Source: Solirubrobacterales bacterium (GTDB lineage Bacteria; Actinomycetota; Thermoleophilia; Solirubrobacterales; Solirubrobacteraceae). From it: a stretch of DNA of 64,000 bases. Of this stretch, positions 1 through 64,000 are shown in pieces (within the stretch, counting starts at the first letter, position 1; every line of letters begins with the position of its first letter). The notes below the pieces were generated by a model that ran no database searches, was not told the DNA's origin, and was given only the letters and a program-made list of their open reading frames with translations. The stretch covers positions 1-64,000 of the forward strand of contig JAFAWR010000037.1 of assembly GCA_019241635.1 (NCBI GenBank). Direction: 5' to 3'. The position numbers and the translations under genes are program-made.

Positions 1-833
1 CGCGAGAGCCGGCGGTCCTTGAGCAGCTTGCCCTCGGTCTGGCAGGTCGGGCAGTAACACATCACGTAGTCCTCGTAGAACACCGCCTCGAGCTGGTCGC
101 CGCAGCGCGGGCACGGCTCGCCGTTGCGCCGGTGGACGCTCAGCGGCATCGGCAGCTTGTCGGGGATGGGCAGCGACAGCGTCTGCTCGTAGTGCGCGAT
201 CACGTCGCCAAGGACCCGGACCGTCGTCTCGCGCAGTCGCGCGGCCTCGTCCTCGTCGAGGTCTGACCCGCGCTTGAACGGCGAGATCATCGCGCCGTGG
301 AGGATCTCGTCGACCCACGAGCGCCCGATTCCCGCGATCACGTGCTGATCGCGCATCAGCGCGTACAGCGGCCGCGGCTGATCGAGCAGCTCGGCGAACG
401 GCGGCGGGTCGGGCCACGCCTCGGGGCCGAGCTCGGCGATCGTCTCCTCGGCCTGCGCGTCCTCGGTCCGCAGGAGCTTCACCCAGGCGCGTTGACGGGT
501 ACCGAACTCGCGCAGGCGGAGCTCCCGGCCATCGACCAGCCGGACCAGCAGCCGCGACGTCCGGTCGCGCAGCGAGGCCCGGGTATCGAACAGCTGCAGG
601 CGTCCCGCGGACATGAGGTGAATCTCGAGCGACAGGCCGCCGTCGAGCTCGGCCACGAACAGCTTGCCGCGGCGGCCGATTCGCTCGAAGTGCCGGCCGT
701 GAAGGGCGCTGAGCGGTGGATCGAACGTCTTCAGCGCGTTGATTCCCGGCGTCAGTGCGGACTCGATCTCGACCCCGGCCACGGCGGCGCCGATGAGCCG
801 CGCGGTGATCTCGACCTCGGGCAATTCGGGCAT
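1..833 (-). CDS. Formamidopyrimidine-DNA glycosylase (Fpg/MutM family), C-terminus truncated by window edge
   Basis: Reverse translation gives MPELPEVEITARLIG...(start at 833) and C-terminal zinc finger CPRCGDQLEAVFYEDYVMCYCPTCQTEGKLLKDRRLSR; not in the ORF track because it runs off the edge. Confidence 0.92.
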   Translation of the reverse strand, partial: MPELPEVEITARLIGAAVAGVEIESALTPGINALKTFDPPLSALHGRHFERIGRRGKLFVAELDGGLSLEIHLMSAGRLQLFDTRASLRDRTSRLLVRLVDGRELRLREFGTRQRAWVKLLRTEDAQAEETIAELGPEAWPDPPPFAELLDQPRPLYALMRDQHVIAGIGRSWVDEILHGAMISPFKRGSDLDEDEAARLRETTVRVLGDVIAHYEQTLSLPIPDKLPMPLSVHRRNGEPCPRCGDQLEAVFYEDYVMCYCPTCQTEGKLLKDRRLS

Positions 834-876
834 GGTCATTCGAGGGTAGCCAGCCACCTACTAGTCTCGCTAGCCC

Positions 877-1953
877 ATGGCCGCCACGCTCGCCCCCGAC
901 GACGTCGTACGCACGCATGCCGAGGCGGCGGCGAATGCCCGCGAGCCGCTGATCGTGCTCGATGCGCTGGCCGAGTTCCTGGCCGCCTCCGGCCTCGACG
1001 CGCCCGACAACCTGAGCGCGTCCCCGATCGGCGAAGGTCACTCGAACGTCACCTTCGCTCTGTCCACCGGCGTCGTGTTGCGCCGTCCACCCCGGGGCCC
1101 GCTGCCGCCGAGCGCGCACGATGTCCTGCGCGAGGCCCGGCTGCTGCGCGCGCTGCGCCGCACCTCGGTGCCCGTGCCCGACGTACTGGCGGCGTGCGAG
1201 GACCCGACCGTGATCGGCGCCCCGTTCTACATCATGGAGCGAATGACCGGCGAGGTGATCACCGACAGCATCCCGGCCGGGCTCGACACGACCGAGCAGC
1301 GCGCCCGGATCGCCGATCAGCTCATCGGTGCGCTGGTCGAGCTGCACCGAGTGGACTGGACCGCGCTGGGCCTGGAGGGGTTCGGGAAGCCAAGCGGCTA
1401 CCTCGAGCGCCAACTCCGGCGCTTCTCCGGGTTATGGGAGCACAACCGCACGCGCGAGATTCCGCAGGTCGAGGAGGTCGGGCGATGGCTGGCGGCCAAC
1501 CTGCCGGCATCGCCCCCGGCGACGATCGTGCATGGCGACTTCCGGCTCGGGAACACCATGTTCGATGCCGAGCCCCCGGCCCGCCTGGTGGCGATCTTCG
1601 ACTGGGAGATGGCCACGATCGGGGATCCTCTCGCCGACGTGGGCTACATGCTCATGCACTGGACCCAGCCCGGTGACGCACTCGGCAAGTTCAACGCCCA
1701 CAACGTGACGTTGCTGCCCGGCTTTCCCACGCGGGCCGAGCTCACCGCGGCTTATGAGAAGCGCTCGGGGCGCTCGATCGGTGCGCTCGACTGGTACGTG
1801 GCCCTTGCCCTGTGGAAGGCGATCGTGTTCATGGAAGGCAACTACAAGCGCGCGCTGGCCGGCTCGACGGACGATCCCTACCTGCGATCGTTCGGCGAGG
1901 GCGTGCTCGAGATCGCCGATCGCGCGCTGGCGGTCACCCGTGATGGCTTCTGA
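877..1953 (+). CDS. Aminoglycoside phosphotransferase-like kinase (ACAD10/11-type APH family)
   Basis: GEGHSNVTF, IVHGDFRLGNTMFD and IFDWEMATIGDPLADVGYM motifs. Confidence 0.88.
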   Translation: MAATLAPDDVVRTHAEAAANAREPLIVLDALAEFLAASGLDAPDNLSASPIGEGHSNVTFALSTGVVLRRPPRGPLPPSAHDVLREARLLRALRRTSVPVPDVLAACEDPTVIGAPFYIMERMTGEVITDSIPAGLDTTEQRARIADQLIGALVELHRVDWTALGLEGFGKPSGYLERQLRRFSGLWEHNRTREIPQVEEVGRWLAANLPASPPATIVHGDFRLGNTMFDAEPPARLVAIFDWEMATIGDPLADVGYMLMHWTQPGDALGKFNAHNVTLLPGFPTRAELTAAYEKRSGRSIGALDWYVALALWKAIVFMEGNYKRALAGSTDDPYLRSFGEGVLEIADRALAVTRDGF

Positions 1954-2566
1954 GAACGGCCGCTACCGGGGGCTGCTGGTCGACTGGGGTGGCGTCCTCA
2001 CCAGCGACCTGTTCGTCTCGTTCCGCGCGTTCTGCGAGCTCGAGGGACTGGAGCCGGATACCGTCCGGCGACGGTTCCGCGAGGATCGCGACTGCCGTGA
2101 GCTCCTCATCGCACTCGAGACCGGAGCGGTCGAGGAAGATCGCTTCGAGCTCCAGTTCGCCGAGTTGCTCGGGGTCCCCGCCCCGAGCCTGATCGACCGG
2201 CTGTTCGCCGGGTCCGCCCCCGACGAGGAAATGCTCAGCGCGGTCCGCCGGGCCCGTGCGGGCGGGATCCGTACCGGGCTCGTGTCCAACTCATGGGGGA
2301 CGCGCCGCTACCCCCGGGAGCTCCTGGCCGAGTTGTTCGACGGCGTGGTGATCTCCGGCGAGGTGGGTATCCGCAAGCCCGCGCCGGAGATCTACGCGCT
2401 CGGCGCGGAGCGCATCGGTCTGCCCGCCGAGACGTGCGTGTTCGTCGACGACCTGCCGTTCAACCTCGCCCCCGCCGCCGAGCTCGGGATGGCGACGGTG
2501 CATCACCGCACGGCCGAGCAGACGCTCGCCGAGCTCGAGCCGCTGCTGGGCATCCGGCTTCGATGA
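1943..2566 (+). CDS. HAD-superfamily hydrolase (epoxide hydrolase N-term/ACAD10-like)
   Basis: LLVDWGGVLT, GLVSNSWG, GEVGIRKPAPEIY, CVFVDDLPFNL; ATG at 1943 overlaps upstream stop. Confidence 0.88.
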   Translation: MASENGRYRGLLVDWGGVLTSDLFVSFRAFCELEGLEPDTVRRRFREDRDCRELLIALETGAVEEDRFELQFAELLGVPAPSLIDRLFAGSAPDEEMLSAVRRARAGGIRTGLVSNSWGTRRYPRELLAELFDGVVISGEVGIRKPAPEIYALGAERIGLPAETCVFVDDLPFNLAPAAELGMATVHHRTAEQTLAELEPLLGIRLR

Positions 2567-3003
2567 TTTCCCGCGCGATCCTGGCCGGCGCCGTCGCGCT
2601 GGCTCTGTCCGGCTGCGGGTCGGGGTCGCCGTCGATGACCCGGCTACGTGCCCAGGCCACGCGCGTGTGCACGCGCTCGCTCGTGCAGGGCGCGCAGATC
2701 GCGCCGCCCGCGACGCCGGCGCGCACCGGACAGTTTCTCCATCGGGGCATCGCCGTCCTGGGGCCCGAGCTGGCCGCCCTGGGCAAGCTGCACGCCCCCA
2801 GCGAGCAGGCGGGGGCATACTCGGCCGCGCTCGCCTCGCTCACTCACGCGCTGGCCATCCTCACCTCCACCGCGCACGATCTCGACCGGGGAGCCGATCC
2901 CCTGACCACGATCAAGACTCTCCAGCACCGGCTCGGGCCGGTCGAGGCCAACGCCAACGCCGCATGGCGGACGCTCGGCGTGCCGGCGTGCGTGACCCGC
3001 TAG
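2563..3003 (+). CDS. Putative lipoprotein, hypothetical
   Basis: MISRAILAGAVALALSGCGSG lipobox; 4-nt ATGA overlap with upstream HAD gene. Confidence 0.7.
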   Translation: MISRAILAGAVALALSGCGSGSPSMTRLRAQATRVCTRSLVQGAQIAPPATPARTGQFLHRGIAVLGPELAALGKLHAPSEQAGAYSAALASLTHALAILTSTAHDLDRGADPLTTIKTLQHRLGPVEANANAAWRTLGVPACVTR

Positions 3004-3056
3004 GCCCGTTACGAGCAGCGGTCCCCCCCGCAGGGCGAGGGGGACCACCAGTTACA

Positions 3057-3581
3057 TCAGAGCTGGGTCAGCTTGATCTTCTCGGTGCAGGTCAGGTGAA
3101 CCGAGTCACCGCTCGTGCACTTGATGACACCCTTCTTGCCGGCCGCCTTGGCCAGCGACCCGGTGCCGCCGGTGACCGTCAACGTGCCCGTCCAGGTCTC
3201 GCTGGTGAAGTCAGTGGGAGTCAGGGACTGTTCAGTCGGCGTCAGGTCGAACTTTCCGTGAACTGACCCGTCGCCGAAGTACTGGGTATAGCTGCCCACG
3301 GTGTCACCGCTGTCGGGCACTGTGAAGCCATCCTTCTCGACACCCCATCCGAACGAGGCGCCGCCGCAATGGACGGTGCCGTACTGCGCGCCCTGCGAGG
3401 GCGGCTGATCCACCGTCGGGGATCCCGGTGCCGGCACAGTGCCGAGCGAGACGTGACACTTGACCACCACCGGCTTGGCCGCGGTGCTGTTGCTGGCCGC
3501 CGCGGCGACGGAAATGCCCAGCACGAACGGGACCGCAGCGAGCGCCGTCCCGACGAGGCAGATACGACGTTTCATGCTCAC
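3057..3581 (-). CDS. Hypothetical secreted protein
   Basis: Signal peptide MSMKRRICLVGTALAAVPFVLGISVAAAAS; no recognised domain. Confidence 0.65.
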   Translation of the reverse strand: MSMKRRICLVGTALAAVPFVLGISVAAAASNSTAAKPVVVKCHVSLGTVPAPGSPTVDQPPSQGAQYGTVHCGGASFGWGVEKDGFTVPDSGDTVGSYTQYFGDGSVHGKFDLTPTEQSLTPTDFTSETWTGTLTVTGGTGSLAKAAGKKGVIKCTSGDSVHLTCTEKIKLTQL

Positions 3582-3586
3582 TCCGA

Positions 3587-4621
3587 TCAGTGGATGCTGG
3601 CGACCGTTGCCCTCGCGGCGTTCAAAACCGCCTTGGGCAGCGGGGCGAAGTCCAAGGATGGACCGAACCGCTGACCGGCGCCCAGGGCGTAGCCGATAAA
3701 CGACTGGAGCAGGGCCCCGTTGGGAGCCGTGGTCGGCACGATCGCGTAGGTGTAGGTAGAGATCGCGTACGCGCTCTTGGCGCGGCGCGGTGGGTTGACG
3801 ATCGTCACCTGGTTGCCCGGCGGGACGCTGTGGAACGCCGCCGCCGCGGCCTCGATCGCGCTCAGGTTGGGCACGACGTAGCGTCCGCCCGCGTTCTTGA
3901 TGCCGATCGCCGGCAGGCGCTGGGCGATCAGGTACGAGACAGCGATGTAGGCGATCGAGCCGTTGGTCCCGCTGGTTGCGCTGGCCATGCCGGAGTTGCC
4001 GCGGGCGCCCACCCCGACCGGGAAGCTCACCGCGGTCGAGCTACCCACGCGCGAGGCAAACGAGCCCGACACGTCGGACAGGTACCGGGTGAACGCATAG
4101 GTGTCCCCGGAGGAGTCGCTTCGCCAGAGCACGGTGATCGGCGTGCTCGGGATGTGCGCGCCCTTGTTCAGCGCGCGGATCGCCGGATCGCTCCAGTTGG
4201 TGATCTGCCCGAGGTAGATCTTGGCCAGCACCGGGCCCGTCAGATGGAGGTTGGTGTGGCGGGGCAGGCGCAGGCCGTCGATGCGGTAGCTCACGCCGGT
4301 CGCGGTCAGCGCCCAGGGGATCTGCACGCAGTTGGCGCAGGGGGGGGTCTGGTAGACCGACAGCGGGGCGTCGGAGGCGCCGAAGTCGACCTGCCCCCCG
4401 GCGATGTCCTTGTACCCGCTCCCCGATCCGACCGGTGCGTAGGTGACGTTGTTACCGGTCGCGGTGCCCCACGCCGTGGCCCATTCGGCCTCGATCGGGG
4501 CGACCAGCGTCGACCCGGCGCCGGTGAGGGTTGACGCCGACGCGACCGCGGTGCTCAGGCCGAACACGCAGCCGGCGAGCAACGCCGCGCACGTCAACCT
4601 GACCAATTGCTTCGAGCGCAA
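3587..4621 (-). CDS. pstS: Phosphate ABC transporter substrate-binding protein PstS
   Basis: GAGSTLVAP, VGSGSGYKDIAGGQVDFGASDAPLS; divergent from pstCAB. Confidence 0.93.
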   Translation of the reverse strand: MRSKQLVRLTCAALLAGCVFGLSTAVASASTLTGAGSTLVAPIEAEWATAWGTATGNNVTYAPVGSGSGYKDIAGGQVDFGASDAPLSVYQTPPCANCVQIPWALTATGVSYRIDGLRLPRHTNLHLTGPVLAKIYLGQITNWSDPAIRALNKGAHIPSTPITVLWRSDSSGDTYAFTRYLSDVSGSFASRVGSSTAVSFPVGVGARGNSGMASATSGTNGSIAYIAVSYLIAQRLPAIGIKNAGGRYVVPNLSAIEAAAAAFHSVPPGNQVTIVNPPRRAKSAYAISTYTYAIVPTTAPNGALLQSFIGYALGAGQRFGPSLDFAPLPKAVLNAARATVASIH

Positions 4622-4754
4622 TTCAGTGTTCCTTTCCTTATTGGAAATCCGGATTCAGCTCGAAGTGGCCCGGCCGCCCCTCGCGAGCGGGGTAAGCATC
4701 TCCGAGGCGGTTTGAGCAACTGTGGCCAAGTTGTAACCACGTTGTTGAAAACCT

Positions 4755-5807
4755 GTGAGCGTCGAGACGGTCGCCGGGTTCATCACCCGCGTTTTCCGTA
4801 CGCTGGCCGCCGTGTCAACCAGGGCTCGGCTCACAGGGCGGCGGCGCGGGGCGCGCACGGCGGCGGGAACGCGACGAAAGCCGGCCGGACGCGCCGGTGA
4901 CCGGGTGATGTTCGTGCTCTGCGCGCTGGCTGGGCTGCTAGTCGTCGTGACCCTGGTCGACGTCGTCTACGAGCTGGCCAACAACGCACGGCCCTCGATC
5001 GCGCGTAACGGACTCGGGTTCCTCCTCCACACCCAGTGGAACCCCAACTTCAACCGCGAGGGCGCCGGGGCCCTGATCTTCGGCACCCTCGTCAGCTCCG
5101 GGCTGGCGACGCTCCTGGCCACGCCGCTCGGGGTGGCCATCGGCCTCTACCTGGCCATGATGGCGCCGCCGCGCGTGCGCGCGACCGTCGGGCCGCTGGT
5201 CGAGATGCTCGCGGCCGTGCCCAGCATCATCTACGGCTTCTGGGGCCTGGTCGTGCTGGTTCCGTTCGTCGAGCGCCTCGAGCCGGGCCTGCACGGCGCG
5301 CTCGGGTTCATCCCGTTGTTCGGCCGGCCTGCCACTATCGGCATCAGCATGCTGAGCGCGGTGATCGTGCTCACCGTGATGATCCTGCCGATCATCTCCG
5401 CGCTCACCCGCGATCTGTTCCTGACCGTGCCGCGCGAGCTCACCGACGGCGCCGAGGCGCTCGGCGCCACGCGCTGGGAGGTCATCCGCGGCATCGTATT
5501 GCCAAGCACGGCTTCGGGGGTGGGGGCGGCGGTCGTGCTCGGCCTCGGCCGGGCGCTCGGGGAGGCGATCGCGGTGTCGTTCGTGATCGGCGACGTGAAC
5601 GCGATCCACGCCTCGCTGTTCGCGCCCGCCGCGACCGGAGCCGAACGGATCGCCAATCAGTTCCAGGGCGCGCTCAACGCGCAGCACCTGGCGTCGCTGT
5701 TCTACGTCGGTCTGATCCTGGTCGTGATCGGGATGCTCACCAGCCTGGCCGCGCGCGCCATCGCCGGCCGGTTCGACGTCAACCGAGCGGTCGGGGCGAC
5801 GGTGTGA
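4755..5807 (+). CDS. pstC: Phosphate ABC transporter permease PstC (GTG start; alternative GTG at 4812)
   Basis: [16 protein letters not shown] and [21 protein letters not shown] permease motif; followed by pstA, pstB. Confidence 0.92.
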
Positions 5808-6730
5808 GCAGCGCCGCCTCGCAGCTCGTACTCGGCGAATCGGGTCTGTTCGACCCCACCGCGCCACTGACCGCCTCGGGGAATCTGCGCCGGCGCGGCG
5901 TGATCAGCGTGATCGTGACGGTCACAGCGACGGCAGCGGCCCTGGCCGCCGTGGCAATCCTGGCGATCGTCGTCTACGACGTTCTGCAGCGCGGCATCTC
6001 CTCGCTCAGCGTCGGCTTCGTGTTCCAGAACCCCAGCGGGCTGGCCGGCGGCGGGATCTTCAACTACGTACTCGGGACGGCCGAGGTGGTCGGGCTCGGG
6101 GCGGCGGTCGCGCTACCCCTCGGCGTGCTCACCGGCATCTACCTGACCGAGTTCGCCGGCCGCCGGTCGCGCACGGCCGGCGTGATCAAGCTCGCGCTGG
6201 ACATGATGCAGGGCCTGCCGACAATCATCGTCGGGCTGTTCGTGTATGGCCTGATCGTGATCCCACAGCGGCGCCAGTCGGGGCTTGCGGCGTCGATCGC
6301 CCTGGCCATCGTGATGCTCCCGCTGATGGCACGCTCGAGTCAGGAGGTCCTGCTGCTCGTCCCGAACAGCCTGCGCGAGGCGGCCGACGCGCTCGGGGTG
6401 AGCCGCTGGCGGACGGTGCTCACAGTGATCCTCCCCGCGGCGATGGGCGGGATCGTCACCGGCGCGATCCTGGCCATCGCGCGCGCGGCCGGCGAGACCG
6501 CGCCGGTGCTGATCGCCAACTCGATCTTCGATCCGAACGCGGTCAGCACGAACATCTTCCACGGCGTCCCGACGATCCCGATGCTCATCTACAGCTCGGT
6601 CGAGTTGCCGATTCCCCAGGCGGTGGCGCGGGCGTGGGGCGCAGCGCTCGTGCTGATGCTGTTCATCCTGATTGCGAATGTCGGCGCGCGCGTGATCCTG
6701 GCGCGGAGCCGTGGAAAGATGGGGCGCTGA
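5804..6730 (+). CDS. pstA: Phosphate ABC transporter permease PstA
   Basis: [43 protein letters not shown] start overlaps pstC stop by 4 nt. Confidence 0.92.
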
Positions 6731-7632
6731 TGGATTGGGAGCAGACCACGAGCCACCCGCCGGCCGACCAGGCGCCGCCGACCCGCGTGCGGCTGCGCAG
6801 CGACCCGTCGATCCCGATCCCCCAGGTGGTCACGAACGGCACCGCCGCGGAGCCGACGCGAGCCGCCGTGTTCGACATCCGCGACATGGCGGTCTACTAC
6901 GGGTCCAACTGCGCCCTCGCCCGCACCTCGCTGAAGATCTACCGCAACCTCGTGACCGCCGTGATCGGCCCGTCGGGCTGCGGAAAGTCCACGTTCATCC
7001 GCAGCCTCAACCGCATGAACGACGCGATTCCCAGCTTCCGGATCGACGGCCATGTGCTCTACCACGGCCACGACCTGTACGGCGCCAAAGCCAACCGGGT
7101 CGAGGTGCGCCGGCGGATCGGCATGGTGTTCCAGAAGCCGAACCCGTTTCCGAAGTCGATCTACGACAACGTCGCCTGGGCGGCGCGCAACCTCGGGATG
7201 AAGCGCGGCCTCGATGAGCGCGTCGAGCAGGCGCTACACCAGGCGGCGCTGTGGGACGAGGTCAAAGACCGCCTGCGCGACAGCGCGCTGGGGCTGTCCG
7301 GAGGCCAGCAGCAGCGGCTGTGCATCGCCCGGGCGATCGCCATCGAGCCCGATGTCCTGCTCCTCGACGAGCCCGCCTCGGCGCTCGATCCCGTGTCGAC
7401 GGCGGCGATCGAGGACCTGATGCACAACCTCAAGCACCGCTTCACGATCGTCATCGTCACGCACAACATGCAGCAGGCGGCCCGAGTGGCTGACCGCACC
7501 GCGTTCTTCAGCCTGGACACCACCGGCCCCGAGCGGTTCGGGACGCTGATCGAGTACGGCGACACCCAGACGATCTTCCGCCACGCGTCGGACTCGCGCA
7601 CTCGCGACTATGTCGCGGGACGCTTCGGCTGA
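6730..7632 (+). CDS. pstB: Phosphate ABC transporter ATP-binding protein PstB
   Basis: [48 protein letters not shown]. Confidence 0.95.
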
Positions 7633-7651
7633 ACGCCGCGCCCGGCGCCGT

Positions 7652-8074
7652 CTAGGAGAAAATCGACTCGCTGGCGACCTGCGCCAGAATCGGCTGACCG
7701 CACTGCCAGCAGAACGAGGCGCCGGTGCTGTGCGGGGCCCCGCATGAAGCGCAGATCCCCGCCGTGGCGGTGTGCTCGAGGCGGAGGATCCGCTCGATCT
7801 CGCCCAGCTCGGAATCGGCGTCCTGGAGCAAGGCGGCCCGCTTGACGAGGACCTCGACGCGAATGCGATCGCGGGTGGCCATCTCGTAGACCAGCCCGCC
7901 GAGATCCCACTGAAGCTCGGCCACGCGCGCCTTCAACTGGTCGCGCCGGCGCTCGAGATCGACGATCTGGCTCTCGGTGGGCGCGGCGCCTGGGGCGGGC
8001 GTGCCCGTCGCGGACGGGGCGCCCGGACCGGGAGTCGAGGACGGCTTGCGGGGTGTGCGTCCGGGCAGTCGCAT
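7652..8074 (-). CDS. Zinc-ribbon coiled-coil protein
   Basis: CASCGAPHSTGASFCWQCG ribbon and a charged helix before it. Confidence 0.7.
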   Translation of the reverse strand: MRLPGRTPRKPSSTPGPGAPSATGTPAPGAAPTESQIVDLERRRDQLKARVAELQWDLGGLVYEMATRDRIRVEVLVKRAALLQDADSELGEIERILRLEHTATAGICASCGAPHSTGASFCWQCGQPILAQVASESIFS

Positions 8075-8088
8075 GATCGACGCTCCTT

Positions 8089-8754
8089 TCAGGGCCCGAA
8101 GAAGTTTCCGTTGAACGTGCCGCCCGAGCACCCGGCCTGGTTGCCCGAGCACTTCCCCCCGGTGGTCACCGTCGGCGGCGCCAGGTTGGCCGAGTTGCCA
8201 AGGACCTTGCCCGCAGCCTGGGTGGCCTTCTTCTGCACCGCGGCGGACGGCGGCGCGGTGGCCTTGGCGGCCGCGTTCAGCTTGGCCTGGGTCTTCTTGG
8301 TCACATGCACAGTCGTCGGCGTGGTCGTCGGCGCGGACGCGGCCGCGGACCCGCCGCCCTGGACGGTGATGACCTGAGGGGCGTCGGCCCGGGTGGTCGT
8401 GTTGTTCTTGTTCGCGACGCTCCCGATCAGCACGCCAAGCCCGATCGCCAGCAGGAGCACGCCCACCCCGGCGACCAGGGTCGTGCCGGAGCTCACCCGG
8501 GAAGGACCGGGCGGGGCGACCCGGCGCGTCCGCCGCGTGTAGGTCACCTCGGTGGCGGGTTGGGCCACCGGGAAGCGAGGCTGGCCGCGGCGCTCACCGC
8601 ACTCGACGCAGTAGCGCTGATCGTGGGCGAGCGGCGTCCCGCACGCGGAGCATCGGTCCCCCGAGCCTGCGGAGGGCACGCTCGGCAGCTCGCGCGTGGG
8701 CTCATCGCCCCCGGGCTGCTCGCCGGGTTCCGTGCGGTCGTCTTCGGGCCCCAT
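8089..8754 (-). CDS. Zinc-ribbon, single-TM membrane protein
   Basis: CSACGTPLAHDQRYCVECGERRG followed by TM TTLVAGVGVLLLAIGLGVLIGSV and Ala/Thr-rich exterior. Confidence 0.7.
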   Translation of the reverse strand: MGPEDDRTEPGEQPGGDEPTRELPSVPSAGSGDRCSACGTPLAHDQRYCVECGERRGQPRFPVAQPATEVTYTRRTRRVAPPGPSRVSSGTTLVAGVGVLLLAIGLGVLIGSVANKNNTTTRADAPQVITVQGGGSAAASAPTTTPTTVHVTKKTQAKLNAAAKATAPPSAAVQKKATQAAGKVLGNSANLAPPTVTTGGKCSGNQAGCSGGTFNGNFFGP

Positions 8755-8855
8755 GGTCCCGCGAGTATCCGCGTCCGGCCCGGGCCATTTGTGAACAAGG
8801 CGTGATCCAGGGCGACTGACCACCCGCTCGGCCAGGCCTGATCCTCGATACCAAG

Positions 8856-10694
8856 ATGTTCACATCTCCGCGGGCGCCGGACACGACACTCAGCCCTCGC
8901 CTGATGACTCTCGCGCCGCCCTCACCCGCCGCCTCACCCAGCTCGGTCCGGTGCCCGGAATGCGACTCCCGCCTAGCTCACGACCAGCGCTACTGCGTCG
9001 AGTGTGGGGCGCGACGCGGACCGCTACCGCCGGCGATCGCGCCGCTGATCGGGGCGATCCGCGAGCAGGGTCGGGCCGCGGCCCTGCCGGCGGACGAACC
9101 GCTGGCCGGATCCCTGTCCGAGATCGGCTCGCGGCCAGCCCGGCACGAGTTCGTGATGCCCGGGCCGCGGGCGACGGCGGTCGCCGTGATGGGCATGCTC
9201 GGGTTCGGGGTGATCGTCGGCTCGCTGGTCGGCGGCACGCCGGTCGAGACGCTGGCCAGCGCGCCGCTGATCGTCGTCGGGCTGGATCACCCGGCCTCGA
9301 GCACCCAGGCCGCCCAGAACCAGACGGTGACCGACACGATCGGCGGTGGCGGCCCGGCGGCGGCGGCGAGTCCGGCGGCCGGAGCCTCGACCGCCCCGGC
9401 GCAGGCGGCGGCATCGCCGAGCACCTCGCCGACCTCGACCAGCACCACTGGCACCTCGACCACGCCCAACGCGAACGGGCTGCCGCCGGTCAAGCACGTG
9501 TTCTTGATCGTGCTCTCGGACCGCGGGTTCACTCGCTCCTTCGGCGCTGGGACCGCGGGCGGGTACCTGAGCGGGGCGCTCCGTCGCCAGGGCGAGCTCA
9601 TCCAGAACTACTACGCGGTGGCCGCCGCGCCGCTGGCCAACGAGATCGCCCTGGTCAGCGGGCAGGGGCCGACCGCGCAGACGGCGGGCGATTGCCCGAC
9701 CTTCTCACGGGTCAGCCCGGCTCAGAAGGGGCCTCGCGGTCAGGTGCTCGGCACCGGCTGCGCCTATCCCGCCTCCACCAAGACGCTGGCCACCCAACTC
9801 GCCGGCGCCCACGACACCTGGAAGGCGTACGTCGCTGGCGTGAGCAGCAGCGCGCGCACCGCGTGCCGGGTTCCGAAGCCCGGCAGCAAGCAACCCCAGA
9901 CGGCCGGGCCGCACACCAGCTACCTGTCCTGGCGTGACCCGTTTCTGTTCTTCCGCGGGCTGACCGCCGACGGCTCCTGCCGTGCGAACGAGGTCGCGGT
10001 CAGCAGGTTGGCCACGGACCTGAAAAGCGAATCGACGACGCCGTCGCTGGCCTACATCATCCCGGCGCCGTGCGCCGACGGCAGCGAGACGCCGTGTGAT
10101 CCCGGCGCGAAGTCGGGCCTCGCCGCCGCGGACCGTTTTCTCAAGTCCGTCGTGCCGGAGATCAAGCGCTCCCCGGCGTATCACGACGGCGGGATGATCG
10201 CGATCACGTTCGATCAGGCGCCGCAAACCGGCCCGTACGCGGACCCGAGCTCCTGCTGCAACAACCCGACCTCGTATCCGAACCTCCGGCGTCTGCCCGC
10301 GGGGTCACCGGCGGTCCCGCCGGGCGGGATGGGAGCGCCCACGACGACCACGTCCACCGACACGACCTCGACGACCGCCACGACGACCCCGGCACCCACC
10401 GGCTCGACGACGACCACCGGGACCACGACGCCGACGACGCCGACAACGACGCCCACCACCCCGTCCTCCCTGGGCGCCGGCGCGACCAGCCCGACCGGCG
10501 GCGGCGGCCAGGTCGGCCTGCTCCTGATCTCACCGTTCGTCAAGCGGAACAGCAGCGACGTGGTCGACTACTTCAACCACTTCTCGCTGCTGGCCACGCT
10601 CGAGGAGCTGTTCGGGCTGCACCGCCTCGGCTACGCCGGCGCGCCGGGTCTCCCGGTGTTCGGCGCGGCCGTATTCACCGCCTACGCCGGCTAG
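8856..10694 (+). CDS. Zinc-ribbon/TM/phosphoesterase-like (PF04185-type) protein, likely degenerate active site
   Basis: N-terminal CPECDSRLAHDQRYCVECGARRG; TM; C-terminal phosphoesterase-like blocks (YPASTKTLATQL, FLKSVVPEI, LLLISPFVK, NHFSLLATLEELFGLHRLGYAG) with Thr-rich insert. Confidence 0.82.
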   Translation: MFTSPRAPDTTLSPRLMTLAPPSPAASPSSVRCPECDSRLAHDQRYCVECGARRGPLPPAIAPLIGAIREQGRAAALPADEPLAGSLSEIGSRPARHEFVMPGPRATAVAVMGMLGFGVIVGSLVGGTPVETLASAPLIVVGLDHPASSTQAAQNQTVTDTIGGGGPAAAASPAAGASTAPAQAAASPSTSPTSTSTTGTSTTPNANGLPPVKHVFLIVLSDRGFTRSFGAGTAGGYLSGALRRQGELIQNYYAVAAAPLANEIALVSGQGPTAQTAGDCPTFSRVSPAQKGPRGQVLGTGCAYPASTKTLATQLAGAHDTWKAYVAGVSSSARTACRVPKPGSKQPQTAGPHTSYLSWRDPFLFFRGLTADGSCRANEVAVSRLATDLKSESTTPSLAYIIPAPCADGSETPCDPGAKSGLAAADRFLKSVVPEIKRSPAYHDGGMIAITFDQAPQTGPYADPSSCCNNPTSYPNLRRLPAGSPAVPPGGMGAPTTTTSTDTTSTTATTTPAPTGSTTTTGTTTPTTPTTTPTTPSSLGAGATSPTGGGGQVGLLLISPFVKRNSSDVVDYFNHFSLLATLEELFGLHRLGYAGAPGLPVFGAAVFTAYAG

Positions 10695-10858
10695 TGGTCG
10701 CCGCCGTAAGTACGGTCGCACCGAGAGGTGTCACTGGCGGATGCTGCGCGAGGACGCAGGATCCGATGCGTAGCAGCGCTACGTGAGGATCCGAGGACAA
10801 AGCGCAGCGCCGCCAGGGGCGCCTCGAATGCGAGCGTAATTGCGGCGGCGACCACTAG
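10691..10858. repeat. 168-bp imperfect palindrome (MITE-like or structured element)
   Basis: CTAGTGGTCGCCGCCGtAAgTACGgTCG ... CGAgCGTAaTTgCGGCGGCGACCACTAG, internal paired blocks CTGGCGG, GCTGCGC, GGATCC, CGTAGC/GCTACG. Confidence 0.85.
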
Positions 10859-10863
10859 ATGGT

Positions 10864-11322
10864 CTAGTCGCCCAGGTCGATCGACTCGATCACCGGCGGG
10901 TCGTTGGGTCGGTCGCCGGCGCCGGTCGGCAGCGCCTCGATCTTGTCGACCGTGTCCATCCCGTCGGTCACCCGGCCGAACACGGTGTGCTTGCCGTCGA
11001 GCCAGGGCGCGGCCTGGATGGTGACGATGAAGAACTGCGAGCCGTTGGTGCCCGGCCCGGCGTTGGCCATGGCCAGCGCACCGCGCACGACCTTGTGCGC
11101 GTTGAACTCGTCGCCGAATGTGTAGCCGGGGCCGCCCATGCCGGTGCCCTCGGGGCAGCCGCCCTGGATCATGAAGTCGGGAATCACCCGGTGAAAGATG
11201 ATCCCGTCGTAGAAGTGATCGCCGGCCAGCTTGCGAAAGTTGGCGACGGTCTCGGGCGCGTCGTCGTCGAAGAACTCGAGTTCGATCGTGCCCAGGCTGG
11301 TGTTCATTTTCGCTGTAGACAT
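10864..11322 (-). CDS. Cyclophilin-type peptidyl-prolyl cis-trans isomerase
   Basis: [43 protein letters not shown]. Confidence 0.95.
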
Positions 11323-11345
11323 GCCCGCCAGCCTAGTTGGTGGGC

Positions 11346-12083
11346 TCAGTTGTCGTCGTTGACAGCGGTCTGGACGGCGTGGATCGACGGGGTGACCGTC
11401 ACGCTCGGCGCGTGGCCGGCCGGCGACGCGGTCACCGAGCAGCCGATCGCCACCGTCTGCGCGGAGCCGCTGATCGAGATCGGAAGCACGAGCGGAATGG
11501 TTCCCGAGGCATTGGTGGGGTTCGCGCCGCCGAGGTCCGCGTCGAACGCTCCGTCGGTGGCCGCGCCACCGCCAAGCGACATCGAGCAGGTCACGGCCAC
11601 GGACTGAGGGTCGGTTCCCTCGGCCTCATCGATCCGGACGTTCCCGATCACCAGGTACGTGGAGCCCATCTGGCCCGCCGGGAGCGAAACCGAAGCGACC
11701 TGCTGGGGGCCGGCTCCGAGCGTCGTGGCGCGCGGGAGCGCGCCGTACTCGCTGGGCAGCGCCGGCGTGCAGGTCACGTCGCCGGAGGCGCTGAACGATT
11801 GGACCGCGCCGAGCAGGCACGAGCTGGTGACCCGCAGCTGGACCTGACTCGAGTCCACCTGCCTGGCGCCGACCGCGCCCGGCATGATCTTGGCCGGTCC
11901 CACCGCGTTCGGCTTGAGCTTGGCGTTGCCCACCGAGAAGTTCTGCAACTGGGCGGTCCCGACGCTGTTCGGCGGGATTCGCAGGGCAGCCCATCCGGCG
12001 CCACCGAGCGCCACGAACAGGGCCAGGAAGGAAACGACCAGCGCCGCCGAGGGGCGCCGGCGCGCGAGTGGGCGTAGACGCAT
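11346..12083 (-). CDS. Surface/secreted protein with VG-type repeats (paralog 1)
   Basis: [26 protein letters not shown] signal/TM then [36 protein letters not shown]. Confidence 0.75.
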
Positions 12084-12121
12084 CGCGTCACCTCCGGGTT
12101 CAGACGGTCCTGGGGTGACGC
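12084..12121 (-). promoter_or_regulatory. Hairpin overlapping the Shine-Dalgarno of the 11346-12083 gene
   Basis: Minus strand GCGTCACC-21 nt-GGTGACGC with GGAGGTGACGCGATG: SD lies in the 3' arm. Confidence 0.5.
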
Positions 12122-12208
12122 TATCCGAGTGCGGTGGTCCGGTGGGAGGGACGACGCGCCCCCGGCCGGCCCCGCGCGCCCCCCGCGGGACCGGCCCTTC
12201 CCCCCAGC

Positions 12209-12940
12209 TCAGCCGTTGGCCGCGGTCTGAAGCGCGTTGACCGTGCTGTCCACTGCCACCGTCGGCGCAGGTGTACTCGGGGAGGCGGTGTCGGCGCAGC
12301 TCACCGTGGTCGCCTGCGCGGTGGTCGCCGAGGCAACCGGCAGCACGAGCGGGATCGAACCGGCCTGCGAGTGGCCGTCCGATCCGAGGTCCACGGCGAG
12401 GCTCTTGGTGATCGTCGACGTTCCCGTACCCGGCGGCGCCGAGAGAGTGCAGTCGACCTCGACGCGCTGCGCGACGCCCGCCGTCCCACTGATCACCGCG
12501 TGTGGATAGGCCAGCACGAGATATGAGAACCCGGCCGGGAGCGACTCGGTGGCGACCTGGGTCGACCCCGTGCCGAGCGTGACCGCCGCGGCGCTTGTCC
12601 CCAGCTCGCCCGGCAGGGTCGGCGTGCACGTGACGCTCCCCGACAACCCGATCGCCTTGATTGCCCCGGTCGTGCACGCGGTGCCGACCCGCAGCTGCAC
12701 CTGGCTCGAGTTGACCTGCTTGGCCCCGACCGCGCCGTTCTGGATCTTGCGCGCGCCGACCGCGTTGAATTTCAGCTTCCAGTTACCGACGCTGCCGTTC
12801 TGGAGCTGGGCGGTGCCGACGCTGTTCGCCGGCAGCTGGGTGGCGGCGTAGCCGACCCCGCCGAGGGCCACGAACAGGGCCGCGAATGACACGATGAGCG
12901 GCGCCGACGGGCGCCGGCGCAGACGGAATGGAAGTCTCAA
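12209..12940 (-). CDS. Surface/secreted protein with VG-type repeats (paralog 2; TTG start)
   Basis: [69 protein letters not shown]. Confidence 0.75.
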   Translation of the reverse strand: MRLPFRLRRRPSAPLIVSFAALFVALGGVGYAATQLPANSVGTAQLQNGSVGNWKLKFNAVGARKIQNGAVGAKQVNSSQVQLRVGTACTTGAIKAIGLSGSVTCTPTLPGELGTSAAAVTLGTGSTQVATESLPAGFSYLVLAYPHAVISGTAGVAQRVEVDCTLSAPPGTGTSTITKSLAVDLGSDGHSQAGSIPLVLPVASATTAQATTVSCADTASPSTPAPTVAVDSTVNALQTAANG

Positions 12941-13068
12941 ACGGTTACCTCCGGGGGTTGGCTTCAGCTACTGCCCGACTGGAACCGAAACGCCCGGGCA
13001 CGCCGGAAGTCGCGGTGACCCGCATGAGAACTGACAGAAAGCTGACGAGGTCAGGTGGCGGCGCGGCC

Positions 13069-13084
13069 GAGCCCGACCGGGCTC
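13069..13084. terminator. Short GC hairpin at the end of the helicase gene
   Basis: GAGCCC-gacc-GGGCTC. Confidence 0.4.
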
Positions 13085-14504
13085 AGGTGGCGGCGCGCTC
13101 GAGCCGGACCGGCTGCCCGCACACCTCGGTACCGCTGACCTGATCGACCACCCGGTCGGCGTCGCGGTCGGGGACCTCGAGCAGCGTGAAGCGCTCGAGC
13201 ACGCGGACGTTGCGCACCGATTCGCCGTCCAGCCCGGTAGCGGCGGTGATCGCGTGGATGATGTCGGACGGCTCGAGCCCCGCGGCGCGTCCCATCGAGA
13301 CGATCAGCTTGCGCGCCGGGCCATCCCCGTCCCCGGACACGTGAGGCTTGGAGTGCCGGCGTGGCTTGGTCTTGACCGCGGTCGGCGCGACGTGAGCGTG
13401 CTCGACCCACGGCGCGAGCGTGACCCCGGCGTGATTCTCGATCGCACGCAGCTCGCGACGCTGCTGGGCCTCGAAGAACGTGATCGCGCGGCCGCTGCGG
13501 CCCACCCGGCCGGTCCGGCCGATCCGGTGCACATAGACGTCCGGCGAGGTGGGGACGTCGTAGTTGATCACGTGCGAGACGCCCGAGATGTCGAGTCCCC
13601 GCGCGGCCACGTCGGTGGCCACGAGCAAGGGCAGCCGCCCGTCCTTGAACGAGATCATCACGCCGTCGCGGGCGCCCTGGGTCATGTCGCCGTGGAGCGC
13701 CTTGACGTTCATCCCGCGGTCGCGCAGGGTGCGGTAGAGCTGTTCGCAGCGGATCTTGGTCCGCACGAACACGATCGCCTGCTCCGGTCCCTCGGCGCGG
13801 AGCACCTCGACCAGCCGGTCGGATTTCTCCCGCGGACGGACCTCGAGGCAGAACTGCTCCACGGTCTCCACGGTCAGCGTGGCCGCCTGGACCTTCACGG
13901 TCACCGGGTCATACAGGTACTGATCGGCCAGGCGCCGGATCTCCGGGGGCATGGTGGCCGAGAAGAGCGCCGTCTGGCGGCTCGAGGGGGTCAGCGCGAG
14001 GATCCGCTCGACGTCCTCGAGGAAGCCCAGGTCGAGCATCTCGTCGGCCTCGTCGAGCACCACGAACCGGGTCCCGTGCAGGAGCAGCGAGTGGCGCGAG
14101 ATCAGGTCCTTGACCCGGCCGACCGTCCCCACCACCACATGTCCGCCGGCGCGCAGCTGGGCCTGCTGGGAGCGGATCGGCGCGCCCCCGAACACCGCCA
14201 CCACGTCGATGCCCTTGCGGCGGCCGTACGCGCGCAGCGCCTGGGTCACCTGAATGCACAGCTCACGGGTGGGCGTGAGCACCAGACCCTGGACCTCATG
14301 CTCGGCGGGATTGACGTACTGGAGCATGGGCAGCCCGAAGGCCGCGGTCTTGCCCGACCCGGTCTGCGCCTGGCCGATCACGTCGTGCCCCTGGAGGAGC
14401 GGTGGCATGGCCTGCTCCTGGATCGGAGTAGGCGACTCATACCCGACATCGTGGAGCGCTTCGAGGATGTCGGCGTCGAGCCCGAGATCGGCAAAAGTGG
14501 TCAT
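13083..14504 (-). CDS. DEAD/DEAH-box RNA helicase with DbpA-type C-terminal RNA-binding domain
   Basis: AQTGSGKTAAF, PTRELCIQ, VLDEADEML, SAT, HRIGRTGRVGRSG; C-terminal DbpA-like region. Confidence 0.93.
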   Translation of the reverse strand: MTTFADLGLDADILEALHDVGYESPTPIQEQAMPPLLQGHDVIGQAQTGSGKTAAFGLPMLQYVNPAEHEVQGLVLTPTRELCIQVTQALRAYGRRKGIDVVAVFGGAPIRSQQAQLRAGGHVVVGTVGRVKDLISRHSLLLHGTRFVVLDEADEMLDLGFLEDVERILALTPSSRQTALFSATMPPEIRRLADQYLYDPVTVKVQAATLTVETVEQFCLEVRPREKSDRLVEVLRAEGPEQAIVFVRTKIRCEQLYRTLRDRGMNVKALHGDMTQGARDGVMISFKDGRLPLLVATDVAARGLDISGVSHVINYDVPTSPDVYVHRIGRTGRVGRSGRAITFFEAQQRRELRAIENHAGVTLAPWVEHAHVAPTAVKTKPRRHSKPHVSGDGDGPARKLIVSMGRAAGLEPSDIIHAITAATGLDGESVRNVRVLERFTLLEVPDRDADRVVDQVSGTEVCGQPVRLERAAT

Positions 14505-14654
14505 CGCACTTGAAGATAGACGGACACGGCCTGCGAGAGCTGACAGCGAGGCTGCGGCACCCATTCGGCGGCGCTCGCGTGAACTGCGCCACGCTACGGC
14601 CCTTGGTCCCGGAGCACCGCGCCGCCGAAGGGGTGTGTAGGCGAAGTGATATCC

Positions 14655-14681
14655 TTCGGAACCTAATGTTTAGGGTCCGAA
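14655..14681. promoter_or_regulatory. Inverted repeat upstream of MFS-marR, candidate MarR operator
   Basis: TTCGGAaCCTAA-tgt-TTAGGgTCCGAA, 11/12 matched arms, 46 bp upstream of MFS ATG. Confidence 0.55.
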
Positions 14682-14726
14682 CGATTTCGCCGATACGAGA
14701 GGTGAACCCGAACTAGGAATGCTTGT

Positions 14727-16181
14727 ATGACCGACCAGAACGACACCATCAGCGCCCACGTGTGGCGCGTGAGCGCGGTCGTGGTCATCGGATCGATCAT
14801 GTCGATCCTCGACACCACGATCGTCAACGTTGCCCTCGACACGCTGTCGCACAAGCTGCACGCGTCGATCGCCGACATCCAGTGGGTGGTGACCGGCTAC
14901 ATGCTGGCGCTGGCCGCGGTGATTCCGGTCACCGGCTGGGCAGCGCGGTTCGGAGCCAAGCAGGTCTACCTGGTGTCGCTGGTCCTGTTCACGGCCGGCT
15001 CGGCCCTTTGCGGCCTGGCCACCTCGACCCCAGAGCTGATCCTGTTCCGCGTGCTTCAGGGCGTCGGCGGCGGCATGATCCTTCCGGTCGGCCAGCTGAT
15101 GATGGCCGAGGCGGCCGGCCCCAAGCGGATGGGACGCGTAATGAGCATCGTCGCGGTCCCGGCCATGCTCGCCCCGATCCTCGGCCCCACCCTCGGCGGG
15201 CTGATCGTCCAGAACATCAGCTGGCGCTGGATCTTCTACGTGAACGTCCCGATCGGCGCGCTCGCCGTGGTCGCGGCACTGCGCACGCTGCCACGGGTGG
15301 AGCGCGGCCAGGTCGACCCGCTCGACGTCCGGGGCCTGCTGCTGATGGCCACCGGGCTTCCCCTGCTCACCTACGGCCTGGCCGAGGTCGGCGTGACCGG
15401 CGGCTTCAGCTCGGTCAAGGTGATCGTCCCCTGCCTGGTCGGCATCGTGCTGGTCGGGCTGTTCGCGGTCCACGCGCTGCGGGTGGCCAAGCCCCTGCTC
15501 GACCTGCGCCTGTACCGACGGGCCACGTTCTCCTCGGCCTCGTTCGCGATGTTCTGCCTGGGCGCCGCGCTGTTCGGCGGCATGATCCTGCTGCCCCTGT
15601 ACTGGCAGGGCGTGCGCTTCGAGAGCGTGGTCGACACCGGCCTGCTGACCGCACCTCAGGGTCTCGGCGCCGCGCTGGCCATGCCGATCGCCGGCAAGCT
15701 GACCGACCGGGTCGGCGGCGGCCCGCTCGCCCTGTTCGGGGTGACGCTGTGCGCGCTGGCCACGATCCCGTTCGGCTTGATCGGCGCTCACACCTCGATC
15801 GTGTGGCTGTCGGTGGCCATGCTGCTGCGCGGCGTGGGCATCGGCTTCGGCTTCATGCCGACCATGGCCGCGGCGTTCGCCTCGCTCAAGCGCTCAGAGC
15901 TGGCCAGCGCCACGCCGCAGCTCAACGTCCTCCAGCGCGTCGGCGGGTCGATCGGCACCGCGGTGCTCGCGGTCGTACTCCAGCGCTCGCTGATCGGCGT
16001 GCACACGCTCAGTGGCGCGGCCCACGCCTACGGCACCGCGTTCTGGGCCTCGGCGATCCTGTCCGCGCTGGCCATCGTCCCGTGTGTGGTCCTGCTGCGA
16101 GCCGAGCGCGCCGCCCGTGCGGCCAAGGGCGCAGCGGCGGAGGCCTCGCCGGAGGCGCTGGCGGAGGCGATCGCGGCGTGA
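14727..16181 (+). CDS. MFS drug transporter, DHA2/EmrB family
   Basis: 14-TM type MFS; SILDTTIVNVALDTL, DIQWVVTGYMLALAAVIPVTGW. Confidence 0.93.
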   Translation: MTDQNDTISAHVWRVSAVVVIGSIMSILDTTIVNVALDTLSHKLHASIADIQWVVTGYMLALAAVIPVTGWAARFGAKQVYLVSLVLFTAGSALCGLATSTPELILFRVLQGVGGGMILPVGQLMMAEAAGPKRMGRVMSIVAVPAMLAPILGPTLGGLIVQNISWRWIFYVNVPIGALAVVAALRTLPRVERGQVDPLDVRGLLLMATGLPLLTYGLAEVGVTGGFSSVKVIVPCLVGIVLVGLFAVHALRVAKPLLDLRLYRRATFSSASFAMFCLGAALFGGMILLPLYWQGVRFESVVDTGLLTAPQGLGAALAMPIAGKLTDRVGGGPLALFGVTLCALATIPFGLIGAHTSIVWLSVAMLLRGVGIGFGFMPTMAAAFASLKRSELASATPQLNVLQRVGGSIGTAVLAVVLQRSLIGVHTLSGAAHAYGTAFWASAILSALAIVPCVVLLRAERAARAAKGAAAEASPEALAEAIAA

Positions 16182-16708
16182 GCGCGCCGGCCGAGAACCG
16201 GCTAGCGCCGCTTGGCGACGGTGTAGGCGAGCGCCAGGAGAGCGACGCCACCCAGGAGGTGGCGAGAGCCTTCAAGCGTGCGATGGCCGCGGTGCGTCGG
16301 CTGCGCGGGCGCGAGACCAGCCGCCCGGGCGAGCTCACCGATGCGCAGTACGGCCTGCTGTTCTGCCTTCGCGACGAGGCGGAGATGTCGGTGCGCGACC
16401 TGGCCTGCGCCGCTGAGGTGAGCCCGGCGAGCGTGACCGAGATGCTCGAGGGGCTGACCGCCTCCGGCCTCGTCACACGAGAGCGCTCCGAGCGCGACCG
16501 CCGCGTGGTGCTCACCTCGCTCACCGAGAGTGGGCGCGGGCTCGTCGAGGCCCGCCGGGCCCGCTTCGAGCCGCGGTTCCGCGCCGCACTGCAGCCCTTC
16601 AGCGAGGACGAACTCGTGGTAGCGGCTGCCGTGCTCGAGCGGCTGCGCGACCTCTTCCAGCAGATCGCCGACGAGCGGGACGAGCGGCTCGTCGATCAGG
16701 GTTCCTAG
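16178..16708 (+). CDS. MarR-family transcriptional regulator
   Basis: MSVRDLACAAEVSPASVTEMLEGLTASGLVTRERSERDRRVVLTSLTESG; GTG start overlaps MFS stop. Confidence 0.9.
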   Translation: MSAPAENRLAPLGDGVGERQESDATQEVARAFKRAMAAVRRLRGRETSRPGELTDAQYGLLFCLRDEAEMSVRDLACAAEVSPASVTEMLEGLTASGLVTRERSERDRRVVLTSLTESGRGLVEARRARFEPRFRAALQPFSEDELVVAAAVLERLRDLFQQIADERDERLVDQGS

Positions 16709-17203
16709 CGCGGGCTCCCGGTCGATCGCGATCAGGTCCTCGAGCAGGCCGATCGTCGCGGCGTGCTCTTCGTCGGACCAGGCGCCCAGGCGACGTCCGC
16801 CTGCCAGCGCCCCGACGACGTAATAGCCGATCTCGTCGCGCGGGCCTTCGGGATCCGGCGGCGCCAGCAGAGTTCCTCCGCGGCTCTGGTAGCGAGCCAC
16901 GGCCCAGCCCAGGGCAACGTCGGCGCGCTCGCGCTGCACGCGATAGTCGCGGCGGGTGTCGACCGCGTCGGCGGCGAAGCGATAAAGGTCCTGGCGGCGG
17001 TGATCGTCGACGTTGTCGTTGTAGGCGCGCAGGATCGCGCCGATCACCGGGCACACCGACACCGGGCGGTCGCCGAAGCGCTCTCCGGCCAGCATCGAGG
17101 CGAGCTCGAGCACGCACACCACCCGGCCCGGGCGCGGGTGGCGACCCGGCCCCAGGCGTACGTTCTGATGTGAGATCGCCCGATCGGGCGCCGAGGTGGC
17201 CAT
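16202..17203 (-). CDS. Conserved lineage-type protein (paralog of 36673-37206); ORF reads on antisense through marR
   Basis: ELASMLAGERFGDRPVSVCPVIGAILRAYNDNVDDHRRQDLY shared with 36673-37206; residues after ~165 are antisense to marR so true 3' end is uncertain. Confidence 0.55.
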   Translation of the reverse strand: MATSAPDRAISHQNVRLGPGRHPRPGRVVCVLELASMLAGERFGDRPVSVCPVIGAILRAYNDNVDDHRRQDLYRFAADAVDTRRDYRVQRERADVALGWAVARYQSRGGTLLAPPDPEGPRDEIGYYVVGALAGGRRLGAWSDEEHAATIGLLEDLIAIDREPALGTLIDEPLVPLVGDLLEEVAQPLEHGSRYHEFVLAEGLQCGAEPRLEAGPAGLDEPAPTLGERGEHHAAVALGALSCDEAGGGQPLEHLGHARRAHLSGAGQVAHRHLRLVAKAEQQAVLRIGELARAAGLAPAQPTHRGHRTLEGSRHLLGGVALLALAYTVAKRR

Positions 17204-17245
17204 TGCCCCCGGTTATCGACCGGGGGCGCCGGACACTTAGCCGGG

Positions 17246-17293
17246 GGGTGTGGCGAAAATGGGCCCCGATGAGGGCCAAAATCCGCCACACCC
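17246..17293. terminator. Stem-loop downstream of the secreted-protein gene
   Basis: GGGTGTGGCG-AAAAT-GGGCCC..GGGCC-AAAATC-CGCCACACCC, 10-bp perfect outer arms. Confidence 0.6.
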
Positions 17294-17302
17294 GCCTGCT
17301 GA

Positions 17303-19096
17303 CTACCTACGCTCGGACCCGCAATCGATCGGACGGATCGGGCCCTGGAACTCGGGCGCGCCGAGCCTCGCGGACTGGTCGGTCCCGTACTGGGCGTCGC
17401 CGCCGAGGTCGTTGACGCCCTCGCCGGACGTCACGTTGCCGAACTCGATCACACATCGACGACCCGAGCCGTCCCCGCCTGCCGGCTGGTTCCCGAAGTC
17501 CCGCCGGTTGGAGACGAAGCTCCAGAACGGGTAGAAGTCGCCGGGTCCCTGGGGCGGAATCGAGCAGCCCGAGGGCGTCCCCACCGAGCAGCCCGCCTCG
17601 CTGTAGGCCGCATCGGTCTGGATCTGGTAGGCCGAGTACCCCGAGTACCTCGACGTGGGCAACTGCTGGACGAAGCTGGCCGGGAACGTCCGCGTCGCCG
17701 AGGCGCTGACCGGCCAGTCCGCGTAGTAGGGCTGGCCGTCGAAGTCGAGGTCGCCAACCGAGTTGCTGGCCAGGCACCCGGTGGCCTCGTCGGGCGCGGT
17801 GTTCAGCTCCCCGTGCGTGTCCCCCACGGGATAACACGGCCCGTCCCCGCCCGGCTCGAGGCTCTCGTCGCCGCCGGGCGCACTCTCGTATGGCCCGGAG
17901 CACTGGTTCCAGGCCGTGTCGGTGAAGCCGTTGGAGAACGTGAACGTGAACGGCTGGCTGAGGCTCGTGCACGCCTCCCAGTGGCCGATCTCAAACTGCG
18001 TGCTGATGTTGGTCCGGAGCGCCGCCCATGAGGTGACATTGCCCGGCGCTGCCGTGTTGAACTCAGGCTCGAAGTTGAACGGGGTTCCGTCGCACGTCTG
18101 CGGGTTGGTATCGGCGAACCCGTTCTTGGCCGAGGCCTGCATGGTCCCGAACTGGTGAGTGCTCCAGTCGTATATGTCCACCCGGAGCGCCCGGCCACCA
18201 CCTCCCGGGACCGGCGCGTCGTACATGTGCACGGTAATCGTGTCACCCGGATTCATCAGCAGGGTCTCTCGGTTGGGAGTCGAGGTGTAGTAGTTCGATT
18301 CCTGCGGACTGGCCGGGCCGGTTGGCACGCCGTCGCGCTGGATCCAGGCGAAGTTGATCGGCTCCTGGCAGTTGGGATTACAGACCGCGTAACCGGCCGA
18401 ACACTCCAGGCTGTCGATGTTCAACGCGGCGCACCAATGGGTGTCGTCGCAGCTGATCGCGTCGGCGAACGGCGCCATTCCCGGCGGGTAGAACTGCATC
18501 TCGACGAAGGCATCGCCGGCGCCCGGGAAGCAGTGGGCGGTGACCACATGCGGACCGGCGCAGGTCGGCGCGTTGCGATCGCTCTCCGGCGTGCAGGAGT
18601 TATACGGATACGAATTCGGATCGCAGACGTCCATCGAGAACCACGGGGCGATGGACAGCTCGAACCAGTGCGTCACGTCGTGACCCGGCGAGCTCACCGT
18701 GGGCGCGCCGGCCGGATCGCTCCCGAGGGTCTCCGTCCAGGTGACGTCGTTTCCGGACCCGGGACGATTCGAGTAGAACCCCATGTCGGGCTCGTCGTGG
18801 CCGATGTAATGGCCGTTGTCGATAAAGCGGCCGTTCCACGTATTGCGGTTGTGGGCGCCCTTCACGCCCTCGACATCCGTACACGTCGCCCAGCGGCGAG
18901 CCGGCTTCTGAATCCGGCTGTAGCCGTTGCAGTCGAGCCCACCGTACTTTCGCGGCTTGAGCACGCGTACTGCCTTGGCCCGGTGCGTACCTCGCGCGGT
19001 GGTCTTGGCGGCGGCGACGCCGGCGAAAGCCAGCGTGAGCAGAGCCGCGAGCGCGAAGGCTACGAGCGCAGTCCGGGTCCTTGACCCTTCCGTCAT
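17303..19096 (-). CDS. Large secreted protein of unknown function
   Basis: Signal peptide TALVAFALAALLTLAFAGVAAAK, Cys-rich extracellular sequence, 597 aa. Confidence 0.75.
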   Translation of the reverse strand: MTEGSRTRTALVAFALAALLTLAFAGVAAAKTTARGTHRAKAVRVLKPRKYGGLDCNGYSRIQKPARRWATCTDVEGVKGAHNRNTWNGRFIDNGHYIGHDEPDMGFYSNRPGSGNDVTWTETLGSDPAGAPTVSSPGHDVTHWFELSIAPWFSMDVCDPNSYPYNSCTPESDRNAPTCAGPHVVTAHCFPGAGDAFVEMQFYPPGMAPFADAISCDDTHWCAALNIDSLECSAGYAVCNPNCQEPINFAWIQRDGVPTGPASPQESNYYTSTPNRETLLMNPGDTITVHMYDAPVPGGGGRALRVDIYDWSTHQFGTMQASAKNGFADTNPQTCDGTPFNFEPEFNTAAPGNVTSWAALRTNISTQFEIGHWEACTSLSQPFTFTFSNGFTDTAWNQCSGPYESAPGGDESLEPGGDGPCYPVGDTHGELNTAPDEATGCLASNSVGDLDFDGQPYYADWPVSASATRTFPASFVQQLPTSRYSGYSAYQIQTDAAYSEAGCSVGTPSGCSIPPQGPGDFYPFWSFVSNRRDFGNQPAGGDGSGRRCVIEFGNVTSGEGVNDLGGDAQYGTDQSARLGAPEFQGPIRPIDCGSERR

Positions 19097-19204
19097 AGCA
19101 GCCTCCTCCTCAGGAGATTTTTCCCACTAGCGGGCCAGGTTCGGCCCACTCGGCGGGAACCTATACGAGGAGCGGGGACGTGTCCAGCGATACGATCGAC
19201 GGCG

Positions 19205-20440
19205 ATGGAGAGGGCGACGCGGAGGCAGTTCATGGCGGCGGCGGGGGCCGCCGGGCTGGGCACGCGGCTCGGCGTGGGCACGCCCGCCGCGGGTGCCGCC
19301 GAGGCTCCGCACGCGAGTGGCGCCGGCCACGCTGGCGGCCGGAGCGTGCCCTTCTACGGAGCCCACCAGGGCGGCATCGCCACACCGACTCAGGAGCACG
19401 TCCATTTCCTGGCCCTCGACGTGGTCAGCGACTCACCGGCCGATCTGCGCTCGCTGCTATCCGCATTGTCGGGCGCGGCCGCGCGGCTGACCGCTGGCAA
19501 GCCGGTCGGCCCGCTGAGCACCGGAGTGATCCCGCCCGTCGACACCGCCGAGGCGGTCGGCCTCGGACCGTCCCGCCTGACCATCACCTTCGGCCTCGGG
19601 CCGGCGCTCTTTGCGCCAGGGCGGTTCGGGCTCGAGGGCCGGCGCCCGGCGCCGCTGGTCGAGCTGCCGTCGTTCGCCAACGACTCGCTCGAGCCGGGCA
19701 TCTGCCACGGGGACATCGCCGTGCAGGCGTGCGCCGAGGATCCACAGGTGGTCTTCCACGCCGTCCACGACCTGATCCGGCTGGCCGCCCCGACCGCGCT
19801 GCCGCGGTGGGCGCTGGCCGGGTTCGGCCGCACCCTCAACACGGCCGGCGTGGCCACGCCGCGCAACCTGTTCGGCTTCAAGGAGGGGACGGCCAACATC
19901 GTGAGCCAGGACCAGCCGGCGCTCGAGCGCTTCGTGTGGGCCGGGGCGCCCGAATCGCCGGCGTGGATGAGCGGAGGCTCCTACATGGTCGTCCGCCGGA
20001 TCCAGATGCTGCTCAACCAGTGGGACTCGATCTCCTCCGACCAGCAGGAGAAGACGTTCGGCCGGCACAAGCTTTCCGGCGCACCGCTGGGCGAGCGCCA
20101 CGAGCACGACCCGATCGACCTGGGCACGGTGTCGCACGGCCATCTGGCGATCTCCCCCCTGGCCCACATCCGGCTGGCCAGCCCCGCGTACAACAACGGC
20201 CAGCGACTGCTCCGGCGCGGCTACTCCTACACCGACGGCCTGGCCAACGGCGCCGCGGCCGCCGGCCAGCTGTTCATCTGCTTCCAGCGCGATCCGCGCG
20301 CGCAGTTCATCCCCATGCAGACACGGCTGGCCCTGAACGACCTGCTCAACGAGCACACCAAGCACATCGGCTCGGCGATCTTCGCGTGTCCGCCGGGGGC
20401 GGCGCCGGGTGGCTTCGTCGGCGAGGGTCTGTTCGCCTAG
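19205..20440 (+). CDS. efeB: Dyp-type peroxidase / deferrochelatase (EfeB-like), Tat signal
   Basis: RRQFMAAAGAAGLG Tat motif; FGFKEGTANI(V), GGSYMVVRRIQM, PLAHIRLASP, GYSYTDG. Confidence 0.9.
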   Translation: MERATRRQFMAAAGAAGLGTRLGVGTPAAGAAEAPHASGAGHAGGRSVPFYGAHQGGIATPTQEHVHFLALDVVSDSPADLRSLLSALSGAAARLTAGKPVGPLSTGVIPPVDTAEAVGLGPSRLTITFGLGPALFAPGRFGLEGRRPAPLVELPSFANDSLEPGICHGDIAVQACAEDPQVVFHAVHDLIRLAAPTALPRWALAGFGRTLNTAGVATPRNLFGFKEGTANIVSQDQPALERFVWAGAPESPAWMSGGSYMVVRRIQMLLNQWDSISSDQQEKTFGRHKLSGAPLGERHEHDPIDLGTVSHGHLAISPLAHIRLASPAYNNGQRLLRRGYSYTDGLANGAAAAGQLFICFQRDPRAQFIPMQTRLALNDLLNEHTKHIGSAIFACPPGAAPGGFVGEGLFA

Positions 20441-21333
20441 CCGCTGAACGCCCGCCCATCCAGGTGGGAGCTGCCCTTCCGCGGGTCACGCACCCCGAAC
20501 TGGATGTCGAACGCCGCAGCCGGCACGGCGGCCTCGCAGAACTCGACCTTCCCGGGCAGAAAGATCGGCTTCTTGAACGCCACCTCGACGGTGAACGCCT
20601 CGGGCAGGCGGGCCTGAAGCGCGCCCAGGCAACGCGCCTTGGTCCACATGCCGTGGGCGATGGCGGATTTGAAGCCGAACAGCCGAGCGGTGAGGGGGTG
20701 GACGTGGATCGGGTTGAGGTCACCCGACACCGAGCCGTAGCGGCGCCCCAGATCCCCACCGAGGCTCCAGGTGGCGGTGGCCGGCAGGTCCTCGGCCTTG
20801 GGCAGCTCGGCGCCCGGAGGCTTGCCGCCGTTCTCGGATGAGCCGCCGCGCTTCAGATTCGTCGAGACCTCCTCCCAGACCAGCTCGTCGCCGACCCGGA
20901 CCTCGGAGATCAACGAGAACTGCTTGCCGCGCGGGTGCGGCTCCACCGGGGTCGCGCGCACGACGATGTCCAGACGCTCGGAGCTCCGGATCGACCGGTG
21001 CTGGGCGATGCGGTTGGCGATGTGCACGAGCCCGATGGCTCCGAACGGGAAGCTCGGGTCGGTCATCAGCGCGAGCTGGAGCGGGAAGGCGAGGATGTGG
21101 GGATAGGTGACCGGGATCTCGTCGCGGAGGTCGAATCCGCACACTCGGTTGTACGCGCTGAGGCGATCGGGGTCGATCGCGACGTCGCTCAGGTGAAGCG
21201 CGAGATCCGGGACGTCCCGGCCACCACCGCCCCCGACGAACGGGAGCTTCGAGGCGCCCGGGACCATCGCCGCGCCCGCGCGGGCGAACAGCGGGAGCAT
21301 GGACGGTGCGCTGGAGAGTTCGCGGGTCGCCAT
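20437..21333 (-). CDS. MaoC-like (R)-hydroxyacyl dehydratase (HtdX-like)
   Basis: YGSVSGDLNPIHVHPLTARLFGFKSAIAHGMW; neighbours fabG4-like and fadA2-like genes. Confidence 0.88.
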   Translation of the reverse strand: MATRELSSAPSMLPLFARAGAAMVPGASKLPFVGGGGGRDVPDLALHLSDVAIDPDRLSAYNRVCGFDLRDEIPVTYPHILAFPLQLALMTDPSFPFGAIGLVHIANRIAQHRSIRSSERLDIVVRATPVEPHPRGKQFSLISEVRVGDELVWEEVSTNLKRGGSSENGGKPPGAELPKAEDLPATATWSLGGDLGRRYGSVSGDLNPIHVHPLTARLFGFKSAIAHGMWTKARCLGALQARLPEAFTVEVAFKKPIFLPGKVEFCEAAVPAAAFDIQFGVRDPRKGSSHLDGRAFSG

Positions 21334-22742
21334 CACGCGCCCACCAGGCTCTGCCCGCACACGCGCACGACGGTCCCGTTCAGACCGCCCGAGGCCGGAC
21401 TGGCATACCAGGCGATCGCCTCGGCCACGTCGACCGGGAGCCCGCCCTGCGCCAGGCTGTTCATCCGCCTCCCGGCCTCCCGAGTGGCGATCGGCATGGC
21501 CGCGGTCATCTGGGTCTCGATGAACCCCGGCGCCACCGCGTTGATGGTCGCCCGCGACTTGCCGATCTCGGGCGCCATCGAGTGGACCATCCCGATCACG
21601 CCGGCCTTCGACGCGGCGTAGTTGGTCTGGCCGGCGTTGCCGGCGACACCGCTCATCGAGGACACGCAGACGATCCGGCCGTTCTCGCGCAGCGCCTGCC
21701 GGGCCAGCAGCTCCTCGTTGATCCGCTCCTGGGCGCTCAGGTTGATCGCGATGACCATGTCCCACTGCTCATCGCTCATCCGCCCGAGCGTCTTGTCGCG
21801 CGTCACGCCGGCGTTGTGCACGACCACGTCGACCCCGCCGTGGTGCTCGAGCAGGTGCTCGGCGATCCGCTGGGGAGCGTCGTCGTCGGTGATGTCGAGG
21901 ACCAGCGTGGAGCCGCCGAGTTCGCCGATCGTCGCCTCGAGCTCCGACTGGAGCGCGGGGACGTCGAGTCCGATCACATGGGCGCCGTCGCGGGCCAGGA
22001 CCTGAGCGATCGCGCGCCCGATCCCCCGCGAGGCGCCGGTGACCAGCGCGGAGCGGCCGGCCTGCGGGTGCTCCCAGTCGATGCCATCGGCGCTCAGCGC
22101 GCTGGCCCCGATGCGAACCACCTGACCGCTCACGTAGGCCGACTTCGGCGAGAGGTAGAAACGCAGCGTGGACTCGAGCTGGTCCTCGGCCTGCTGGCCG
22201 ACGTAGACGAGCTGGGCGGTGGCGCCCTTGCGGACCTCCTTGCCGATCGAGCGCACGAAGCCCTCGAGCGCTCGCTGGGCGGTGGCCTGGCGCGGGCCCG
22301 AGGCGTCGTCGGGCGGGGTGCCCAGCACGATCACCCGCCCCGAGGCCTTGACCCGGCGGATCGTCGGGTGGAAGAACGCGTAGGCGTGGTGGAGCTCGGT
22401 CGAGTCGGCGATCCCGCTGGCGTCGAACACGAGCGCCTTGAACCGCTGCTCCTCGTCGGCGGTCTCGGCGCTCCACACCTGGGCGTCCAGGCCGGCGTCG
22501 GCCGCGGCGCTCCGCGCGTCGTCCTCGAGCGCGGTGTGCACCTCGGCCTCGACCGCCGCGAGTACCTGGGCGGCCGCGCCGGCCAGGCGCCCTCCGGGCG
22601 CGGCGCCGAGCAGCACGGGGCCGTCGATGACCGGCTGCCCGCGCTCGTAGCGCTCGAGCTTGACCGGCGCCGGCAGGCCGATCTGCTTGGAGACGATCTT
22701 CCCGATCGGGGTGTTGACCAGTTGCTGGTAGCGGTCGCTCAT
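21333..22742 (-). CDS. Long-form 3-oxoacyl-ACP reductase (FabG4-like)
   Basis: Two Rossmann domains; SALVTGASRGIGRAIAQVLARDGA, VCVSSMSGVAGNAGQTNYAASKAGVIGM. Confidence 0.9.
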   Translation of the reverse strand: MSDRYQQLVNTPIGKIVSKQIGLPAPVKLERYERGQPVIDGPVLLGAAPGGRLAGAAAQVLAAVEAEVHTALEDDARSAAADAGLDAQVWSAETADEEQRFKALVFDASGIADSTELHHAYAFFHPTIRRVKASGRVIVLGTPPDDASGPRQATAQRALEGFVRSIGKEVRKGATAQLVYVGQQAEDQLESTLRFYLSPKSAYVSGQVVRIGASALSADGIDWEHPQAGRSALVTGASRGIGRAIAQVLARDGAHVIGLDVPALQSELEATIGELGGSTLVLDITDDDAPQRIAEHLLEHHGGVDVVVHNAGVTRDKTLGRMSDEQWDMVIAINLSAQERINEELLARQALRENGRIVCVSSMSGVAGNAGQTNYAASKAGVIGMVHSMAPEIGKSRATINAVAPGFIETQMTAAMPIATREAGRRMNSLAQGGLPVDVAEAIAWYASPASGGLNGTVVRVCGQSLVGA

Positions 22743-24022
22743 GCTGCCTCCATGATCGCGGTGACGCCGAGGCCGCCGGCGGCGCAGATCGAGATCAGTC
22801 CGCGGCTTCCGGAGCGTTTTTCTTTGAGCATCTTGGCCAGTCCGGCGACGATCCGGCCGCCGGTGGCGCCGAACGGATGGCCCGCCGCCAGCGAGCCCCC
22901 ATGGGTGTTCAGCTTGTCGCGATCGATGCTTCCCAGGGGTGCCTCGAGGCCAAGCTTCTCCTTGCAGTAGACCGGGTCCTCCCAGGCCTTGAGCGTGCAC
23001 AGGACCTGGGAGGCGAATGCCTCGTGGATCTCGTAGAAGTCGAAGTCGCTCAGCGTCAGTCCGTTTCGTTCGAGCAGCTTCGGCACGGCGTAGGTGGGCG
23101 CCATCAGCAGCCCCTCGCGCGCGTGTACGTGATCGACCGCGGCGGTCTGAGCGTCGGTGATGTAGGCCTGGACCGGCAGGTTGTGCGCCGTGGCCCAATC
23201 CTCGCCGGCCAGCAGCACGGCCGAGGCGCCGTCGGACAGCGGGGTCGAGTTGCCGGCGGTCATCGTGCCGTTCTCGCCTCCGAACACCGGCCTGAGCTTG
23301 GCCAACTTCTCGACGCTCGAGTCGGGGCGCAGGTTCTGGTCGCGCTCGAGGCCTAGGAACGGCGTGACCAGGTCGTCGAGGAACCCGGTGTCGTAGGCGG
23401 CGGCCAGGTTGCGATGGCTGGCCACGGTTAGCTCGTCCTGCTCCTCGCGGGTCACGCCCCACTCCTTGGCCATGATCGCGGCGTGCTCGCCCATCGACAG
23501 CCCGGTTCGCGGCTCGGAGTTGCGCGGGATCTGCGGAACGATCTGTTGGGGTCGGAGCCCGGCCAGCGCCTTCAGCCGGGCGGCGGGCGACTTGGCCCGG
23601 TTGATCTCGAGCAGAACCTGCCGAAGATCCTCGTTGACCGCGATCGGCGCGTCCGAGGTGGTGTCGAACCCGCCGGCGATGCCCGAGTCGATCTGCCCGA
23701 GGGCGATCTTGTTGGCCACCAGGATCGCCGCCTCGAGGCCGGTGCCGCAGGCCTGCTGCACGTCGTAGGCGGGCGTGTGGGGATCCAGACGGGTGCCGAG
23801 CACGCACTCCCGGGTCAGGTTGAAGTCGCGGCTGTGCTTGAGCACCCCGCCCGCGGAGACCTCGCCGAGGATCTCGCCCTGCAACGAGAACTTGCCGATC
23901 AGCGCCTCGAGCGTCGCGGTCATCATGTCCTGGTTCGAGGCCCGGGCGTAGGGTCCGTTCTGGCGGGCGAATGGGATTCGGATGCCGCCGAGCACTGCCA
24001 CCCGGCGGACGCTTGTGTTCAT
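22739..24022 (-). CDS. Acetyl-CoA C-acetyltransferase (FadA2-like thiolase)
   Basis: VQQACGTGLEAAI, NTHGGSLAAGHPFGATGGR, CAAGGLGVTAIMEAA. Confidence 0.93.
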   Translation of the reverse strand: MNTSVRRVAVLGGIRIPFARQNGPYARASNQDMMTATLEALIGKFSLQGEILGEVSAGGVLKHSRDFNLTRECVLGTRLDPHTPAYDVQQACGTGLEAAILVANKIALGQIDSGIAGGFDTTSDAPIAVNEDLRQVLLEINRAKSPAARLKALAGLRPQQIVPQIPRNSEPRTGLSMGEHAAIMAKEWGVTREEQDELTVASHRNLAAAYDTGFLDDLVTPFLGLERDQNLRPDSSVEKLAKLRPVFGGENGTMTAGNSTPLSDGASAVLLAGEDWATAHNLPVQAYITDAQTAAVDHVHAREGLLMAPTYAVPKLLERNGLTLSDFDFYEIHEAFASQVLCTLKAWEDPVYCKEKLGLEAPLGSIDRDKLNTHGGSLAAGHPFGATGGRIVAGLAKMLKEKRSGSRGLISICAAGGLGVTAIMEAA

Positions 24023-24049
24023 GTGTTGGTTACTCCCCTGGATTTCGAT

Positions 24050-24067
24050 AGCTACACATGTGTAGCT
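24050..24067. promoter_or_regulatory. Perfect 18-bp palindrome, candidate operator upstream of the thiolase
   Basis: AGCTACACATGTGTAGCT, 28 bp from the fadA2-like ATG. Confidence 0.6.
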
Positions 24068-24082
24068 TAGTTGCGCGGCGGT

Positions 24083-24898
24083 TTAGTCGCGCTGGTCCGA
24101 GCCGGTCGCCGGCGTCAGGGTGTCCCCCGAGATGGCGCGGCGGACCAGGCCCGGCGCGAGGATCCGCGCGGCGGCGGCGAGCCAGTAGCCCCGGGGGGCG
24201 TAGCGCTCGACCTTGCCGGTCAACCCGCAATCGACAATCGCCTCGGCCACGACTTCGGGCCGGGAGACGATCCGGCGCAACAGCGGGTTGGCCACCAGCT
24301 CGGCCTGCGGGAAGCCCTCGGTGGAGATGAACCCGGGCAGCACCAATCCCACATGCACGCCGTGCGGGCGCTCCTCGGCGGCGAGCGAATCGCTCCATCC
24401 GGCGAGGGCGAACTTGGCCGCCGAGTAACCACCGGCGCTGCCCCGGGCGACCCGGCCGGAGGTGCTCGATACGTTGACGATCGAGACCGGATGGCGGCGC
24501 TGAGCCGCGGTCGCGCGGAGCATCGGCAGGAGCGTCTCGGTGAGCCTGAGCGGGGCCTCGAAGTTGATCTTCATGTGGCGCTCGACGTTGTCCCACCCGC
24601 TGTCGGCAAACGTCCCCGCCCACCGGGCGCCGGCGTTGTTGACTAGCAGGTGGAGCTCGCCCCCGTGCGCCCGTCCGACCGCCTCGAGCACGGCCTGCGG
24701 GGCGTCCGGATCGGTCAGGTCGACGGCGACCACGGTGGCGCCGCCGAGCTGGTCGGCCAGAAGCTCCAGGCGATCTCGCCGGCGAGCGACCAGCACCAGG
24801 CGGGCGCCGGGTTCCCGCGACAGGCGGCGCGCGGTGGCCTCGCCGATGCCGCTCGAGGCGCCGGTGACCACCGCGACGAAGGGATGCGAGTCTGCCAA
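24083..24898 (-). CDS. Short-chain dehydrogenase/reductase
   Basis: VTGASSGIGEATAR, NNAG, VSSTSGRVARGSAGGYSAAKFAL. Confidence 0.9.
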   Translation of the reverse strand: MADSHPFVAVVTGASSGIGEATARRLSREPGARLVLVARRRDRLELLADQLGGATVVAVDLTDPDAPQAVLEAVGRAHGGELHLLVNNAGARWAGTFADSGWDNVERHMKINFEAPLRLTETLLPMLRATAAQRRHPVSIVNVSSTSGRVARGSAGGYSAAKFALAGWSDSLAAEERPHGVHVGLVLPGFISTEGFPQAELVANPLLRRIVSRPEVVAEAIVDCGLTGKVERYAPRGYWLAAAARILAPGLVRRAISGDTLTPATGSDQRD

Positions 24899-24910
24899 GG
24901 CGTCCTGAGG

Positions 24911-26368
24911 CTATCGGTCCTCAATTCCGATGAGCGAGATCAGGCCACCCAGTGCCGCGAGGGCGGCGGCGATGTCCATGCCGATGCGGAATCCGTGCAC
25001 CGACGCGTCGACGAGCGCGGGGTGAACGGCCGCCGGCTGACCGGATGCGGAGATGACCAGCGGGCGGTTTCTGATCGCGGTGGGGGCTCGGTACCCGAGG
25101 TCGTGATCGAGGCGCGATGCGAAACCGCTCGAGACGGCGGCTCCGACGGCGGCGATGGCGAGGAGCCCGGCGATCCGGGAGACCGCGTTGTTGGTGCCGC
25201 TGGCCAGACCCGAGCGACCGGGCGGGACCGCGTTCAGGACGGTGGCGGTCAGCGGCGCCACCGTGGCCGAGAGCCCGAGGCCGAACACGAGCACTCCAGG
25301 CAGGATCACGGTGAGGTAACTCGGATGCGCGCCGGCGCGGGCAAACAGGAGAAAGCCCCCGGCGGCCAGCAGCGGGCCGCCGGCCATGAACGGGCGCGGT
25401 CCGATCCGGCCGGCCAGCGCGCCGAAGCGCGGGGACAGGGCGAACATCAGCAGCGTGATCGGCAGCAGCGAGAGGCCGGCGGCGATCGGCGTGTAGCCGC
25501 CGACCTGCTGCAGGAAGACCACGGTGAAGAACGTGGACACGCTCAGGCCGCCGTACACCGCGAGCGTGGTGAGGTTGCCCACCGCGAAGTTGCGCACCGC
25601 GAACAACTCGAGCGGCATCATCGGCTCGGCCACGCGCCGCTCCCAGGCGGCGAAACCAGCCAGGAGGATCAGGCCGCCCACGATCGGGACGGCCACGCGC
25701 GGGTCGGAGAAGCCGTAGCGCGGCTGCTCGATCAGCCCGAACACCGGTCCCCCCAATCCGAGCACGCACAGGACCCCGCCGATCCAGTCCGGGCGCCGCG
25801 TCCCGCGGGTCTCCGCCGGCAGCCGCCGAAGCAGGTTCACGGTGACCGCGACCGGGACCAGGTTGATGATGAAGATCCACCGCCACGAGGCGGCCTGGAC
25901 GAGCACGCCGCCGCCGAGCGGGCCGCCCACGGTGAACACGCCCGACCACGCCGTCCACGTCCCGATCGCCGCGGCACGTTCTTCCGGCCCGAAGTAATCG
26001 ACGATCAGCGCCAGCGTGCTGGGCACCAGCAACGCCCCGGCAATGCCCTGCAGCCCGCGGGCGGCGATCAGCACCGCGAGGCTCGGCGCGAGCGCGCAGG
26101 CCAGCGAGCAGGCCCCGAAGGCGAGCAGTCCGATCGTGAAGATCCGCCGGCGGCCGAGGACGTCGCCGAGCGAGCCGCCGAGCAACAGCAGCGCGGACAG
26201 CGTGAGCAGGTAGGTCTCGACCACCCACTGCTGGTCGGCCAGGCTGCCGTGGAGGCTCGCGCGAATCGCGGGCAGGGCCACGTTGACGACCGTCTGGTCG
26301 AGGAAGACGATGCCCGACCCGAGGATGCTCGCGATCAGGACGGCGCGCTTGACGTCCTGGTCGCGCAC
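24911..26368 (-). CDS. MFS transporter, DHA2 family
   Basis: IVFLDQTVVNVALPAIRASL, DQQWVVETYLLTLSALLLLGGSLGD. Confidence 0.92.
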   Translation of the reverse strand: MRDQDVKRAVLIASILGSGIVFLDQTVVNVALPAIRASLHGSLADQQWVVETYLLTLSALLLLGGSLGDVLGRRRIFTIGLLAFGACSLACALAPSLAVLIAARGLQGIAGALLVPSTLALIVDYFGPEERAAAIGTWTAWSGVFTVGGPLGGGVLVQAASWRWIFIINLVPVAVTVNLLRRLPAETRGTRRPDWIGGVLCVLGLGGPVFGLIEQPRYGFSDPRVAVPIVGGLILLAGFAAWERRVAEPMMPLELFAVRNFAVGNLTTLAVYGGLSVSTFFTVVFLQQVGGYTPIAAGLSLLPITLLMFALSPRFGALAGRIGPRPFMAGGPLLAAGGFLLFARAGAHPSYLTVILPGVLVFGLGLSATVAPLTATVLNAVPPGRSGLASGTNNAVSRIAGLLAIAAVGAAVSSGFASRLDHDLGYRAPTAIRNRPLVISASGQPAAVHPALVDASVHGFRIGMDIAAALAALGGLISLIGIEDR

Positions 26369-26375
26369 CCCGGCG

Positions 26376-26990
26376 CTAATCGGTCCCGGAAGCCAGCGTC
26401 GCGTTGGGCTCGTAGCCCGAGAACTTCACGCTGCGGTCGAACGGCTGGCTCCGGTCGACGACCACGCAATAGCTCTTGGTCCGCTCGGGGTTGGGCACGC
26501 AGGCCCGGTAGATCATCGCGCCCTGGATCGAGAGCACGCTGACGAACTGGAGGTTGCGGCGAAACTCGTCGGGGGCGCGGTCGCCGATGAACGCCTGGGC
26601 CCGGACGATCGCGTCCTGCATGGCGAGTCGCGACGCCTGGATGGCCGGGCGGTGGACGAGGCCGGCGACCAGCAGGCTCGCGCTGACCGCGAGGACCACG
26701 AGGGTTCCGGCGTAGTCGCGGGCGACCACCGAGGGCATGTCGGTGCGCAGGCGGCGCAGCACCCAGCCGATCGGCCGCGAGAGGAACAGCACCCCGAACA
26801 GGTTCACCACCAGGCCGAGGAGCGCTGCCGCGGCCAGCGACTCGGTCGACCCCGCCGGCGGGAGCGCGTGCCCGATCGTCGCGTCGACGAACGTGAGCAC
26901 GACGAACAGCGGCCACAGCCACGCTCCGGCGCGCCGCCAGCGCATGCGCACGAGGCGGGCGCGCGTGCTCGACAGCCGGGCGCTGTCCAT
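26376..26990 (-). CDS. Hypothetical membrane protein
   Basis: Three to four hydrophobic segments in 204 aa. Confidence 0.6.
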   Translation of the reverse strand: MDSARLSSTRARLVRMRWRRAGAWLWPLFVVLTFVDATIGHALPPAGSTESLAAAALLGLVVNLFGVLFLSRPIGWVLRRLRTDMPSVVARDYAGTLVVLAVSASLLVAGLVHRPAIQASRLAMQDAIVRAQAFIGDRAPDEFRRNLQFVSVLSIQGAMIYRACVPNPERTKSYCVVVDRSQPFDRSVKFSGYEPNATLASGTD

Positions 26991-27129
26991 CCGTCCAAGG
27001 TTAGTGGGGGGCGGGCAGTCCAATAAACTCAGAGCACGAGCCTGGCCCGGCGATCCCGGAGGGCTCGCTGACCCGGGTTCGGCAGCGGAGATCCCGTTCC
27101 GGCCCACGGAGAAAGGGAAACTCACGGAG

Positions 27130-28188
27130 ATGGCCACTCATACGGCTGAGCCGACCGCCGGCGGGGCGGCGGTCGAGCACCTGACACTGGAAGACCGCGT
27201 CTGGCTGCTGCGCGCGATGCTGCTGATGCGCGGATTGGAAGAGCGCGCGATGACCCTGTACCGCCAGGGCAAGGTCCCGGGCTCGTTCTACGACGGCTAC
27301 GGGCAGGAGGCGGTCTCCGCCGGCGCCGCCTTCGCCATGGGTCCCCAGGATCGCCTGTGCATCCTGCACCGCGACCTGGCGGCGCATCTGATCCGAGGCG
27401 TCACACCGGCGCGGATCCTGTCCCAGTACATGGGCCGCGCGGCGGGCATTACGCGCGGGCGAGACGGCAACGTCCACTTCGGGGATCGACAGCTGGGGTG
27501 CGTCGGGATGGTCTCGATGCTTCCCGACATGATGCTGGTCGCCACCGGCATGGCCATGGCGTTCAAGCTGCGGGGAGAGCGCCGCTGCGCGATCACCTGG
27601 TTTGGCGACGGATCGACCTCGCGTGGCGACTTCCACGAGGCGATGAACTGGGCCGGCGTGCAGAAGCTGCCGGTGATCTTCGTCCTGGAGAACAACCAGT
27701 ACGCGTACTCGACGCCCGTGGAGAAGCAGTTCGCGGTCGATCCCGTGGAGCGGGCGGCGGCCTACGGGTTCGTCGGAGTGACCGTCGACGGCAACGACGC
27801 CGAGGCGATGTTCGAGGCGGCTCGGGCCGCGCGCGAGCGTGCGTTGAACGGCGAGGGGCCGACCTTGATCGAAGCGGAGACCATGCGCATGCACGGGCAT
27901 GCCGCCCATGACGACATGAAGTACGTCCCCAAGGAGCAGGTCGAGGAGTGGCGCAAGCGCGACCCGATCGAGCGCCAGGAGGCGCGGCTGCGGGACGCGG
28001 GCGTGGACATCGACGCGTTGCGGGCCGAGGTCAAGGCTTCGATTGACGAGGCCGCCGAGGAGGCGCTGGCCGGGCCGATGCCCGATCCGTCGACCGCGAC
28101 CGATGGGGTCTTCTGTTCCGGCGAGGCCGAGCCGCTGGGCGACGGCCAGGCTCCATGGAGTGGGTTCTCCTCTGGGGGGGCAGCCTGA
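27130..28188 (+). CDS. Pyruvate/2-oxo acid dehydrogenase E1 alpha subunit
   Basis: GSFYDGYGQEAVSAG, HRDLAAHLIRGV, GDGSTSRGDFHEAMNWAGVQKLPVIFVLENNQYAYSTP (TPP motif). Confidence 0.95.
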   Translation: MATHTAEPTAGGAAVEHLTLEDRVWLLRAMLLMRGLEERAMTLYRQGKVPGSFYDGYGQEAVSAGAAFAMGPQDRLCILHRDLAAHLIRGVTPARILSQYMGRAAGITRGRDGNVHFGDRQLGCVGMVSMLPDMMLVATGMAMAFKLRGERRCAITWFGDGSTSRGDFHEAMNWAGVQKLPVIFVLENNQYAYSTPVEKQFAVDPVERAAAYGFVGVTVDGNDAEAMFEAARAARERALNGEGPTLIEAETMRMHGHAAHDDMKYVPKEQVEEWRKRDPIERQEARLRDAGVDIDALRAEVKASIDEAAEEALAGPMPDPSTATDGVFCSGEAEPLGDGQAPWSGFSSGGAA

Positions 28189-29156
28189 TGCCGACGCTGA
28201 CCTACCTCCAGGCAATCTCCGCCGCGCTGCGCGACGAGCTGCGCGCCGACGAGCGGGTGCTGCTGATGGGCGAGGACATCGGGGTGTTCGGCGGCGCGTT
28301 CAAGGTCACCGACGGGTTCGTCGACGAGTTCGGCACCGAGCGCGTGATGGACACGCCGCTGGCCGAGTCCGGGATCATCGGCACCGCGATCGGCGCCGCC
28401 GTCGTGGGGATGCGGCCGGTGTGCGAGATGCAGTTCTCGGACTTCATCTCGTGCGGCTTCGACCAGCTGGTCAACGTCGCGGGCAAGATGCACTATCGCC
28501 AGGGCCTGGCCGTGCCGATCACCGTGCGGCTGCCCTCGGGCGGTGGGTTCTCCGGCGGGCCGTTCCACTCCCAGAACCCGGAGGCCTGGTTCATGCACTC
28601 GCCCGGGATCAAGGTGGTGGCCCCCTCGACGGCCGAGGACGCCAAGGGGCTCCTGCACGCGGCGATCCACGATCCGAACCCGGTGTGCTTCATGGAGCAC
28701 AAACATCTGTACCGCCGGGTCAAGGGCGAGGTGCCCTCGGGAGTGTTCGAGACTCCGTTCACCGCCCGGGTCGCGCAGCCCGGGTCTGACCTGGTCGTGA
28801 TCGCCTACGGGGCGATGGTGCCGGTGGCCCTGGAAGCGGTCTCCGACGGACTCGACGGTGCGTCGGTGGAGGTGCTCGATCTGCGCTCGCTGGTGCCGCT
28901 GGACGAGGAAGCGATCCTTGACTCGGTCGAGCGCTGCTCGAAGGTGGTGATCATCGACGAGGCCAACCAGATGTGCGCGGCCGGCGCCCAGGTCGCCGCG
29001 CTGATCGCCGAGAAGGGGTTCGAGTCGCTGGACGGGCCTGTGGTGCGGGTGGCCACGCCCGATGTCCCGATCCCGTTCTCGCCGCCGCTCGAGTCGGCGG
29101 TGTTGCCGGGTGTCGACCGGGTGAGGGAGGCCTGCCGTGAGCTCCTCGCCTACTAG
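28188..29156 (+). CDS. Pyruvate/2-oxo acid dehydrogenase E1 beta subunit
   Basis: LMGEDIGVFGGAFKVTDGF, MQFSDFISCGFDQLVNVAGK. Confidence 0.95.
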   Translation: MPTLTYLQAISAALRDELRADERVLLMGEDIGVFGGAFKVTDGFVDEFGTERVMDTPLAESGIIGTAIGAAVVGMRPVCEMQFSDFISCGFDQLVNVAGKMHYRQGLAVPITVRLPSGGGFSGGPFHSQNPEAWFMHSPGIKVVAPSTAEDAKGLLHAAIHDPNPVCFMEHKHLYRRVKGEVPSGVFETPFTARVAQPGSDLVVIAYGAMVPVALEAVSDGLDGASVEVLDLRSLVPLDEEAILDSVERCSKVVIIDEANQMCAAGAQVAALIAEKGFESLDGPVVRVATPDVPIPFSPPLESAVLPGVDRVREACRELLAY

Positions 29157-30375
29157 CACCCTGGTCGACGTCACCATGCCCCAGATGGGGGTCTCGGTCG
29201 CCGAGGGCACGGTCGTGGCCTGGCGCGTGGAGACCGGCGACCGGATCGAGGCCGATCAGACGATCTGCGAGATCTCGAGCGACAAGATCGACACCGAGGT
29301 GCCGGCGCCCGCCTCGGGCGTGGTGGCCGAGATCCTCGTGCCGGTTGAATCGACGGTGGAGGTCGGGACCGTGCTGGCGCGGATCGCCACGGGCGACGGC
29401 GGTCCCGTCGCTTCCCCGCCCCAGTCGCTCGATGGCGAGCCGGCCGGCCCGACGCGGACTGAAACCCCATCCCCATCCCCCGCACCCCAGGCCCCGTCGA
29501 CAGCTCGGAGTGGCAACGGGCACCGCCGCTACTCGCCGGTCGTCCAGCGGATCGCCGCCGAGCACGGGATCGATCTGGCCCAGGTCCCGGGAACCGGGCG
29601 CGGCGGGCGCGTGCGCAAGCAGGATGTGCTCGCGTTCGTGGAGTCGGCGCCGGTGGAGGAGCCGCCGCTGCACATCGAGAGCCCTTACCGGCCCGACCCG
29701 GTCTCGGCGCCGGTTGTCTCGGGCGATGGCTTGTCGCGGATGCGCCGGCAGATCGGCGAGCACATGAAGCGCTCGCTCGACACCACGGCCACCTGCACCA
29801 CGTGGATCGAGGTCGACATGAGCCGGGTCGAGGCCGCGCGGAAGCGGCTGGGCGTGACTGGGCTGGCGTTCGTCGCCCGCGCGGTGATCGACGCGATCCG
29901 CGAGTACCCGGCGTTGAACGCCTGGCTCGATGGCTCGGAGTACACGCGCCATACGGACGTCAACCTGGGGATTGCCGTGTCCTTGGGTGAGGATGGCCTG
30001 ATCGTCCCGGTGATCGCGCGGGCGCACGAGCTGTCGGTGGAAGGGCTCGCCGCGCGGATCCGCGATGTGGCCAAGCGAGCCCGGGCGCGGGAGTTGACCC
30101 CCGACGAGGTGCGCGGGGGCACATTCACGATCACCAACCCCGGGCAGTACGGGTCGATCATGGCCACGCCGATCATCAACCTGCCCCAGGTGGGGATCCT
30201 CGACTTCGAGGCGGTGGTCAAGCGCGCCGTGGTATTGACTGACGCGGGTGGAAACGACTCGATCGCGATCCGGCCGATGACCATCCTCGGGCTGAGCTGG
30301 GACCACCGGGCACTGGACGGGGCGCTGTCCGCCCAGTTCCTGGCCGCCGTCAAGCGGAATCTGGAGAGGGTGTGA
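29137..30375 (+). CDS. Dihydrolipoamide acyltransferase E2
   Basis: Lipoyl domain ISSDKIDTEVPAPASG; peripheral subunit-binding domain; catalytic LGLSWDHRALDGA. Confidence 0.95.
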   Translation: MSSSPTSTLVDVTMPQMGVSVAEGTVVAWRVETGDRIEADQTICEISSDKIDTEVPAPASGVVAEILVPVESTVEVGTVLARIATGDGGPVASPPQSLDGEPAGPTRTETPSPSPAPQAPSTARSGNGHRRYSPVVQRIAAEHGIDLAQVPGTGRGGRVRKQDVLAFVESAPVEEPPLHIESPYRPDPVSAPVVSGDGLSRMRRQIGEHMKRSLDTTATCTTWIEVDMSRVEAARKRLGVTGLAFVARAVIDAIREYPALNAWLDGSEYTRHTDVNLGIAVSLGEDGLIVPVIARAHELSVEGLAARIRDVAKRARARELTPDEVRGGTFTITNPGQYGSIMATPIINLPQVGILDFEAVVKRAVVLTDAGGNDSIAIRPMTILGLSWDHRALDGALSAQFLAAVKRNLERV

Positions 30376-31058
30376 TGTTGCCCGAGCTCTGGGTCTGCCA
30401 TCTGGGGGTCGTCGATTACCGGGAGGCCCTGGACTTGCAGGAGCGCGTGCGGGCGGCGCGCCAGGAGGACGAGCTCCCGGACGTCCTGCTGATGCTGGAG
30501 CACCCGCCCGTGTACACGCGGGGGCGGCGCTCCCGGGCCAACGAGCTGCCGCTGGGAGGCGCCCACGGGATCGATGTGGTCGAGACCGACCGCGGAGGGC
30601 TCGTGACCTACCACGGTCCCGGACAGCTCGTGGGATATCCGATCGTCCGGGTCGACGACGTCGTCGGCTATGTGCGTAGCTTGGAGAACGCGTTGGTGCG
30701 GGCGTTGGTTGACGAGGGCGTTGCCGGCGCGCGCTCCCGGCCGCGCGAGGGCCACCGCTACACCGGCGTGTGGGTGGAGGATCGCAAGATCGCCTCGATC
30801 GGCGTGCACCTGTCTCGGGGGGTCTCCACGCACGGCTTCGCCGTCAACGTCGAGAACGACCTTCAGCCTTTCTCGTGGATCGTGCCGTGCGGGTTGGACG
30901 GGGTTCAGATGACGTCGCTGCTGCGCGAGACCGGCCGGACGCCCAGCGTCATGAAGTGCTTCAGGCGGCGCGCCGCCTACGAGGTCGCCCGGGGACTGGG
31001 GCGCCGGCAGCGCCTGGTCTCGTTGTCCCGCTTGGAGACGCGGGTGCCAGTAGCTTGA
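30372..31058 (+). CDS. lipB: Octanoyltransferase LipB
   Basis: RGGLVTYHGPGQLVGYPI, RPREGHRYTGVWVEDRKIASIGVH. Confidence 0.93.
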   Translation: MMLPELWVCHLGVVDYREALDLQERVRAARQEDELPDVLLMLEHPPVYTRGRRSRANELPLGGAHGIDVVETDRGGLVTYHGPGQLVGYPIVRVDDVVGYVRSLENALVRALVDEGVAGARSRPREGHRYTGVWVEDRKIASIGVHLSRGVSTHGFAVNVENDLQPFSWIVPCGLDGVQMTSLLRETGRTPSVMKCFRRRAAYEVARGLGRRQRLVSLSRLETRVPVA

Positions 31059-31986
31059 GCAGCGTCTCGCGAAGCTCGTAGGGCCGGTTCCTCAGCTGGC
31101 GCCAGGTCGTCCGGATGACGATCCAGCCCGCCGCGATCAGGCGCTGGTCGCGCCGGCGATCGGTCTCGAACGCCATGCGGGTCCGGTGGGTCTGGTGGCC
31201 GTCGGTCTCGACCGCGATTCTTTGGGCGGGCCAGGCGAAGTCGACCCTGATCGGTTCGTCTCCGTCGCCCGGGTCGATGTAGAACTGCGCTGTCGGGTCG
31301 GGCAGGTTCAGGCTGCGGGTAAGCGCCAGGAACGCGTCCTCGAACTCGTTGTCCGTGGGAGTGGATCCGATGTGGTGCGTGCGGAGGAGGTGGCGGATCG
31401 CTTTGGCCGCCGGGCGGGTTGGGTTGCGGTTGAGCTGGTCGTTGATCTCGTTCAGGTCGAGCGTGTGCATGATGTCCGCTTGGTCGAAGGCCCGCTCGAG
31501 CTGGCGGGGGGTTAGGAGTTCGGCGAGGTCGAAGAGGGTGCGCGGCACCGTGGTGGTTGGGATCGCGTTGACGACCGCGACGTCTGCGGCGGTGAGGGTC
31601 GTGGAGCGATGAACGGCGACACCTGAGTGGGTGCGTGTCGAGCGCCCAGGGATCGTGACCTCGATCCGGTGGTAGCCGTAGTTGCGCAGCCCGTGGAGGC
31701 GCGCAGCGGAGCGGCAGGAGAGGACGGCGCCCGGGCCGCACGCGAGTACGGCGGCCATGTAGAGGCCCTCGCGGCTCAGGAGTTCGCGTGGCACGAGGGA
31801 ATAGACGCCGCGGTGGATCCGGTGCAATCGCCCGGTGGCGCACCTCAGGCGGACAGCGGCCGCGCCGAGCCCCAGCGCGCACACCTGGTCGAGCCCGAAC
31901 ACGGCGTGTTGCCCCAGCGCGAGCTCAGCCAGGGCCTGGTCGAGAAACGCGAGGTGGGCTTGCGTTTCTCGACCAGCCTCGGGCAT
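30961..31986 (-). CDS. AbiEi-like N-terminal domain fused to DUF559 (PD-(D/E)XK-like) predicted nuclease
   Basis: GLGAAAVRLRCATGRLHRIHRGVYSLVPR (AbiEi_N-like); C-terminal VDFAWPAQRIAVETDGHQTHRTRMAFETDRRRDQRLIAAGWIVIRTTWRQL (DUF559). Confidence 0.85.
   Translation of the reverse strand: MPEAGRETQAHLAFLDQALAELALGQHAVFGLDQVCALGLGAAAVRLRCATGRLHRIHRGVYSLVPRELLSREGLYMAAVLACGPGAVLSCRSAARLHGLRNYGYHRIEVTIPGRSTRTHSGVAVHRSTTLTAADVAVVNAIPTTTVPRTLFDLAELLTPRQLERAFDQADIMHTLDLNEINDQLNRNPTRPAAKAIRHLLRTHHIGSTPTDNEFEDAFLALTRSLNLPDPTAQFYIDPGDGDEPIRVDFAWPAQRIAVETDGHQTHRTRMAFETDRRRDQRLIAAGWIVIRTTWRQLRNRPYELRETLLKLLAPASPSGTTRPGAAGAPVPGRPRRRRAA
31936..31976. promoter_or_regulatory. Perfect 15-bp inverted repeat at the 5' end of the AbiEi-like gene
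   Basis: CTGGTCGAGAAACGC-gaggtgggctt-GCGTTTCTCGACCAG. Confidence 0.6.
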
Positions 31987-32066
31987 GCACGCGAGGCTTC
32001 CAGAAAACGTGTGACATGTCTGAAACGGTGTGTTCCAAAACGGCTCGTGTCGCTAGCCTTGAACGT

Positions 32067-33041
32067 ATGACGACGAGATCGAGGGCCAATCCGGGCGGCA
32101 TCGCCAACGTCCTGACCGTCCTGGGCCCGGAGGTGCAGCCGTTCCGCTCGCGGAAGCCTCATTGGTTCAAGGTGCCGGCGCCCGGCGGGCCCAAGTACCG
32201 GGAGCTGAACCGTCTGATCAACACGGAGAACCTCCACACGGTCTGCCAGGAGGCCGCGGGCCCCAACATCGGCGAGTGCTGGCAGCGGGGAACCGCAACG
32301 TTCATGATCCTCGGGGACACGTGCACCCGACGATGCGGCTTCTGCAACGTCAAGACCGGCAAGCCGACCTGGAACGACCCGCTCGAGCCGGCCCGGGTGG
32401 CGAGAAGCGTCGCCCGGATGGGCCTACGGCACGCGGTGATCACGAGCGTCGACCGCGACGACCTGCCGGACTACGGGGCATCCGCGTTCGTCGGCGTGAT
32501 CCGGCAGATCAGACGGCAGGCCCCGCGTTGCAAGGTCGAGGTCCTCACCCCCGACTTCCGGGGCGAGGAGATGCCGCTGGCCAGGGTGATCCACGAACGG
32601 CCCGACGTGTTCAACCACAACGTCGAGGTGGTGCCCCGGCTGTACAGCGTGGCCCGGCGCGGCTCCACCTTCGAGCGCTCCTGCCGGGTGCTCCGCAATG
32701 CCAAGGCGCTCGGTGGCGATGAGGTAACCACGAAGTCCGGCCTGATGGTCGGGCTGGGCGAAAGCTTTGAGGAGATGGTCGACGCGCTCGGCACGCTGCG
32801 CGAGAACGACGTCCAGGTGCTGACCGTCGGGCAGTACCTCAGGCCGACCGAGAACCACCTGCCCGTGGTCAGGTACTGGCACCCGGACGAGTTCGCCCAG
32901 CTCGAGAAGGCCGCATACGGGCTCGGGTTCGAGCACGTCGCCGCGGGACCGCTGGTGCGAAGCAGCTACCACGCCGACCAGCACGTCCCGCAGCAGGAGC
33001 CCGGCACCGGACCGCTCGCGGAGGTGGTCTCGGCCTCATGA
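32067..33041 (+). CDS. lipA: Lipoyl synthase LipA
   Basis: CWQRGTATFMILGDTCTRRCGFCNVKTGKP radical SAM motif. Confidence 0.96.
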   Translation: MTTRSRANPGGIANVLTVLGPEVQPFRSRKPHWFKVPAPGGPKYRELNRLINTENLHTVCQEAAGPNIGECWQRGTATFMILGDTCTRRCGFCNVKTGKPTWNDPLEPARVARSVARMGLRHAVITSVDRDDLPDYGASAFVGVIRQIRRQAPRCKVEVLTPDFRGEEMPLARVIHERPDVFNHNVEVVPRLYSVARRGSTFERSCRVLRNAKALGGDEVTTKSGLMVGLGESFEEMVDALGTLRENDVQVLTVGQYLRPTENHLPVVRYWHPDEFAQLEKAAYGLGFEHVAAGPLVRSSYHADQHVPQQEPGTGPLAEVVSAS

Positions 33042-34420
33042 AGAAGCGGTCCTGGCTGCTGATCCTGGCGGCGGTGGCCATCGCCGCCCTGGCGCTCGCT
33101 CCCGAGGCCTTCGCCGCGGCCGGGGGCGGGTCGGGCGGCTTCGGCGGCGGGGGTGGCGGAGGCGGAGGCCACGGGAGTGGCTTCGCCCTGTATCTCCTGA
33201 TCCAACTGCTGATCCGCATCGCGCTGCTCGGCCACGGCCTCGGCGCGCTGTTCCTGATCGCCCTGGCCCTCCTGTATCTGCTGTTCGCCCGGGTCGTTCC
33301 GCACATGCGCAGCGAGTGGTCGGGCGGACCGCGCGCGCGCCGGCGCACCGCCCAGCGCGAACGTCGGATCGAGGCGGCGGCCGCGGTGGCGGCCGAGGAC
33401 GACGCGGCGTTCGCCCCCGACGCGGTGAGAGCCAACGCCACCGCGCTGTTCAAGCAGGTCCAGTCCGCCTGGGACCGCGGCGACCGGGCCGCGCTGGCTC
33501 GCCTGGTCGCGCCCGGCCTCCTGACCGAGTGGGAGCGGCGCCTCGACGACCTCGAGCGTCGCGGCTGGCGCAACCGGGTCGAGGTGCTGGGCGAACCGAA
33601 CGTCGAATACGTGGGCCTGAACCACCACGGCGACACGACCGACTCGGTCACGGTCCGGATCGAGGCCAAGCTCCGCGACTACGTCACCGATCGCTTCGGC
33701 AACCACCTGAGGCGCTCCGGCCGCCTCACCGAGACCGTCAACCTGCGCGAGTTCTGGACGCTGCGACAGAACGGCCATGGCCGTTGGATGCTGGCGAGCA
33801 TCGAGCAGCGCGCCGAGGGCACGCACGTGCTCAAGGAGGGCATCGTCGCCGACGCCCTGTCAGATGAGACAGGCATGCGCGACGAGGCGCTGATCGAGGG
33901 CGCGATGGCCGACGCCGTCCCCGAGGGCACCGCCGTCTCCGAGGTCGCCGACCTCGATTACGCCGGCGACGCCCACGCGGCGGCGCTCGATCTCAGCCTG
34001 GCCGACGGCCGCTTCGCCCCTGACGTGCTCGAGGTCACGGCCCGCCGGGCCGCCCAGGCCTGGGCCGAGGCGGTGGATGGCAACGATGCCCGGCTGCGCT
34101 CGATCGCGCATGGGCAGGCCGTGCGCGATCTGCTGCACCCCGGCGACCCGAGCGAGCGGACCCGGCTCGTGGTCCGCGGCCCGGAGGTGCGCAAGATCCG
34201 GATCGTCAACCTCGACGCGAGGACTCAGCCACCCACGATGACCGTGGAGGTCGAGCTCCACGGTCGCCGGTACATCGAGGACCGGGACACCACGACGATC
34301 CTGGCCGGGAGCCAGTCCCGCGCCACCACGTTCACCGAGCAGTGGACGTTTGCGCTCGACGGCGACGCGCGCCAGCCCTGGCTGCTGAGCGCGGTCGGCG
34401 GCGCCATCGTCCAGGCGTGA
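33038..34420 (+). CDS. Membrane protein with two Tim44-like domains
   Basis: Signal peptide, Gly-rich linker, TM, then two TIM44-like modules ending EFWTLRQNGHGRWMLASIEQ and EQWTFALDGDARQPWLLSAV. Confidence 0.75.
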   Translation: MKKRSWLLILAAVAIAALALAPEAFAAAGGGSGGFGGGGGGGGGHGSGFALYLLIQLLIRIALLGHGLGALFLIALALLYLLFARVVPHMRSEWSGGPRARRRTAQRERRIEAAAAVAAEDDAAFAPDAVRANATALFKQVQSAWDRGDRAALARLVAPGLLTEWERRLDDLERRGWRNRVEVLGEPNVEYVGLNHHGDTTDSVTVRIEAKLRDYVTDRFGNHLRRSGRLTETVNLREFWTLRQNGHGRWMLASIEQRAEGTHVLKEGIVADALSDETGMRDEALIEGAMADAVPEGTAVSEVADLDYAGDAHAAALDLSLADGRFAPDVLEVTARRAAQAWAEAVDGNDARLRSIAHGQAVRDLLHPGDPSERTRLVVRGPEVRKIRIVNLDARTQPPTMTVEVELHGRRYIEDRDTTTILAGSQSRATTFTEQWTFALDGDARQPWLLSAVGGAIVQA

Positions 34421-34442
34421 GATTCCGCGGCGGGCCAGAGGG

Positions 34443-34610
34443 GCCCTAAGGCTCACGACAGAATTATTGACGTCTCCGACGGCGTCTGGACGCGCCTGAC
34501 GCCGCCGGCTCGCCCTCAAATACGCCCGGTATTCTCGCGGCGAGCCGGCGGCGCCAGACACGCCCAGCCACTCGTCAGATCCTGCCACTAATTCTGCCGT
34601 GAGCCCTAAG
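34443..34610. repeat. Long imperfect palindrome flanked by 8-bp direct repeat (MITE-like)
   Basis: GGCTCACGaCAGAATTA...TAATTCTGcCGTGAGCC, central GCCGCCGGCTCGCC/GGCGAGCCGGCGGC and AATAC/GTATT; GCCCTAAG at both ends. Confidence 0.85.
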
Positions 34611-34621
34611 CTCGCCAGCCT

Positions 34622-35395
34622 GTGATCCCGCTCAAGGACAACATCCCGACGAACCGCTTTCCGTTCGTCACGGTGGGGCTGATCCTGGCCAACGTCGTCG
34701 TGTACCTCCTGGCCATCCGGCACGGCGGGTCGCTGATCAGCGGACCGGCGACCACCGAGGTCGTCAAGTACGGGGCGACGCCGTACGCGCTGACTCATCC
34801 GGCCTTCCACTGCGGGGTGATCCCGACGTTCGGCGGGGCGGCGCTCGGATGTCACAAGGGCTCGTTCCCGAACACCATCCCCACGTGGGAGACGGTCTTC
34901 ACCGCGATGTTCATGCACGCCTCGATCCTCCACATCGGCGGCAACATGCTGTTCCTGTGGATCTTCGGCAACAACGTCGAAGACGCCATGGGACCGGTCA
35001 AGTACCTGGGTTTCTACATCGTCGGGGGGATCGCGGCGCTCGCCCTGCAGACCGCGGTGGCCCCGAACTCCCCCGCTCCCACGCTCGGCGCCTCGGGCGC
35101 GATCGCCGCGGTGCTCGGTGGCTACATCCTGCTCTATCCCCGCGCCCGCGTGCTCACGCTGGTGTTCATCATCCTGTTCTTCACGGTGATCGAGTTGCCG
35201 GCGCTCGTGGTGTTGGGGATCTGGTTCATCGAGCAGGCCGTGTTCGGCGCAGCCAACCTGACCAACCCCACCGGGGGAGGCGGCGGGGTCGCCTACTTCG
35301 CCCACGTCGGTGGGTTCGCGTTCGGGCTGCTCACGGTCAAGCTGCTCGCCACTCGAGGGCGAAGGCAGGTCCCGCCCCGCTATCCGGTGTACTGA
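34622..35395 (+). CDS. Rhomboid family intramembrane serine protease
   Basis: HASILHIGGNMLFLWIFGNNVED, TLGASGAIAAVLGGY, HVGGFAFGLL. Confidence 0.93.
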   Translation: MIPLKDNIPTNRFPFVTVGLILANVVVYLLAIRHGGSLISGPATTEVVKYGATPYALTHPAFHCGVIPTFGGAALGCHKGSFPNTIPTWETVFTAMFMHASILHIGGNMLFLWIFGNNVEDAMGPVKYLGFYIVGGIAALALQTAVAPNSPAPTLGASGAIAAVLGGYILLYPRARVLTLVFIILFFTVIELPALVVLGIWFIEQAVFGAANLTNPTGGGGGVAYFAHVGGFAFGLLTVKLLATRGRRQVPPRYPVY

Positions 35396-35400
35396 GCGCC

Positions 35401-35574
35401 TTGCGCCACGCCGTGTTCACCGTCGCCCTGCTGTTCATCGTGGCGCTCGGCGTATTGACCGTGCGCGACATCCGCATGCACGGCGCCACCCCGGTTGACG
35501 TGCTGGCGATCATCGTGCTGGTGCTGTTCACCACGGGTATCGTCGGCGCGCTGCTGCATCCTCCGCGACGATGA
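35401..35574 (+). CDS. Small membrane protein (TTG start)
   Basis: LRHAVFTVALLFIVALGVLTVRDIRMHGATPVDVLAIIVLVLFTTGIVGALLHPPRR, 4-nt overlap with next gene. Confidence 0.5.
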   Translation: MRHAVFTVALLFIVALGVLTVRDIRMHGATPVDVLAIIVLVLFTTGIVGALLHPPRR

Positions 35575-36572
35575 CCGTGCTCCAGGAAGGCCGCGCGCGC
35601 CGCCGCCCCCGCCGGCGGCCGCACCTCGCGCTCCGGCGCGCCGGACGGGTGCTCGCCGTCCTGGTCCTCAGTGCAGCCGCGCTCCTCGCGCTGATGGTCG
35701 CCCGGGTCCAGGGACCGGCGACGATCGCCCTCAATCGCCCGGTCGTCCCGGTCCACGCCAAGCTCGCCGCGCCGGAGCCGCAGCGCGGCAGCTACGGGAT
35801 CGCGCCGGCGCCGATCGGCGGCCAGGTGGCGGTCAAGCTCAAGCTCCCGTTGAAGAGCGGCCTGCTGTTCGATGTGCACACCGGCCAGGTGCTGTGGCAG
35901 AAGGACCCCAGCCGGATCGTGCCGATTGCCAGCCTGACCAAGATGATGACCGCCCTCCTGGTGGCCGAAAGAGCCAGGCCGAGCGACCGGGTGCTGATCA
36001 CCCGCGACGCGCTCCACTACACCGGCTCGGGCGTGGGGCTCCTTCCCAAGGGCAAGCGCGTCTCGCTCACCGCCCTGCTGTATGGGCTGCTGCTCCCCTC
36101 GGGCAACGACGCCGCGATCGCGTTGGCCGACCACGTGGCCGGGACTCAGGGCCGGTTCATCGCGCAGATGAACCAGAAGGCCCAGGCCCTGGGCCTGCGC
36201 TGCACCCATTTCGCGTCCGTGTCGGGCATCGTCGACCAGGACAACTACTCGTGCGCCCAGGACCTGGCGCTGATCGCCCACCTCGTGGTAACCCAGCCCC
36301 TGCTGGCCCCGATCGTCGCCTCGCGCAGCGCGATCCTGCCCTTCCCGATCAAGGGCGGCAAGCTCTACCTGTACAACAACAACCCGCTGCTGATCCTCCG
36401 CTATCCGGGCGTCGACGGGGTCAAGACCGGGTTCACCGATGCGGCCGGCCAGTGCCTGGTCGCCACCGCCAAACGCGGCCGGACCTGGCTGGGCGTGGTG
36501 CTCCTGCATTCGGGGGATACCTCGACCCAGGCACAGACGCTGCTGAGCGCCGGTTTCGCGAGGCTTGGTTAA
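35571..36572 (+). CDS. D-alanyl-D-alanine carboxypeptidase (S11 family)
   Basis: IASLTKMMTALL (SxxK), SGNDAAIALA (SxN), DGVKTGFTDAAG (KTG). Confidence 0.94.
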   Translation: MTVLQEGRARRRPRRRPHLALRRAGRVLAVLVLSAAALLALMVARVQGPATIALNRPVVPVHAKLAAPEPQRGSYGIAPAPIGGQVAVKLKLPLKSGLLFDVHTGQVLWQKDPSRIVPIASLTKMMTALLVAERARPSDRVLITRDALHYTGSGVGLLPKGKRVSLTALLYGLLLPSGNDAAIALADHVAGTQGRFIAQMNQKAQALGLRCTHFASVSGIVDQDNYSCAQDLALIAHLVVTQPLLAPIVASRSAILPFPIKGGKLYLYNNNPLLILRYPGVDGVKTGFTDAAGQCLVATAKRGRTWLGVVLLHSGDTSTQAQTLLSAGFARLG

Positions 36573-36672
36573 GGGTGACCCCGTCACCGTCGGCGGTGCG
36601 TGAACGTGGCGCCCGGTGGGTATTTCACAGCGGGAGGTCCGGTCACAACTGCGGCATAACGAAGGAAGGCAG

Positions 36673-37206
36673 ATGTCCCCCGTCAGCTACCAGACGATCA
36701 AGCTCAGCAAAGGCAAGCACGCGAGTCCCGAGGACGGTGCGTGCGTGATGGAACTCGCTTCGATGCTTGCCGGCGAACCGTTCACCGATCACCCCGCCTC
36801 GGTCTGCCCGGTGATCGCGTCCTTCCTTCGCTCCTACAACGACTCGATCGACGAGCGTCGCCGCCAGTCGCTGTACGAGTACGCCTCGAGGGTTGTGGGC
36901 AGCCGGGCCGGGCACCGCGTTCAGGAGGCGCGGGCGGAGCGTCTGGCGGCGTGGGCCGACCAGGTGCTACGCAGCCGCCGCACCTGGTTCCTGCGCTCGC
37001 CGCTCCGCGCCCTGACCCGCCTGCGCAAGCCACCGATCGAAGCAATCGGCCCGTACGCGGTGCACGCCATCCCGAGGCACACCGATCAGACCCACGCGGC
37101 GGCGCTGGCCGTCGTCGATGAGCTGCTGGCGGTCGGCCACCGGGACGATCGAGTCTCCGCTCGGGTGATTGCGGCCCGAGCGCAGGCGCTCGATCCGGCC
37201 GCCTGA
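36673..37206 (+). CDS. Conserved lineage-type protein (paralog of 16202-17203 N-terminal part)
   Basis: CVMELASMLAGEPFTDHPASVCPVIASFLRSYNDSIDERRRQSLYEYA. Confidence 0.7.
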   Translation: MSPVSYQTIKLSKGKHASPEDGACVMELASMLAGEPFTDHPASVCPVIASFLRSYNDSIDERRRQSLYEYASRVVGSRAGHRVQEARAERLAAWADQVLRSRRTWFLRSPLRALTRLRKPPIEAIGPYAVHAIPRHTDQTHAAALAVVDELLAVGHRDDRVSARVIAARAQALDPAA

Positions 37207-37267
37207 TCGGCGCGCAGACGCTGAGCGCGGAGCATCAGAGGGGCAAGCGCCCGCTGAGCTGAGCAGC

Positions 37268-37999
37268 ATGGCAACGGACGTCAGCCGGATCCTCGCCGAA
37301 GACCCCGAGCTCTCGGACGGCCTGACCGGACCGAGGCTCGAGGACGCGGTGCGCGACTGCGTGGCGGGAACCTGCGTGTGCCGCTCGGGGTCATGGTCGC
37401 CGCCGAGCGAGATCGGCGACATGCGCTTCGGGATCGGCCTGCTCATCCTCGACGGGCTGATCGTGCGCCGCGTCGGGGTGGCCGGCCGCTTCGGCGCCGA
37501 GCTGCTCGGAGACGGGGACCTGATGAACCCGTTCCATCCCCACGACATGGGGACCTCGCTGCCTCGGACGGGTAAGTGGCGGGTGCTGCGCGACTCCCGC
37601 ATGGCGATCCTCGACAGCGATTTCGTGTTGCGCGCGAGCCGCTATCCCGAGGTCGTCTCGGCGCTGCTGGCCCGAGCGCTCAAGCGCGCCCGGCACATCG
37701 CGACGAACATGGCGATCGTCCAGCAGCCGCGGATCGACCTGCGGCTGCACATGCTCTTCTGGGAGATGGCCGACCGCTGGGGGGTCGTCCGCCAGGACGG
37801 CGTCCATATACCCCTCCACCTGACCCACGCGATGCTGTCGGACCTCGTGGCGGCCCGGAGGCCCACCGTGACCAAGGCCCTCGGGGAGCTGGCCCAACGC
37901 GGCGCGGTGGTGTGGACGGGAAGCGACTGGCTGCTGCCCGGCGAGCCGCCGTCAGAGCTCGACGACGTCGGGTCGTTCACCATCGCCGGGATCACCTGA
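37268..37999 (+). CDS. Crp/Fnr-family transcriptional regulator
   Basis: N-terminal cNMP-like fold and C-terminal HTH LTHAMLSDLVAARRPTVTKALGELAQRGAV. Confidence 0.8.
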   Translation: MATDVSRILAEDPELSDGLTGPRLEDAVRDCVAGTCVCRSGSWSPPSEIGDMRFGIGLLILDGLIVRRVGVAGRFGAELLGDGDLMNPFHPHDMGTSLPRTGKWRVLRDSRMAILDSDFVLRASRYPEVVSALLARALKRARHIATNMAIVQQPRIDLRLHMLFWEMADRWGVVRQDGVHIPLHLTHAMLSDLVAARRPTVTKALGELAQRGAVVWTGSDWLLPGEPPSELDDVGSFTIAGIT

Positions 38000-38083
38000 G
38001 CGCCACCGGAGCGCCACCCGAGCCCCACCTGAGCGCTGCCGGACAACTCCCCGACGCGCCGGTGTGCAAAGCTTCGCCGCGCT

Positions 38084-40360
38084 TTGGCCAACATCGTGGG
38101 ACAGCGCATCCGCCGCAGAGAGGACCCGCGGTTCCTCCGGGGCGAGGGTCGCTACGTGGACGACCTGCAGCTGCCGGGCGCGCTGCACCTGACCTTCGTC
38201 CGCTCCTACATGGCCCACGCCAAGATCAACGGGATCGACAAGTCGGCGGCCGAAGCGGCCGGCGCTCAGGTGTTCACCGCGGCCGACACCGACCTAGTGG
38301 CGGAACCCGCGCCGCCGATGCTGGGCGTCGGCCCCGAGATGCACAGGCCGTTCCTCGCCCGCGACACGGTCAGGTTCGTGGGCGACATCGTGGCCGTCGT
38401 GCTCGCCGACACGCGCGAGGCCAGCGTTGACGCGGCCGAGCTGGTCGCCGTCGACTACGACTCGCTGCCGGTGGTCGCCGACCCGCTCGAAGCGGTCAAG
38501 GACGAGGTGCTGCTGTTCCCCGAGGTGGGCACGAACATCTGCTTCCAGCGGCCCGCGGACAACCCCGATCCGAACCTGCTCGAGTCGAGCGACGTGCGCG
38601 TGAAGGGACGTCTGATCAGCCAGCGGATCTCGGCTCTACCGATCGAGCCGCGATCCTCCGCGGCCCAGTTCGGCGAGGACGGGCGCCTGACCATGTGGAT
38701 CTCGTCACAGACGCCCCACCAGGACAAGGCCTACCTCGGTGCGATGCTTGGGCTGGACGACGAGCATGTGCGGGTTGTGGCTCCGGACATCGGCGGCGGA
38801 TTCGGAGCCAAGGGGGCCAGGGTCGAAGACGTGATCGTGGGGTGGACGGCCCGCGCGACCGGCCGGTCGGTCCGCTGGACCGAGACGCGCAGCGAGAACA
38901 TGGTCGCGCTCCAGCCCGGCCGGGCGATGGTCCTCGACTTCGAGCTCGGGGCGAGTCGCGAGGGCGTGCTCGACGCGCTCAAGCTCGACATCATCGCCGA
39001 CGCCGGCGCTTATCCCCACCTCGGGGCCTTCCTCCCCAACCTGACCGCTCTGATGTCGAGCGGCGTGTACAAGATCCCCAAGATCGAGGTGACGATCCGC
39101 TCGGTGCTGACCAACACGACGCCGACCGCTGCCGTGCGCGGCGCTGGCCGGCCCGAGGCCACCCAGATGCTCGAGCGCGCCATGGATCTGCTGGCCGACG
39201 AGCTCGAGATCGACCCGGCCGAGGTGCGCCGGCGCAACTTCATCCCCAACGACGCCTTCCCGTACACCACCGCCTCGGGCGCCCACTACGACATCGGCGA
39301 CTATGGCGGCGCGCTCAACCTCGCGCTCGAGAGCGCGGGCTACGACGAGCTGCGTCGCGAGCAGGCCAGCCGCCGCCAGAACGGAAACGCCGCCCGGCAG
39401 CTCGGGATCGGCCTGAGCGTGTACGTAGAGGTGACCAACGGGATCTCCGAGCAGGAGTTCGGCGCGGTCGAGATCACCCCGTCTGGCGAGGCCATCGTGC
39501 GCACCGGTTCTCTGTCGCAGGGCCAGGGGCATGAGACCACGTTCGCGCAGATCGTCGCCGAGCGCCTCGGCCTGCCGATCGAGAAGGTCACGGTCACCCG
39601 CGGCGACACCGACGTGGTTCCCCGAGGGACCTGTACCTACGGCTCGAAGTCGACCCAGATCGGCGGCGTGGCGGCCAGCAAGGCCTCCGAGGAGGTCGTC
39701 GAGAAGGGCAAGGCGCTGGCCGCGGCCGAGCTCGAGGCCAACCCCGAGGACATGGTCCTGAACGTCGAGGAGGGACGCTTCCACGTCGCCGGCGCGCCCG
39801 CGCCGTCGCTCACCTGGGGCGACCTCGCGTCACGCCTGGAATCTCAAAACCGTCTGGCCGAGCTCGCCGCCGAGGTCGACTTCCAGGCCTCGCAGCCGAC
39901 CTTCCCGTTCGGCGCGCATGTGGCCGTGGTCGAGGTCGACACCGAGACCGGCTCGGTGAAGCTCAGGCGCATGGTCGCGGTCGACGACGCGGGCCGGATC
40001 ATCAACCCGCTGGTGGCCGAGGGGCAGGTCCACGGCGGCGTCGTGGCCGGCATCGCGCAGGCGCTGTTCGAGGAGATGGCCTACGACTCCGACGGCAACC
40101 CGCAGAACGCCAACCTGGTCACCTACTGCATCCCGGCGGCGAGCGAGCTGCCCCCGATCGAGGTCGTGAACATGGAGACGCCGACGCCGATCAACCCGCT
40201 CGGCGTGAAGGGGATCGGCGAGTCCGGGACGATCGGCGCCACCCCGGCGGTGCAGAACGCGGTGATCGATGCGCTCTCGCCCTACGGCGTGCGGCACATC
40301 GACATGCCGCTGAACGGCGAGACCGTCTGGCGCGCCGTGCAGAACGCCCGCCAGGGCTAG
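38084..40360 (+). CDS. Xanthine/aldehyde/CO dehydrogenase-family molybdopterin large subunit
   Basis: GGGFGAKGARVEDVIVGWTARATGRSVRW, AAVRGAGRPEATQMLERAMDLLA, GVKGIGESGTIGATPAVQNAV. Confidence 0.92.
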   Translation: MANIVGQRIRRREDPRFLRGEGRYVDDLQLPGALHLTFVRSYMAHAKINGIDKSAAEAAGAQVFTAADTDLVAEPAPPMLGVGPEMHRPFLARDTVRFVGDIVAVVLADTREASVDAAELVAVDYDSLPVVADPLEAVKDEVLLFPEVGTNICFQRPADNPDPNLLESSDVRVKGRLISQRISALPIEPRSSAAQFGEDGRLTMWISSQTPHQDKAYLGAMLGLDDEHVRVVAPDIGGGFGAKGARVEDVIVGWTARATGRSVRWTETRSENMVALQPGRAMVLDFELGASREGVLDALKLDIIADAGAYPHLGAFLPNLTALMSSGVYKIPKIEVTIRSVLTNTTPTAAVRGAGRPEATQMLERAMDLLADELEIDPAEVRRRNFIPNDAFPYTTASGAHYDIGDYGGALNLALESAGYDELRREQASRRQNGNAARQLGIGLSVYVEVTNGISEQEFGAVEITPSGEAIVRTGSLSQGQGHETTFAQIVAERLGLPIEKVTVTRGDTDVVPRGTCTYGSKSTQIGGVAASKASEEVVEKGKALAAAELEANPEDMVLNVEEGRFHVAGAPAPSLTWGDLASRLESQNRLAELAAEVDFQASQPTFPFGAHVAVVEVDTETGSVKLRRMVAVDDAGRIINPLVAEGQVHGGVVAGIAQALFEEMAYDSDGNPQNANLVTYCIPAASELPPIEVVNMETPTPINPLGVKGIGESGTIGATPAVQNAVIDALSPYGVRHIDMPLNGETVWRAVQNARQG

Positions 40361-40714
40361 CGCTGAGCGCCCGCGAGGGCTAGCGCAGGTTTCGGGGCCG
40401 AACCGCTCGCGCATCGAACGCGGGCTTCAGGGCGAGCATGACGCAGCCGACATGGTCGTATCCGATCGGCCCGGAACACCGCGCTGCTCCTGATCTCGGC
40501 GCTCGCCCTCTCGTGGGCGCTGGCCGGGACATCGCTGGCCAGGCCCGAGGGACGGCACCCCCAGGCGTGCCGATCCGCCGCGAACAAGCACCGTCCGACC
40601 AGGCGCTGTCGGCGCCGCGTCAAGCGTCACGGCACGCGCTCGACGGCCCGTCCCACGACGGCCACCACGAGCACCGCGCCAACCCCACCAGGCTCGCCGA
40701 CAACGAGCCTGCCC

Positions 40715-41587
40715 GTGCCCGCACCGGGCGCCGCGCTCCCCAGCGCACCACCGTCGTTGCCGCTCTCAGCGCCCTCCGCCTGGGACCGCCCGTCGCTGAG
40801 CGATCCGACCACGGTCGAACTGAGCGACGCCAACCACGTGCTGGTGCTCAACCAGAGCCAGGACTACATCGTGCAGTGCCCGCCGGGGACACTCGAGCTC
40901 AGCGCGGCGCTCAACATCTGGGGCGGGCACAACGTCGTGCTGGAGAACTGCGACCTGGACGTGACGGCCTCGGACTGGGCGGCGCGGTTCAGCGATCAGA
41001 GCGGCACGCTGTGGATCCACGACGTCCACTTCGGCGGCGCGAACCTGACCGGCGGCATCCAGCTGCAGGAACCCGGCGCGACCCTGGTGATGCGCGACGT
41101 GCTGTTCGACACGGTGTACGGGAGCCTGAACACCAACCACGCCGAGCTCATCCAGACCTGGGCCGGACCGAGCCGGCTGATGATCGACGGGCTGACCGGC
41201 TCGACCACCTACCAGGGCCTGTTCCTCGAGCCCAACCAGTACGACAACGGCACGGCGCCCACGGTGTTCGATCTGCGCCATATCGACATCGACGACTCCG
41301 GTGGCGCCTACGCGCTGTGGCTAGGCGCGGTCAACGGATCGCCCCCGGGCGACGAGAGCGGAGCGATCCTGACCTGGAACGTCCAGGACGTGTACGTCGT
41401 GCCCAACCCGGCCCGGACCTGGCCCGGCTGGTGGCTGTGGCCCCAGCCCGAGTCGGGCGATCCGACCTGGGACGGTGTCATCGCCGGCGCACCCCCGGGC
41501 GGCAACTACGTTCAGGCCAGCGCGAACGGCGCCACGGGCGTGGACGACGGTGCCGAGCCGCCCGCACTGGCCGGCGAACTGCCCTAA
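40715..41587 (+). CDS. Secreted pectin-lyase-fold-like protein; coding frame extends upstream to ~40442 without a normal start
   Basis: LNIWGGHNVVLENCDLDVTASD..LWIHDVHFGGANLTGGIQL beta-helix-like pattern; in-frame upstream RIRSARNTALLLISALALSWALAGTSLA. Confidence 0.6.
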   Translation: MPAPGAALPSAPPSLPLSAPSAWDRPSLSDPTTVELSDANHVLVLNQSQDYIVQCPPGTLELSAALNIWGGHNVVLENCDLDVTASDWAARFSDQSGTLWIHDVHFGGANLTGGIQLQEPGATLVMRDVLFDTVYGSLNTNHAELIQTWAGPSRLMIDGLTGSTTYQGLFLEPNQYDNGTAPTVFDLRHIDIDDSGGAYALWLGAVNGSPPGDESGAILTWNVQDVYVVPNPARTWPGWWLWPQPESGDPTWDGVIAGAPPGGNYVQASANGATGVDDGAEPPALAGELP

Positions 41588-42177
41588 GAGCCGCCGATCA
41601 GGACGCCGATCGCGACCACGATCGCTCCGGCGCCGGTCACGACGACCATCGAGTTGCGCAGCGGCACGTGGAGGAAGCGGTAGCGGATCCAGGAGATCAC
41701 GAACAGCTCGACCACGACCACGCAGCCGGCCACGATCAGCGCGGTGTGGACGTTGTTGATGATGAACGGCAGCGAGTGGAACACGCCGCCAAACGCGGTG
41801 GCCCCGCCGGTGATCGCACCGCGCACGATGGCCGAGCCACGGCCGGTCTCCTCGCCGGTGTCCGATAGCGCCTCCGAGAAGCCCATGCTCACGCCGGCGC
41901 CGAGCGCCGTGGCGATCCCGACGACGAGCGCGGTGTGTGAACTGCTCGAGATCGCGGCGGCGAAGATCGGGGCCAGCGTCGAGACCGTCCCGTCGATCAT
42001 CCCGACCAGTGCGGGCTGCACGACACGAAGCACGAAGGTCCGATCGTCGAAGCCGGTCAGGCTGGCGATCCAGTGGGTCAGCCGGAAGGTGGAGTGGGCG
42101 AAAGGCCGGTCCGGGCTGGGCGACGCGGCCGGCTCGGTCTCCTCCCGATCGGCGGGGCTGGCGACGTCCTGGTTCAT
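41584..42177 (-). CDS. VIT1/CCC1-family Fe/Mn transporter-like membrane protein
   Basis: QPALVGMIDGTVSTLAPIFAAAI, GAGVSMGFSEALSDTGEE. Confidence 0.85.
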   Translation of the reverse strand: MNQDVASPADREETEPAASPSPDRPFAHSTFRLTHWIASLTGFDDRTFVLRVVQPALVGMIDGTVSTLAPIFAAAISSSSHTALVVGIATALGAGVSMGFSEALSDTGEETGRGSAIVRGAITGGATAFGGVFHSLPFIINNVHTALIVAGCVVVVELFVISWIRYRFLHVPLRNSMVVVTGAGAIVVAIGVLIGGS

Positions 42178-42190
42178 GCTTGCGGCACTA

Positions 42191-42230
42191 TAGCAAGTGA
42201 CTTAGAATAAGGACGCCCTAACTTGAGCTA
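42191..42230. promoter_or_regulatory. Divergent promoter region with imperfect inverted repeats between VIT-like and fur-like genes
   Basis: TAGC-AAGT...ACTTGAGCTA, plus internal CTTA-gaa-TAAG. Confidence 0.35.
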
Positions 42231-42243
42231 TGATGTAACGAAA

Positions 42244-42684
42244 ATGTTTCCGACTTCCGACACCGATGCCCGACTGGTGGGCAAGCTGCGCGACCGTCGA
42301 CTCCGGGTGACCCCGCAGCGGATAGTCATCCACCGCGCGCTGTGCAGCCAGGCCCGTCACATGACCGCCGAGCAGGTGCTCGCGTCGGTGTCGGATGTCC
42401 TGCCCGGCACCTCCCTGCCGACCGTGTACTCGACCCTCGAGCTGCTCGAGGAGCTCGGGCTCGTGCGGCGCGTGGGCGCGGGCAACGGCGCCGTCGTGTT
42501 CGACTCGCGGGTGGAACCGCATGCTCACACGGTGTGCCGGCGCTGCGGGGCGATCGCCGATCTGGAGGGCGCCTCGGCGCCGAAGAACGCGCTCAGCATG
42601 GCCGCGGCCACCGGGTTCGCTCCCGACCACGCGCAGCTCGTCGTGTGGGGACTGTGCTCGGCGTGCGCCCCGCGAACCGGCTGA
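42244..42684 (+). CDS. Fur-family metal-dependent repressor
   Basis: RVTPQRIVIHRAL, GTSLPTVYSTLELLEELGLV, HAHTVCRRCGAIADL, CxxC near C-terminus. Confidence 0.92.
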   Translation: MFPTSDTDARLVGKLRDRRLRVTPQRIVIHRALCSQARHMTAEQVLASVSDVLPGTSLPTVYSTLELLEELGLVRRVGAGNGAVVFDSRVEPHAHTVCRRCGAIADLEGASAPKNALSMAAATGFAPDHAQLVVWGLCSACAPRTG

Positions 42685-42702
42685 GATAGCGTTCAGCGCG
42701 GG

Positions 42703-43641
42703 ATGCGCGCGATCGTCTTCGAGCGAAACGGTGGGCCCGAGGTCCTCGAGTGCCGGGACGTGCCGGCGCCGGAGCCCGGCGAGGGCCAGGTGCTGGTCGA
42801 CGTCGAGGCGGTCGGGATCAACTACCGCGACGTGTACGAGCGGAACGGCAACGGCTACGGGTCCGAACCACCGGCGATCATCGGCGTGGAGGGCGCGGGC
42901 AAGGTCCACGACTCCGGTGAGCGCGTGGCCTGGGTTGGCGTTCCCGGTAGCTACGCCGAACAGGTGGTCGCAGCGCGCGACAGGCTCGTGCCGGTTCCCA
43001 ACGGCGTCGACACCGAGGTGGCCGCGGCGGCGCTCCTGCAGGGCATGACCGCGCACTACCTGGCCGCCGACTCCTATCCGATCGAGGACGGGAATTGGGT
43101 GATCGTGCACGCGGCCGCCGGGGGCGTCGGGCTGCTCCTGACCCAGATCGCCAAGTCGCGCGGCGGCCGGGTGATCGCGACCACCTCGTCCGAGGACAAG
43201 GCCGAGCTGGCCCGTGGCGCCGGTGCCGACGAGGTGATCGGCTACGACGGCTTCGCCGAGCGTGCCCGCGAAATCACCGGTGGCGAGGGCGTCGCGGCGA
43301 TCTACGACGGGGTGGGCAAGGCGACCTTTGAGGCGGGGTTGAAGGCGCTCCGGCCAACCGGGCGAATGATCCTCTACGGCGCGGCCAGCGGCCAGCCCGA
43401 TCCGCTCAACCTGGCCGTGCTCGCTTCGGCCGGTTCGCTGTACGTCCAGCGCCCCACGCTCCAGACCTATACGCGCACGCCGGAGCTGCTCCGTGAGCGG
43501 GCGGGCGCGCTGTTCGAGCTGATCGCGGACGGCCGGCTCAATGTCCGCATCGGCGCCCGCTACCCGCTCGATCAGGCCCGGCAGGCCCACGAGGACCTCG
43601 AGGCGCGCAAGACGACCGGAAAGCTGCTGCTCGTCCCGTGA
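42703..43641 (+). CDS. Quinone oxidoreductase / zinc-type alcohol dehydrogenase family
   Basis: VIVHAAAGGVGLLLTQIAKSRGGRVIATTSS. Confidence 0.93.
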   Translation: MRAIVFERNGGPEVLECRDVPAPEPGEGQVLVDVEAVGINYRDVYERNGNGYGSEPPAIIGVEGAGKVHDSGERVAWVGVPGSYAEQVVAARDRLVPVPNGVDTEVAAAALLQGMTAHYLAADSYPIEDGNWVIVHAAAGGVGLLLTQIAKSRGGRVIATTSSEDKAELARGAGADEVIGYDGFAERAREITGGEGVAAIYDGVGKATFEAGLKALRPTGRMILYGAASGQPDPLNLAVLASAGSLYVQRPTLQTYTRTPELLRERAGALFELIADGRLNVRIGARYPLDQARQAHEDLEARKTTGKLLLVP

Positions 43642-44087
43642 AGGAGCTGCAGGGACGGGCCAGCGCCGAGCTCGACGTGCCGGCCCGGGACTGCTATGAG
43701 TTGCTGGCGGAGGTCGAGCGCTATCCGGAGTGGTTCGAGGTGGTGAGCGTGGTGGAGATCCTCGAAGCCGAGCGGAACGGCACGCCGGGGCTGGCCCGGG
43801 CCGAGCTGCACGTGCCCCAGAGCCCGTTCGGCACCCATTTCGAGCTGTTCGTGGCCGTGCGCACCGAGCGGCCGGGGACGATCACGCTGACTCGGGTGCC
43901 CGACGGTGTGGCTGATGAGGACCGGCTCGAGCTGATCTGGCGCGTGGCGGGCCGCCGGTCGACCCGGCTCGAGCTGGAGTTCGACGCCGCCGCGTCGTTC
44001 GTCCCCGGGTTCATTCCGGTGGGCGGCGCCGGCGACGCGATCGCCCGGGCGGCGATAGAAGCCGCGCGGGCCGCGCTCGGGCGGTAG
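43638..44087 (+). CDS. SRPBCC/polyketide cyclase-like protein
   Basis: VPARDCYELLAEVERYPEWFEVVSVVEILE. Confidence 0.82.
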   Translation: MKELQGRASAELDVPARDCYELLAEVERYPEWFEVVSVVEILEAERNGTPGLARAELHVPQSPFGTHFELFVAVRTERPGTITLTRVPDGVADEDRLELIWRVAGRRSTRLELEFDAAASFVPGFIPVGGAGDAIARAAIEAARAALGR

Positions 44088-44097
44088 GCTGGCGCCC

Positions 44098-45642
44098 ATG
44101 TGGGGGCAGATCGACCGGGTTGCGCTCCGGGAGTTCGCTCACTTGCTGCCCGAGAGGCTGCGGCAGGTCATCGACATCGCGGCCGCCGACGTCCCGCCGG
44201 CGCCGAGCGCGCGGATCCCGGCGCCCACCGACGAGGCGGCCGGACGGCTCGAGCGGATCGAGCACATCGTGGTCGTGATGATGGAGAACCGCTCGTTCGA
44301 TCACATGCTCGGCTACCTGTCGCTGGCGGCGTCTGACGGCGGGCGCGCCCGGAGCGACATCGACGGGCTGCGCGGGCCGGCGGAAAACTTCAACCTGCAC
44401 GACGGGCAGCGTTACCCGGTCCACCACCTCTCGCGGACCGAGTTCTCGGGCGAGGCCGAGGATCCCGATCATGCCGGCCCCGCGGTCGACGAGCAGCTGT
44501 CGGGCGGTGGTCAGGGGTTCGTGGACAACTTCGCGAAGTACTCCGAAGCCGAGGCGCAGAAGCTGGGCGTGCCCGTTCCCGACCCCGGACTGGTGATGGG
44601 CTACTACAACGGCGACGACCTGCCGGTGTACGACCACCTGGCGGCCGAGTACTGCGTAGTGGACCGCTGGTTCAGTTCGGTTCCCGGGGCGACGTGGCCC
44701 AACCGGTTGTACGCGCTGGCCGGCCAGGCCGCCGGAAGCCGCAGCGACATCTCGGTGCCGATCTACGCGCTGCCGACGTTCGCGCGCTACCTCGACGAGG
44801 CAGGCGTGTCGTGGCGCTGGTATTCGTTCGACCCGGGCACGCTGCGCGCGGCCGACCCCGAGTACCGGCTCGGCCACCACGATCACTTCGGCTACGTCGA
44901 TGCGCGCAAGCTCAGCATTCGCGAGGAGGTGGCGGGCAAGCTGACCGAGAAGGGCTCGTTCCTGGACGACGTGGCCGGCGGCGAGCTGCCGGCGGTGAGC
45001 TGGATCGATCCTCACTTCAAGGACCTGCGCGTTCTCGGGCCGGATTCCAACGACGACCACTCGCCCTCGGACGTGATCGCGGGACAGGACCTGATCCTGA
45101 CCATCTACCACGCGCTCAGCTCGAACCAGCAGACCTGGCCGAAGACGCTCATGATCGTCGTCTACGACGAGCACGGCGGGTTCTACGACCACGTGGCGCC
45201 GCCGGCCGCGGTGGACGATCACCCGGACTTCCAGCGGTTAGGGGTCCGGGTGCCGGCGCTGATCATCTCCCCGCTGGTCAAGCCCGGGTCGACCTCCTCC
45301 GCGCTGCTCGGACCCGATTTCCACTTCGACCACACCTCGATCATGAAGACGATCTTCACCCGGTTCTGCCAGCGCGACGGCCAGATCCCGGCCATGACCG
45401 CGCGCGCGGCGGCCGCCAACCATCTCGGGCACCTGCTCACGGACGACGCCCGGGCCGACGTGCCCGACCATTCAGGGGTGGCCAAGACCGTCATGGACTG
45501 GCGCACCGGCTTCACCCAGGCCCGGTTCGCCGATCCGGTCGGGTCGGTCGCGCCGCCGCGCGAGCTCACCGACTTCCAGAACGGCTTCTACGAGATGGCC
45601 CGGCTGCTCCGCGAGGCCGGACTGCCCGGCGGCCATCCGTGA
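44098..45642 (+). CDS. Phospholipase C/phosphoesterase family (PF04185)
   Basis: IEHIVVVMMENRSFDHMLGYL, VVYDEHGGFYDHVAPP, FDHTSIMKTIFTRFC. Confidence 0.92.
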   Translation: MWGQIDRVALREFAHLLPERLRQVIDIAAADVPPAPSARIPAPTDEAAGRLERIEHIVVVMMENRSFDHMLGYLSLAASDGGRARSDIDGLRGPAENFNLHDGQRYPVHHLSRTEFSGEAEDPDHAGPAVDEQLSGGGQGFVDNFAKYSEAEAQKLGVPVPDPGLVMGYYNGDDLPVYDHLAAEYCVVDRWFSSVPGATWPNRLYALAGQAAGSRSDISVPIYALPTFARYLDEAGVSWRWYSFDPGTLRAADPEYRLGHHDHFGYVDARKLSIREEVAGKLTEKGSFLDDVAGGELPAVSWIDPHFKDLRVLGPDSNDDHSPSDVIAGQDLILTIYHALSSNQQTWPKTLMIVVYDEHGGFYDHVAPPAAVDDHPDFQRLGVRVPALIISPLVKPGSTSSALLGPDFHFDHTSIMKTIFTRFCQRDGQIPAMTARAAAANHLGHLLTDDARADVPDHSGVAKTVMDWRTGFTQARFADPVGSVAPPRELTDFQNGFYEMARLLREAGLPGGHP

Positions 45643-47207
45643 CCGCGGCCGCCTCGAAGAACCTGGCACGCCTGGCCGAGGCGGCGTTCGAGCGGCGGGG
45701 CGATTACGAAGCGCTGCTGTTCGAGGGGCGCTGGCATGGGTCGGCCGAGCTGTTCTCGCGAGCGTGTCGGTTGGCCGGCGGCCTGGCCGCGCTGGGGATC
45801 CAGGCCGGTGAGCGAGTGGTGGTCAGCATGGCGAACTGCCCCGAGGTGACCATCGCCTACCAGGCGCTGTGGCGCGCCGGCGCGGTGGTCACGCCGGCCA
45901 CCTTCCTGCTCACCACGCCCGACCTGCGCCATGTGATCGCCGACTCCGGCGCGGTGGCGGTGATCACCACGCCGGACTTCGTCGGCAAGGTGCGCGAGGC
46001 GGTCGAGGGCTTGCCGGATGTGCGCCACGTGATCTCGACCTCGACGGCCGAGGGCGGCGGGGCCTCGGGCGACGCGGGCGTGCTTGCTCTGAGTTCTCTC
46101 GAAGCGGATTCGCCGGCACCGATCGTGGCCCGGGCCGACGACGACCTGGCTGCCCTGCTGTACACGGGCGGGACCACCGGCCGGGCCAAGGGCGTGATGC
46201 TCTCGCACGCCAACCTGTGGTTCTCGGGGTCCGCGGTGCAGAAGGCCTCACACGTGGACGGGGTGAACCGGGGGCTGGTCACGCTGCCGCTGTCTCACTC
46301 CTACGGCATCCTGGTGACGATCGGCGGGATGCACTCACCGGAGTCGCCGGTCAACGTGCTGCTGCGCTGGTTCGATCCGCGCAGGTTCCTCGAGATGATC
46401 GCCGAGCACCGCCTGCAGACGAGCGCGGTGGTGCCCTCGATGCTCCACCTGCTGCTCGCGCAGCCGCTCGAGGAGTTCGACCTGAGCTCACTCGTCTACC
46501 TCGGATGCGGGGCGGCGCCGCTCGCGCCTGGAGTGGCCGCCGAGATCGAGCGCCGGATCCCCGGCGTCACGGTCCGCCAGGGCTACGGGCTGACCGAGAC
46601 GGCGGCGCTGATCTCGACCAACCCGGTTGGCCGCGAGAAGCCGGGATCGGTAGGGCTGCCGGTGCCGGGGACCGAGGTTCGGGTCCTCGACGACGACGGC
46701 GAGGCGGTGGCAGCCGGCGAGGTGGGCGAGATCTGCTGTCGCTCGCCGGGTTTGATGCGGGGCTACTGGCGCTCGGGCGGGCGCGACCCCGAATCGACCG
46801 CGGAGACGATCCGCGACGGGTGGCTGCACACCGGCGACATCGGCTACATCGATGATGGCGGCTACCTGTTCATCGTCGATCGCAAGAAGGACGTGATCAT
46901 CCGCGGCGGGTTCAACGTGTACCCGCGCGACGTCGAGGATGCGCTGCTCGAGCACCCAGCGGTGACCGGCGCCGGCGTGGTGGGGCGTCCCGACGAGCGC
47001 CATGGCGAGGAGGTGGTCGCGTTCGTGTCGGTGTCGGGCGAGCCGGGCGCGGTCGGCACCGACAGCCTCGTGGAATGGGCGCGGGACCGGATCGGCGGCT
47101 ACAAGTACCCGCGGGAAGTATTCATCGTCGACGCGATGCCGCTGACCGCGGTGGGCAAGCTGGACCGCAAGGCGCTGCGGACGCGCGTGCGCGTGCCGGC
47201 CGGCTGA
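45639..47207 (+). CDS. AMP-dependent acyl-CoA synthetase/ligase
   Basis: LLYTGGTTGRAKGVMLSH, GYGLTETAAL, GWLHTGDIGYIDDGGYLFIVDRKKDVIIRGGFNVYP. Confidence 0.95.
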   Translation: MTAAASKNLARLAEAAFERRGDYEALLFEGRWHGSAELFSRACRLAGGLAALGIQAGERVVVSMANCPEVTIAYQALWRAGAVVTPATFLLTTPDLRHVIADSGAVAVITTPDFVGKVREAVEGLPDVRHVISTSTAEGGGASGDAGVLALSSLEADSPAPIVARADDDLAALLYTGGTTGRAKGVMLSHANLWFSGSAVQKASHVDGVNRGLVTLPLSHSYGILVTIGGMHSPESPVNVLLRWFDPRRFLEMIAEHRLQTSAVVPSMLHLLLAQPLEEFDLSSLVYLGCGAAPLAPGVAAEIERRIPGVTVRQGYGLTETAALISTNPVGREKPGSVGLPVPGTEVRVLDDDGEAVAAGEVGEICCRSPGLMRGYWRSGGRDPESTAETIRDGWLHTGDIGYIDDGGYLFIVDRKKDVIIRGGFNVYPRDVEDALLEHPAVTGAGVVGRPDERHGEEVVAFVSVSGEPGAVGTDSLVEWARDRIGGYKYPREVFIVDAMPLTAVGKLDRKALRTRVRVPAG

Positions 47208-47230
47208 GGCGCTCTGATAGACCTCGGTTG

Positions 47231-48166
47231 ATGGCGGATCTGCCCCATCGGTCGCTCGGCGCGGATGGACCTGAGGTCGCGGTCGTCGGCCTGGGCTGCA
47301 ACAACTTCGGCCGGCGGGTCGACCTAGCCGGCACCCGGGCGGTGGTCGATGCCGCGCTCGATGAAGGGATCACCTTCTTCGACACGTCGAACACCTATGG
47401 GGATCCCCGCGGGCGCAGTGAGGAGTTCCTGGGCGAGGTGCTGTCGGGACGGCGCGATCGGATCGTGCTGGCGACCAAGTTTGGGATGGATATGGGCGAT
47501 GGGCTTGGTCCCCGCGGCTCGCGCTCGTATGTGCTCCAGGCGTGCGAGGCGTCGCTTCGGCGGCTCCGCGTGGACGTGATCGACTACTACTGGTACCACC
47601 AGCCCGACGGCGTGACGCCGATCGCCGAGACACTCGAGGCGCTGGATGAGCTGGTCCGGGCCGGCAAGGTGCGATACATCGGGGCCTCGAACTTCAGCGC
47701 CGAGCAGATCGACGAGGCCGATTCGGTGGCGCGCGAGCGCGGCTTCGGCTTCACCGCGATCCAGAACAACTACAGCCTGCTCGTGCGCGATGCCGAGCAC
47801 GACGTGCTCCCGACGTGCGAGCGACTCGGGCTCGGCTTCGTCCCGTTCTTTCCCCTGGCCTCCGGGCTGCTCACCGGCAAGTACCGCCGGGGTGAGGCGG
47901 CGCCATCGGGGACGCGGCTCGCGGCGCGCGAGGAGGTGGGAACCGACGAGCAGTTCGATGTGGTCGAAGCGGTAGAGCGGTTCGCGGGCGATCGCGGCGT
48001 GTCGATGATCGACGTGGCGATCGGCGCGCTGCTGGCCCGGCCGGTCGTCTCGACGGTGATCGCCGGCGCCACCAAGCCCGAGCAGGTTTCGGTCAACGCG
48101 GGCGCTGCACGCTGGACGCCCAGCGAGAGTGACCTGGCTGCGTTACGGGAGCTTTTGGATCGATGA
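47231..48166 (+). CDS. Aldo/keto reductase
   Basis: FFDTSNTYGDPRGRSEEFLGEVL, VRYIGASNFSAEQI. Confidence 0.93.
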   Translation: MADLPHRSLGADGPEVAVVGLGCNNFGRRVDLAGTRAVVDAALDEGITFFDTSNTYGDPRGRSEEFLGEVLSGRRDRIVLATKFGMDMGDGLGPRGSRSYVLQACEASLRRLRVDVIDYYWYHQPDGVTPIAETLEALDELVRAGKVRYIGASNFSAEQIDEADSVARERGFGFTAIQNNYSLLVRDAEHDVLPTCERLGLGFVPFFPLASGLLTGKYRRGEAAPSGTRLAAREEVGTDEQFDVVEAVERFAGDRGVSMIDVAIGALLARPVVSTVIAGATKPEQVSVNAGAARWTPSESDLAALRELLDR

Positions 48167-48525
48167 GCGACTACGACATTCACCTCGACGACAAGTTCGG
48201 CAGCCTCACGCTGATCGACCTGCCGGCCGAGATCGCCGCGAACGAGCCTTGGTTCAACCAGACGCTGACCACGGTCAACGACGCCGTGGTCCGCCTGGGC
48301 GTGATCGAGGGCGACTTCCACTGGCATCACCACGACGACACCGACGAGTTCTTCCTCGTGCTCGAGGGCCAGCTGCTGATCGACCTCCAGGACCGAGATA
48401 CCGTCGTCCTCGAACCCCATCAGGGCTTCACGGTGCCGCGACGGGTCGAGCACCGAACGCGCGCGCCGGTACGGACGGCGATCCTGATGGTCGAGGCGGC
48501 CGGCGTTCAGCCGACCGGAGACTGA
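48163..48525 (+). CDS. Cupin-domain protein
   Basis: GDFHWHHHDDTDEFFLVLEGQLLIDL. Confidence 0.9.
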   Translation: MSDYDIHLDDKFGSLTLIDLPAEIAANEPWFNQTLTTVNDAVVRLGVIEGDFHWHHHDDTDEFFLVLEGQLLIDLQDRDTVVLEPHQGFTVPRRVEHRTRAPVRTAILMVEAAGVQPTGD

Positions 48526-48535
48526 GCCCGCTGTG

Positions 48536-49429
48536 ATGGCCGGGTTGCTGGGGTCGGCGCGTGGGGGTCGAGCTTCGCTGCGCGAGATGCTCGACGCCGG
48601 AGAGACCGTGCTCGCTCCGGGCTGCTACGACGCCCTGGGCGCGCGGCTGATCGAGGAGGCAGGCTTCCCGGCCGCCTACATGACCGGTTTCGGCAGCGCG
48701 GCCTCGCACCTGGGCCGGCCCGACATCGGGCTGATGTCGCTGCCCGAGATGGTCGACAACGCCCGGCGGATCGCCTCCGCGGTCGACATCCCGGTCATCG
48801 CCGACGCGGACACCGGCTACGGGAACGCGATCAACGTGATCCGCACGGTGCGCGAGTACGAGGCGGCCGGGGTGGCCGCCATCCACATCGAGGATCAGGT
48901 CATGCCCAAGAAGTGCGGTCATCTCGAGGGCAAGCAGGTCGTGCCCGCCGGCGAGATGGCCGCGAAGGTGTCGGCTGCCGTGGCCGCGCGCCGGTCGACC
49001 GAGTTCCTGATCATCGCGCGGACCGACGCGCGCGCGGTTGAGGGTCTCGAGATGGCGTTGACGCGGGCTCGCACGTACGTGGAGGCCGGCGCCGATGCGC
49101 TGTTCGTGGAGGCGCCACAGTCCGAAGCGGAGATCGAGGCGGTGGCGCGAGCGTTCCCGGACGTGCCGCTCCTGTTCAACTACGCCGAGGGCGGAAAGAC
49201 CCCGGCGGTTTCGTATCAGCGTCTGCGCTCGCTCGGGTTTTCATTGGTCATCTTCCCCCTCACGCTGCTGTTGGTGGCCACCTCGGCGATGCGGGCTGCC
49301 CTGGCGCGGGTGAAGGCCGATGGGTCGCCGATCGAGTTGCTGCCGTCGCTGCTCGCCTTCGACGAGTTCGTCGACTTCATCGGGCTGCCCGAGATCCGGG
49401 AGCTCGAGCAGCGCTTCGCGGAGGGGTGA
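48536..49429 (+). CDS. Isocitrate lyase/PEP mutase family protein
   Basis: PVIADADTGYGNAINVIRTVREYEAAGVAAIHIEDQVMPKKCGH. Confidence 0.92.
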   Translation: MAGLLGSARGGRASLREMLDAGETVLAPGCYDALGARLIEEAGFPAAYMTGFGSAASHLGRPDIGLMSLPEMVDNARRIASAVDIPVIADADTGYGNAINVIRTVREYEAAGVAAIHIEDQVMPKKCGHLEGKQVVPAGEMAAKVSAAVAARRSTEFLIIARTDARAVEGLEMALTRARTYVEAGADALFVEAPQSEAEIEAVARAFPDVPLLFNYAEGGKTPAVSYQRLRSLGFSLVIFPLTLLLVATSAMRAALARVKADGSPIELLPSLLAFDEFVDFIGLPEIRELEQRFAEG

Positions 49430-51489
49430 CCGTCGCCGTGCGGCCGTTCCGGGTGGCACTGGAGTCGGAGGCCTCGCCGGTGCAGGCCGTGCGACTGCTG
49501 CGCGGAGAGCATCGGCCGTTCGCGCTGATGGGCGAGTGGCTCGGCGGCCTGGCCGTGCTGGGCTCGGCCCCAGCTCGGGTGGCGTCGGCCGCCGAGGATC
49601 CGTTCGCGGTTCTCGATTCTGATTCGGCGCCTACGCCGGCCGGCGGCGAGGACTCGGTCCGGGTCGGGGGCGGCTGGGTCGGGTGGCTGGGCTACGGCCT
49701 CGGCGGGATCGTCGAGGAACTGCCGCCGAGCCCGCCGGCGCCTATCCCGCGGCCGGCTTTCTCGCTCGCCTTCTACGACCACGTGCTGGTGCACGACGGG
49801 GAGGGGTGGTGGTTCGAGGCGCTCTGGTCGGCCGAGCGAGACGCGGTGTTGCGTGAGCGCATTGAGGCGTGGCGAGCACGGCTTGCCACGCTGTCAGTTG
49901 TAGCGGACGAGCCGGATCGAACCGGCGCGATGAGCCACCCGTTCGTGCTCAGCGCAAACGGCGCCGCCGGGCACGTTGAGGCGGTGGCCGACTGCCGCCG
50001 GCGGATCGAGGCCGGCGAGCTGTACGAGGCGAACCTGTGCGTTCGACTCGAGGCGCGCTTCGACGGCGATCCGGTGGACCTGTTCGCGCGCGCGGTACCC
50101 GCGGCCTCGCCACGGTTCGGCGCGCTGATCGACGGCGTGATCAGCCTCTCGCCCGAGCGGTTCCTGCGCCGGGTCGGTCGAGAGGTGTGGACCGAGCCGA
50201 TCAAGGGCACCCGCCCGCGGGTCGGCGCCGATGCCGCGCAGGCCGCCGCGCAGCGAGAGCTGGCCGGCTCCGAGAAGGACGCCGCCGAGCACGTGATGAT
50301 CGTCGACCTGATGCGCAACGACCTCGGGCGGGTGTGCCGGTATGGCAGCGTCCGCGCCGAGCCGCCGCGGGTCGAGGCACACGCCGGGGTCTGGCACCTC
50401 GTCTCGACCGTCTCCGGAACGCTCCGCGAGGGCGTGGGCGACGGCGAGCTCCTGCGCGCCAGCTTTCCACCGGGTTCGGTGACCGGAGCCCCCAAGGTCC
50501 AGGCGATCAAGGTGATCGCTGCTCTGGAGGCGACGCGGCGCGAGGTCTACACCGGCGCGATCGGAATCGCCAGCCCGTTCGCCGGCCTCGACCTGAGCGT
50601 GGCCATCCGGACCTTCGAGGTGAGCGGAGACGCGATCTGGCTGGGCGCCGGCGGCGCGGTGGTCGCCGACTCCGACCCCGAGCGCGAGCTGGCCGAGGCG
50701 TTCGACAAGGCGGCCGGGCCGATCGCCGCGCTCGGCGGCACGCTGGTCCGTGAGACGGTCCCCCGTGCGGGCGCCGGCTCTGAGCCTGCGCGTGCGCTTC
50801 CGCCGCCCGCGCTGGCCTTCGGCGATCGGCCCGACCCGGCGCTTGGCGTGTTCGAAACCGTGCTGATAGAGCACGGTCGCCCGGTCGGGCTGGAGCACCA
50901 CCTGGCCCGCCTGGCTGCCTCGGTCGCGTTGCTCTACGGCGGCGCGCTCCCCTCGACGCTTTCGGCCGGCGTGCAGGCCGCGGCGGCGCAGGCGGCCGAT
51001 GCGCCTCGCGCGCGCCTCCGGGTGCTCGCCGATCCCTCGGGTAACGTGCGGGTCACGGTCGCGCCGGCGGGGCTGTTGCGGGCCGAGCCGATCGCGCTTA
51101 TGCCGTTTACGCTGCCCGGGGGACTGGGAGCGCACAAATGGCGCGACCGCCGGCTGGTGGAGGCTCTGGCGGCGGCATCGCCTGGCGCGGTGCCGCTGCT
51201 CGTCGATACGGATGGGTGCGTGCTGGAGGCGGCCCACGCCAATGTGTGGGTGGTGGAGGCTGAGGCACTCGTCACCCCACCGGCCGACGGGCGGATCCTG
51301 CCAGGCACGGCGCGCGAGGCGCTCCTGACCGCAGATCCCGTCGCCCGCGAGGAGCCGGTTGACCTGTCGCGGCTCGCCCGGGCCGACGCCGTGTTCCTGA
51401 CCTCGTCGATCAGCGGCCGCCATCCCGCCCGGCTCCTTGCCGATGGCGTGCCGACGTGCAAGCCGGCCGGGCAGGAGGTTCACACGTGA
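49426..51489 (+). CDS. Fused aminodeoxychorismate synthase component I / 4-amino-4-deoxychorismate lyase (PabB-PabC)
   Basis: EPIKGTRPRVG, EHVMIVDLMRNDLGRVC, FPPGSVTGAPKVQAIKVI; C-terminal class IV PLP fold GVFETVLIEHGRPVGLEHHLARL. Confidence 0.92.
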   Translation: MTVAVRPFRVALESEASPVQAVRLLRGEHRPFALMGEWLGGLAVLGSAPARVASAAEDPFAVLDSDSAPTPAGGEDSVRVGGGWVGWLGYGLGGIVEELPPSPPAPIPRPAFSLAFYDHVLVHDGEGWWFEALWSAERDAVLRERIEAWRARLATLSVVADEPDRTGAMSHPFVLSANGAAGHVEAVADCRRRIEAGELYEANLCVRLEARFDGDPVDLFARAVPAASPRFGALIDGVISLSPERFLRRVGREVWTEPIKGTRPRVGADAAQAAAQRELAGSEKDAAEHVMIVDLMRNDLGRVCRYGSVRAEPPRVEAHAGVWHLVSTVSGTLREGVGDGELLRASFPPGSVTGAPKVQAIKVIAALEATRREVYTGAIGIASPFAGLDLSVAIRTFEVSGDAIWLGAGGAVVADSDPERELAEAFDKAAGPIAALGGTLVRETVPRAGAGSEPARALPPPALAFGDRPDPALGVFETVLIEHGRPVGLEHHLARLAASVALLYGGALPSTLSAGVQAAAAQAADAPRARLRVLADPSGNVRVTVAPAGLLRAEPIALMPFTLPGGLGAHKWRDRRLVEALAAASPGAVPLLVDTDGCVLEAAHANVWVVEAEALVTPPADGRILPGTAREALLTADPVAREEPVDLSRLARADAVFLTSSISGRHPARLLADGVPTCKPAGQEVHT

Positions 51490-52205
51490 GCAAGACCGTG
51501 GTGGTGCTGGGTGCCCGGAACCTGGGCGGCGCGATCATCGACCACTTCCTGGAGCTCGGCTGGAGTGCCGCCGGCGTGGCCCGGAGCGAGGACACGCTGG
51601 CGGGCGTGCGCGATCGCGGCGCGCTGGCCGTCTCGGCTGACGCCTCGGACCCGGCGTCGCTGCGTGGCGCGCTCGCGCGGGCGCGCGATGAGTACGGCGG
51701 TCTCGACGCGGTGGTCAACGCGGTCACGGCGGCTCGCCCGACCGGCGCCGGACCGTTCGGAGGCGGTGAGCTCGCGCACGCGGACCTCGACGGGTTCCGG
51801 GGCTGGACCGTCGCGGTGGCCGAGCAGGCATTCGTGTTCCTGTCCGAGGGGTCGGCGGCGCTTCGGGACTGCGGTGGCGGAGCGCTGATCCAGATCACCG
51901 GCGGCTCCTCGCGGCGGGCCATGCCCGGCCGAGGACTGTGGGCGGCGGGCGCGTTCGCCACCCGGGCGCTGGTGCAGGCAGCCGCCCAGGAGCTACGCGG
52001 TCAGGGCATCCACGCGGCGCTCCTCGCGGTCGACGCCACCATCGAGTCGCCCAAGACCGAGGCGTTCACCCGCGAGACGCCCCGAGAGGCGCTGGCCGAC
52101 ATGGGCGAGGTGGCGCGGGCCGTGGCGTTTCTGGTCGAGCAAGGGCCGCGGGCGCTCACCCACGAACTCGTGGTGACGCCAGCCGGTGAGCGCTGGGTGC
52201 CCTGA
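51486..52205 (+). CDS. Short-chain dehydrogenase/reductase
   Basis: VVVLGARNLGGAIIDHFLE Rossmann start; SDR-like pattern. Confidence 0.8.
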   Translation: MSKTVVVLGARNLGGAIIDHFLELGWSAAGVARSEDTLAGVRDRGALAVSADASDPASLRGALARARDEYGGLDAVVNAVTAARPTGAGPFGGGELAHADLDGFRGWTVAVAEQAFVFLSEGSAALRDCGGGALIQITGGSSRRAMPGRGLWAAGAFATRALVQAAAQELRGQGIHAALLAVDATIESPKTEAFTRETPREALADMGEVARAVAFLVEQGPRALTHELVVTPAGERWVP

Positions 52206-52252
52206 GCGGTGGGCGGCGTGCTTGGGGCGCTGCCCGCTGATCTCGCGCCGCG

Positions 52253-52365
52253 CGGATAACGCGTCACGCCGGCGCGCCATCGCGGGGCGTGACGCGTAAT
52301 CCGTCTGGGAGGCGGTTTCCGCGTCACGCGCGGGGCAGGGAGGGACCCCGTGACGCGTTAGCCGC
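52253..52365. repeat. Two adjacent stem-loops built from four GCGTCACG/CGTGACGC copies
   Basis: CGGATaACGCGTCACGCC...GGCGTGACGCGTaATCCG and CGCGTCACG..GGGG..CCCCGTGACGCG. Confidence 0.8.
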
Positions 52366-52381
52366 TAGAGCCGGCCTCGGT

Positions 52382-52400
52382 CCGGGGGACCTTCCCCCGG
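52382..52400. terminator. GC-rich hairpin between convergent genes
   Basis: CCGGGGGA-cct-TCCCCCGG. Confidence 0.55.
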
Positions 52401-52442
52401 GTCCGCCGCGATCACGCACGGCGCGGCCGCGGAATCGGGCGC

Positions 52443-53633
52443 CTAGGCGGGCTGGCGGATCGGGGCGCGGAACCCAGCCGCGAGGAGCGCGGCCAGCAAC
52501 GTGGCGCCCGATGAGACCAGGAACGGGGCGCTCACCCCACCCGGCCCGATCACCGCACCGGCCAGGGCCGAGCCCCCGGCCAACCCGCCGATCAACGCGG
52601 CCGACACCCAGGTGAACGCCTCGGTCTCGCTGCCGTCAGTCACCGCGCGGCCGACCAGCGCGTACTGGCACGAGAACACCGGGGCAATGGTCACGCCGGC
52701 CAGCAGACTGCAGACCACGCCGGCGAGAATGGACCGCGCCGCGATCAGCGGGGCGGTACACAGCACCGCGAGCACGAGGAGCAATCGGTAGCGCTGGGCG
52801 AGCGGCGATCGCCAGGCCCGCGCGCCGTACCAGAGCCCGCCGGCCATGCTGCCGACGCTCCACAGGGCCAGGAGCAGCCCCGAAGCCGGCCGCGAGCCGG
52901 CGTGCAGGGCCAGCGAGGGGAGCCCGACCTCGATCGCGCCCAGTCCGGCGCCGGTCAGCGCCACCGGCCCGAGCAGCGCGCGCAGATCTGGATTGGCCAG
53001 CGCGGAGCGGCGCTCCGGGCGCTCGGAGGCGGCGCTGGTTCGCTTGGTGCGTACAAGCTCCGAGGTCAGGAACAGGGCGGTTCCAAACAGGCATACCGCG
53101 CCGATCAGCGCCACGGCCACCGGCGGCGAGGTCACCGCGACGAGCAGCGCCACCACGAGCGGACCGGCGATCCACAGGACCTCCTGGATGACCGCCTCGA
53201 GCGCGTACGCGGTGTCGCGCACGTCGGGATCGTCGAACATCTCGCGGAGCAGGACCCGCACCACCGGCGCGACCGGGGGCAGCAGCGCGCCGGCCAGCGC
53301 CGCCAGCGCGACGAGCACCGCGGCGCTCGCATGGGCCTGGGCCGCCCCGACCATGGCCCAGTACATGATCGCCTCGCCGGCGGCCAGGGGAGCGAGCACG
53401 CGAGCACGCCCGTGGTAGTCGACCCGTCGGCCGAGCAGCGGCGCGCACGCGGCGGTGGCGAGCGCCGAGGCGCCGACCGCGAGCCCGGCCGCGGCGTAGG
53501 AGTGAGTCGCGCCGCGCACCAGCAGCAGCACGGCCAGCGCCGCCATGCCCTGGGGCAGCCGGGCGGCCAGCGCGGTGGCGTACACCCGCGTGGCGCCGGG
53601 GAGCGAGAGCACTGAGCGGTACTTCGAGAGCAT
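52443..53633 (-). CDS. MFS transporter
   Basis: 12-TM pattern, LLGRRVDYHGRARVLAPLAAGEA. Confidence 0.88.
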   Translation of the reverse strand: MLSKYRSVLSLPGATRVYATALAARLPQGMAALAVLLLVRGATHSYAAAGLAVGASALATAACAPLLGRRVDYHGRARVLAPLAAGEAIMYWAMVGAAQAHASAAVLVALAALAGALLPPVAPVVRVLLREMFDDPDVRDTAYALEAVIQEVLWIAGPLVVALLVAVTSPPVAVALIGAVCLFGTALFLTSELVRTKRTSAASERPERRSALANPDLRALLGPVALTGAGLGAIEVGLPSLALHAGSRPASGLLLALWSVGSMAGGLWYGARAWRSPLAQRYRLLLVLAVLCTAPLIAARSILAGVVCSLLAGVTIAPVFSCQYALVGRAVTDGSETEAFTWVSAALIGGLAGGSALAGAVIGPGGVSAPFLVSSGATLLAALLAAGFRAPIRQPA

Positions 53634-53674
53634 CAGCCGAGGCTATCGCGGGGCCGGCTCTACGATCAGGCGTC

Positions 53675-54367
53675 GTGAGCCGGCCGGTAGTGGACGATCT
53701 GGCAGCCCTCGAGCGGCTCGTCTCGGTTTCCGGCCGTGACGTGGTCGACGTCGGCTGCGGCGGTGGCGCGCTGGTCCGGGCGCTCGCCGCGCGCGGCGCG
53801 CGGGTGACCGGTATCGAAATCTCGGAGTCGCAGTTGGCGGCCGCGGTCCGCGAGGATGACGGTAGTGGCGCGCGTTACGCGGTCGGCACGGCCGAGCGGC
53901 TCCCGCTCGCTACCGACTCGGCGGACCTGGTGGTGTTCATGCGCACGCTGCACCATGTGCCGCCCGACCGGATGCCCGACGCCCTGCGCGAGGCGGCGCG
54001 CGTCCTGCGCCCGGGCGGCGTGGCCTACATCGCCGAGCCGATGACCGAGGGCGACTTCTTCGAGCTGACCAGCATGGTCGAGGACGAGCGCGAGGTGCGG
54101 GCAGCCGCGCAGCGCACGGTGGCGGGCGCCGGCGCGGCGGGCCTCGATCGGGCCGAGAGCTTCGAGTACGAGGTTCGCGTCTGCCTGGCCGACCTGAACG
54201 CCCTCGCCGCGCGGGTGATCAGCGTCGATCCGACCCGCCGCGAGGTGTTTGAGGCGCGCAGGCCCGAGATCGCCGACGCGTTCGCGCGGCTGGGCGAGCC
54301 CGGAGGACGACCCGGAGAGCGCTGCTTCCGGGCCCCGATGCGGGTCGATGTGCTGCGGACCGATTGA
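53675..54367 (+). CDS. Class I SAM-dependent methyltransferase
   Basis: VVDVGCGGGALVRALAARGARVTGIEIS. Confidence 0.92.
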   Translation: MSRPVVDDLAALERLVSVSGRDVVDVGCGGGALVRALAARGARVTGIEISESQLAAAVREDDGSGARYAVGTAERLPLATDSADLVVFMRTLHHVPPDRMPDALREAARVLRPGGVAYIAEPMTEGDFFELTSMVEDEREVRAAAQRTVAGAGAAGLDRAESFEYEVRVCLADLNALAARVISVDPTRREVFEARRPEIADAFARLGEPGGRPGERCFRAPMRVDVLRTD

Positions 54368-54370
54368 CCG

Positions 54371-55525
54371 TTACGGGGTCAGGTCGTAGGCGAGTTCGCC
54401 GGTCAGCGACGCCGCCCCGTCGTCCGTGACCACGAGCAGGTCCTCGACCCGAACGCCACCCACGGATCTGACCACCGTGCCGGGTTCGATCGCGACCACA
54501 TCGCCGGCGATCAGCGGCTCTGCGCCGCTGCGCCCGAGGCTCGGCGCCTCGTGGACCTGGAGTCCGACCCCGTGGCCGAGGCCGTGGTAGAACCCCTCGC
54601 GCAGGGTCTCCCCGGCGGCCTTCGTGCGCGCGGTGGGATGACCGGCCGCCTCGAACACGTCGCAGGCGATCCCGTACAGCTCGACGCCCGGGATTCCGGG
54701 CCTGACCGCGGCGCAGGAGCGCTCGTGGGCGGTCAGGACGAGGGCGTGGAGCTCGGCCACCGCGTCGCTGATCTCTCCTCGAACGAACGTGCGGGTCATG
54801 TCCGACCAGCAGCCCGACTGCTCGTCGCGCGGCCAGAGGTCGATCAGGATCGGCGTGTGGGCCGGCAGCGGCCCCGACCCGGGGTCGTGGCCGATGTTCG
54901 GATCGGGCCCCATCGTCTTGACCATGATGTCCGGCGGCGCCGGCGCTCCCGCCCGGGCGCACACCTCGCGGATGAGCGTCCGCAGCGACTCGGAGGTGAC
55001 CCGCTCGCCCTCGTGCCAAAGCTCTTCGCCGCGGATCTCGGACTCGCGCAGGATGGTGGCGGCCGCGCGCATCGCGTCGAGCCCGGCGTTCGTGGCGCGC
55101 CGGATGCCCGCCATCTCCGCTGCACTCTTGCGGCGCCGGCGCTCGATGAACGGGCCATCGTCGGGGACGAGATCGACGCCGGCCGCACGCAGGCGATCGG
55201 CGATCGCGACCGGGAACGCCGGTGGGACGACCGCGTCGCGAATCCCGAGTCGCTGGCCGGCGCGGACGCACATCTCCTGGTCGATCTCGATCCACGAGCG
55301 GCCCTCGGCGATCAGCTCGTCGCGACCCAGGTCATCGACCAGGATGAGCTCCAGTTCGGGAGCGACGCGGGCGATCCGGACCTCCTCGAGCGCGCTGGTC
55401 ACAACCGCGCGGCGGCCGTCTGACTCGAGGTAGAGGAACGGGTCGCCGATGTCGAGCGGCACCTCGTGGCGAAGCGCCGGTGAGGTTTCGGTGTCTCCCC
55501 AGATCAGAAGGTTCATTTGACCCAA
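54371..55525 (-). CDS. M24-family Xaa-Pro peptidase-like protein
   Basis: LIDLWPRDEQSGCWSDMTRTFV, FYHGLGHGVGLQVHEAPSLG, GDVVAIEPG. Confidence 0.9.
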   Translation of the reverse strand: MGQMNLLIWGDTETSPALRHEVPLDIGDPFLYLESDGRRAVVTSALEEVRIARVAPELELILVDDLGRDELIAEGRSWIEIDQEMCVRAGQRLGIRDAVVPPAFPVAIADRLRAAGVDLVPDDGPFIERRRRKSAAEMAGIRRATNAGLDAMRAAATILRESEIRGEELWHEGERVTSESLRTLIREVCARAGAPAPPDIMVKTMGPDPNIGHDPGSGPLPAHTPILIDLWPRDEQSGCWSDMTRTFVRGEISDAVAELHALVLTAHERSCAAVRPGIPGVELYGIACDVFEAAGHPTARTKAAGETLREGFYHGLGHGVGLQVHEAPSLGRSGAEPLIAGDVVAIEPGTVVRSVGGVRVEDLLVVTDDGAASLTGELAYDLTP

Positions 55526-55530
55526 CCGTA

Positions 55531-56772
55531 CTAGGGCTGGTCAGGAGCGGGCCGGTTTGGCGGGGATGCTCGCAGTCGGCGTATTTCGGGCACGCTGAGC
55601 AGTCCCAGGGCTGTGGCGACCAACAGCCCGGCCGCCGTCCACAGCGAGGCCTCGATCCCGATCACGCCGGCGACCGGCCCCCACACGGCGAGCCCGATCG
55701 GATCGAGGACAAGCGACCCGAACCAGTCGTAAGAGCTCACGCGAGAGAGCGACTCGGGCGGGACGTGGCGCTGGAGCGTGGTCTCCCACAGCGTGTTCCC
55801 GAGCATCATCCCAAGGCCGGCGACGAGCGTGCCGATCGCGATCACCGGGACCGAGCGCAAGACTGCGAGCGCAACCATCGGCGCGGCGAACAGCGGCGCG
55901 AGGGCGGCGACGAGGAGCATCGGTCGCCCGGGTCGTAGGCGCAGCGCCAGGACGCCCCCGGCGACCGTCCCCACGCCCATGGCCGACACCAGCACGCCCC
56001 AGGCGGCCGCGCCGCCGAGGTCGCGGTGAGCCACCACCGGGCCGAGGACCTTCCAGGCGCCGAAGAACAGGTTCGCCACCGAGGCCCAGAGGACGAAGGT
56101 CCAGAGCCAACGGCGTGAGCGAAACGCGTCCCAGCCGGCCCGCAGGTCGGCGATGAACCTGGCGCTCTCGGGCGCCCGGGCCCGTTCGACGCGCGGCAAC
56201 CCGACCAGCAGCGCGGCGCTGGCGGCGAAGGTCAGCGCGTCGATCCCGAGCGCCCAGCCCGGGCCGGCGGCGGCCACGAGAACGCCGGAGAGCAGCGGAC
56301 CGCCGAGCTCGCCCGCGGAGAATGCGGTGGCGCGCAGGCCGTTGGCCTCGGCGAGCTTTTGCGGGCCGACGACCTCCGGGAGCAGACCGGTGGTGGCCGG
56401 CGCCGCGAATCCGCTGCCGGCGCCGGTGACGCCGGCCAGGATCCCGATGGCCAGCACGCTGGGCCGTCCGGCAATCAGCCACGCGGCCAGCGACCCCTGG
56501 CTGACCAGCCGTACGAGGTCGGCCGCGACCAGCACGGTTCGGCGCGACGTGCGATCCGCGACGACGCCCCCGATGAGCAGGCAGGCGATCAGGGGCAGCG
56601 CTCGCATGGCCAGCACGGTGCCCACCGCGGTCGGCGAGGCGCGCTGCTGGATCACCGCGAAGGCGAGCGCAACCGTCACCATCCGGTCGCCGAACTGCGA
56701 GATCGCCTGCGCCCCGAAGAAGCGCAGGAAATCGCGGTCGCGCAGAAGGCTCACGCCACGACATGCCAGCAC
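55531..56772 (-). CDS. MFS transporter
   Basis: LRDRDFLRFFGAQAISQFGDRMVTVALAFAV, 12 TM segments. Confidence 0.88.
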   Translation of the reverse strand: MLACRGVSLLRDRDFLRFFGAQAISQFGDRMVTVALAFAVIQQRASPTAVGTVLAMRALPLIACLLIGGVVADRTSRRTVLVAADLVRLVSQGSLAAWLIAGRPSVLAIGILAGVTGAGSGFAAPATTGLLPEVVGPQKLAEANGLRATAFSAGELGGPLLSGVLVAAAGPGWALGIDALTFAASAALLVGLPRVERARAPESARFIADLRAGWDAFRSRRWLWTFVLWASVANLFFGAWKVLGPVVAHRDLGGAAAWGVLVSAMGVGTVAGGVLALRLRPGRPMLLVAALAPLFAAPMVALAVLRSVPVIAIGTLVAGLGMMLGNTLWETTLQRHVPPESLSRVSSYDWFGSLVLDPIGLAVWGPVAGVIGIEASLWTAAGLLVATALGLLSVPEIRRLRASPPNRPAPDQP

Positions 56773-56802
56773 ACGAACCCGCCGCGGGGCTCTTTGGGCT
56801 AC

Positions 56803-58884
56803 TTAGACCGCGACCTGCGAGCCGATTGTCACCGTGCGCTCGGTGGGGAGCGAGAAGTGCTCGATCGGGCTGGCCGCGTTCCGAGCCAGAGACATGAACA
56901 GCTTCTTGCGCCACAGGCTCATGCCCGGCGCGTCGGTGGGCGTGATCGTGATGCGCGACAGGAAGTAGGAGGCATGCTCGAGGTCGAGGGCGCGCTCGAG
57001 CAGGCCCTGCTTGCGAGCCAGGGCCAATGCCTGGGGGATGTTCTGGCGGTCTCGATAGCCGCAGCGCACGGTGAGGTGAATCACCTTGAACAGGCCGCGT
57101 CCGAGCAGCTCGCAGTAGAAGCGATCCTCGCTGTCCACGTGGGGCACACTGACCGTCTCAACCGACACGATCACGACCTTCTCGTGCATCGCATGGGCGT
57201 GCTCGACTTCGGCGCGCAGGGCCAGCGGCGTCGTCTCCTTGCCGGGGTTGAGGAAGATCGCGGTCCCGGGCACCCGCCGGATCGAGGGTTCGGCATCGGG
57301 CAGGCCGGCCAGGAACTGCGACAGGGGGCCCTCCTTGGCGATCCGGTTGGCGGTGACGATCTCGCGACCCTTGCGCCAGGTGATCATCCCGACCGAAACC
57401 ACCAGTCCCACGCCGAGCGGGACCCAGGCCCCGTGGGCGATCTTGGCCAGGTTCGCGCTGAAGAAGGCGACCTCGACGGTCAAGAACAGGGCGCCGAGGC
57501 CAGCGAGCTTCCAGACCGCCGTCCGCCACAGGTAGCGCGCCACGGCCAGGAACAGCAGCGTGTTGAGCACGAACGTGCCGGTGACCGCGACGCCGTACAT
57601 GTCGGCCAGGCGGGTCGAGCTCTGGAAAGCCAGCACCAACGCGATCACGCCGATGCACAGACCCCAGTTGATCACCGGGACGTAGATCTGACCCTCGAGC
57701 TTGGAGGTGTGCCGGATCTGGAGCCGGGGCAGGAACCCGAGTTGGACGGCCTGCCGGGCCACGGAGAACGAGCCGGTGATCGCGGCCTGCGACGCGATCA
57801 CCGTGGCCACCGTGGACAGGATGACCATGGCCAGCTGGCCCCATCCCGGAACCAACAGCAGGAATGGGTTGCTCACGTCGGACGGGTGGGACAGGATCAG
57901 CGCGCCCTGCCCGAGGTAGTTGAGGATCAGCGCGGGGAACACGATCGAGAGCCAGGTGACGCGGATCGGGCCGGCGCCGAAGTGCCCCCGGTCGGCATAC
58001 AGCGCCTCGGCGCCGGTGACCGCCAGCACGACCCCGCCGAGGGTCAGGAACGCCGCGACGCCGTGGTCGACCATGAAGCGCGCCCCCCAGATCGGCGAAA
58101 GAGCCTGGAAGACGCCAGGATGCTGGACGACCTCGTGGGCTCCGAGGATGCCCAGCACGACAAACCAGATCAGGAGGATCGGGCCGAACAGCCAGCCAAC
58201 GGCGCCGGTCCCGTGGCGCTGGATCGCGAAGAGCCCGAACAGGATCGCCACGGCCAGCGGGACCTCGAGGTGGGCCACGCTCGGCGCCGCCACGTTCAGC
58301 CCCTCGATCGCGGACATGACCGAGATGGCCGGGGTGATCATCCCGTCGCCGAAGAACAGCGCGGCACCGAAGATGCCCAGCGTGACCAGCACGGCGGCGT
58401 TCGGGACCTTACGGCGACGGATCAGCGCGGTGAGGGCCATGATCCCGCCGTCGCCACGGTTGTGGGCGCGCATGATGAAGCCGGCGTACTTGATCGTCAC
58501 CTCGATCATCAGCGCCCAGAAGATCAGCGAGACCACGCCGTACACGCCGGCCAGGGTGGTCTTGGCCGCGGCTCGGTGGGCGACGAAGATGGTCTGCTCG
58601 GTGTACAGCGGACTGGTGCCGATGTCGCCATAGACCACGCCCAGAGCACCCAGCGCGAGCACCGCGCGCGAGGCGTGGGCGACCACGTCGCGATCGTCGT
58701 CGTCCGCCCCGGGGGGACGGTGGCGCTCGCGAATCGGGGCCGGCGAGACCTGCCAGCGGCCGAGCTTGTGGGCCGCCTCGTTGAAGCTGCGCCGGACGCG
58801 CGCCTGCGGGCCCGCGCCGTTCGAGTCGTGCTCGAGCTTGTGGGCGGCCTCGTGGAGGCTCTGTCGCCGCTCGCCCCCGGTCAT
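56803..58884 (-). CDS. kup: Potassium transporter Kup
   Basis: ALGALGVVYGDIGTSPLYTEQTIF, NRGDGGIMALTALI, YADRGHFGAGPIR. Confidence 0.95.
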   Translation of the reverse strand: MTGGERRQSLHEAAHKLEHDSNGAGPQARVRRSFNEAAHKLGRWQVSPAPIRERHRPPGADDDDRDVVAHASRAVLALGALGVVYGDIGTSPLYTEQTIFVAHRAAAKTTLAGVYGVVSLIFWALMIEVTIKYAGFIMRAHNRGDGGIMALTALIRRRKVPNAAVLVTLGIFGAALFFGDGMITPAISVMSAIEGLNVAAPSVAHLEVPLAVAILFGLFAIQRHGTGAVGWLFGPILLIWFVVLGILGAHEVVQHPGVFQALSPIWGARFMVDHGVAAFLTLGGVVLAVTGAEALYADRGHFGAGPIRVTWLSIVFPALILNYLGQGALILSHPSDVSNPFLLLVPGWGQLAMVILSTVATVIASQAAITGSFSVARQAVQLGFLPRLQIRHTSKLEGQIYVPVINWGLCIGVIALVLAFQSSTRLADMYGVAVTGTFVLNTLLFLAVARYLWRTAVWKLAGLGALFLTVEVAFFSANLAKIAHGAWVPLGVGLVVSVGMITWRKGREIVTANRIAKEGPLSQFLAGLPDAEPSIRRVPGTAIFLNPGKETTPLALRAEVEHAHAMHEKVVIVSVETVSVPHVDSEDRFYCELLGRGLFKVIHLTVRCGYRDRQNIPQALALARKQGLLERALDLEHASYFLSRITITPTDAPGMSLWRKKLFMSLARNAASPIEHFSLPTERTVTIGSQVAV

Positions 58885-58892
58885 GTCTGTTC

Positions 58893-59447
58893 TCAGCCGC
58901 CGGCTCCGGCCGGCTGGAGCGCCGCAGCGGCGGCGCGCAAACGGCTCCCGAGGACCCCCGGGTCGCTCGGTTGGTAGAGCGGCCCGTTGCCGTCGATCAG
59001 CAGCAGCCGGATCAGCGCGACGCCGCGCGCGGCCACCGGGCCGGGGGCGCGCAGCCGGCGCTCGATCGAGGCGATCACCGCGCGGGCTTCGAGGACGTCC
59101 CCGGAGCGCGGGCGCACCGCGGCGGTGAAGACTGCGCCGCCGCTCCCGGCGCTGCGTAGCGCGCCGGCGAGTCCCGTCGCGACATGCTCACGGGTGCGCC
59201 GAGTGGTCAGGCGGCGCGCGCGCAACGCCAGCTCATCGCTGACCCAGGGCTCCTCGCCGGCGGCCAGCCGGCGATCGAGCTCGGTGGCGCGCCAGGCGAC
59301 GGTCAGCGCCAGGCCGAGCCGAGGCCGGCGCGAGCGTCCGCGTTTGGGCCGGGCGTTGCTTGGGCGTGCTGCGCCCGGGCGGATTGAGACCCCGGCGCGA
59401 CTGTCTTCCAGACCAAAGCCGCGAGGGCGGGAGCGTGCATATGACAC
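58893..59447 (-). CDS. Hypothetical protein
   Basis: Uninterrupted ORF upstream of kup on same strand; no recognised domain. Confidence 0.5.
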   Translation of the reverse strand: MSYARSRPRGFGLEDSRAGVSIRPGAARPSNARPKRGRSRRPRLGLALTVAWRATELDRRLAAGEEPWVSDELALRARRLTTRRTREHVATGLAGALRSAGSGGAVFTAAVRPRSGDVLEARAVIASIERRLRAPGPVAARGVALIRLLLIDGNGPLYQPSDPGVLGSRLRAAAAALQPAGAGG

Positions 59448-59570
59448 CTTGCCTCGATGCTGGCAGTGGCCCCGTCAAGAAGCCATGAAATATCCGGCCG
59501 CCGCCGTAGAGATTTCGTCAAGATCGGGCCGCGCCGCTGCCTGGCGGAGCCGGCCAGTTGCATCTCCGTA

Positions 59571-59608
59571 ACTTGTGTGAACATCAGGTGACTTGTATTG
59601 ACAAGTCA
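59571..59608. promoter_or_regulatory. Candidate GntR/HutC-type (PhnF-like) operator pair upstream of phnD
   Basis: Perfect TGACTTGT-attg-ACAAGTCA at 59589-59608, preceded by ACTTGTgtgaAC at 59571 (20-nt spacing). Confidence 0.6.
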
Positions 59609-59660
59609 GCGGATCAAGATGATCCTCAGAGGCGACACCTAGCTCGGGGGTACCACGACG

Positions 59661-60623
59661 ATGAAGAAAGTCGCCTGCACAATCGTGCTGGCCGGACTCG
59701 TGCTGGCCGGCTGCGGATCGAGCTCGTCGAGCTCATCAACCTCATCGACGACGAAAGCGGCCAACGCCGCCAACACGTCCAAGGCATCGTCGGGTGCCGG
59801 CTGCCCGAACGGCGCGGTCCAGTTCGCGGTCGAGCCCTATGACACGGGCCCGGCGCTCGAAGCGGCCTACAAGTCGCTGGCCAGCGACCTGAGCGCCAAG
59901 CTGGGCTGCCCGGTGAAGCTCATCATCTCCAACACGTACGTCGACGAGATCGAGACGATGCGCGCCGGGAAGATCGATATGGGCGAGTTCGGACCGCTCG
60001 GCTACGTCCTGGCCCACCAGATCGCCGACGCTCAGCCGGTGGCGGCGTTCGGTGACGTCAACGGCAAGCCCGACACCTACACCGCCGGCATCTGGGTGCC
60101 GAAAAGCTCGCCGATCACGAGCCTCAAGCAGCTGGCGGGCAAGACACTGGCCCTGTCGAGCACCACGTCGACCTCGGGTGGTCTATATCCGATCTCCGCT
60201 CTAATCGCCGCGGGCTTCAAGTGCACCCCTTCCTCGTGCCAGGGAGTGAACATCAAGTTCGCGGGCAGTCACACCGCGACCCTGTTGGCTCTCACCCACG
60301 GAACGGTTGCCGCGGCGGAGGTGAACAGCCAGCAGCAGGCGTCCGCCACCAAGGCCCACGAGTTCAAGGCCAGCGACTACCGCGAGATCTGGAAGTCGAC
60401 CGACATCATCAACGATCCGATCACGGTAAGGGGAGACCTCCCGGCGGCGTTCCAGGCCAAGGTCAAGGCGGCGCTGCTGGGCCTCACCGCCCAGCAGGTG
60501 TCGACCGTCGACACCGAGCTCGGGACGGCCAACAACGGTCCGATGGTGGCGGCTAGCGACGCGCTCTACAACCAGGTCCGCGCGGTGGCCCAGACGGTTC
60601 ATCTCACGACCTCGGATCTCTGA
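59661..60623 (+). CDS. phnD: Phosphonate/phosphate ABC transporter substrate-binding lipoprotein PhnD
   Basis: Lipobox LAGCGSS; MGEFGPLGYVLAHQ, FAGSHTATLLALTHGTVAAAEVNSQQ. Confidence 0.92.
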   Translation: MKKVACTIVLAGLVLAGCGSSSSSSSTSSTTKAANAANTSKASSGAGCPNGAVQFAVEPYDTGPALEAAYKSLASDLSAKLGCPVKLIISNTYVDEIETMRAGKIDMGEFGPLGYVLAHQIADAQPVAAFGDVNGKPDTYTAGIWVPKSSPITSLKQLAGKTLALSSTTSTSGGLYPISALIAAGFKCTPSSCQGVNIKFAGSHTATLLALTHGTVAAAEVNSQQQASATKAHEFKASDYREIWKSTDIINDPITVRGDLPAAFQAKVKAALLGLTAQQVSTVDTELGTANNGPMVAASDALYNQVRAVAQTVHLTTSDL

Positions 60624-60645
60624 CCGGCGCGGGGATCGAGCGAAG

Positions 60646-61461
60646 GTGCCCACGGCGCCCGCAGTCCGAACATTTCCGGCCGTGGGGTCCGGGGCGGCAG
60701 CCGCGGACCCCCCGCTGGTGATCGAGGGAATCCGCAAGCGCTTCGGCGAGAACGAGGTGCTGGGGGGAGTCAGCCTGACCCTCAGGCGCGGCGAGCTGCT
60801 CGCCGTGTTAGGGGGAAACGGGTGCGGCAAGTCCACGCTCCTGCGCTGTGCAGTCCGGCTGCTCGATCCCGATGCGGGGAGCGCCCGGTTGTGCGGCCAG
60901 GATCTGGCCGCGCTGCGGGGTCGGTCGCTGCGGATGGCCCGGCGCGAGGCCGCCGTGGTCTTCCAGCAGATCGCGCTGGTCAAGCAGCGCTCTGCGCTCG
61001 AGAACGTGTGTTGCGGTGCGCTGGCCCAGATGTCCCTGGGCCGTTCGCTCAGCACGACCGCCTTCCCGACCGAGGTGCGTGACCGGGCGGCGATGGCTCT
61101 GCAGCGCGTGGGGATGCTCGACAAGGCCTGGCAGCGGGCTGGAACGCTGTCGGGCGGCCAGGCCCAGCGGGTGGCGATCGCCCGCGCGTACTGTCAGCAG
61201 GCCACGGTGATCCTGGCCGACGAGCCGGTGTCCGCGCTCGACCCGCGGGCGGCCGAGGAGGTCATGGAGCTCCTCGCCGATCTGGCCCACAGCGACGGAC
61301 TGGCTGTGCTGGCGGTGCTCCACCAGCCAGAGCTCGCGCTCCGACACGCCGATCGCGTGCTCGGCATGCGGCTGGGAGCGTTCGCCTTCGACAAGCGGCC
61401 GGACGAGGTCGCGCCCGAGGAGATCGAGGCCCTGTACGTGCACCTGCACGAGGCCGCCTGA
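60646..61461 (+). CDS. phnC: Phosphonate ABC transporter ATP-binding protein PhnC
   Basis: GGNGCGKSTLLRC, LSGGQAQRVAIARAY, ILADEPVSALDP. Confidence 0.92.
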   Translation: MPTAPAVRTFPAVGSGAAAADPPLVIEGIRKRFGENEVLGGVSLTLRRGELLAVLGGNGCGKSTLLRCAVRLLDPDAGSARLCGQDLAALRGRSLRMARREAAVVFQQIALVKQRSALENVCCGALAQMSLGRSLSTTAFPTEVRDRAAMALQRVGMLDKAWQRAGTLSGGQAQRVAIARAYCQQATVILADEPVSALDPRAAEEVMELLADLAHSDGLAVLAVLHQPELALRHADRVLGMRLGAFAFDKRPDEVAPEEIEALYVHLHEAA

Positions 61462-61463
61462 TC

Positions 61464-62315
61464 ATGTCGATCGATGCCCCGATCGGAGCCGCCGGGCCCG
61501 GAGCCACGGCCACCCCGCGACTTCCCCCTCGGACGCGGGCCACGCGCAGTCGCCTGATCGCCTATGGCGCCGTAGCTGTCGTGCTCGGTCTGCTGATCTT
61601 CTCGTGGATCGATGCGCAAGGCTCGGTGACGCAGTTCTTCGATGGTCTGTTCGCTCGCAAGGGACTGTTCCGCGATGTCGTCCCGCACTCGCTGCCGCCC
61701 GATCTGAGCGCACTGTGGGGAGGGGTTCGCGCGGCGGTGACCACACTGGCCATCGCGATCCTGAGCATCGCCTTTGGGCTGATCGGCGCGATCGCGATGC
61801 TGCCGCTGGCCGCGCGCAACATCACCCCGTCGCGCCCGCTGTACGAGCTGGCCCGCGTTGTCCAAGCCATCCTGCGGGCGATTCCCGAGCTGATCATGCT
61901 GCTGTTCTTCCTGATCGTGTTCGGGTTCACACCGTTCGCCGCAGTGGTGGCACTGACCTTCCACGGCATCGGCGTGAAGGGTAAGCTGTTCGCCGAGGCG
62001 GTAGAGGAGATGGAAATGGCGCCGGTCGAGGCGCTGCGGGTGGCGGGAGCCAGCCGGATTCAGGTGTTCCTGCACGCCGTGCTCCCCGGCGTGCGCAACA
62101 CGCTGCTGGCGCTCACCATGTACCGCCTGGACGCCAATTTCCGCTCGGCGGTGACCCTCGGCGCGGTGGGAGGCGGCGGGATCGGCTTCCTGATCGACAA
62201 CGAGCTGAACGCGTTCCAGTTCAAGATCGTCTGTACGTACATGATCGTGCTGGTGGTGTTCGTGCTGGCCATCGAGCGGGTCTCGACGATCGTCCGCGCG
62301 CGGCTGAATGCCTGA
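61464..62315 (+). CDS. phnE: Phosphonate ABC transporter permease PhnE
   Basis: VQAILRAIPELIMLLFFLIVFGFTPFAAVVALTFHGIGVKGKLFAEAVEEM. Confidence 0.92.
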   Translation: MSIDAPIGAAGPGATATPRLPPRTRATRSRLIAYGAVAVVLGLLIFSWIDAQGSVTQFFDGLFARKGLFRDVVPHSLPPDLSALWGGVRAAVTTLAIAILSIAFGLIGAIAMLPLAARNITPSRPLYELARVVQAILRAIPELIMLLFFLIVFGFTPFAAVVALTFHGIGVKGKLFAEAVEEMEMAPVEALRVAGASRIQVFLHAVLPGVRNTLLALTMYRLDANFRSAVTLGAVGGGGIGFLIDNELNAFQFKIVCTYMIVLVVFVLAIERVSTIVRARLNA

Positions 62316-62399
62316 TCGGCCGCGGCGCCGGTCGGCGCTTGCCTCGGAGCTGCCGGCGGGCCGGATCTGAGGGGACTGGCAGACTTGCGCCTCACCATG

Positions 62400-63164
62400 T
62401 CCGCCACCTCGCCGCTGCCGCGCCACGCGGCCATCGCCCAGGAGCTTCGCGACGCGATCCGCAGCGGCGAGTATCCGCCGGGCTCGCCGCTCCCATCCGA
62501 GGCGCGACTCTCGGAGCGCTACAAGGTCTCCCGCGGGACCGTCCGCCACGCCCTGTCGGCGCTGCGGGTCGAGGGCCTCATCGGGGGTGGACGCGGACGC
62601 ATGCCGGTGGTACGGCGCTCCGGACTGGCCCAGAGCTTCGACCAGCTGGTGTCGTTCACGCTGTGGGCCCGGCAGCTGGGCCGAGCTCCCTCGGCACGAA
62701 CGCTCGAGCTGGCCCGCAGACCGGCGGACCCCGAATCCGCCGAGCAGCTTGGCCTCGATCCCGGTACGGCGGTGTTCCAGTACAAGCGCCTGCGGCTGCT
62801 AGACGGCGAGCCGGTGATGATCGAACGCACGACGATGATCGAGCCGGTTGGTCGTCTTCTGCTCGACTGCGATCTCGACGGCGGATCGGTGTACGGCCAA
62901 CTCGCGGCGCGCGGGATCGAGTTCAGCGAGGCCGATCAGACGATCGCCGCGATCGCCGCGGGCGCCGACGATGCTGGGTTATTGCAGATCGCGCGGCGCG
63001 CACCGCTGCTCGAGGTGCGCCGGCGGGCGCTGGATCCCGCTGGCCGGGTGCTCGAGTGGGCGCGAGACCGCTACCGCGCTGACGCGTTCGAGATCACGAT
63101 CCACAATCAACACGCGCTGCCACGCTCGGGGGTGGCGCTGCGACCGGCGACGCAGGCGCGGTAG
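62400..63164 (+). CDS. GntR-family regulator with UTRA domain (PhnF/HutC-like)
   Basis: LRDAIRSGEYPPGSPLPSEARLSERYKVSRGTVRHALSALRVEGLI plus UTRA-type C-terminus. Confidence 0.92.
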   Translation, partial: SATSPLPRHAAIAQELRDAIRSGEYPPGSPLPSEARLSERYKVSRGTVRHALSALRVEGLIGGGRGRMPVVRRSGLAQSFDQLVSFTLWARQLGRAPSARTLELARRPADPESAEQLGLDPGTAVFQYKRLRLLDGEPVMIERTTMIEPVGRLLLDCDLDGGSVYGQLAARGIEFSEADQTIAAIAAGADDAGLLQIARRAPLLEVRRRALDPAGRVLEWARDRYRADAFEITIHNQHALPRSGVALRPATQAR

Positions 63165-64000
63165 CTCCAGCCTTCGCCTTTAGGAGCTCGGCCAGCACCC
63201 GCGGGGCCAGCCCCATCGCCGTGGTCATCCCGACGCCGGATACGACCTCGACCACTCGCACGCCGGGATAGGGCGCGGTCACCATGAACGGATCGCCGGG
63301 CGCGTAGGGGTAGATGCCCTGCCAGCGCTCGCGAACGTGAAGGGCCTCGGTCCCCAGCAACCTCGACGCCTCGGCGAGTACCAGCCGGTCGAGCCGCTCG
63401 CAGGCGAAAGGCGCGGGCGGGTCACCGTAGTCGTGCGTGTCGCCCACGATCAGGTCCCCGCCGGGGAGCTGAGTGACGATCAGATGAATTCCCGCGGCGA
63501 CCAGCTCCGGATGCTCGGCTTCGATCCGCGCGCGCACTCGCTCGAAGCCGGCCTGGGCGGTGAACGCGGGATAGCGGAGCAGGCTCAGTCCGGTGAGGAG
63601 CGCTGGCAGGTATTGGCGGGCGCCGGGGGCGTTCACGCGCAGCATCTGAAGGCGGCAAAGCGTGAGCCCGTGGCGCTCGGGGCGCAGGTCGGCGGGGAGC
63701 GTCGGATAGCCCGGGCCCGGACAGATGACCGCGATGGGCGCGCGGACGACGAGCCGGTCGGCCTCGATCCGGCCGGGCCCCGCGCCGTGGACGTTCACCC
63801 CCCACAAGATCCGCGCGCCTGGATCCTGCTCGAAGAGCGCGGCGAGCCGCACCACCGCCTGGCGCGGATCGACTCGCACGTCGAGCGTGGCGTGCAGGGC
63901 ACCGCGCAGGCCCGCGGCAGGGATCGGTGCGAGCCTCGAGACCTCGCCCGCGCCGATCAGACGGGCCCCTCGCCGCTCGTCGCGGGCCACGCCTTCGAGC
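63094..64000 (-). CDS. FAD-dependent oxidoreductase, TIGR03364-like (aminophosphonate-associated), N-terminus beyond window
   Basis: GIHLIVTQLPGGDLIVGDTHDYGDPPAPF, RERWQGIYPYAPGDPFMVTAPYPGVRVVEVVSGVGMTTAMGLA; frame open to window edge. Confidence 0.82.
   Translation of the reverse strand, partial: LEGVARDERRGARLIGAGEVSRLAPIPAAGLRGALHATLDVRVDPRQAVVRLAALFEQDPGARILWGVNVHGAGPGRIEADRLVVRAPIAVICPGPGYPTLPADLRPERHGLTLCRLQMLRVNAPGARQYLPALLTGLSLLRYPAFTAQAGFERVRARIEAEHPELVAAGIHLIVTQLPGGDLIVGDTHDYGDPPAPFACERLDRLVLAEASRLLGTEALHVRERWQGIYPYAPGDPFMVTAPYPGVRVVEVVSGVGMTTAMGLAPRVLAELLKAKAGATAPASPVAAPPPSVAARVDCGS

Follow-up and report, generated by a model that had tools for sequence, protein, structure and literature searches.

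A probable IS630-type MITE of about 166 nt with a conserved plus-strand fold, widespread in a bacterial phylum

Bacterial MITEs are usually recognised by their conserved sequence. Several small repeats offer themselves for comparison with the element described here; they are likened to it by anatomy, from their descriptions and not by sequence. The repeat unit of pneumococcus, RUP, is 107 bp long and is linked to IS630-Spn1 (PMC2229807, PMC3049150). The ERIC repeat of enterobacteria (also IRU or RU-1) is a 127-bp near-palindrome with TA ends and an RNA fold, and in Yersinia its orientation matters for its effect on upstream mRNA (PMC2229807).

As far as the available text of these two papers describes the repeats, our element resembles each of them in part. 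It shares with RUP a size of roughly 100–200 bp, the lack of an open reading frame, dispersed copies, TA ends, IS630-like terminal repeats and a stable hairpin. The Correia or NEMIS repeats of Neisseria are likewise small and TA-ended, with a long stem-loop (PMC2229807), and near-palindromy, TA ends and a fold recur in ERIC. The BOX repeat of pneumococcus supplies the stop codon of the preceding gene in 36 cases (PMC3049150), as the element also does for many of its neighbours.

The element in the window and its neighbours

The window is a stretch of 64,000 nt from a Solirubrobacterales bacterium (assembly GCA_019241635.1, contig JAFAWR010000037.1, positions 1 to 64,000). Within it, the original prediction had singled out positions 10691–10858 as a potential long hairpin with perfect 16-bp arms, CTAG at its ends and the upstream stop codon in its left end, and each of these points holds. 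CTAG stands at both ends, the outer 16-bp arms are perfect, and the computed fold of positions 10681–10868 is one hairpin of −133.1 kcal/mol, more stable than any of 200 dinucleotide shuffles (mean −77.1, z = −12.8). One BLAST match in the own genome is the reverse complement of the element itself, at 71% identity, so that the segment is an imperfect palindrome.

The entire repeated element runs from TA to TA over 166 nt (10692–10857), as delimited by the covariance-model match and by the copies in its own genome and in relatives. It is given here on the plus strand, the strand with the conserved fold, as are all the internal parts below. The duplicated target comprises a left TA (10692–10693) and a right TA (10856–10857), both assigned in the window copy by analogy with the empty sites of other copies, which carry a single TA within CTAG. 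The outer left arm (10694–10719) pairs with the right arm in all copies, and its first 20 nt resemble IS630 terminal repeats; its complement, the outer right arm (10830–10855), is defined by the fold of the window and by the pairing in the copies. The 5' side of a conserved internal loop, GAGGACGCAG, lies at 10750–10759, in columns that are at least 90% conserved or invariant in 49 divergent copies. The 3' side, GAGGAC, lies at 10793–10798 in conserved columns, and pairs 61-107 and 64-104 are invariant in 33 copies. At the tip, a 7-bp covarying stem carries an AGC loop (10768–10784); this stem, helix 5, has double changes in four of its seven pairs and is paired in 100% of cells.

In the list of open reading frames, the element lies between convergent genes. 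The upstream frame (8856–10694, plus strand), which the original prediction took for a phosphoesterase, ends in a TAG at 10692–10694, the first three bases of the 166-nt unit. It also encodes a long threonine/serine-rich linker (about 10360–10480) ahead of its last conserved stretch. The downstream gene (10864–11322, minus strand), a cyclophilin-type peptidyl-prolyl isomerase by sequence, ends 6 nt from the element and is conserved in 33 of the 35 genomes searched.

Copies, target site and the probable link to IS630 transposases

The own genome holds about 15 copies: the 166-nt unit has 13 further BLAST places and 15 covariance-model matches. The flanks of the copies are unrelated to one another, as in a dispersed repeat. 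BLAST finds the element in 17 of 61 genomes of relatives, and covariance models reach across the phylum. Model R1, built from 33 copies, finds full-length relatives in 55 of 121 genomes of the family (19 of 25 genera) and has matches in 43 of 398 sampled genomes of the phylum. On the same phylum sample, model R2, built from 49 divergent copies, finds full-length relatives in 60 genomes, covering 51 of 238 genera. Since the sequence of both arms has been replaced while length and fold were kept, sequence searches see only part of the family. Searches of plasmid and phage collections gave no match to the element; against Rfam, the window had none up to E = 1, and 14 loci had none at gathering scores.

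Length is narrowly distributed, with 93 of the 157 copies examined being exactly 166 nt long and 147 falling within 161–169 nt. Among the exceptions, variants of about 226 nt (L056, L060, L061, L078 and L080) have an additional GC-rich hairpin, some 60 nt long, inserted behind GAGGAC on the 3' side, two copies of 284–292 nt (L051 and L082) have two such extra hairpins inserted, and one short form of 101 nt (L028, 1500–1600) is without the tip. A longer element with widely separated halves was sought among partial BLAST matches, which yielded only the copies with small inserts (226–292 nt). Some copies may form local clusters: in the right flank of L024/L074, gtggtctgtccc is the apparent start of another copy directly after the first, and three copies lie within 2.4 kb on one contig (G069:C26; L185, L186). 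An 8.6-Mb genome from a distant family (G501) has at least seven full-length copies.

The target was read from empty sites, by searching the joined flanks of copies in one genome (G100) against its genus. At locus L168, three relatives (L249, L250 and L252) show a single CTAG followed by the right flank, and at L163 a further relative (L256) shows the same; at L158 the relative L272 has CTA at the joint. Thus single CTAG or CTA occurs in five relatives at three loci. Two more loci (L165 and L166) were left out because their joined-flank alignments were too gapped. The filled sites read C-TA-(162 nt)-TA-G (at L158, TA then C), which set against the empty sites means that the TA was duplicated. 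For the window copy, a joined-flank search found the upstream gene not adjacent to the isomerase gene in relatives, and the evidence is therefore taken from the other copies.

Over all copies, TA stands at 197 of 314 element ends, most commonly in the form CTA (135). Fourteen copies are bounded left and right by the same trinucleotide, TTA or TAA, a pattern not expected under a strict TA model. About one third of the ends are not TA, yet fit T-N-A. In several copies CAT precedes CAGTG, that is, a start codon of the opposite strand lies immediately beside the element. In 71 of 136 classified copies, an element end contains the stop codon of a neighbour. The base of the element that follows the TA is a G, and a stop codon hit at its TA therefore still reads TAG. 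Target choice accounts for part of the overlap, since 21 of the 60 CTAG sites taken as background outside genes are themselves stop codons. The element thus inserts into TA, preferably in CTAG, and duplicates the TA, often in a TAG stop codon which it restores.

The ends of the element also resemble those of IS630 elements. In relatives, inverted repeats flank the IS630-family genes (DDE_3), mostly with TA-GTG as their first bases. When 22 such ends are compared over their first 20 bases with the element arm that fits each best, a mean of 15.8 positions agree, against a mean of 12.8 and a maximum of 13.4 in 50 trials with the element arms shuffled after GTG. In one genome (G030) 17 of 20 positions agree between an IS630 (L287) and a co-resident element (L151), a resemblance and not an identity. 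A DDE_3 gene is present in 10 of 18 other carriers tested; none was found in the own genome, whose assembly is 75% complete, and several copy-rich genomes (e.g. G007, G009 and G122) have none. From the likeness of the ends we infer that the elements are probably moved in trans by an IS630/Tc1-mariner-type transposase. The family is short, dispersed, multi-copy and without its own transposase, inserts into TA and has IS630-like terminal repeats, as an IS630-type MITE does. The suggestion in the original prediction of a non-autonomous IS630-type MITE inserted at CTAG/TA thus gains support from the dispersed copies, the single-CTAG empty sites and the arms.

Pairing, internal loop and strand

In an alignment of 33 copies (A1), the consensus structure has 58 pairs; 95.1% of cells are paired accordingly, and 38 of the 58 show double changes. 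The covariation score is 0.479, against 0.180 in shuffled alignments and at most 0.101 for slid structures; as the copies are related and not independent, such shuffle controls are lenient and overstate significance. Changes in the outer arms could come from exchange of terminal repeats, and the interior was therefore scored separately. It alone shows double changes in 18 of 34 pairs and a score of 0.417 against 0.170 shuffled; the number of pair types in the interior is not above that of shuffles (465 of 500 reach it).

Across the phylum the arms can hardly be recognised by sequence, yet 25 of 25 distant copies fold end to end; the two arms change in concert, and the total length remains close to 166 nt. 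In the 49 divergent copies, the columns that are invariant or almost so lie mostly in or next to two facing GAGGAC strands, most of whose columns are at least 90% conserved. Facing each other, the strands could form G-C, G-A, A-G and C-G, and hence tandem G-A pairs, an arrangement common in RNA. Some of the most distant copies (e.g. L132 and L136) differ at this loop.

The two strands of the element differ in the mismatches they tolerate. When positions 3–20 are simply paired with their mirror positions, without fitting a structure, 64 divergent copies together show 151 G-U and 10 A-C pairs; counted by genome, G-U is in excess in 41, A-C in one, and five are tied. Among the consensus pairs of the interior, G-U outnumbers A-C by 101 to 2, or by 41 to 2 once those pairs are excluded in which G-U is the most frequent type. 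The strand with the G-U excess is the plus strand of the window. Selection on double-stranded DNA would treat G-U and A-C alike, and the excess therefore points to selection on one folded strand, with RNA most likely the selected form. It is thus plain that, in dispersed copies and over its full length, the plus strand preserves its pairing as the sequence changes, accepts G-U but not A-C, and encloses an internal loop that is conserved.

Orientation adds to this picture. Of 60 copies between closely spaced genes of the same strand, 42 have the plus strand antisense and 18 sense (p = 0.003, from simple gene calls and copies that are not fully independent). The bias is as expected if RNA from the plus strand disturbs operon transcripts. 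The structured RNA that had been proposed as an alternative to a MITE is supported alongside it, not instead of it, by the strong covariation and the one-strand G-U excess. Copies, homologues and covariation were all found, where a single-copy segment with neither homologues nor covariation would have spoken against the original prediction.

Explanations weighed and comparison with known repeats

We consider it probable that the segment is one copy of a widespread, non-autonomous transposable family of about 166 nt, an IS630-type MITE, whose plus strand folds, probably as RNA, under selection. The following steps are proposed. An IS630/Tc1-mariner-type transposase would move the elements in trans into TA, duplicating it. 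The plus strand would be transcribed, and the RNA would fold into a long rod with a tandem G-A loop, which a protein or nuclease may recognise. The likeliest use of the RNA would be selfish: it may make insertions at gene ends tolerable, through transcript ending, protection or processing, or it may aid propagation.

It is unlikely that we are dealing with an ordinary IS630-type MITE, in which long terminal inverted repeats give rise to the hairpin incidentally, the arms of subfamilies track different transposases and the RNA has no function. The target, the TA duplication and the IS630-like arms need nothing more than this, and comparable repeats (RUP, Correia and ERIC) fold too, according to the available text of PMC2229807; but the interior, beyond the ends expected to bind a transposase, also covaries, the one-strand excess of G-U over A-C is not predicted by double-stranded repeat exchange, and both the internal loop and the element length are kept throughout the phylum. 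The selected form could instead be single-stranded DNA, a plus-strand hairpin recognised in replication or transposition. Folded DNA, too, tolerates G-T better than A-C, so that the one-strand signal by itself does not separate DNA from RNA, and the first four copies in one genome (G439) all lay on one strand, later matches there lying on both. We nevertheless regard this as very improbable, since the TA duplication and IS630-like ends point to double-stranded cut-and-paste and the preference for the antisense orientation in operon-like gaps suggests that transcripts are affected.

Scarcely credible is a role in the service of the host, in which the element would be retained at gene ends because, for instance, it terminates transcription in both directions or stabilises mRNA. 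The frequent stop codons in element ends and the position of the window copy between convergent genes would suit it. Against it, copies are missing in close relatives, target choice explains part of the stop-codon overlap, the antisense orientation is favoured in same-strand gaps, and no T-run follows the hairpin. In the window the sequence there is GATGGTCTAGTC, which varies between copies, so that the terminator option of the original prediction, in the sense of a classic intrinsic terminator, is unsupported. Two other candidates were set aside: an attC-like cassette site, because of the TA at either end and the ordinary chromosomal genes alongside, and template-switch repair of quasi-palindromes, because mismatched loop positions are conserved and such repair predicts no G-U excess.

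Beyond the preferred reading of an IS630-type MITE with a selected plus-strand fold, we put forward, tentatively and at somewhat less than even chances, the idea of a transposable structured RNA. This would be a mobile element in which the fold of the plus-strand RNA, and not the sequence, is conserved: a rod some 166 nt long that contains a tandem G-A loop. It would have spread through the phylum on interchangeable IS630-type ends, and its RNA would either be required for propagation or act on neighbouring genes as a mobile regulator. If the one-strand signal reflects a functional RNA, then Rfam lacks a mobile non-coding RNA that is widespread, and compensatory mutations would offer a direct test of the long-standing question whether the hairpins of MITEs act as RNA.

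Set against the known repeats as the available text describes them, the element departs from each. RUP is confined to pneumococcus and close kin, whereas the element is about 166 nt long and phylum-wide, and has arms that turn over while staying paired, a conserved internal loop, and an excess of G-U on one strand. The Correia or NEMIS repeats differ in their 24-bp terminal repeat, and a longer form of them, enlarged internally by about 50 bp, may be compared with the 226-nt form of the element (PMC2229807). BOX is modular in build and linked to ISSpn2 rather than IS630 (PMC3049150). ERIC differs in length and host range, and its effect on RNA is experimental, whereas that of the element is a prediction from sequence patterns. 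A conserved loop, a one-strand wobble excess and paired-arm turnover are described for none of RUP, Correia and ERIC in the available text of PMC2229807 and PMC3049150, subscription literature lying mostly outside the search. Although it fits no Rfam family, the element appears to work like the RUP, Correia and ERIC repeats.
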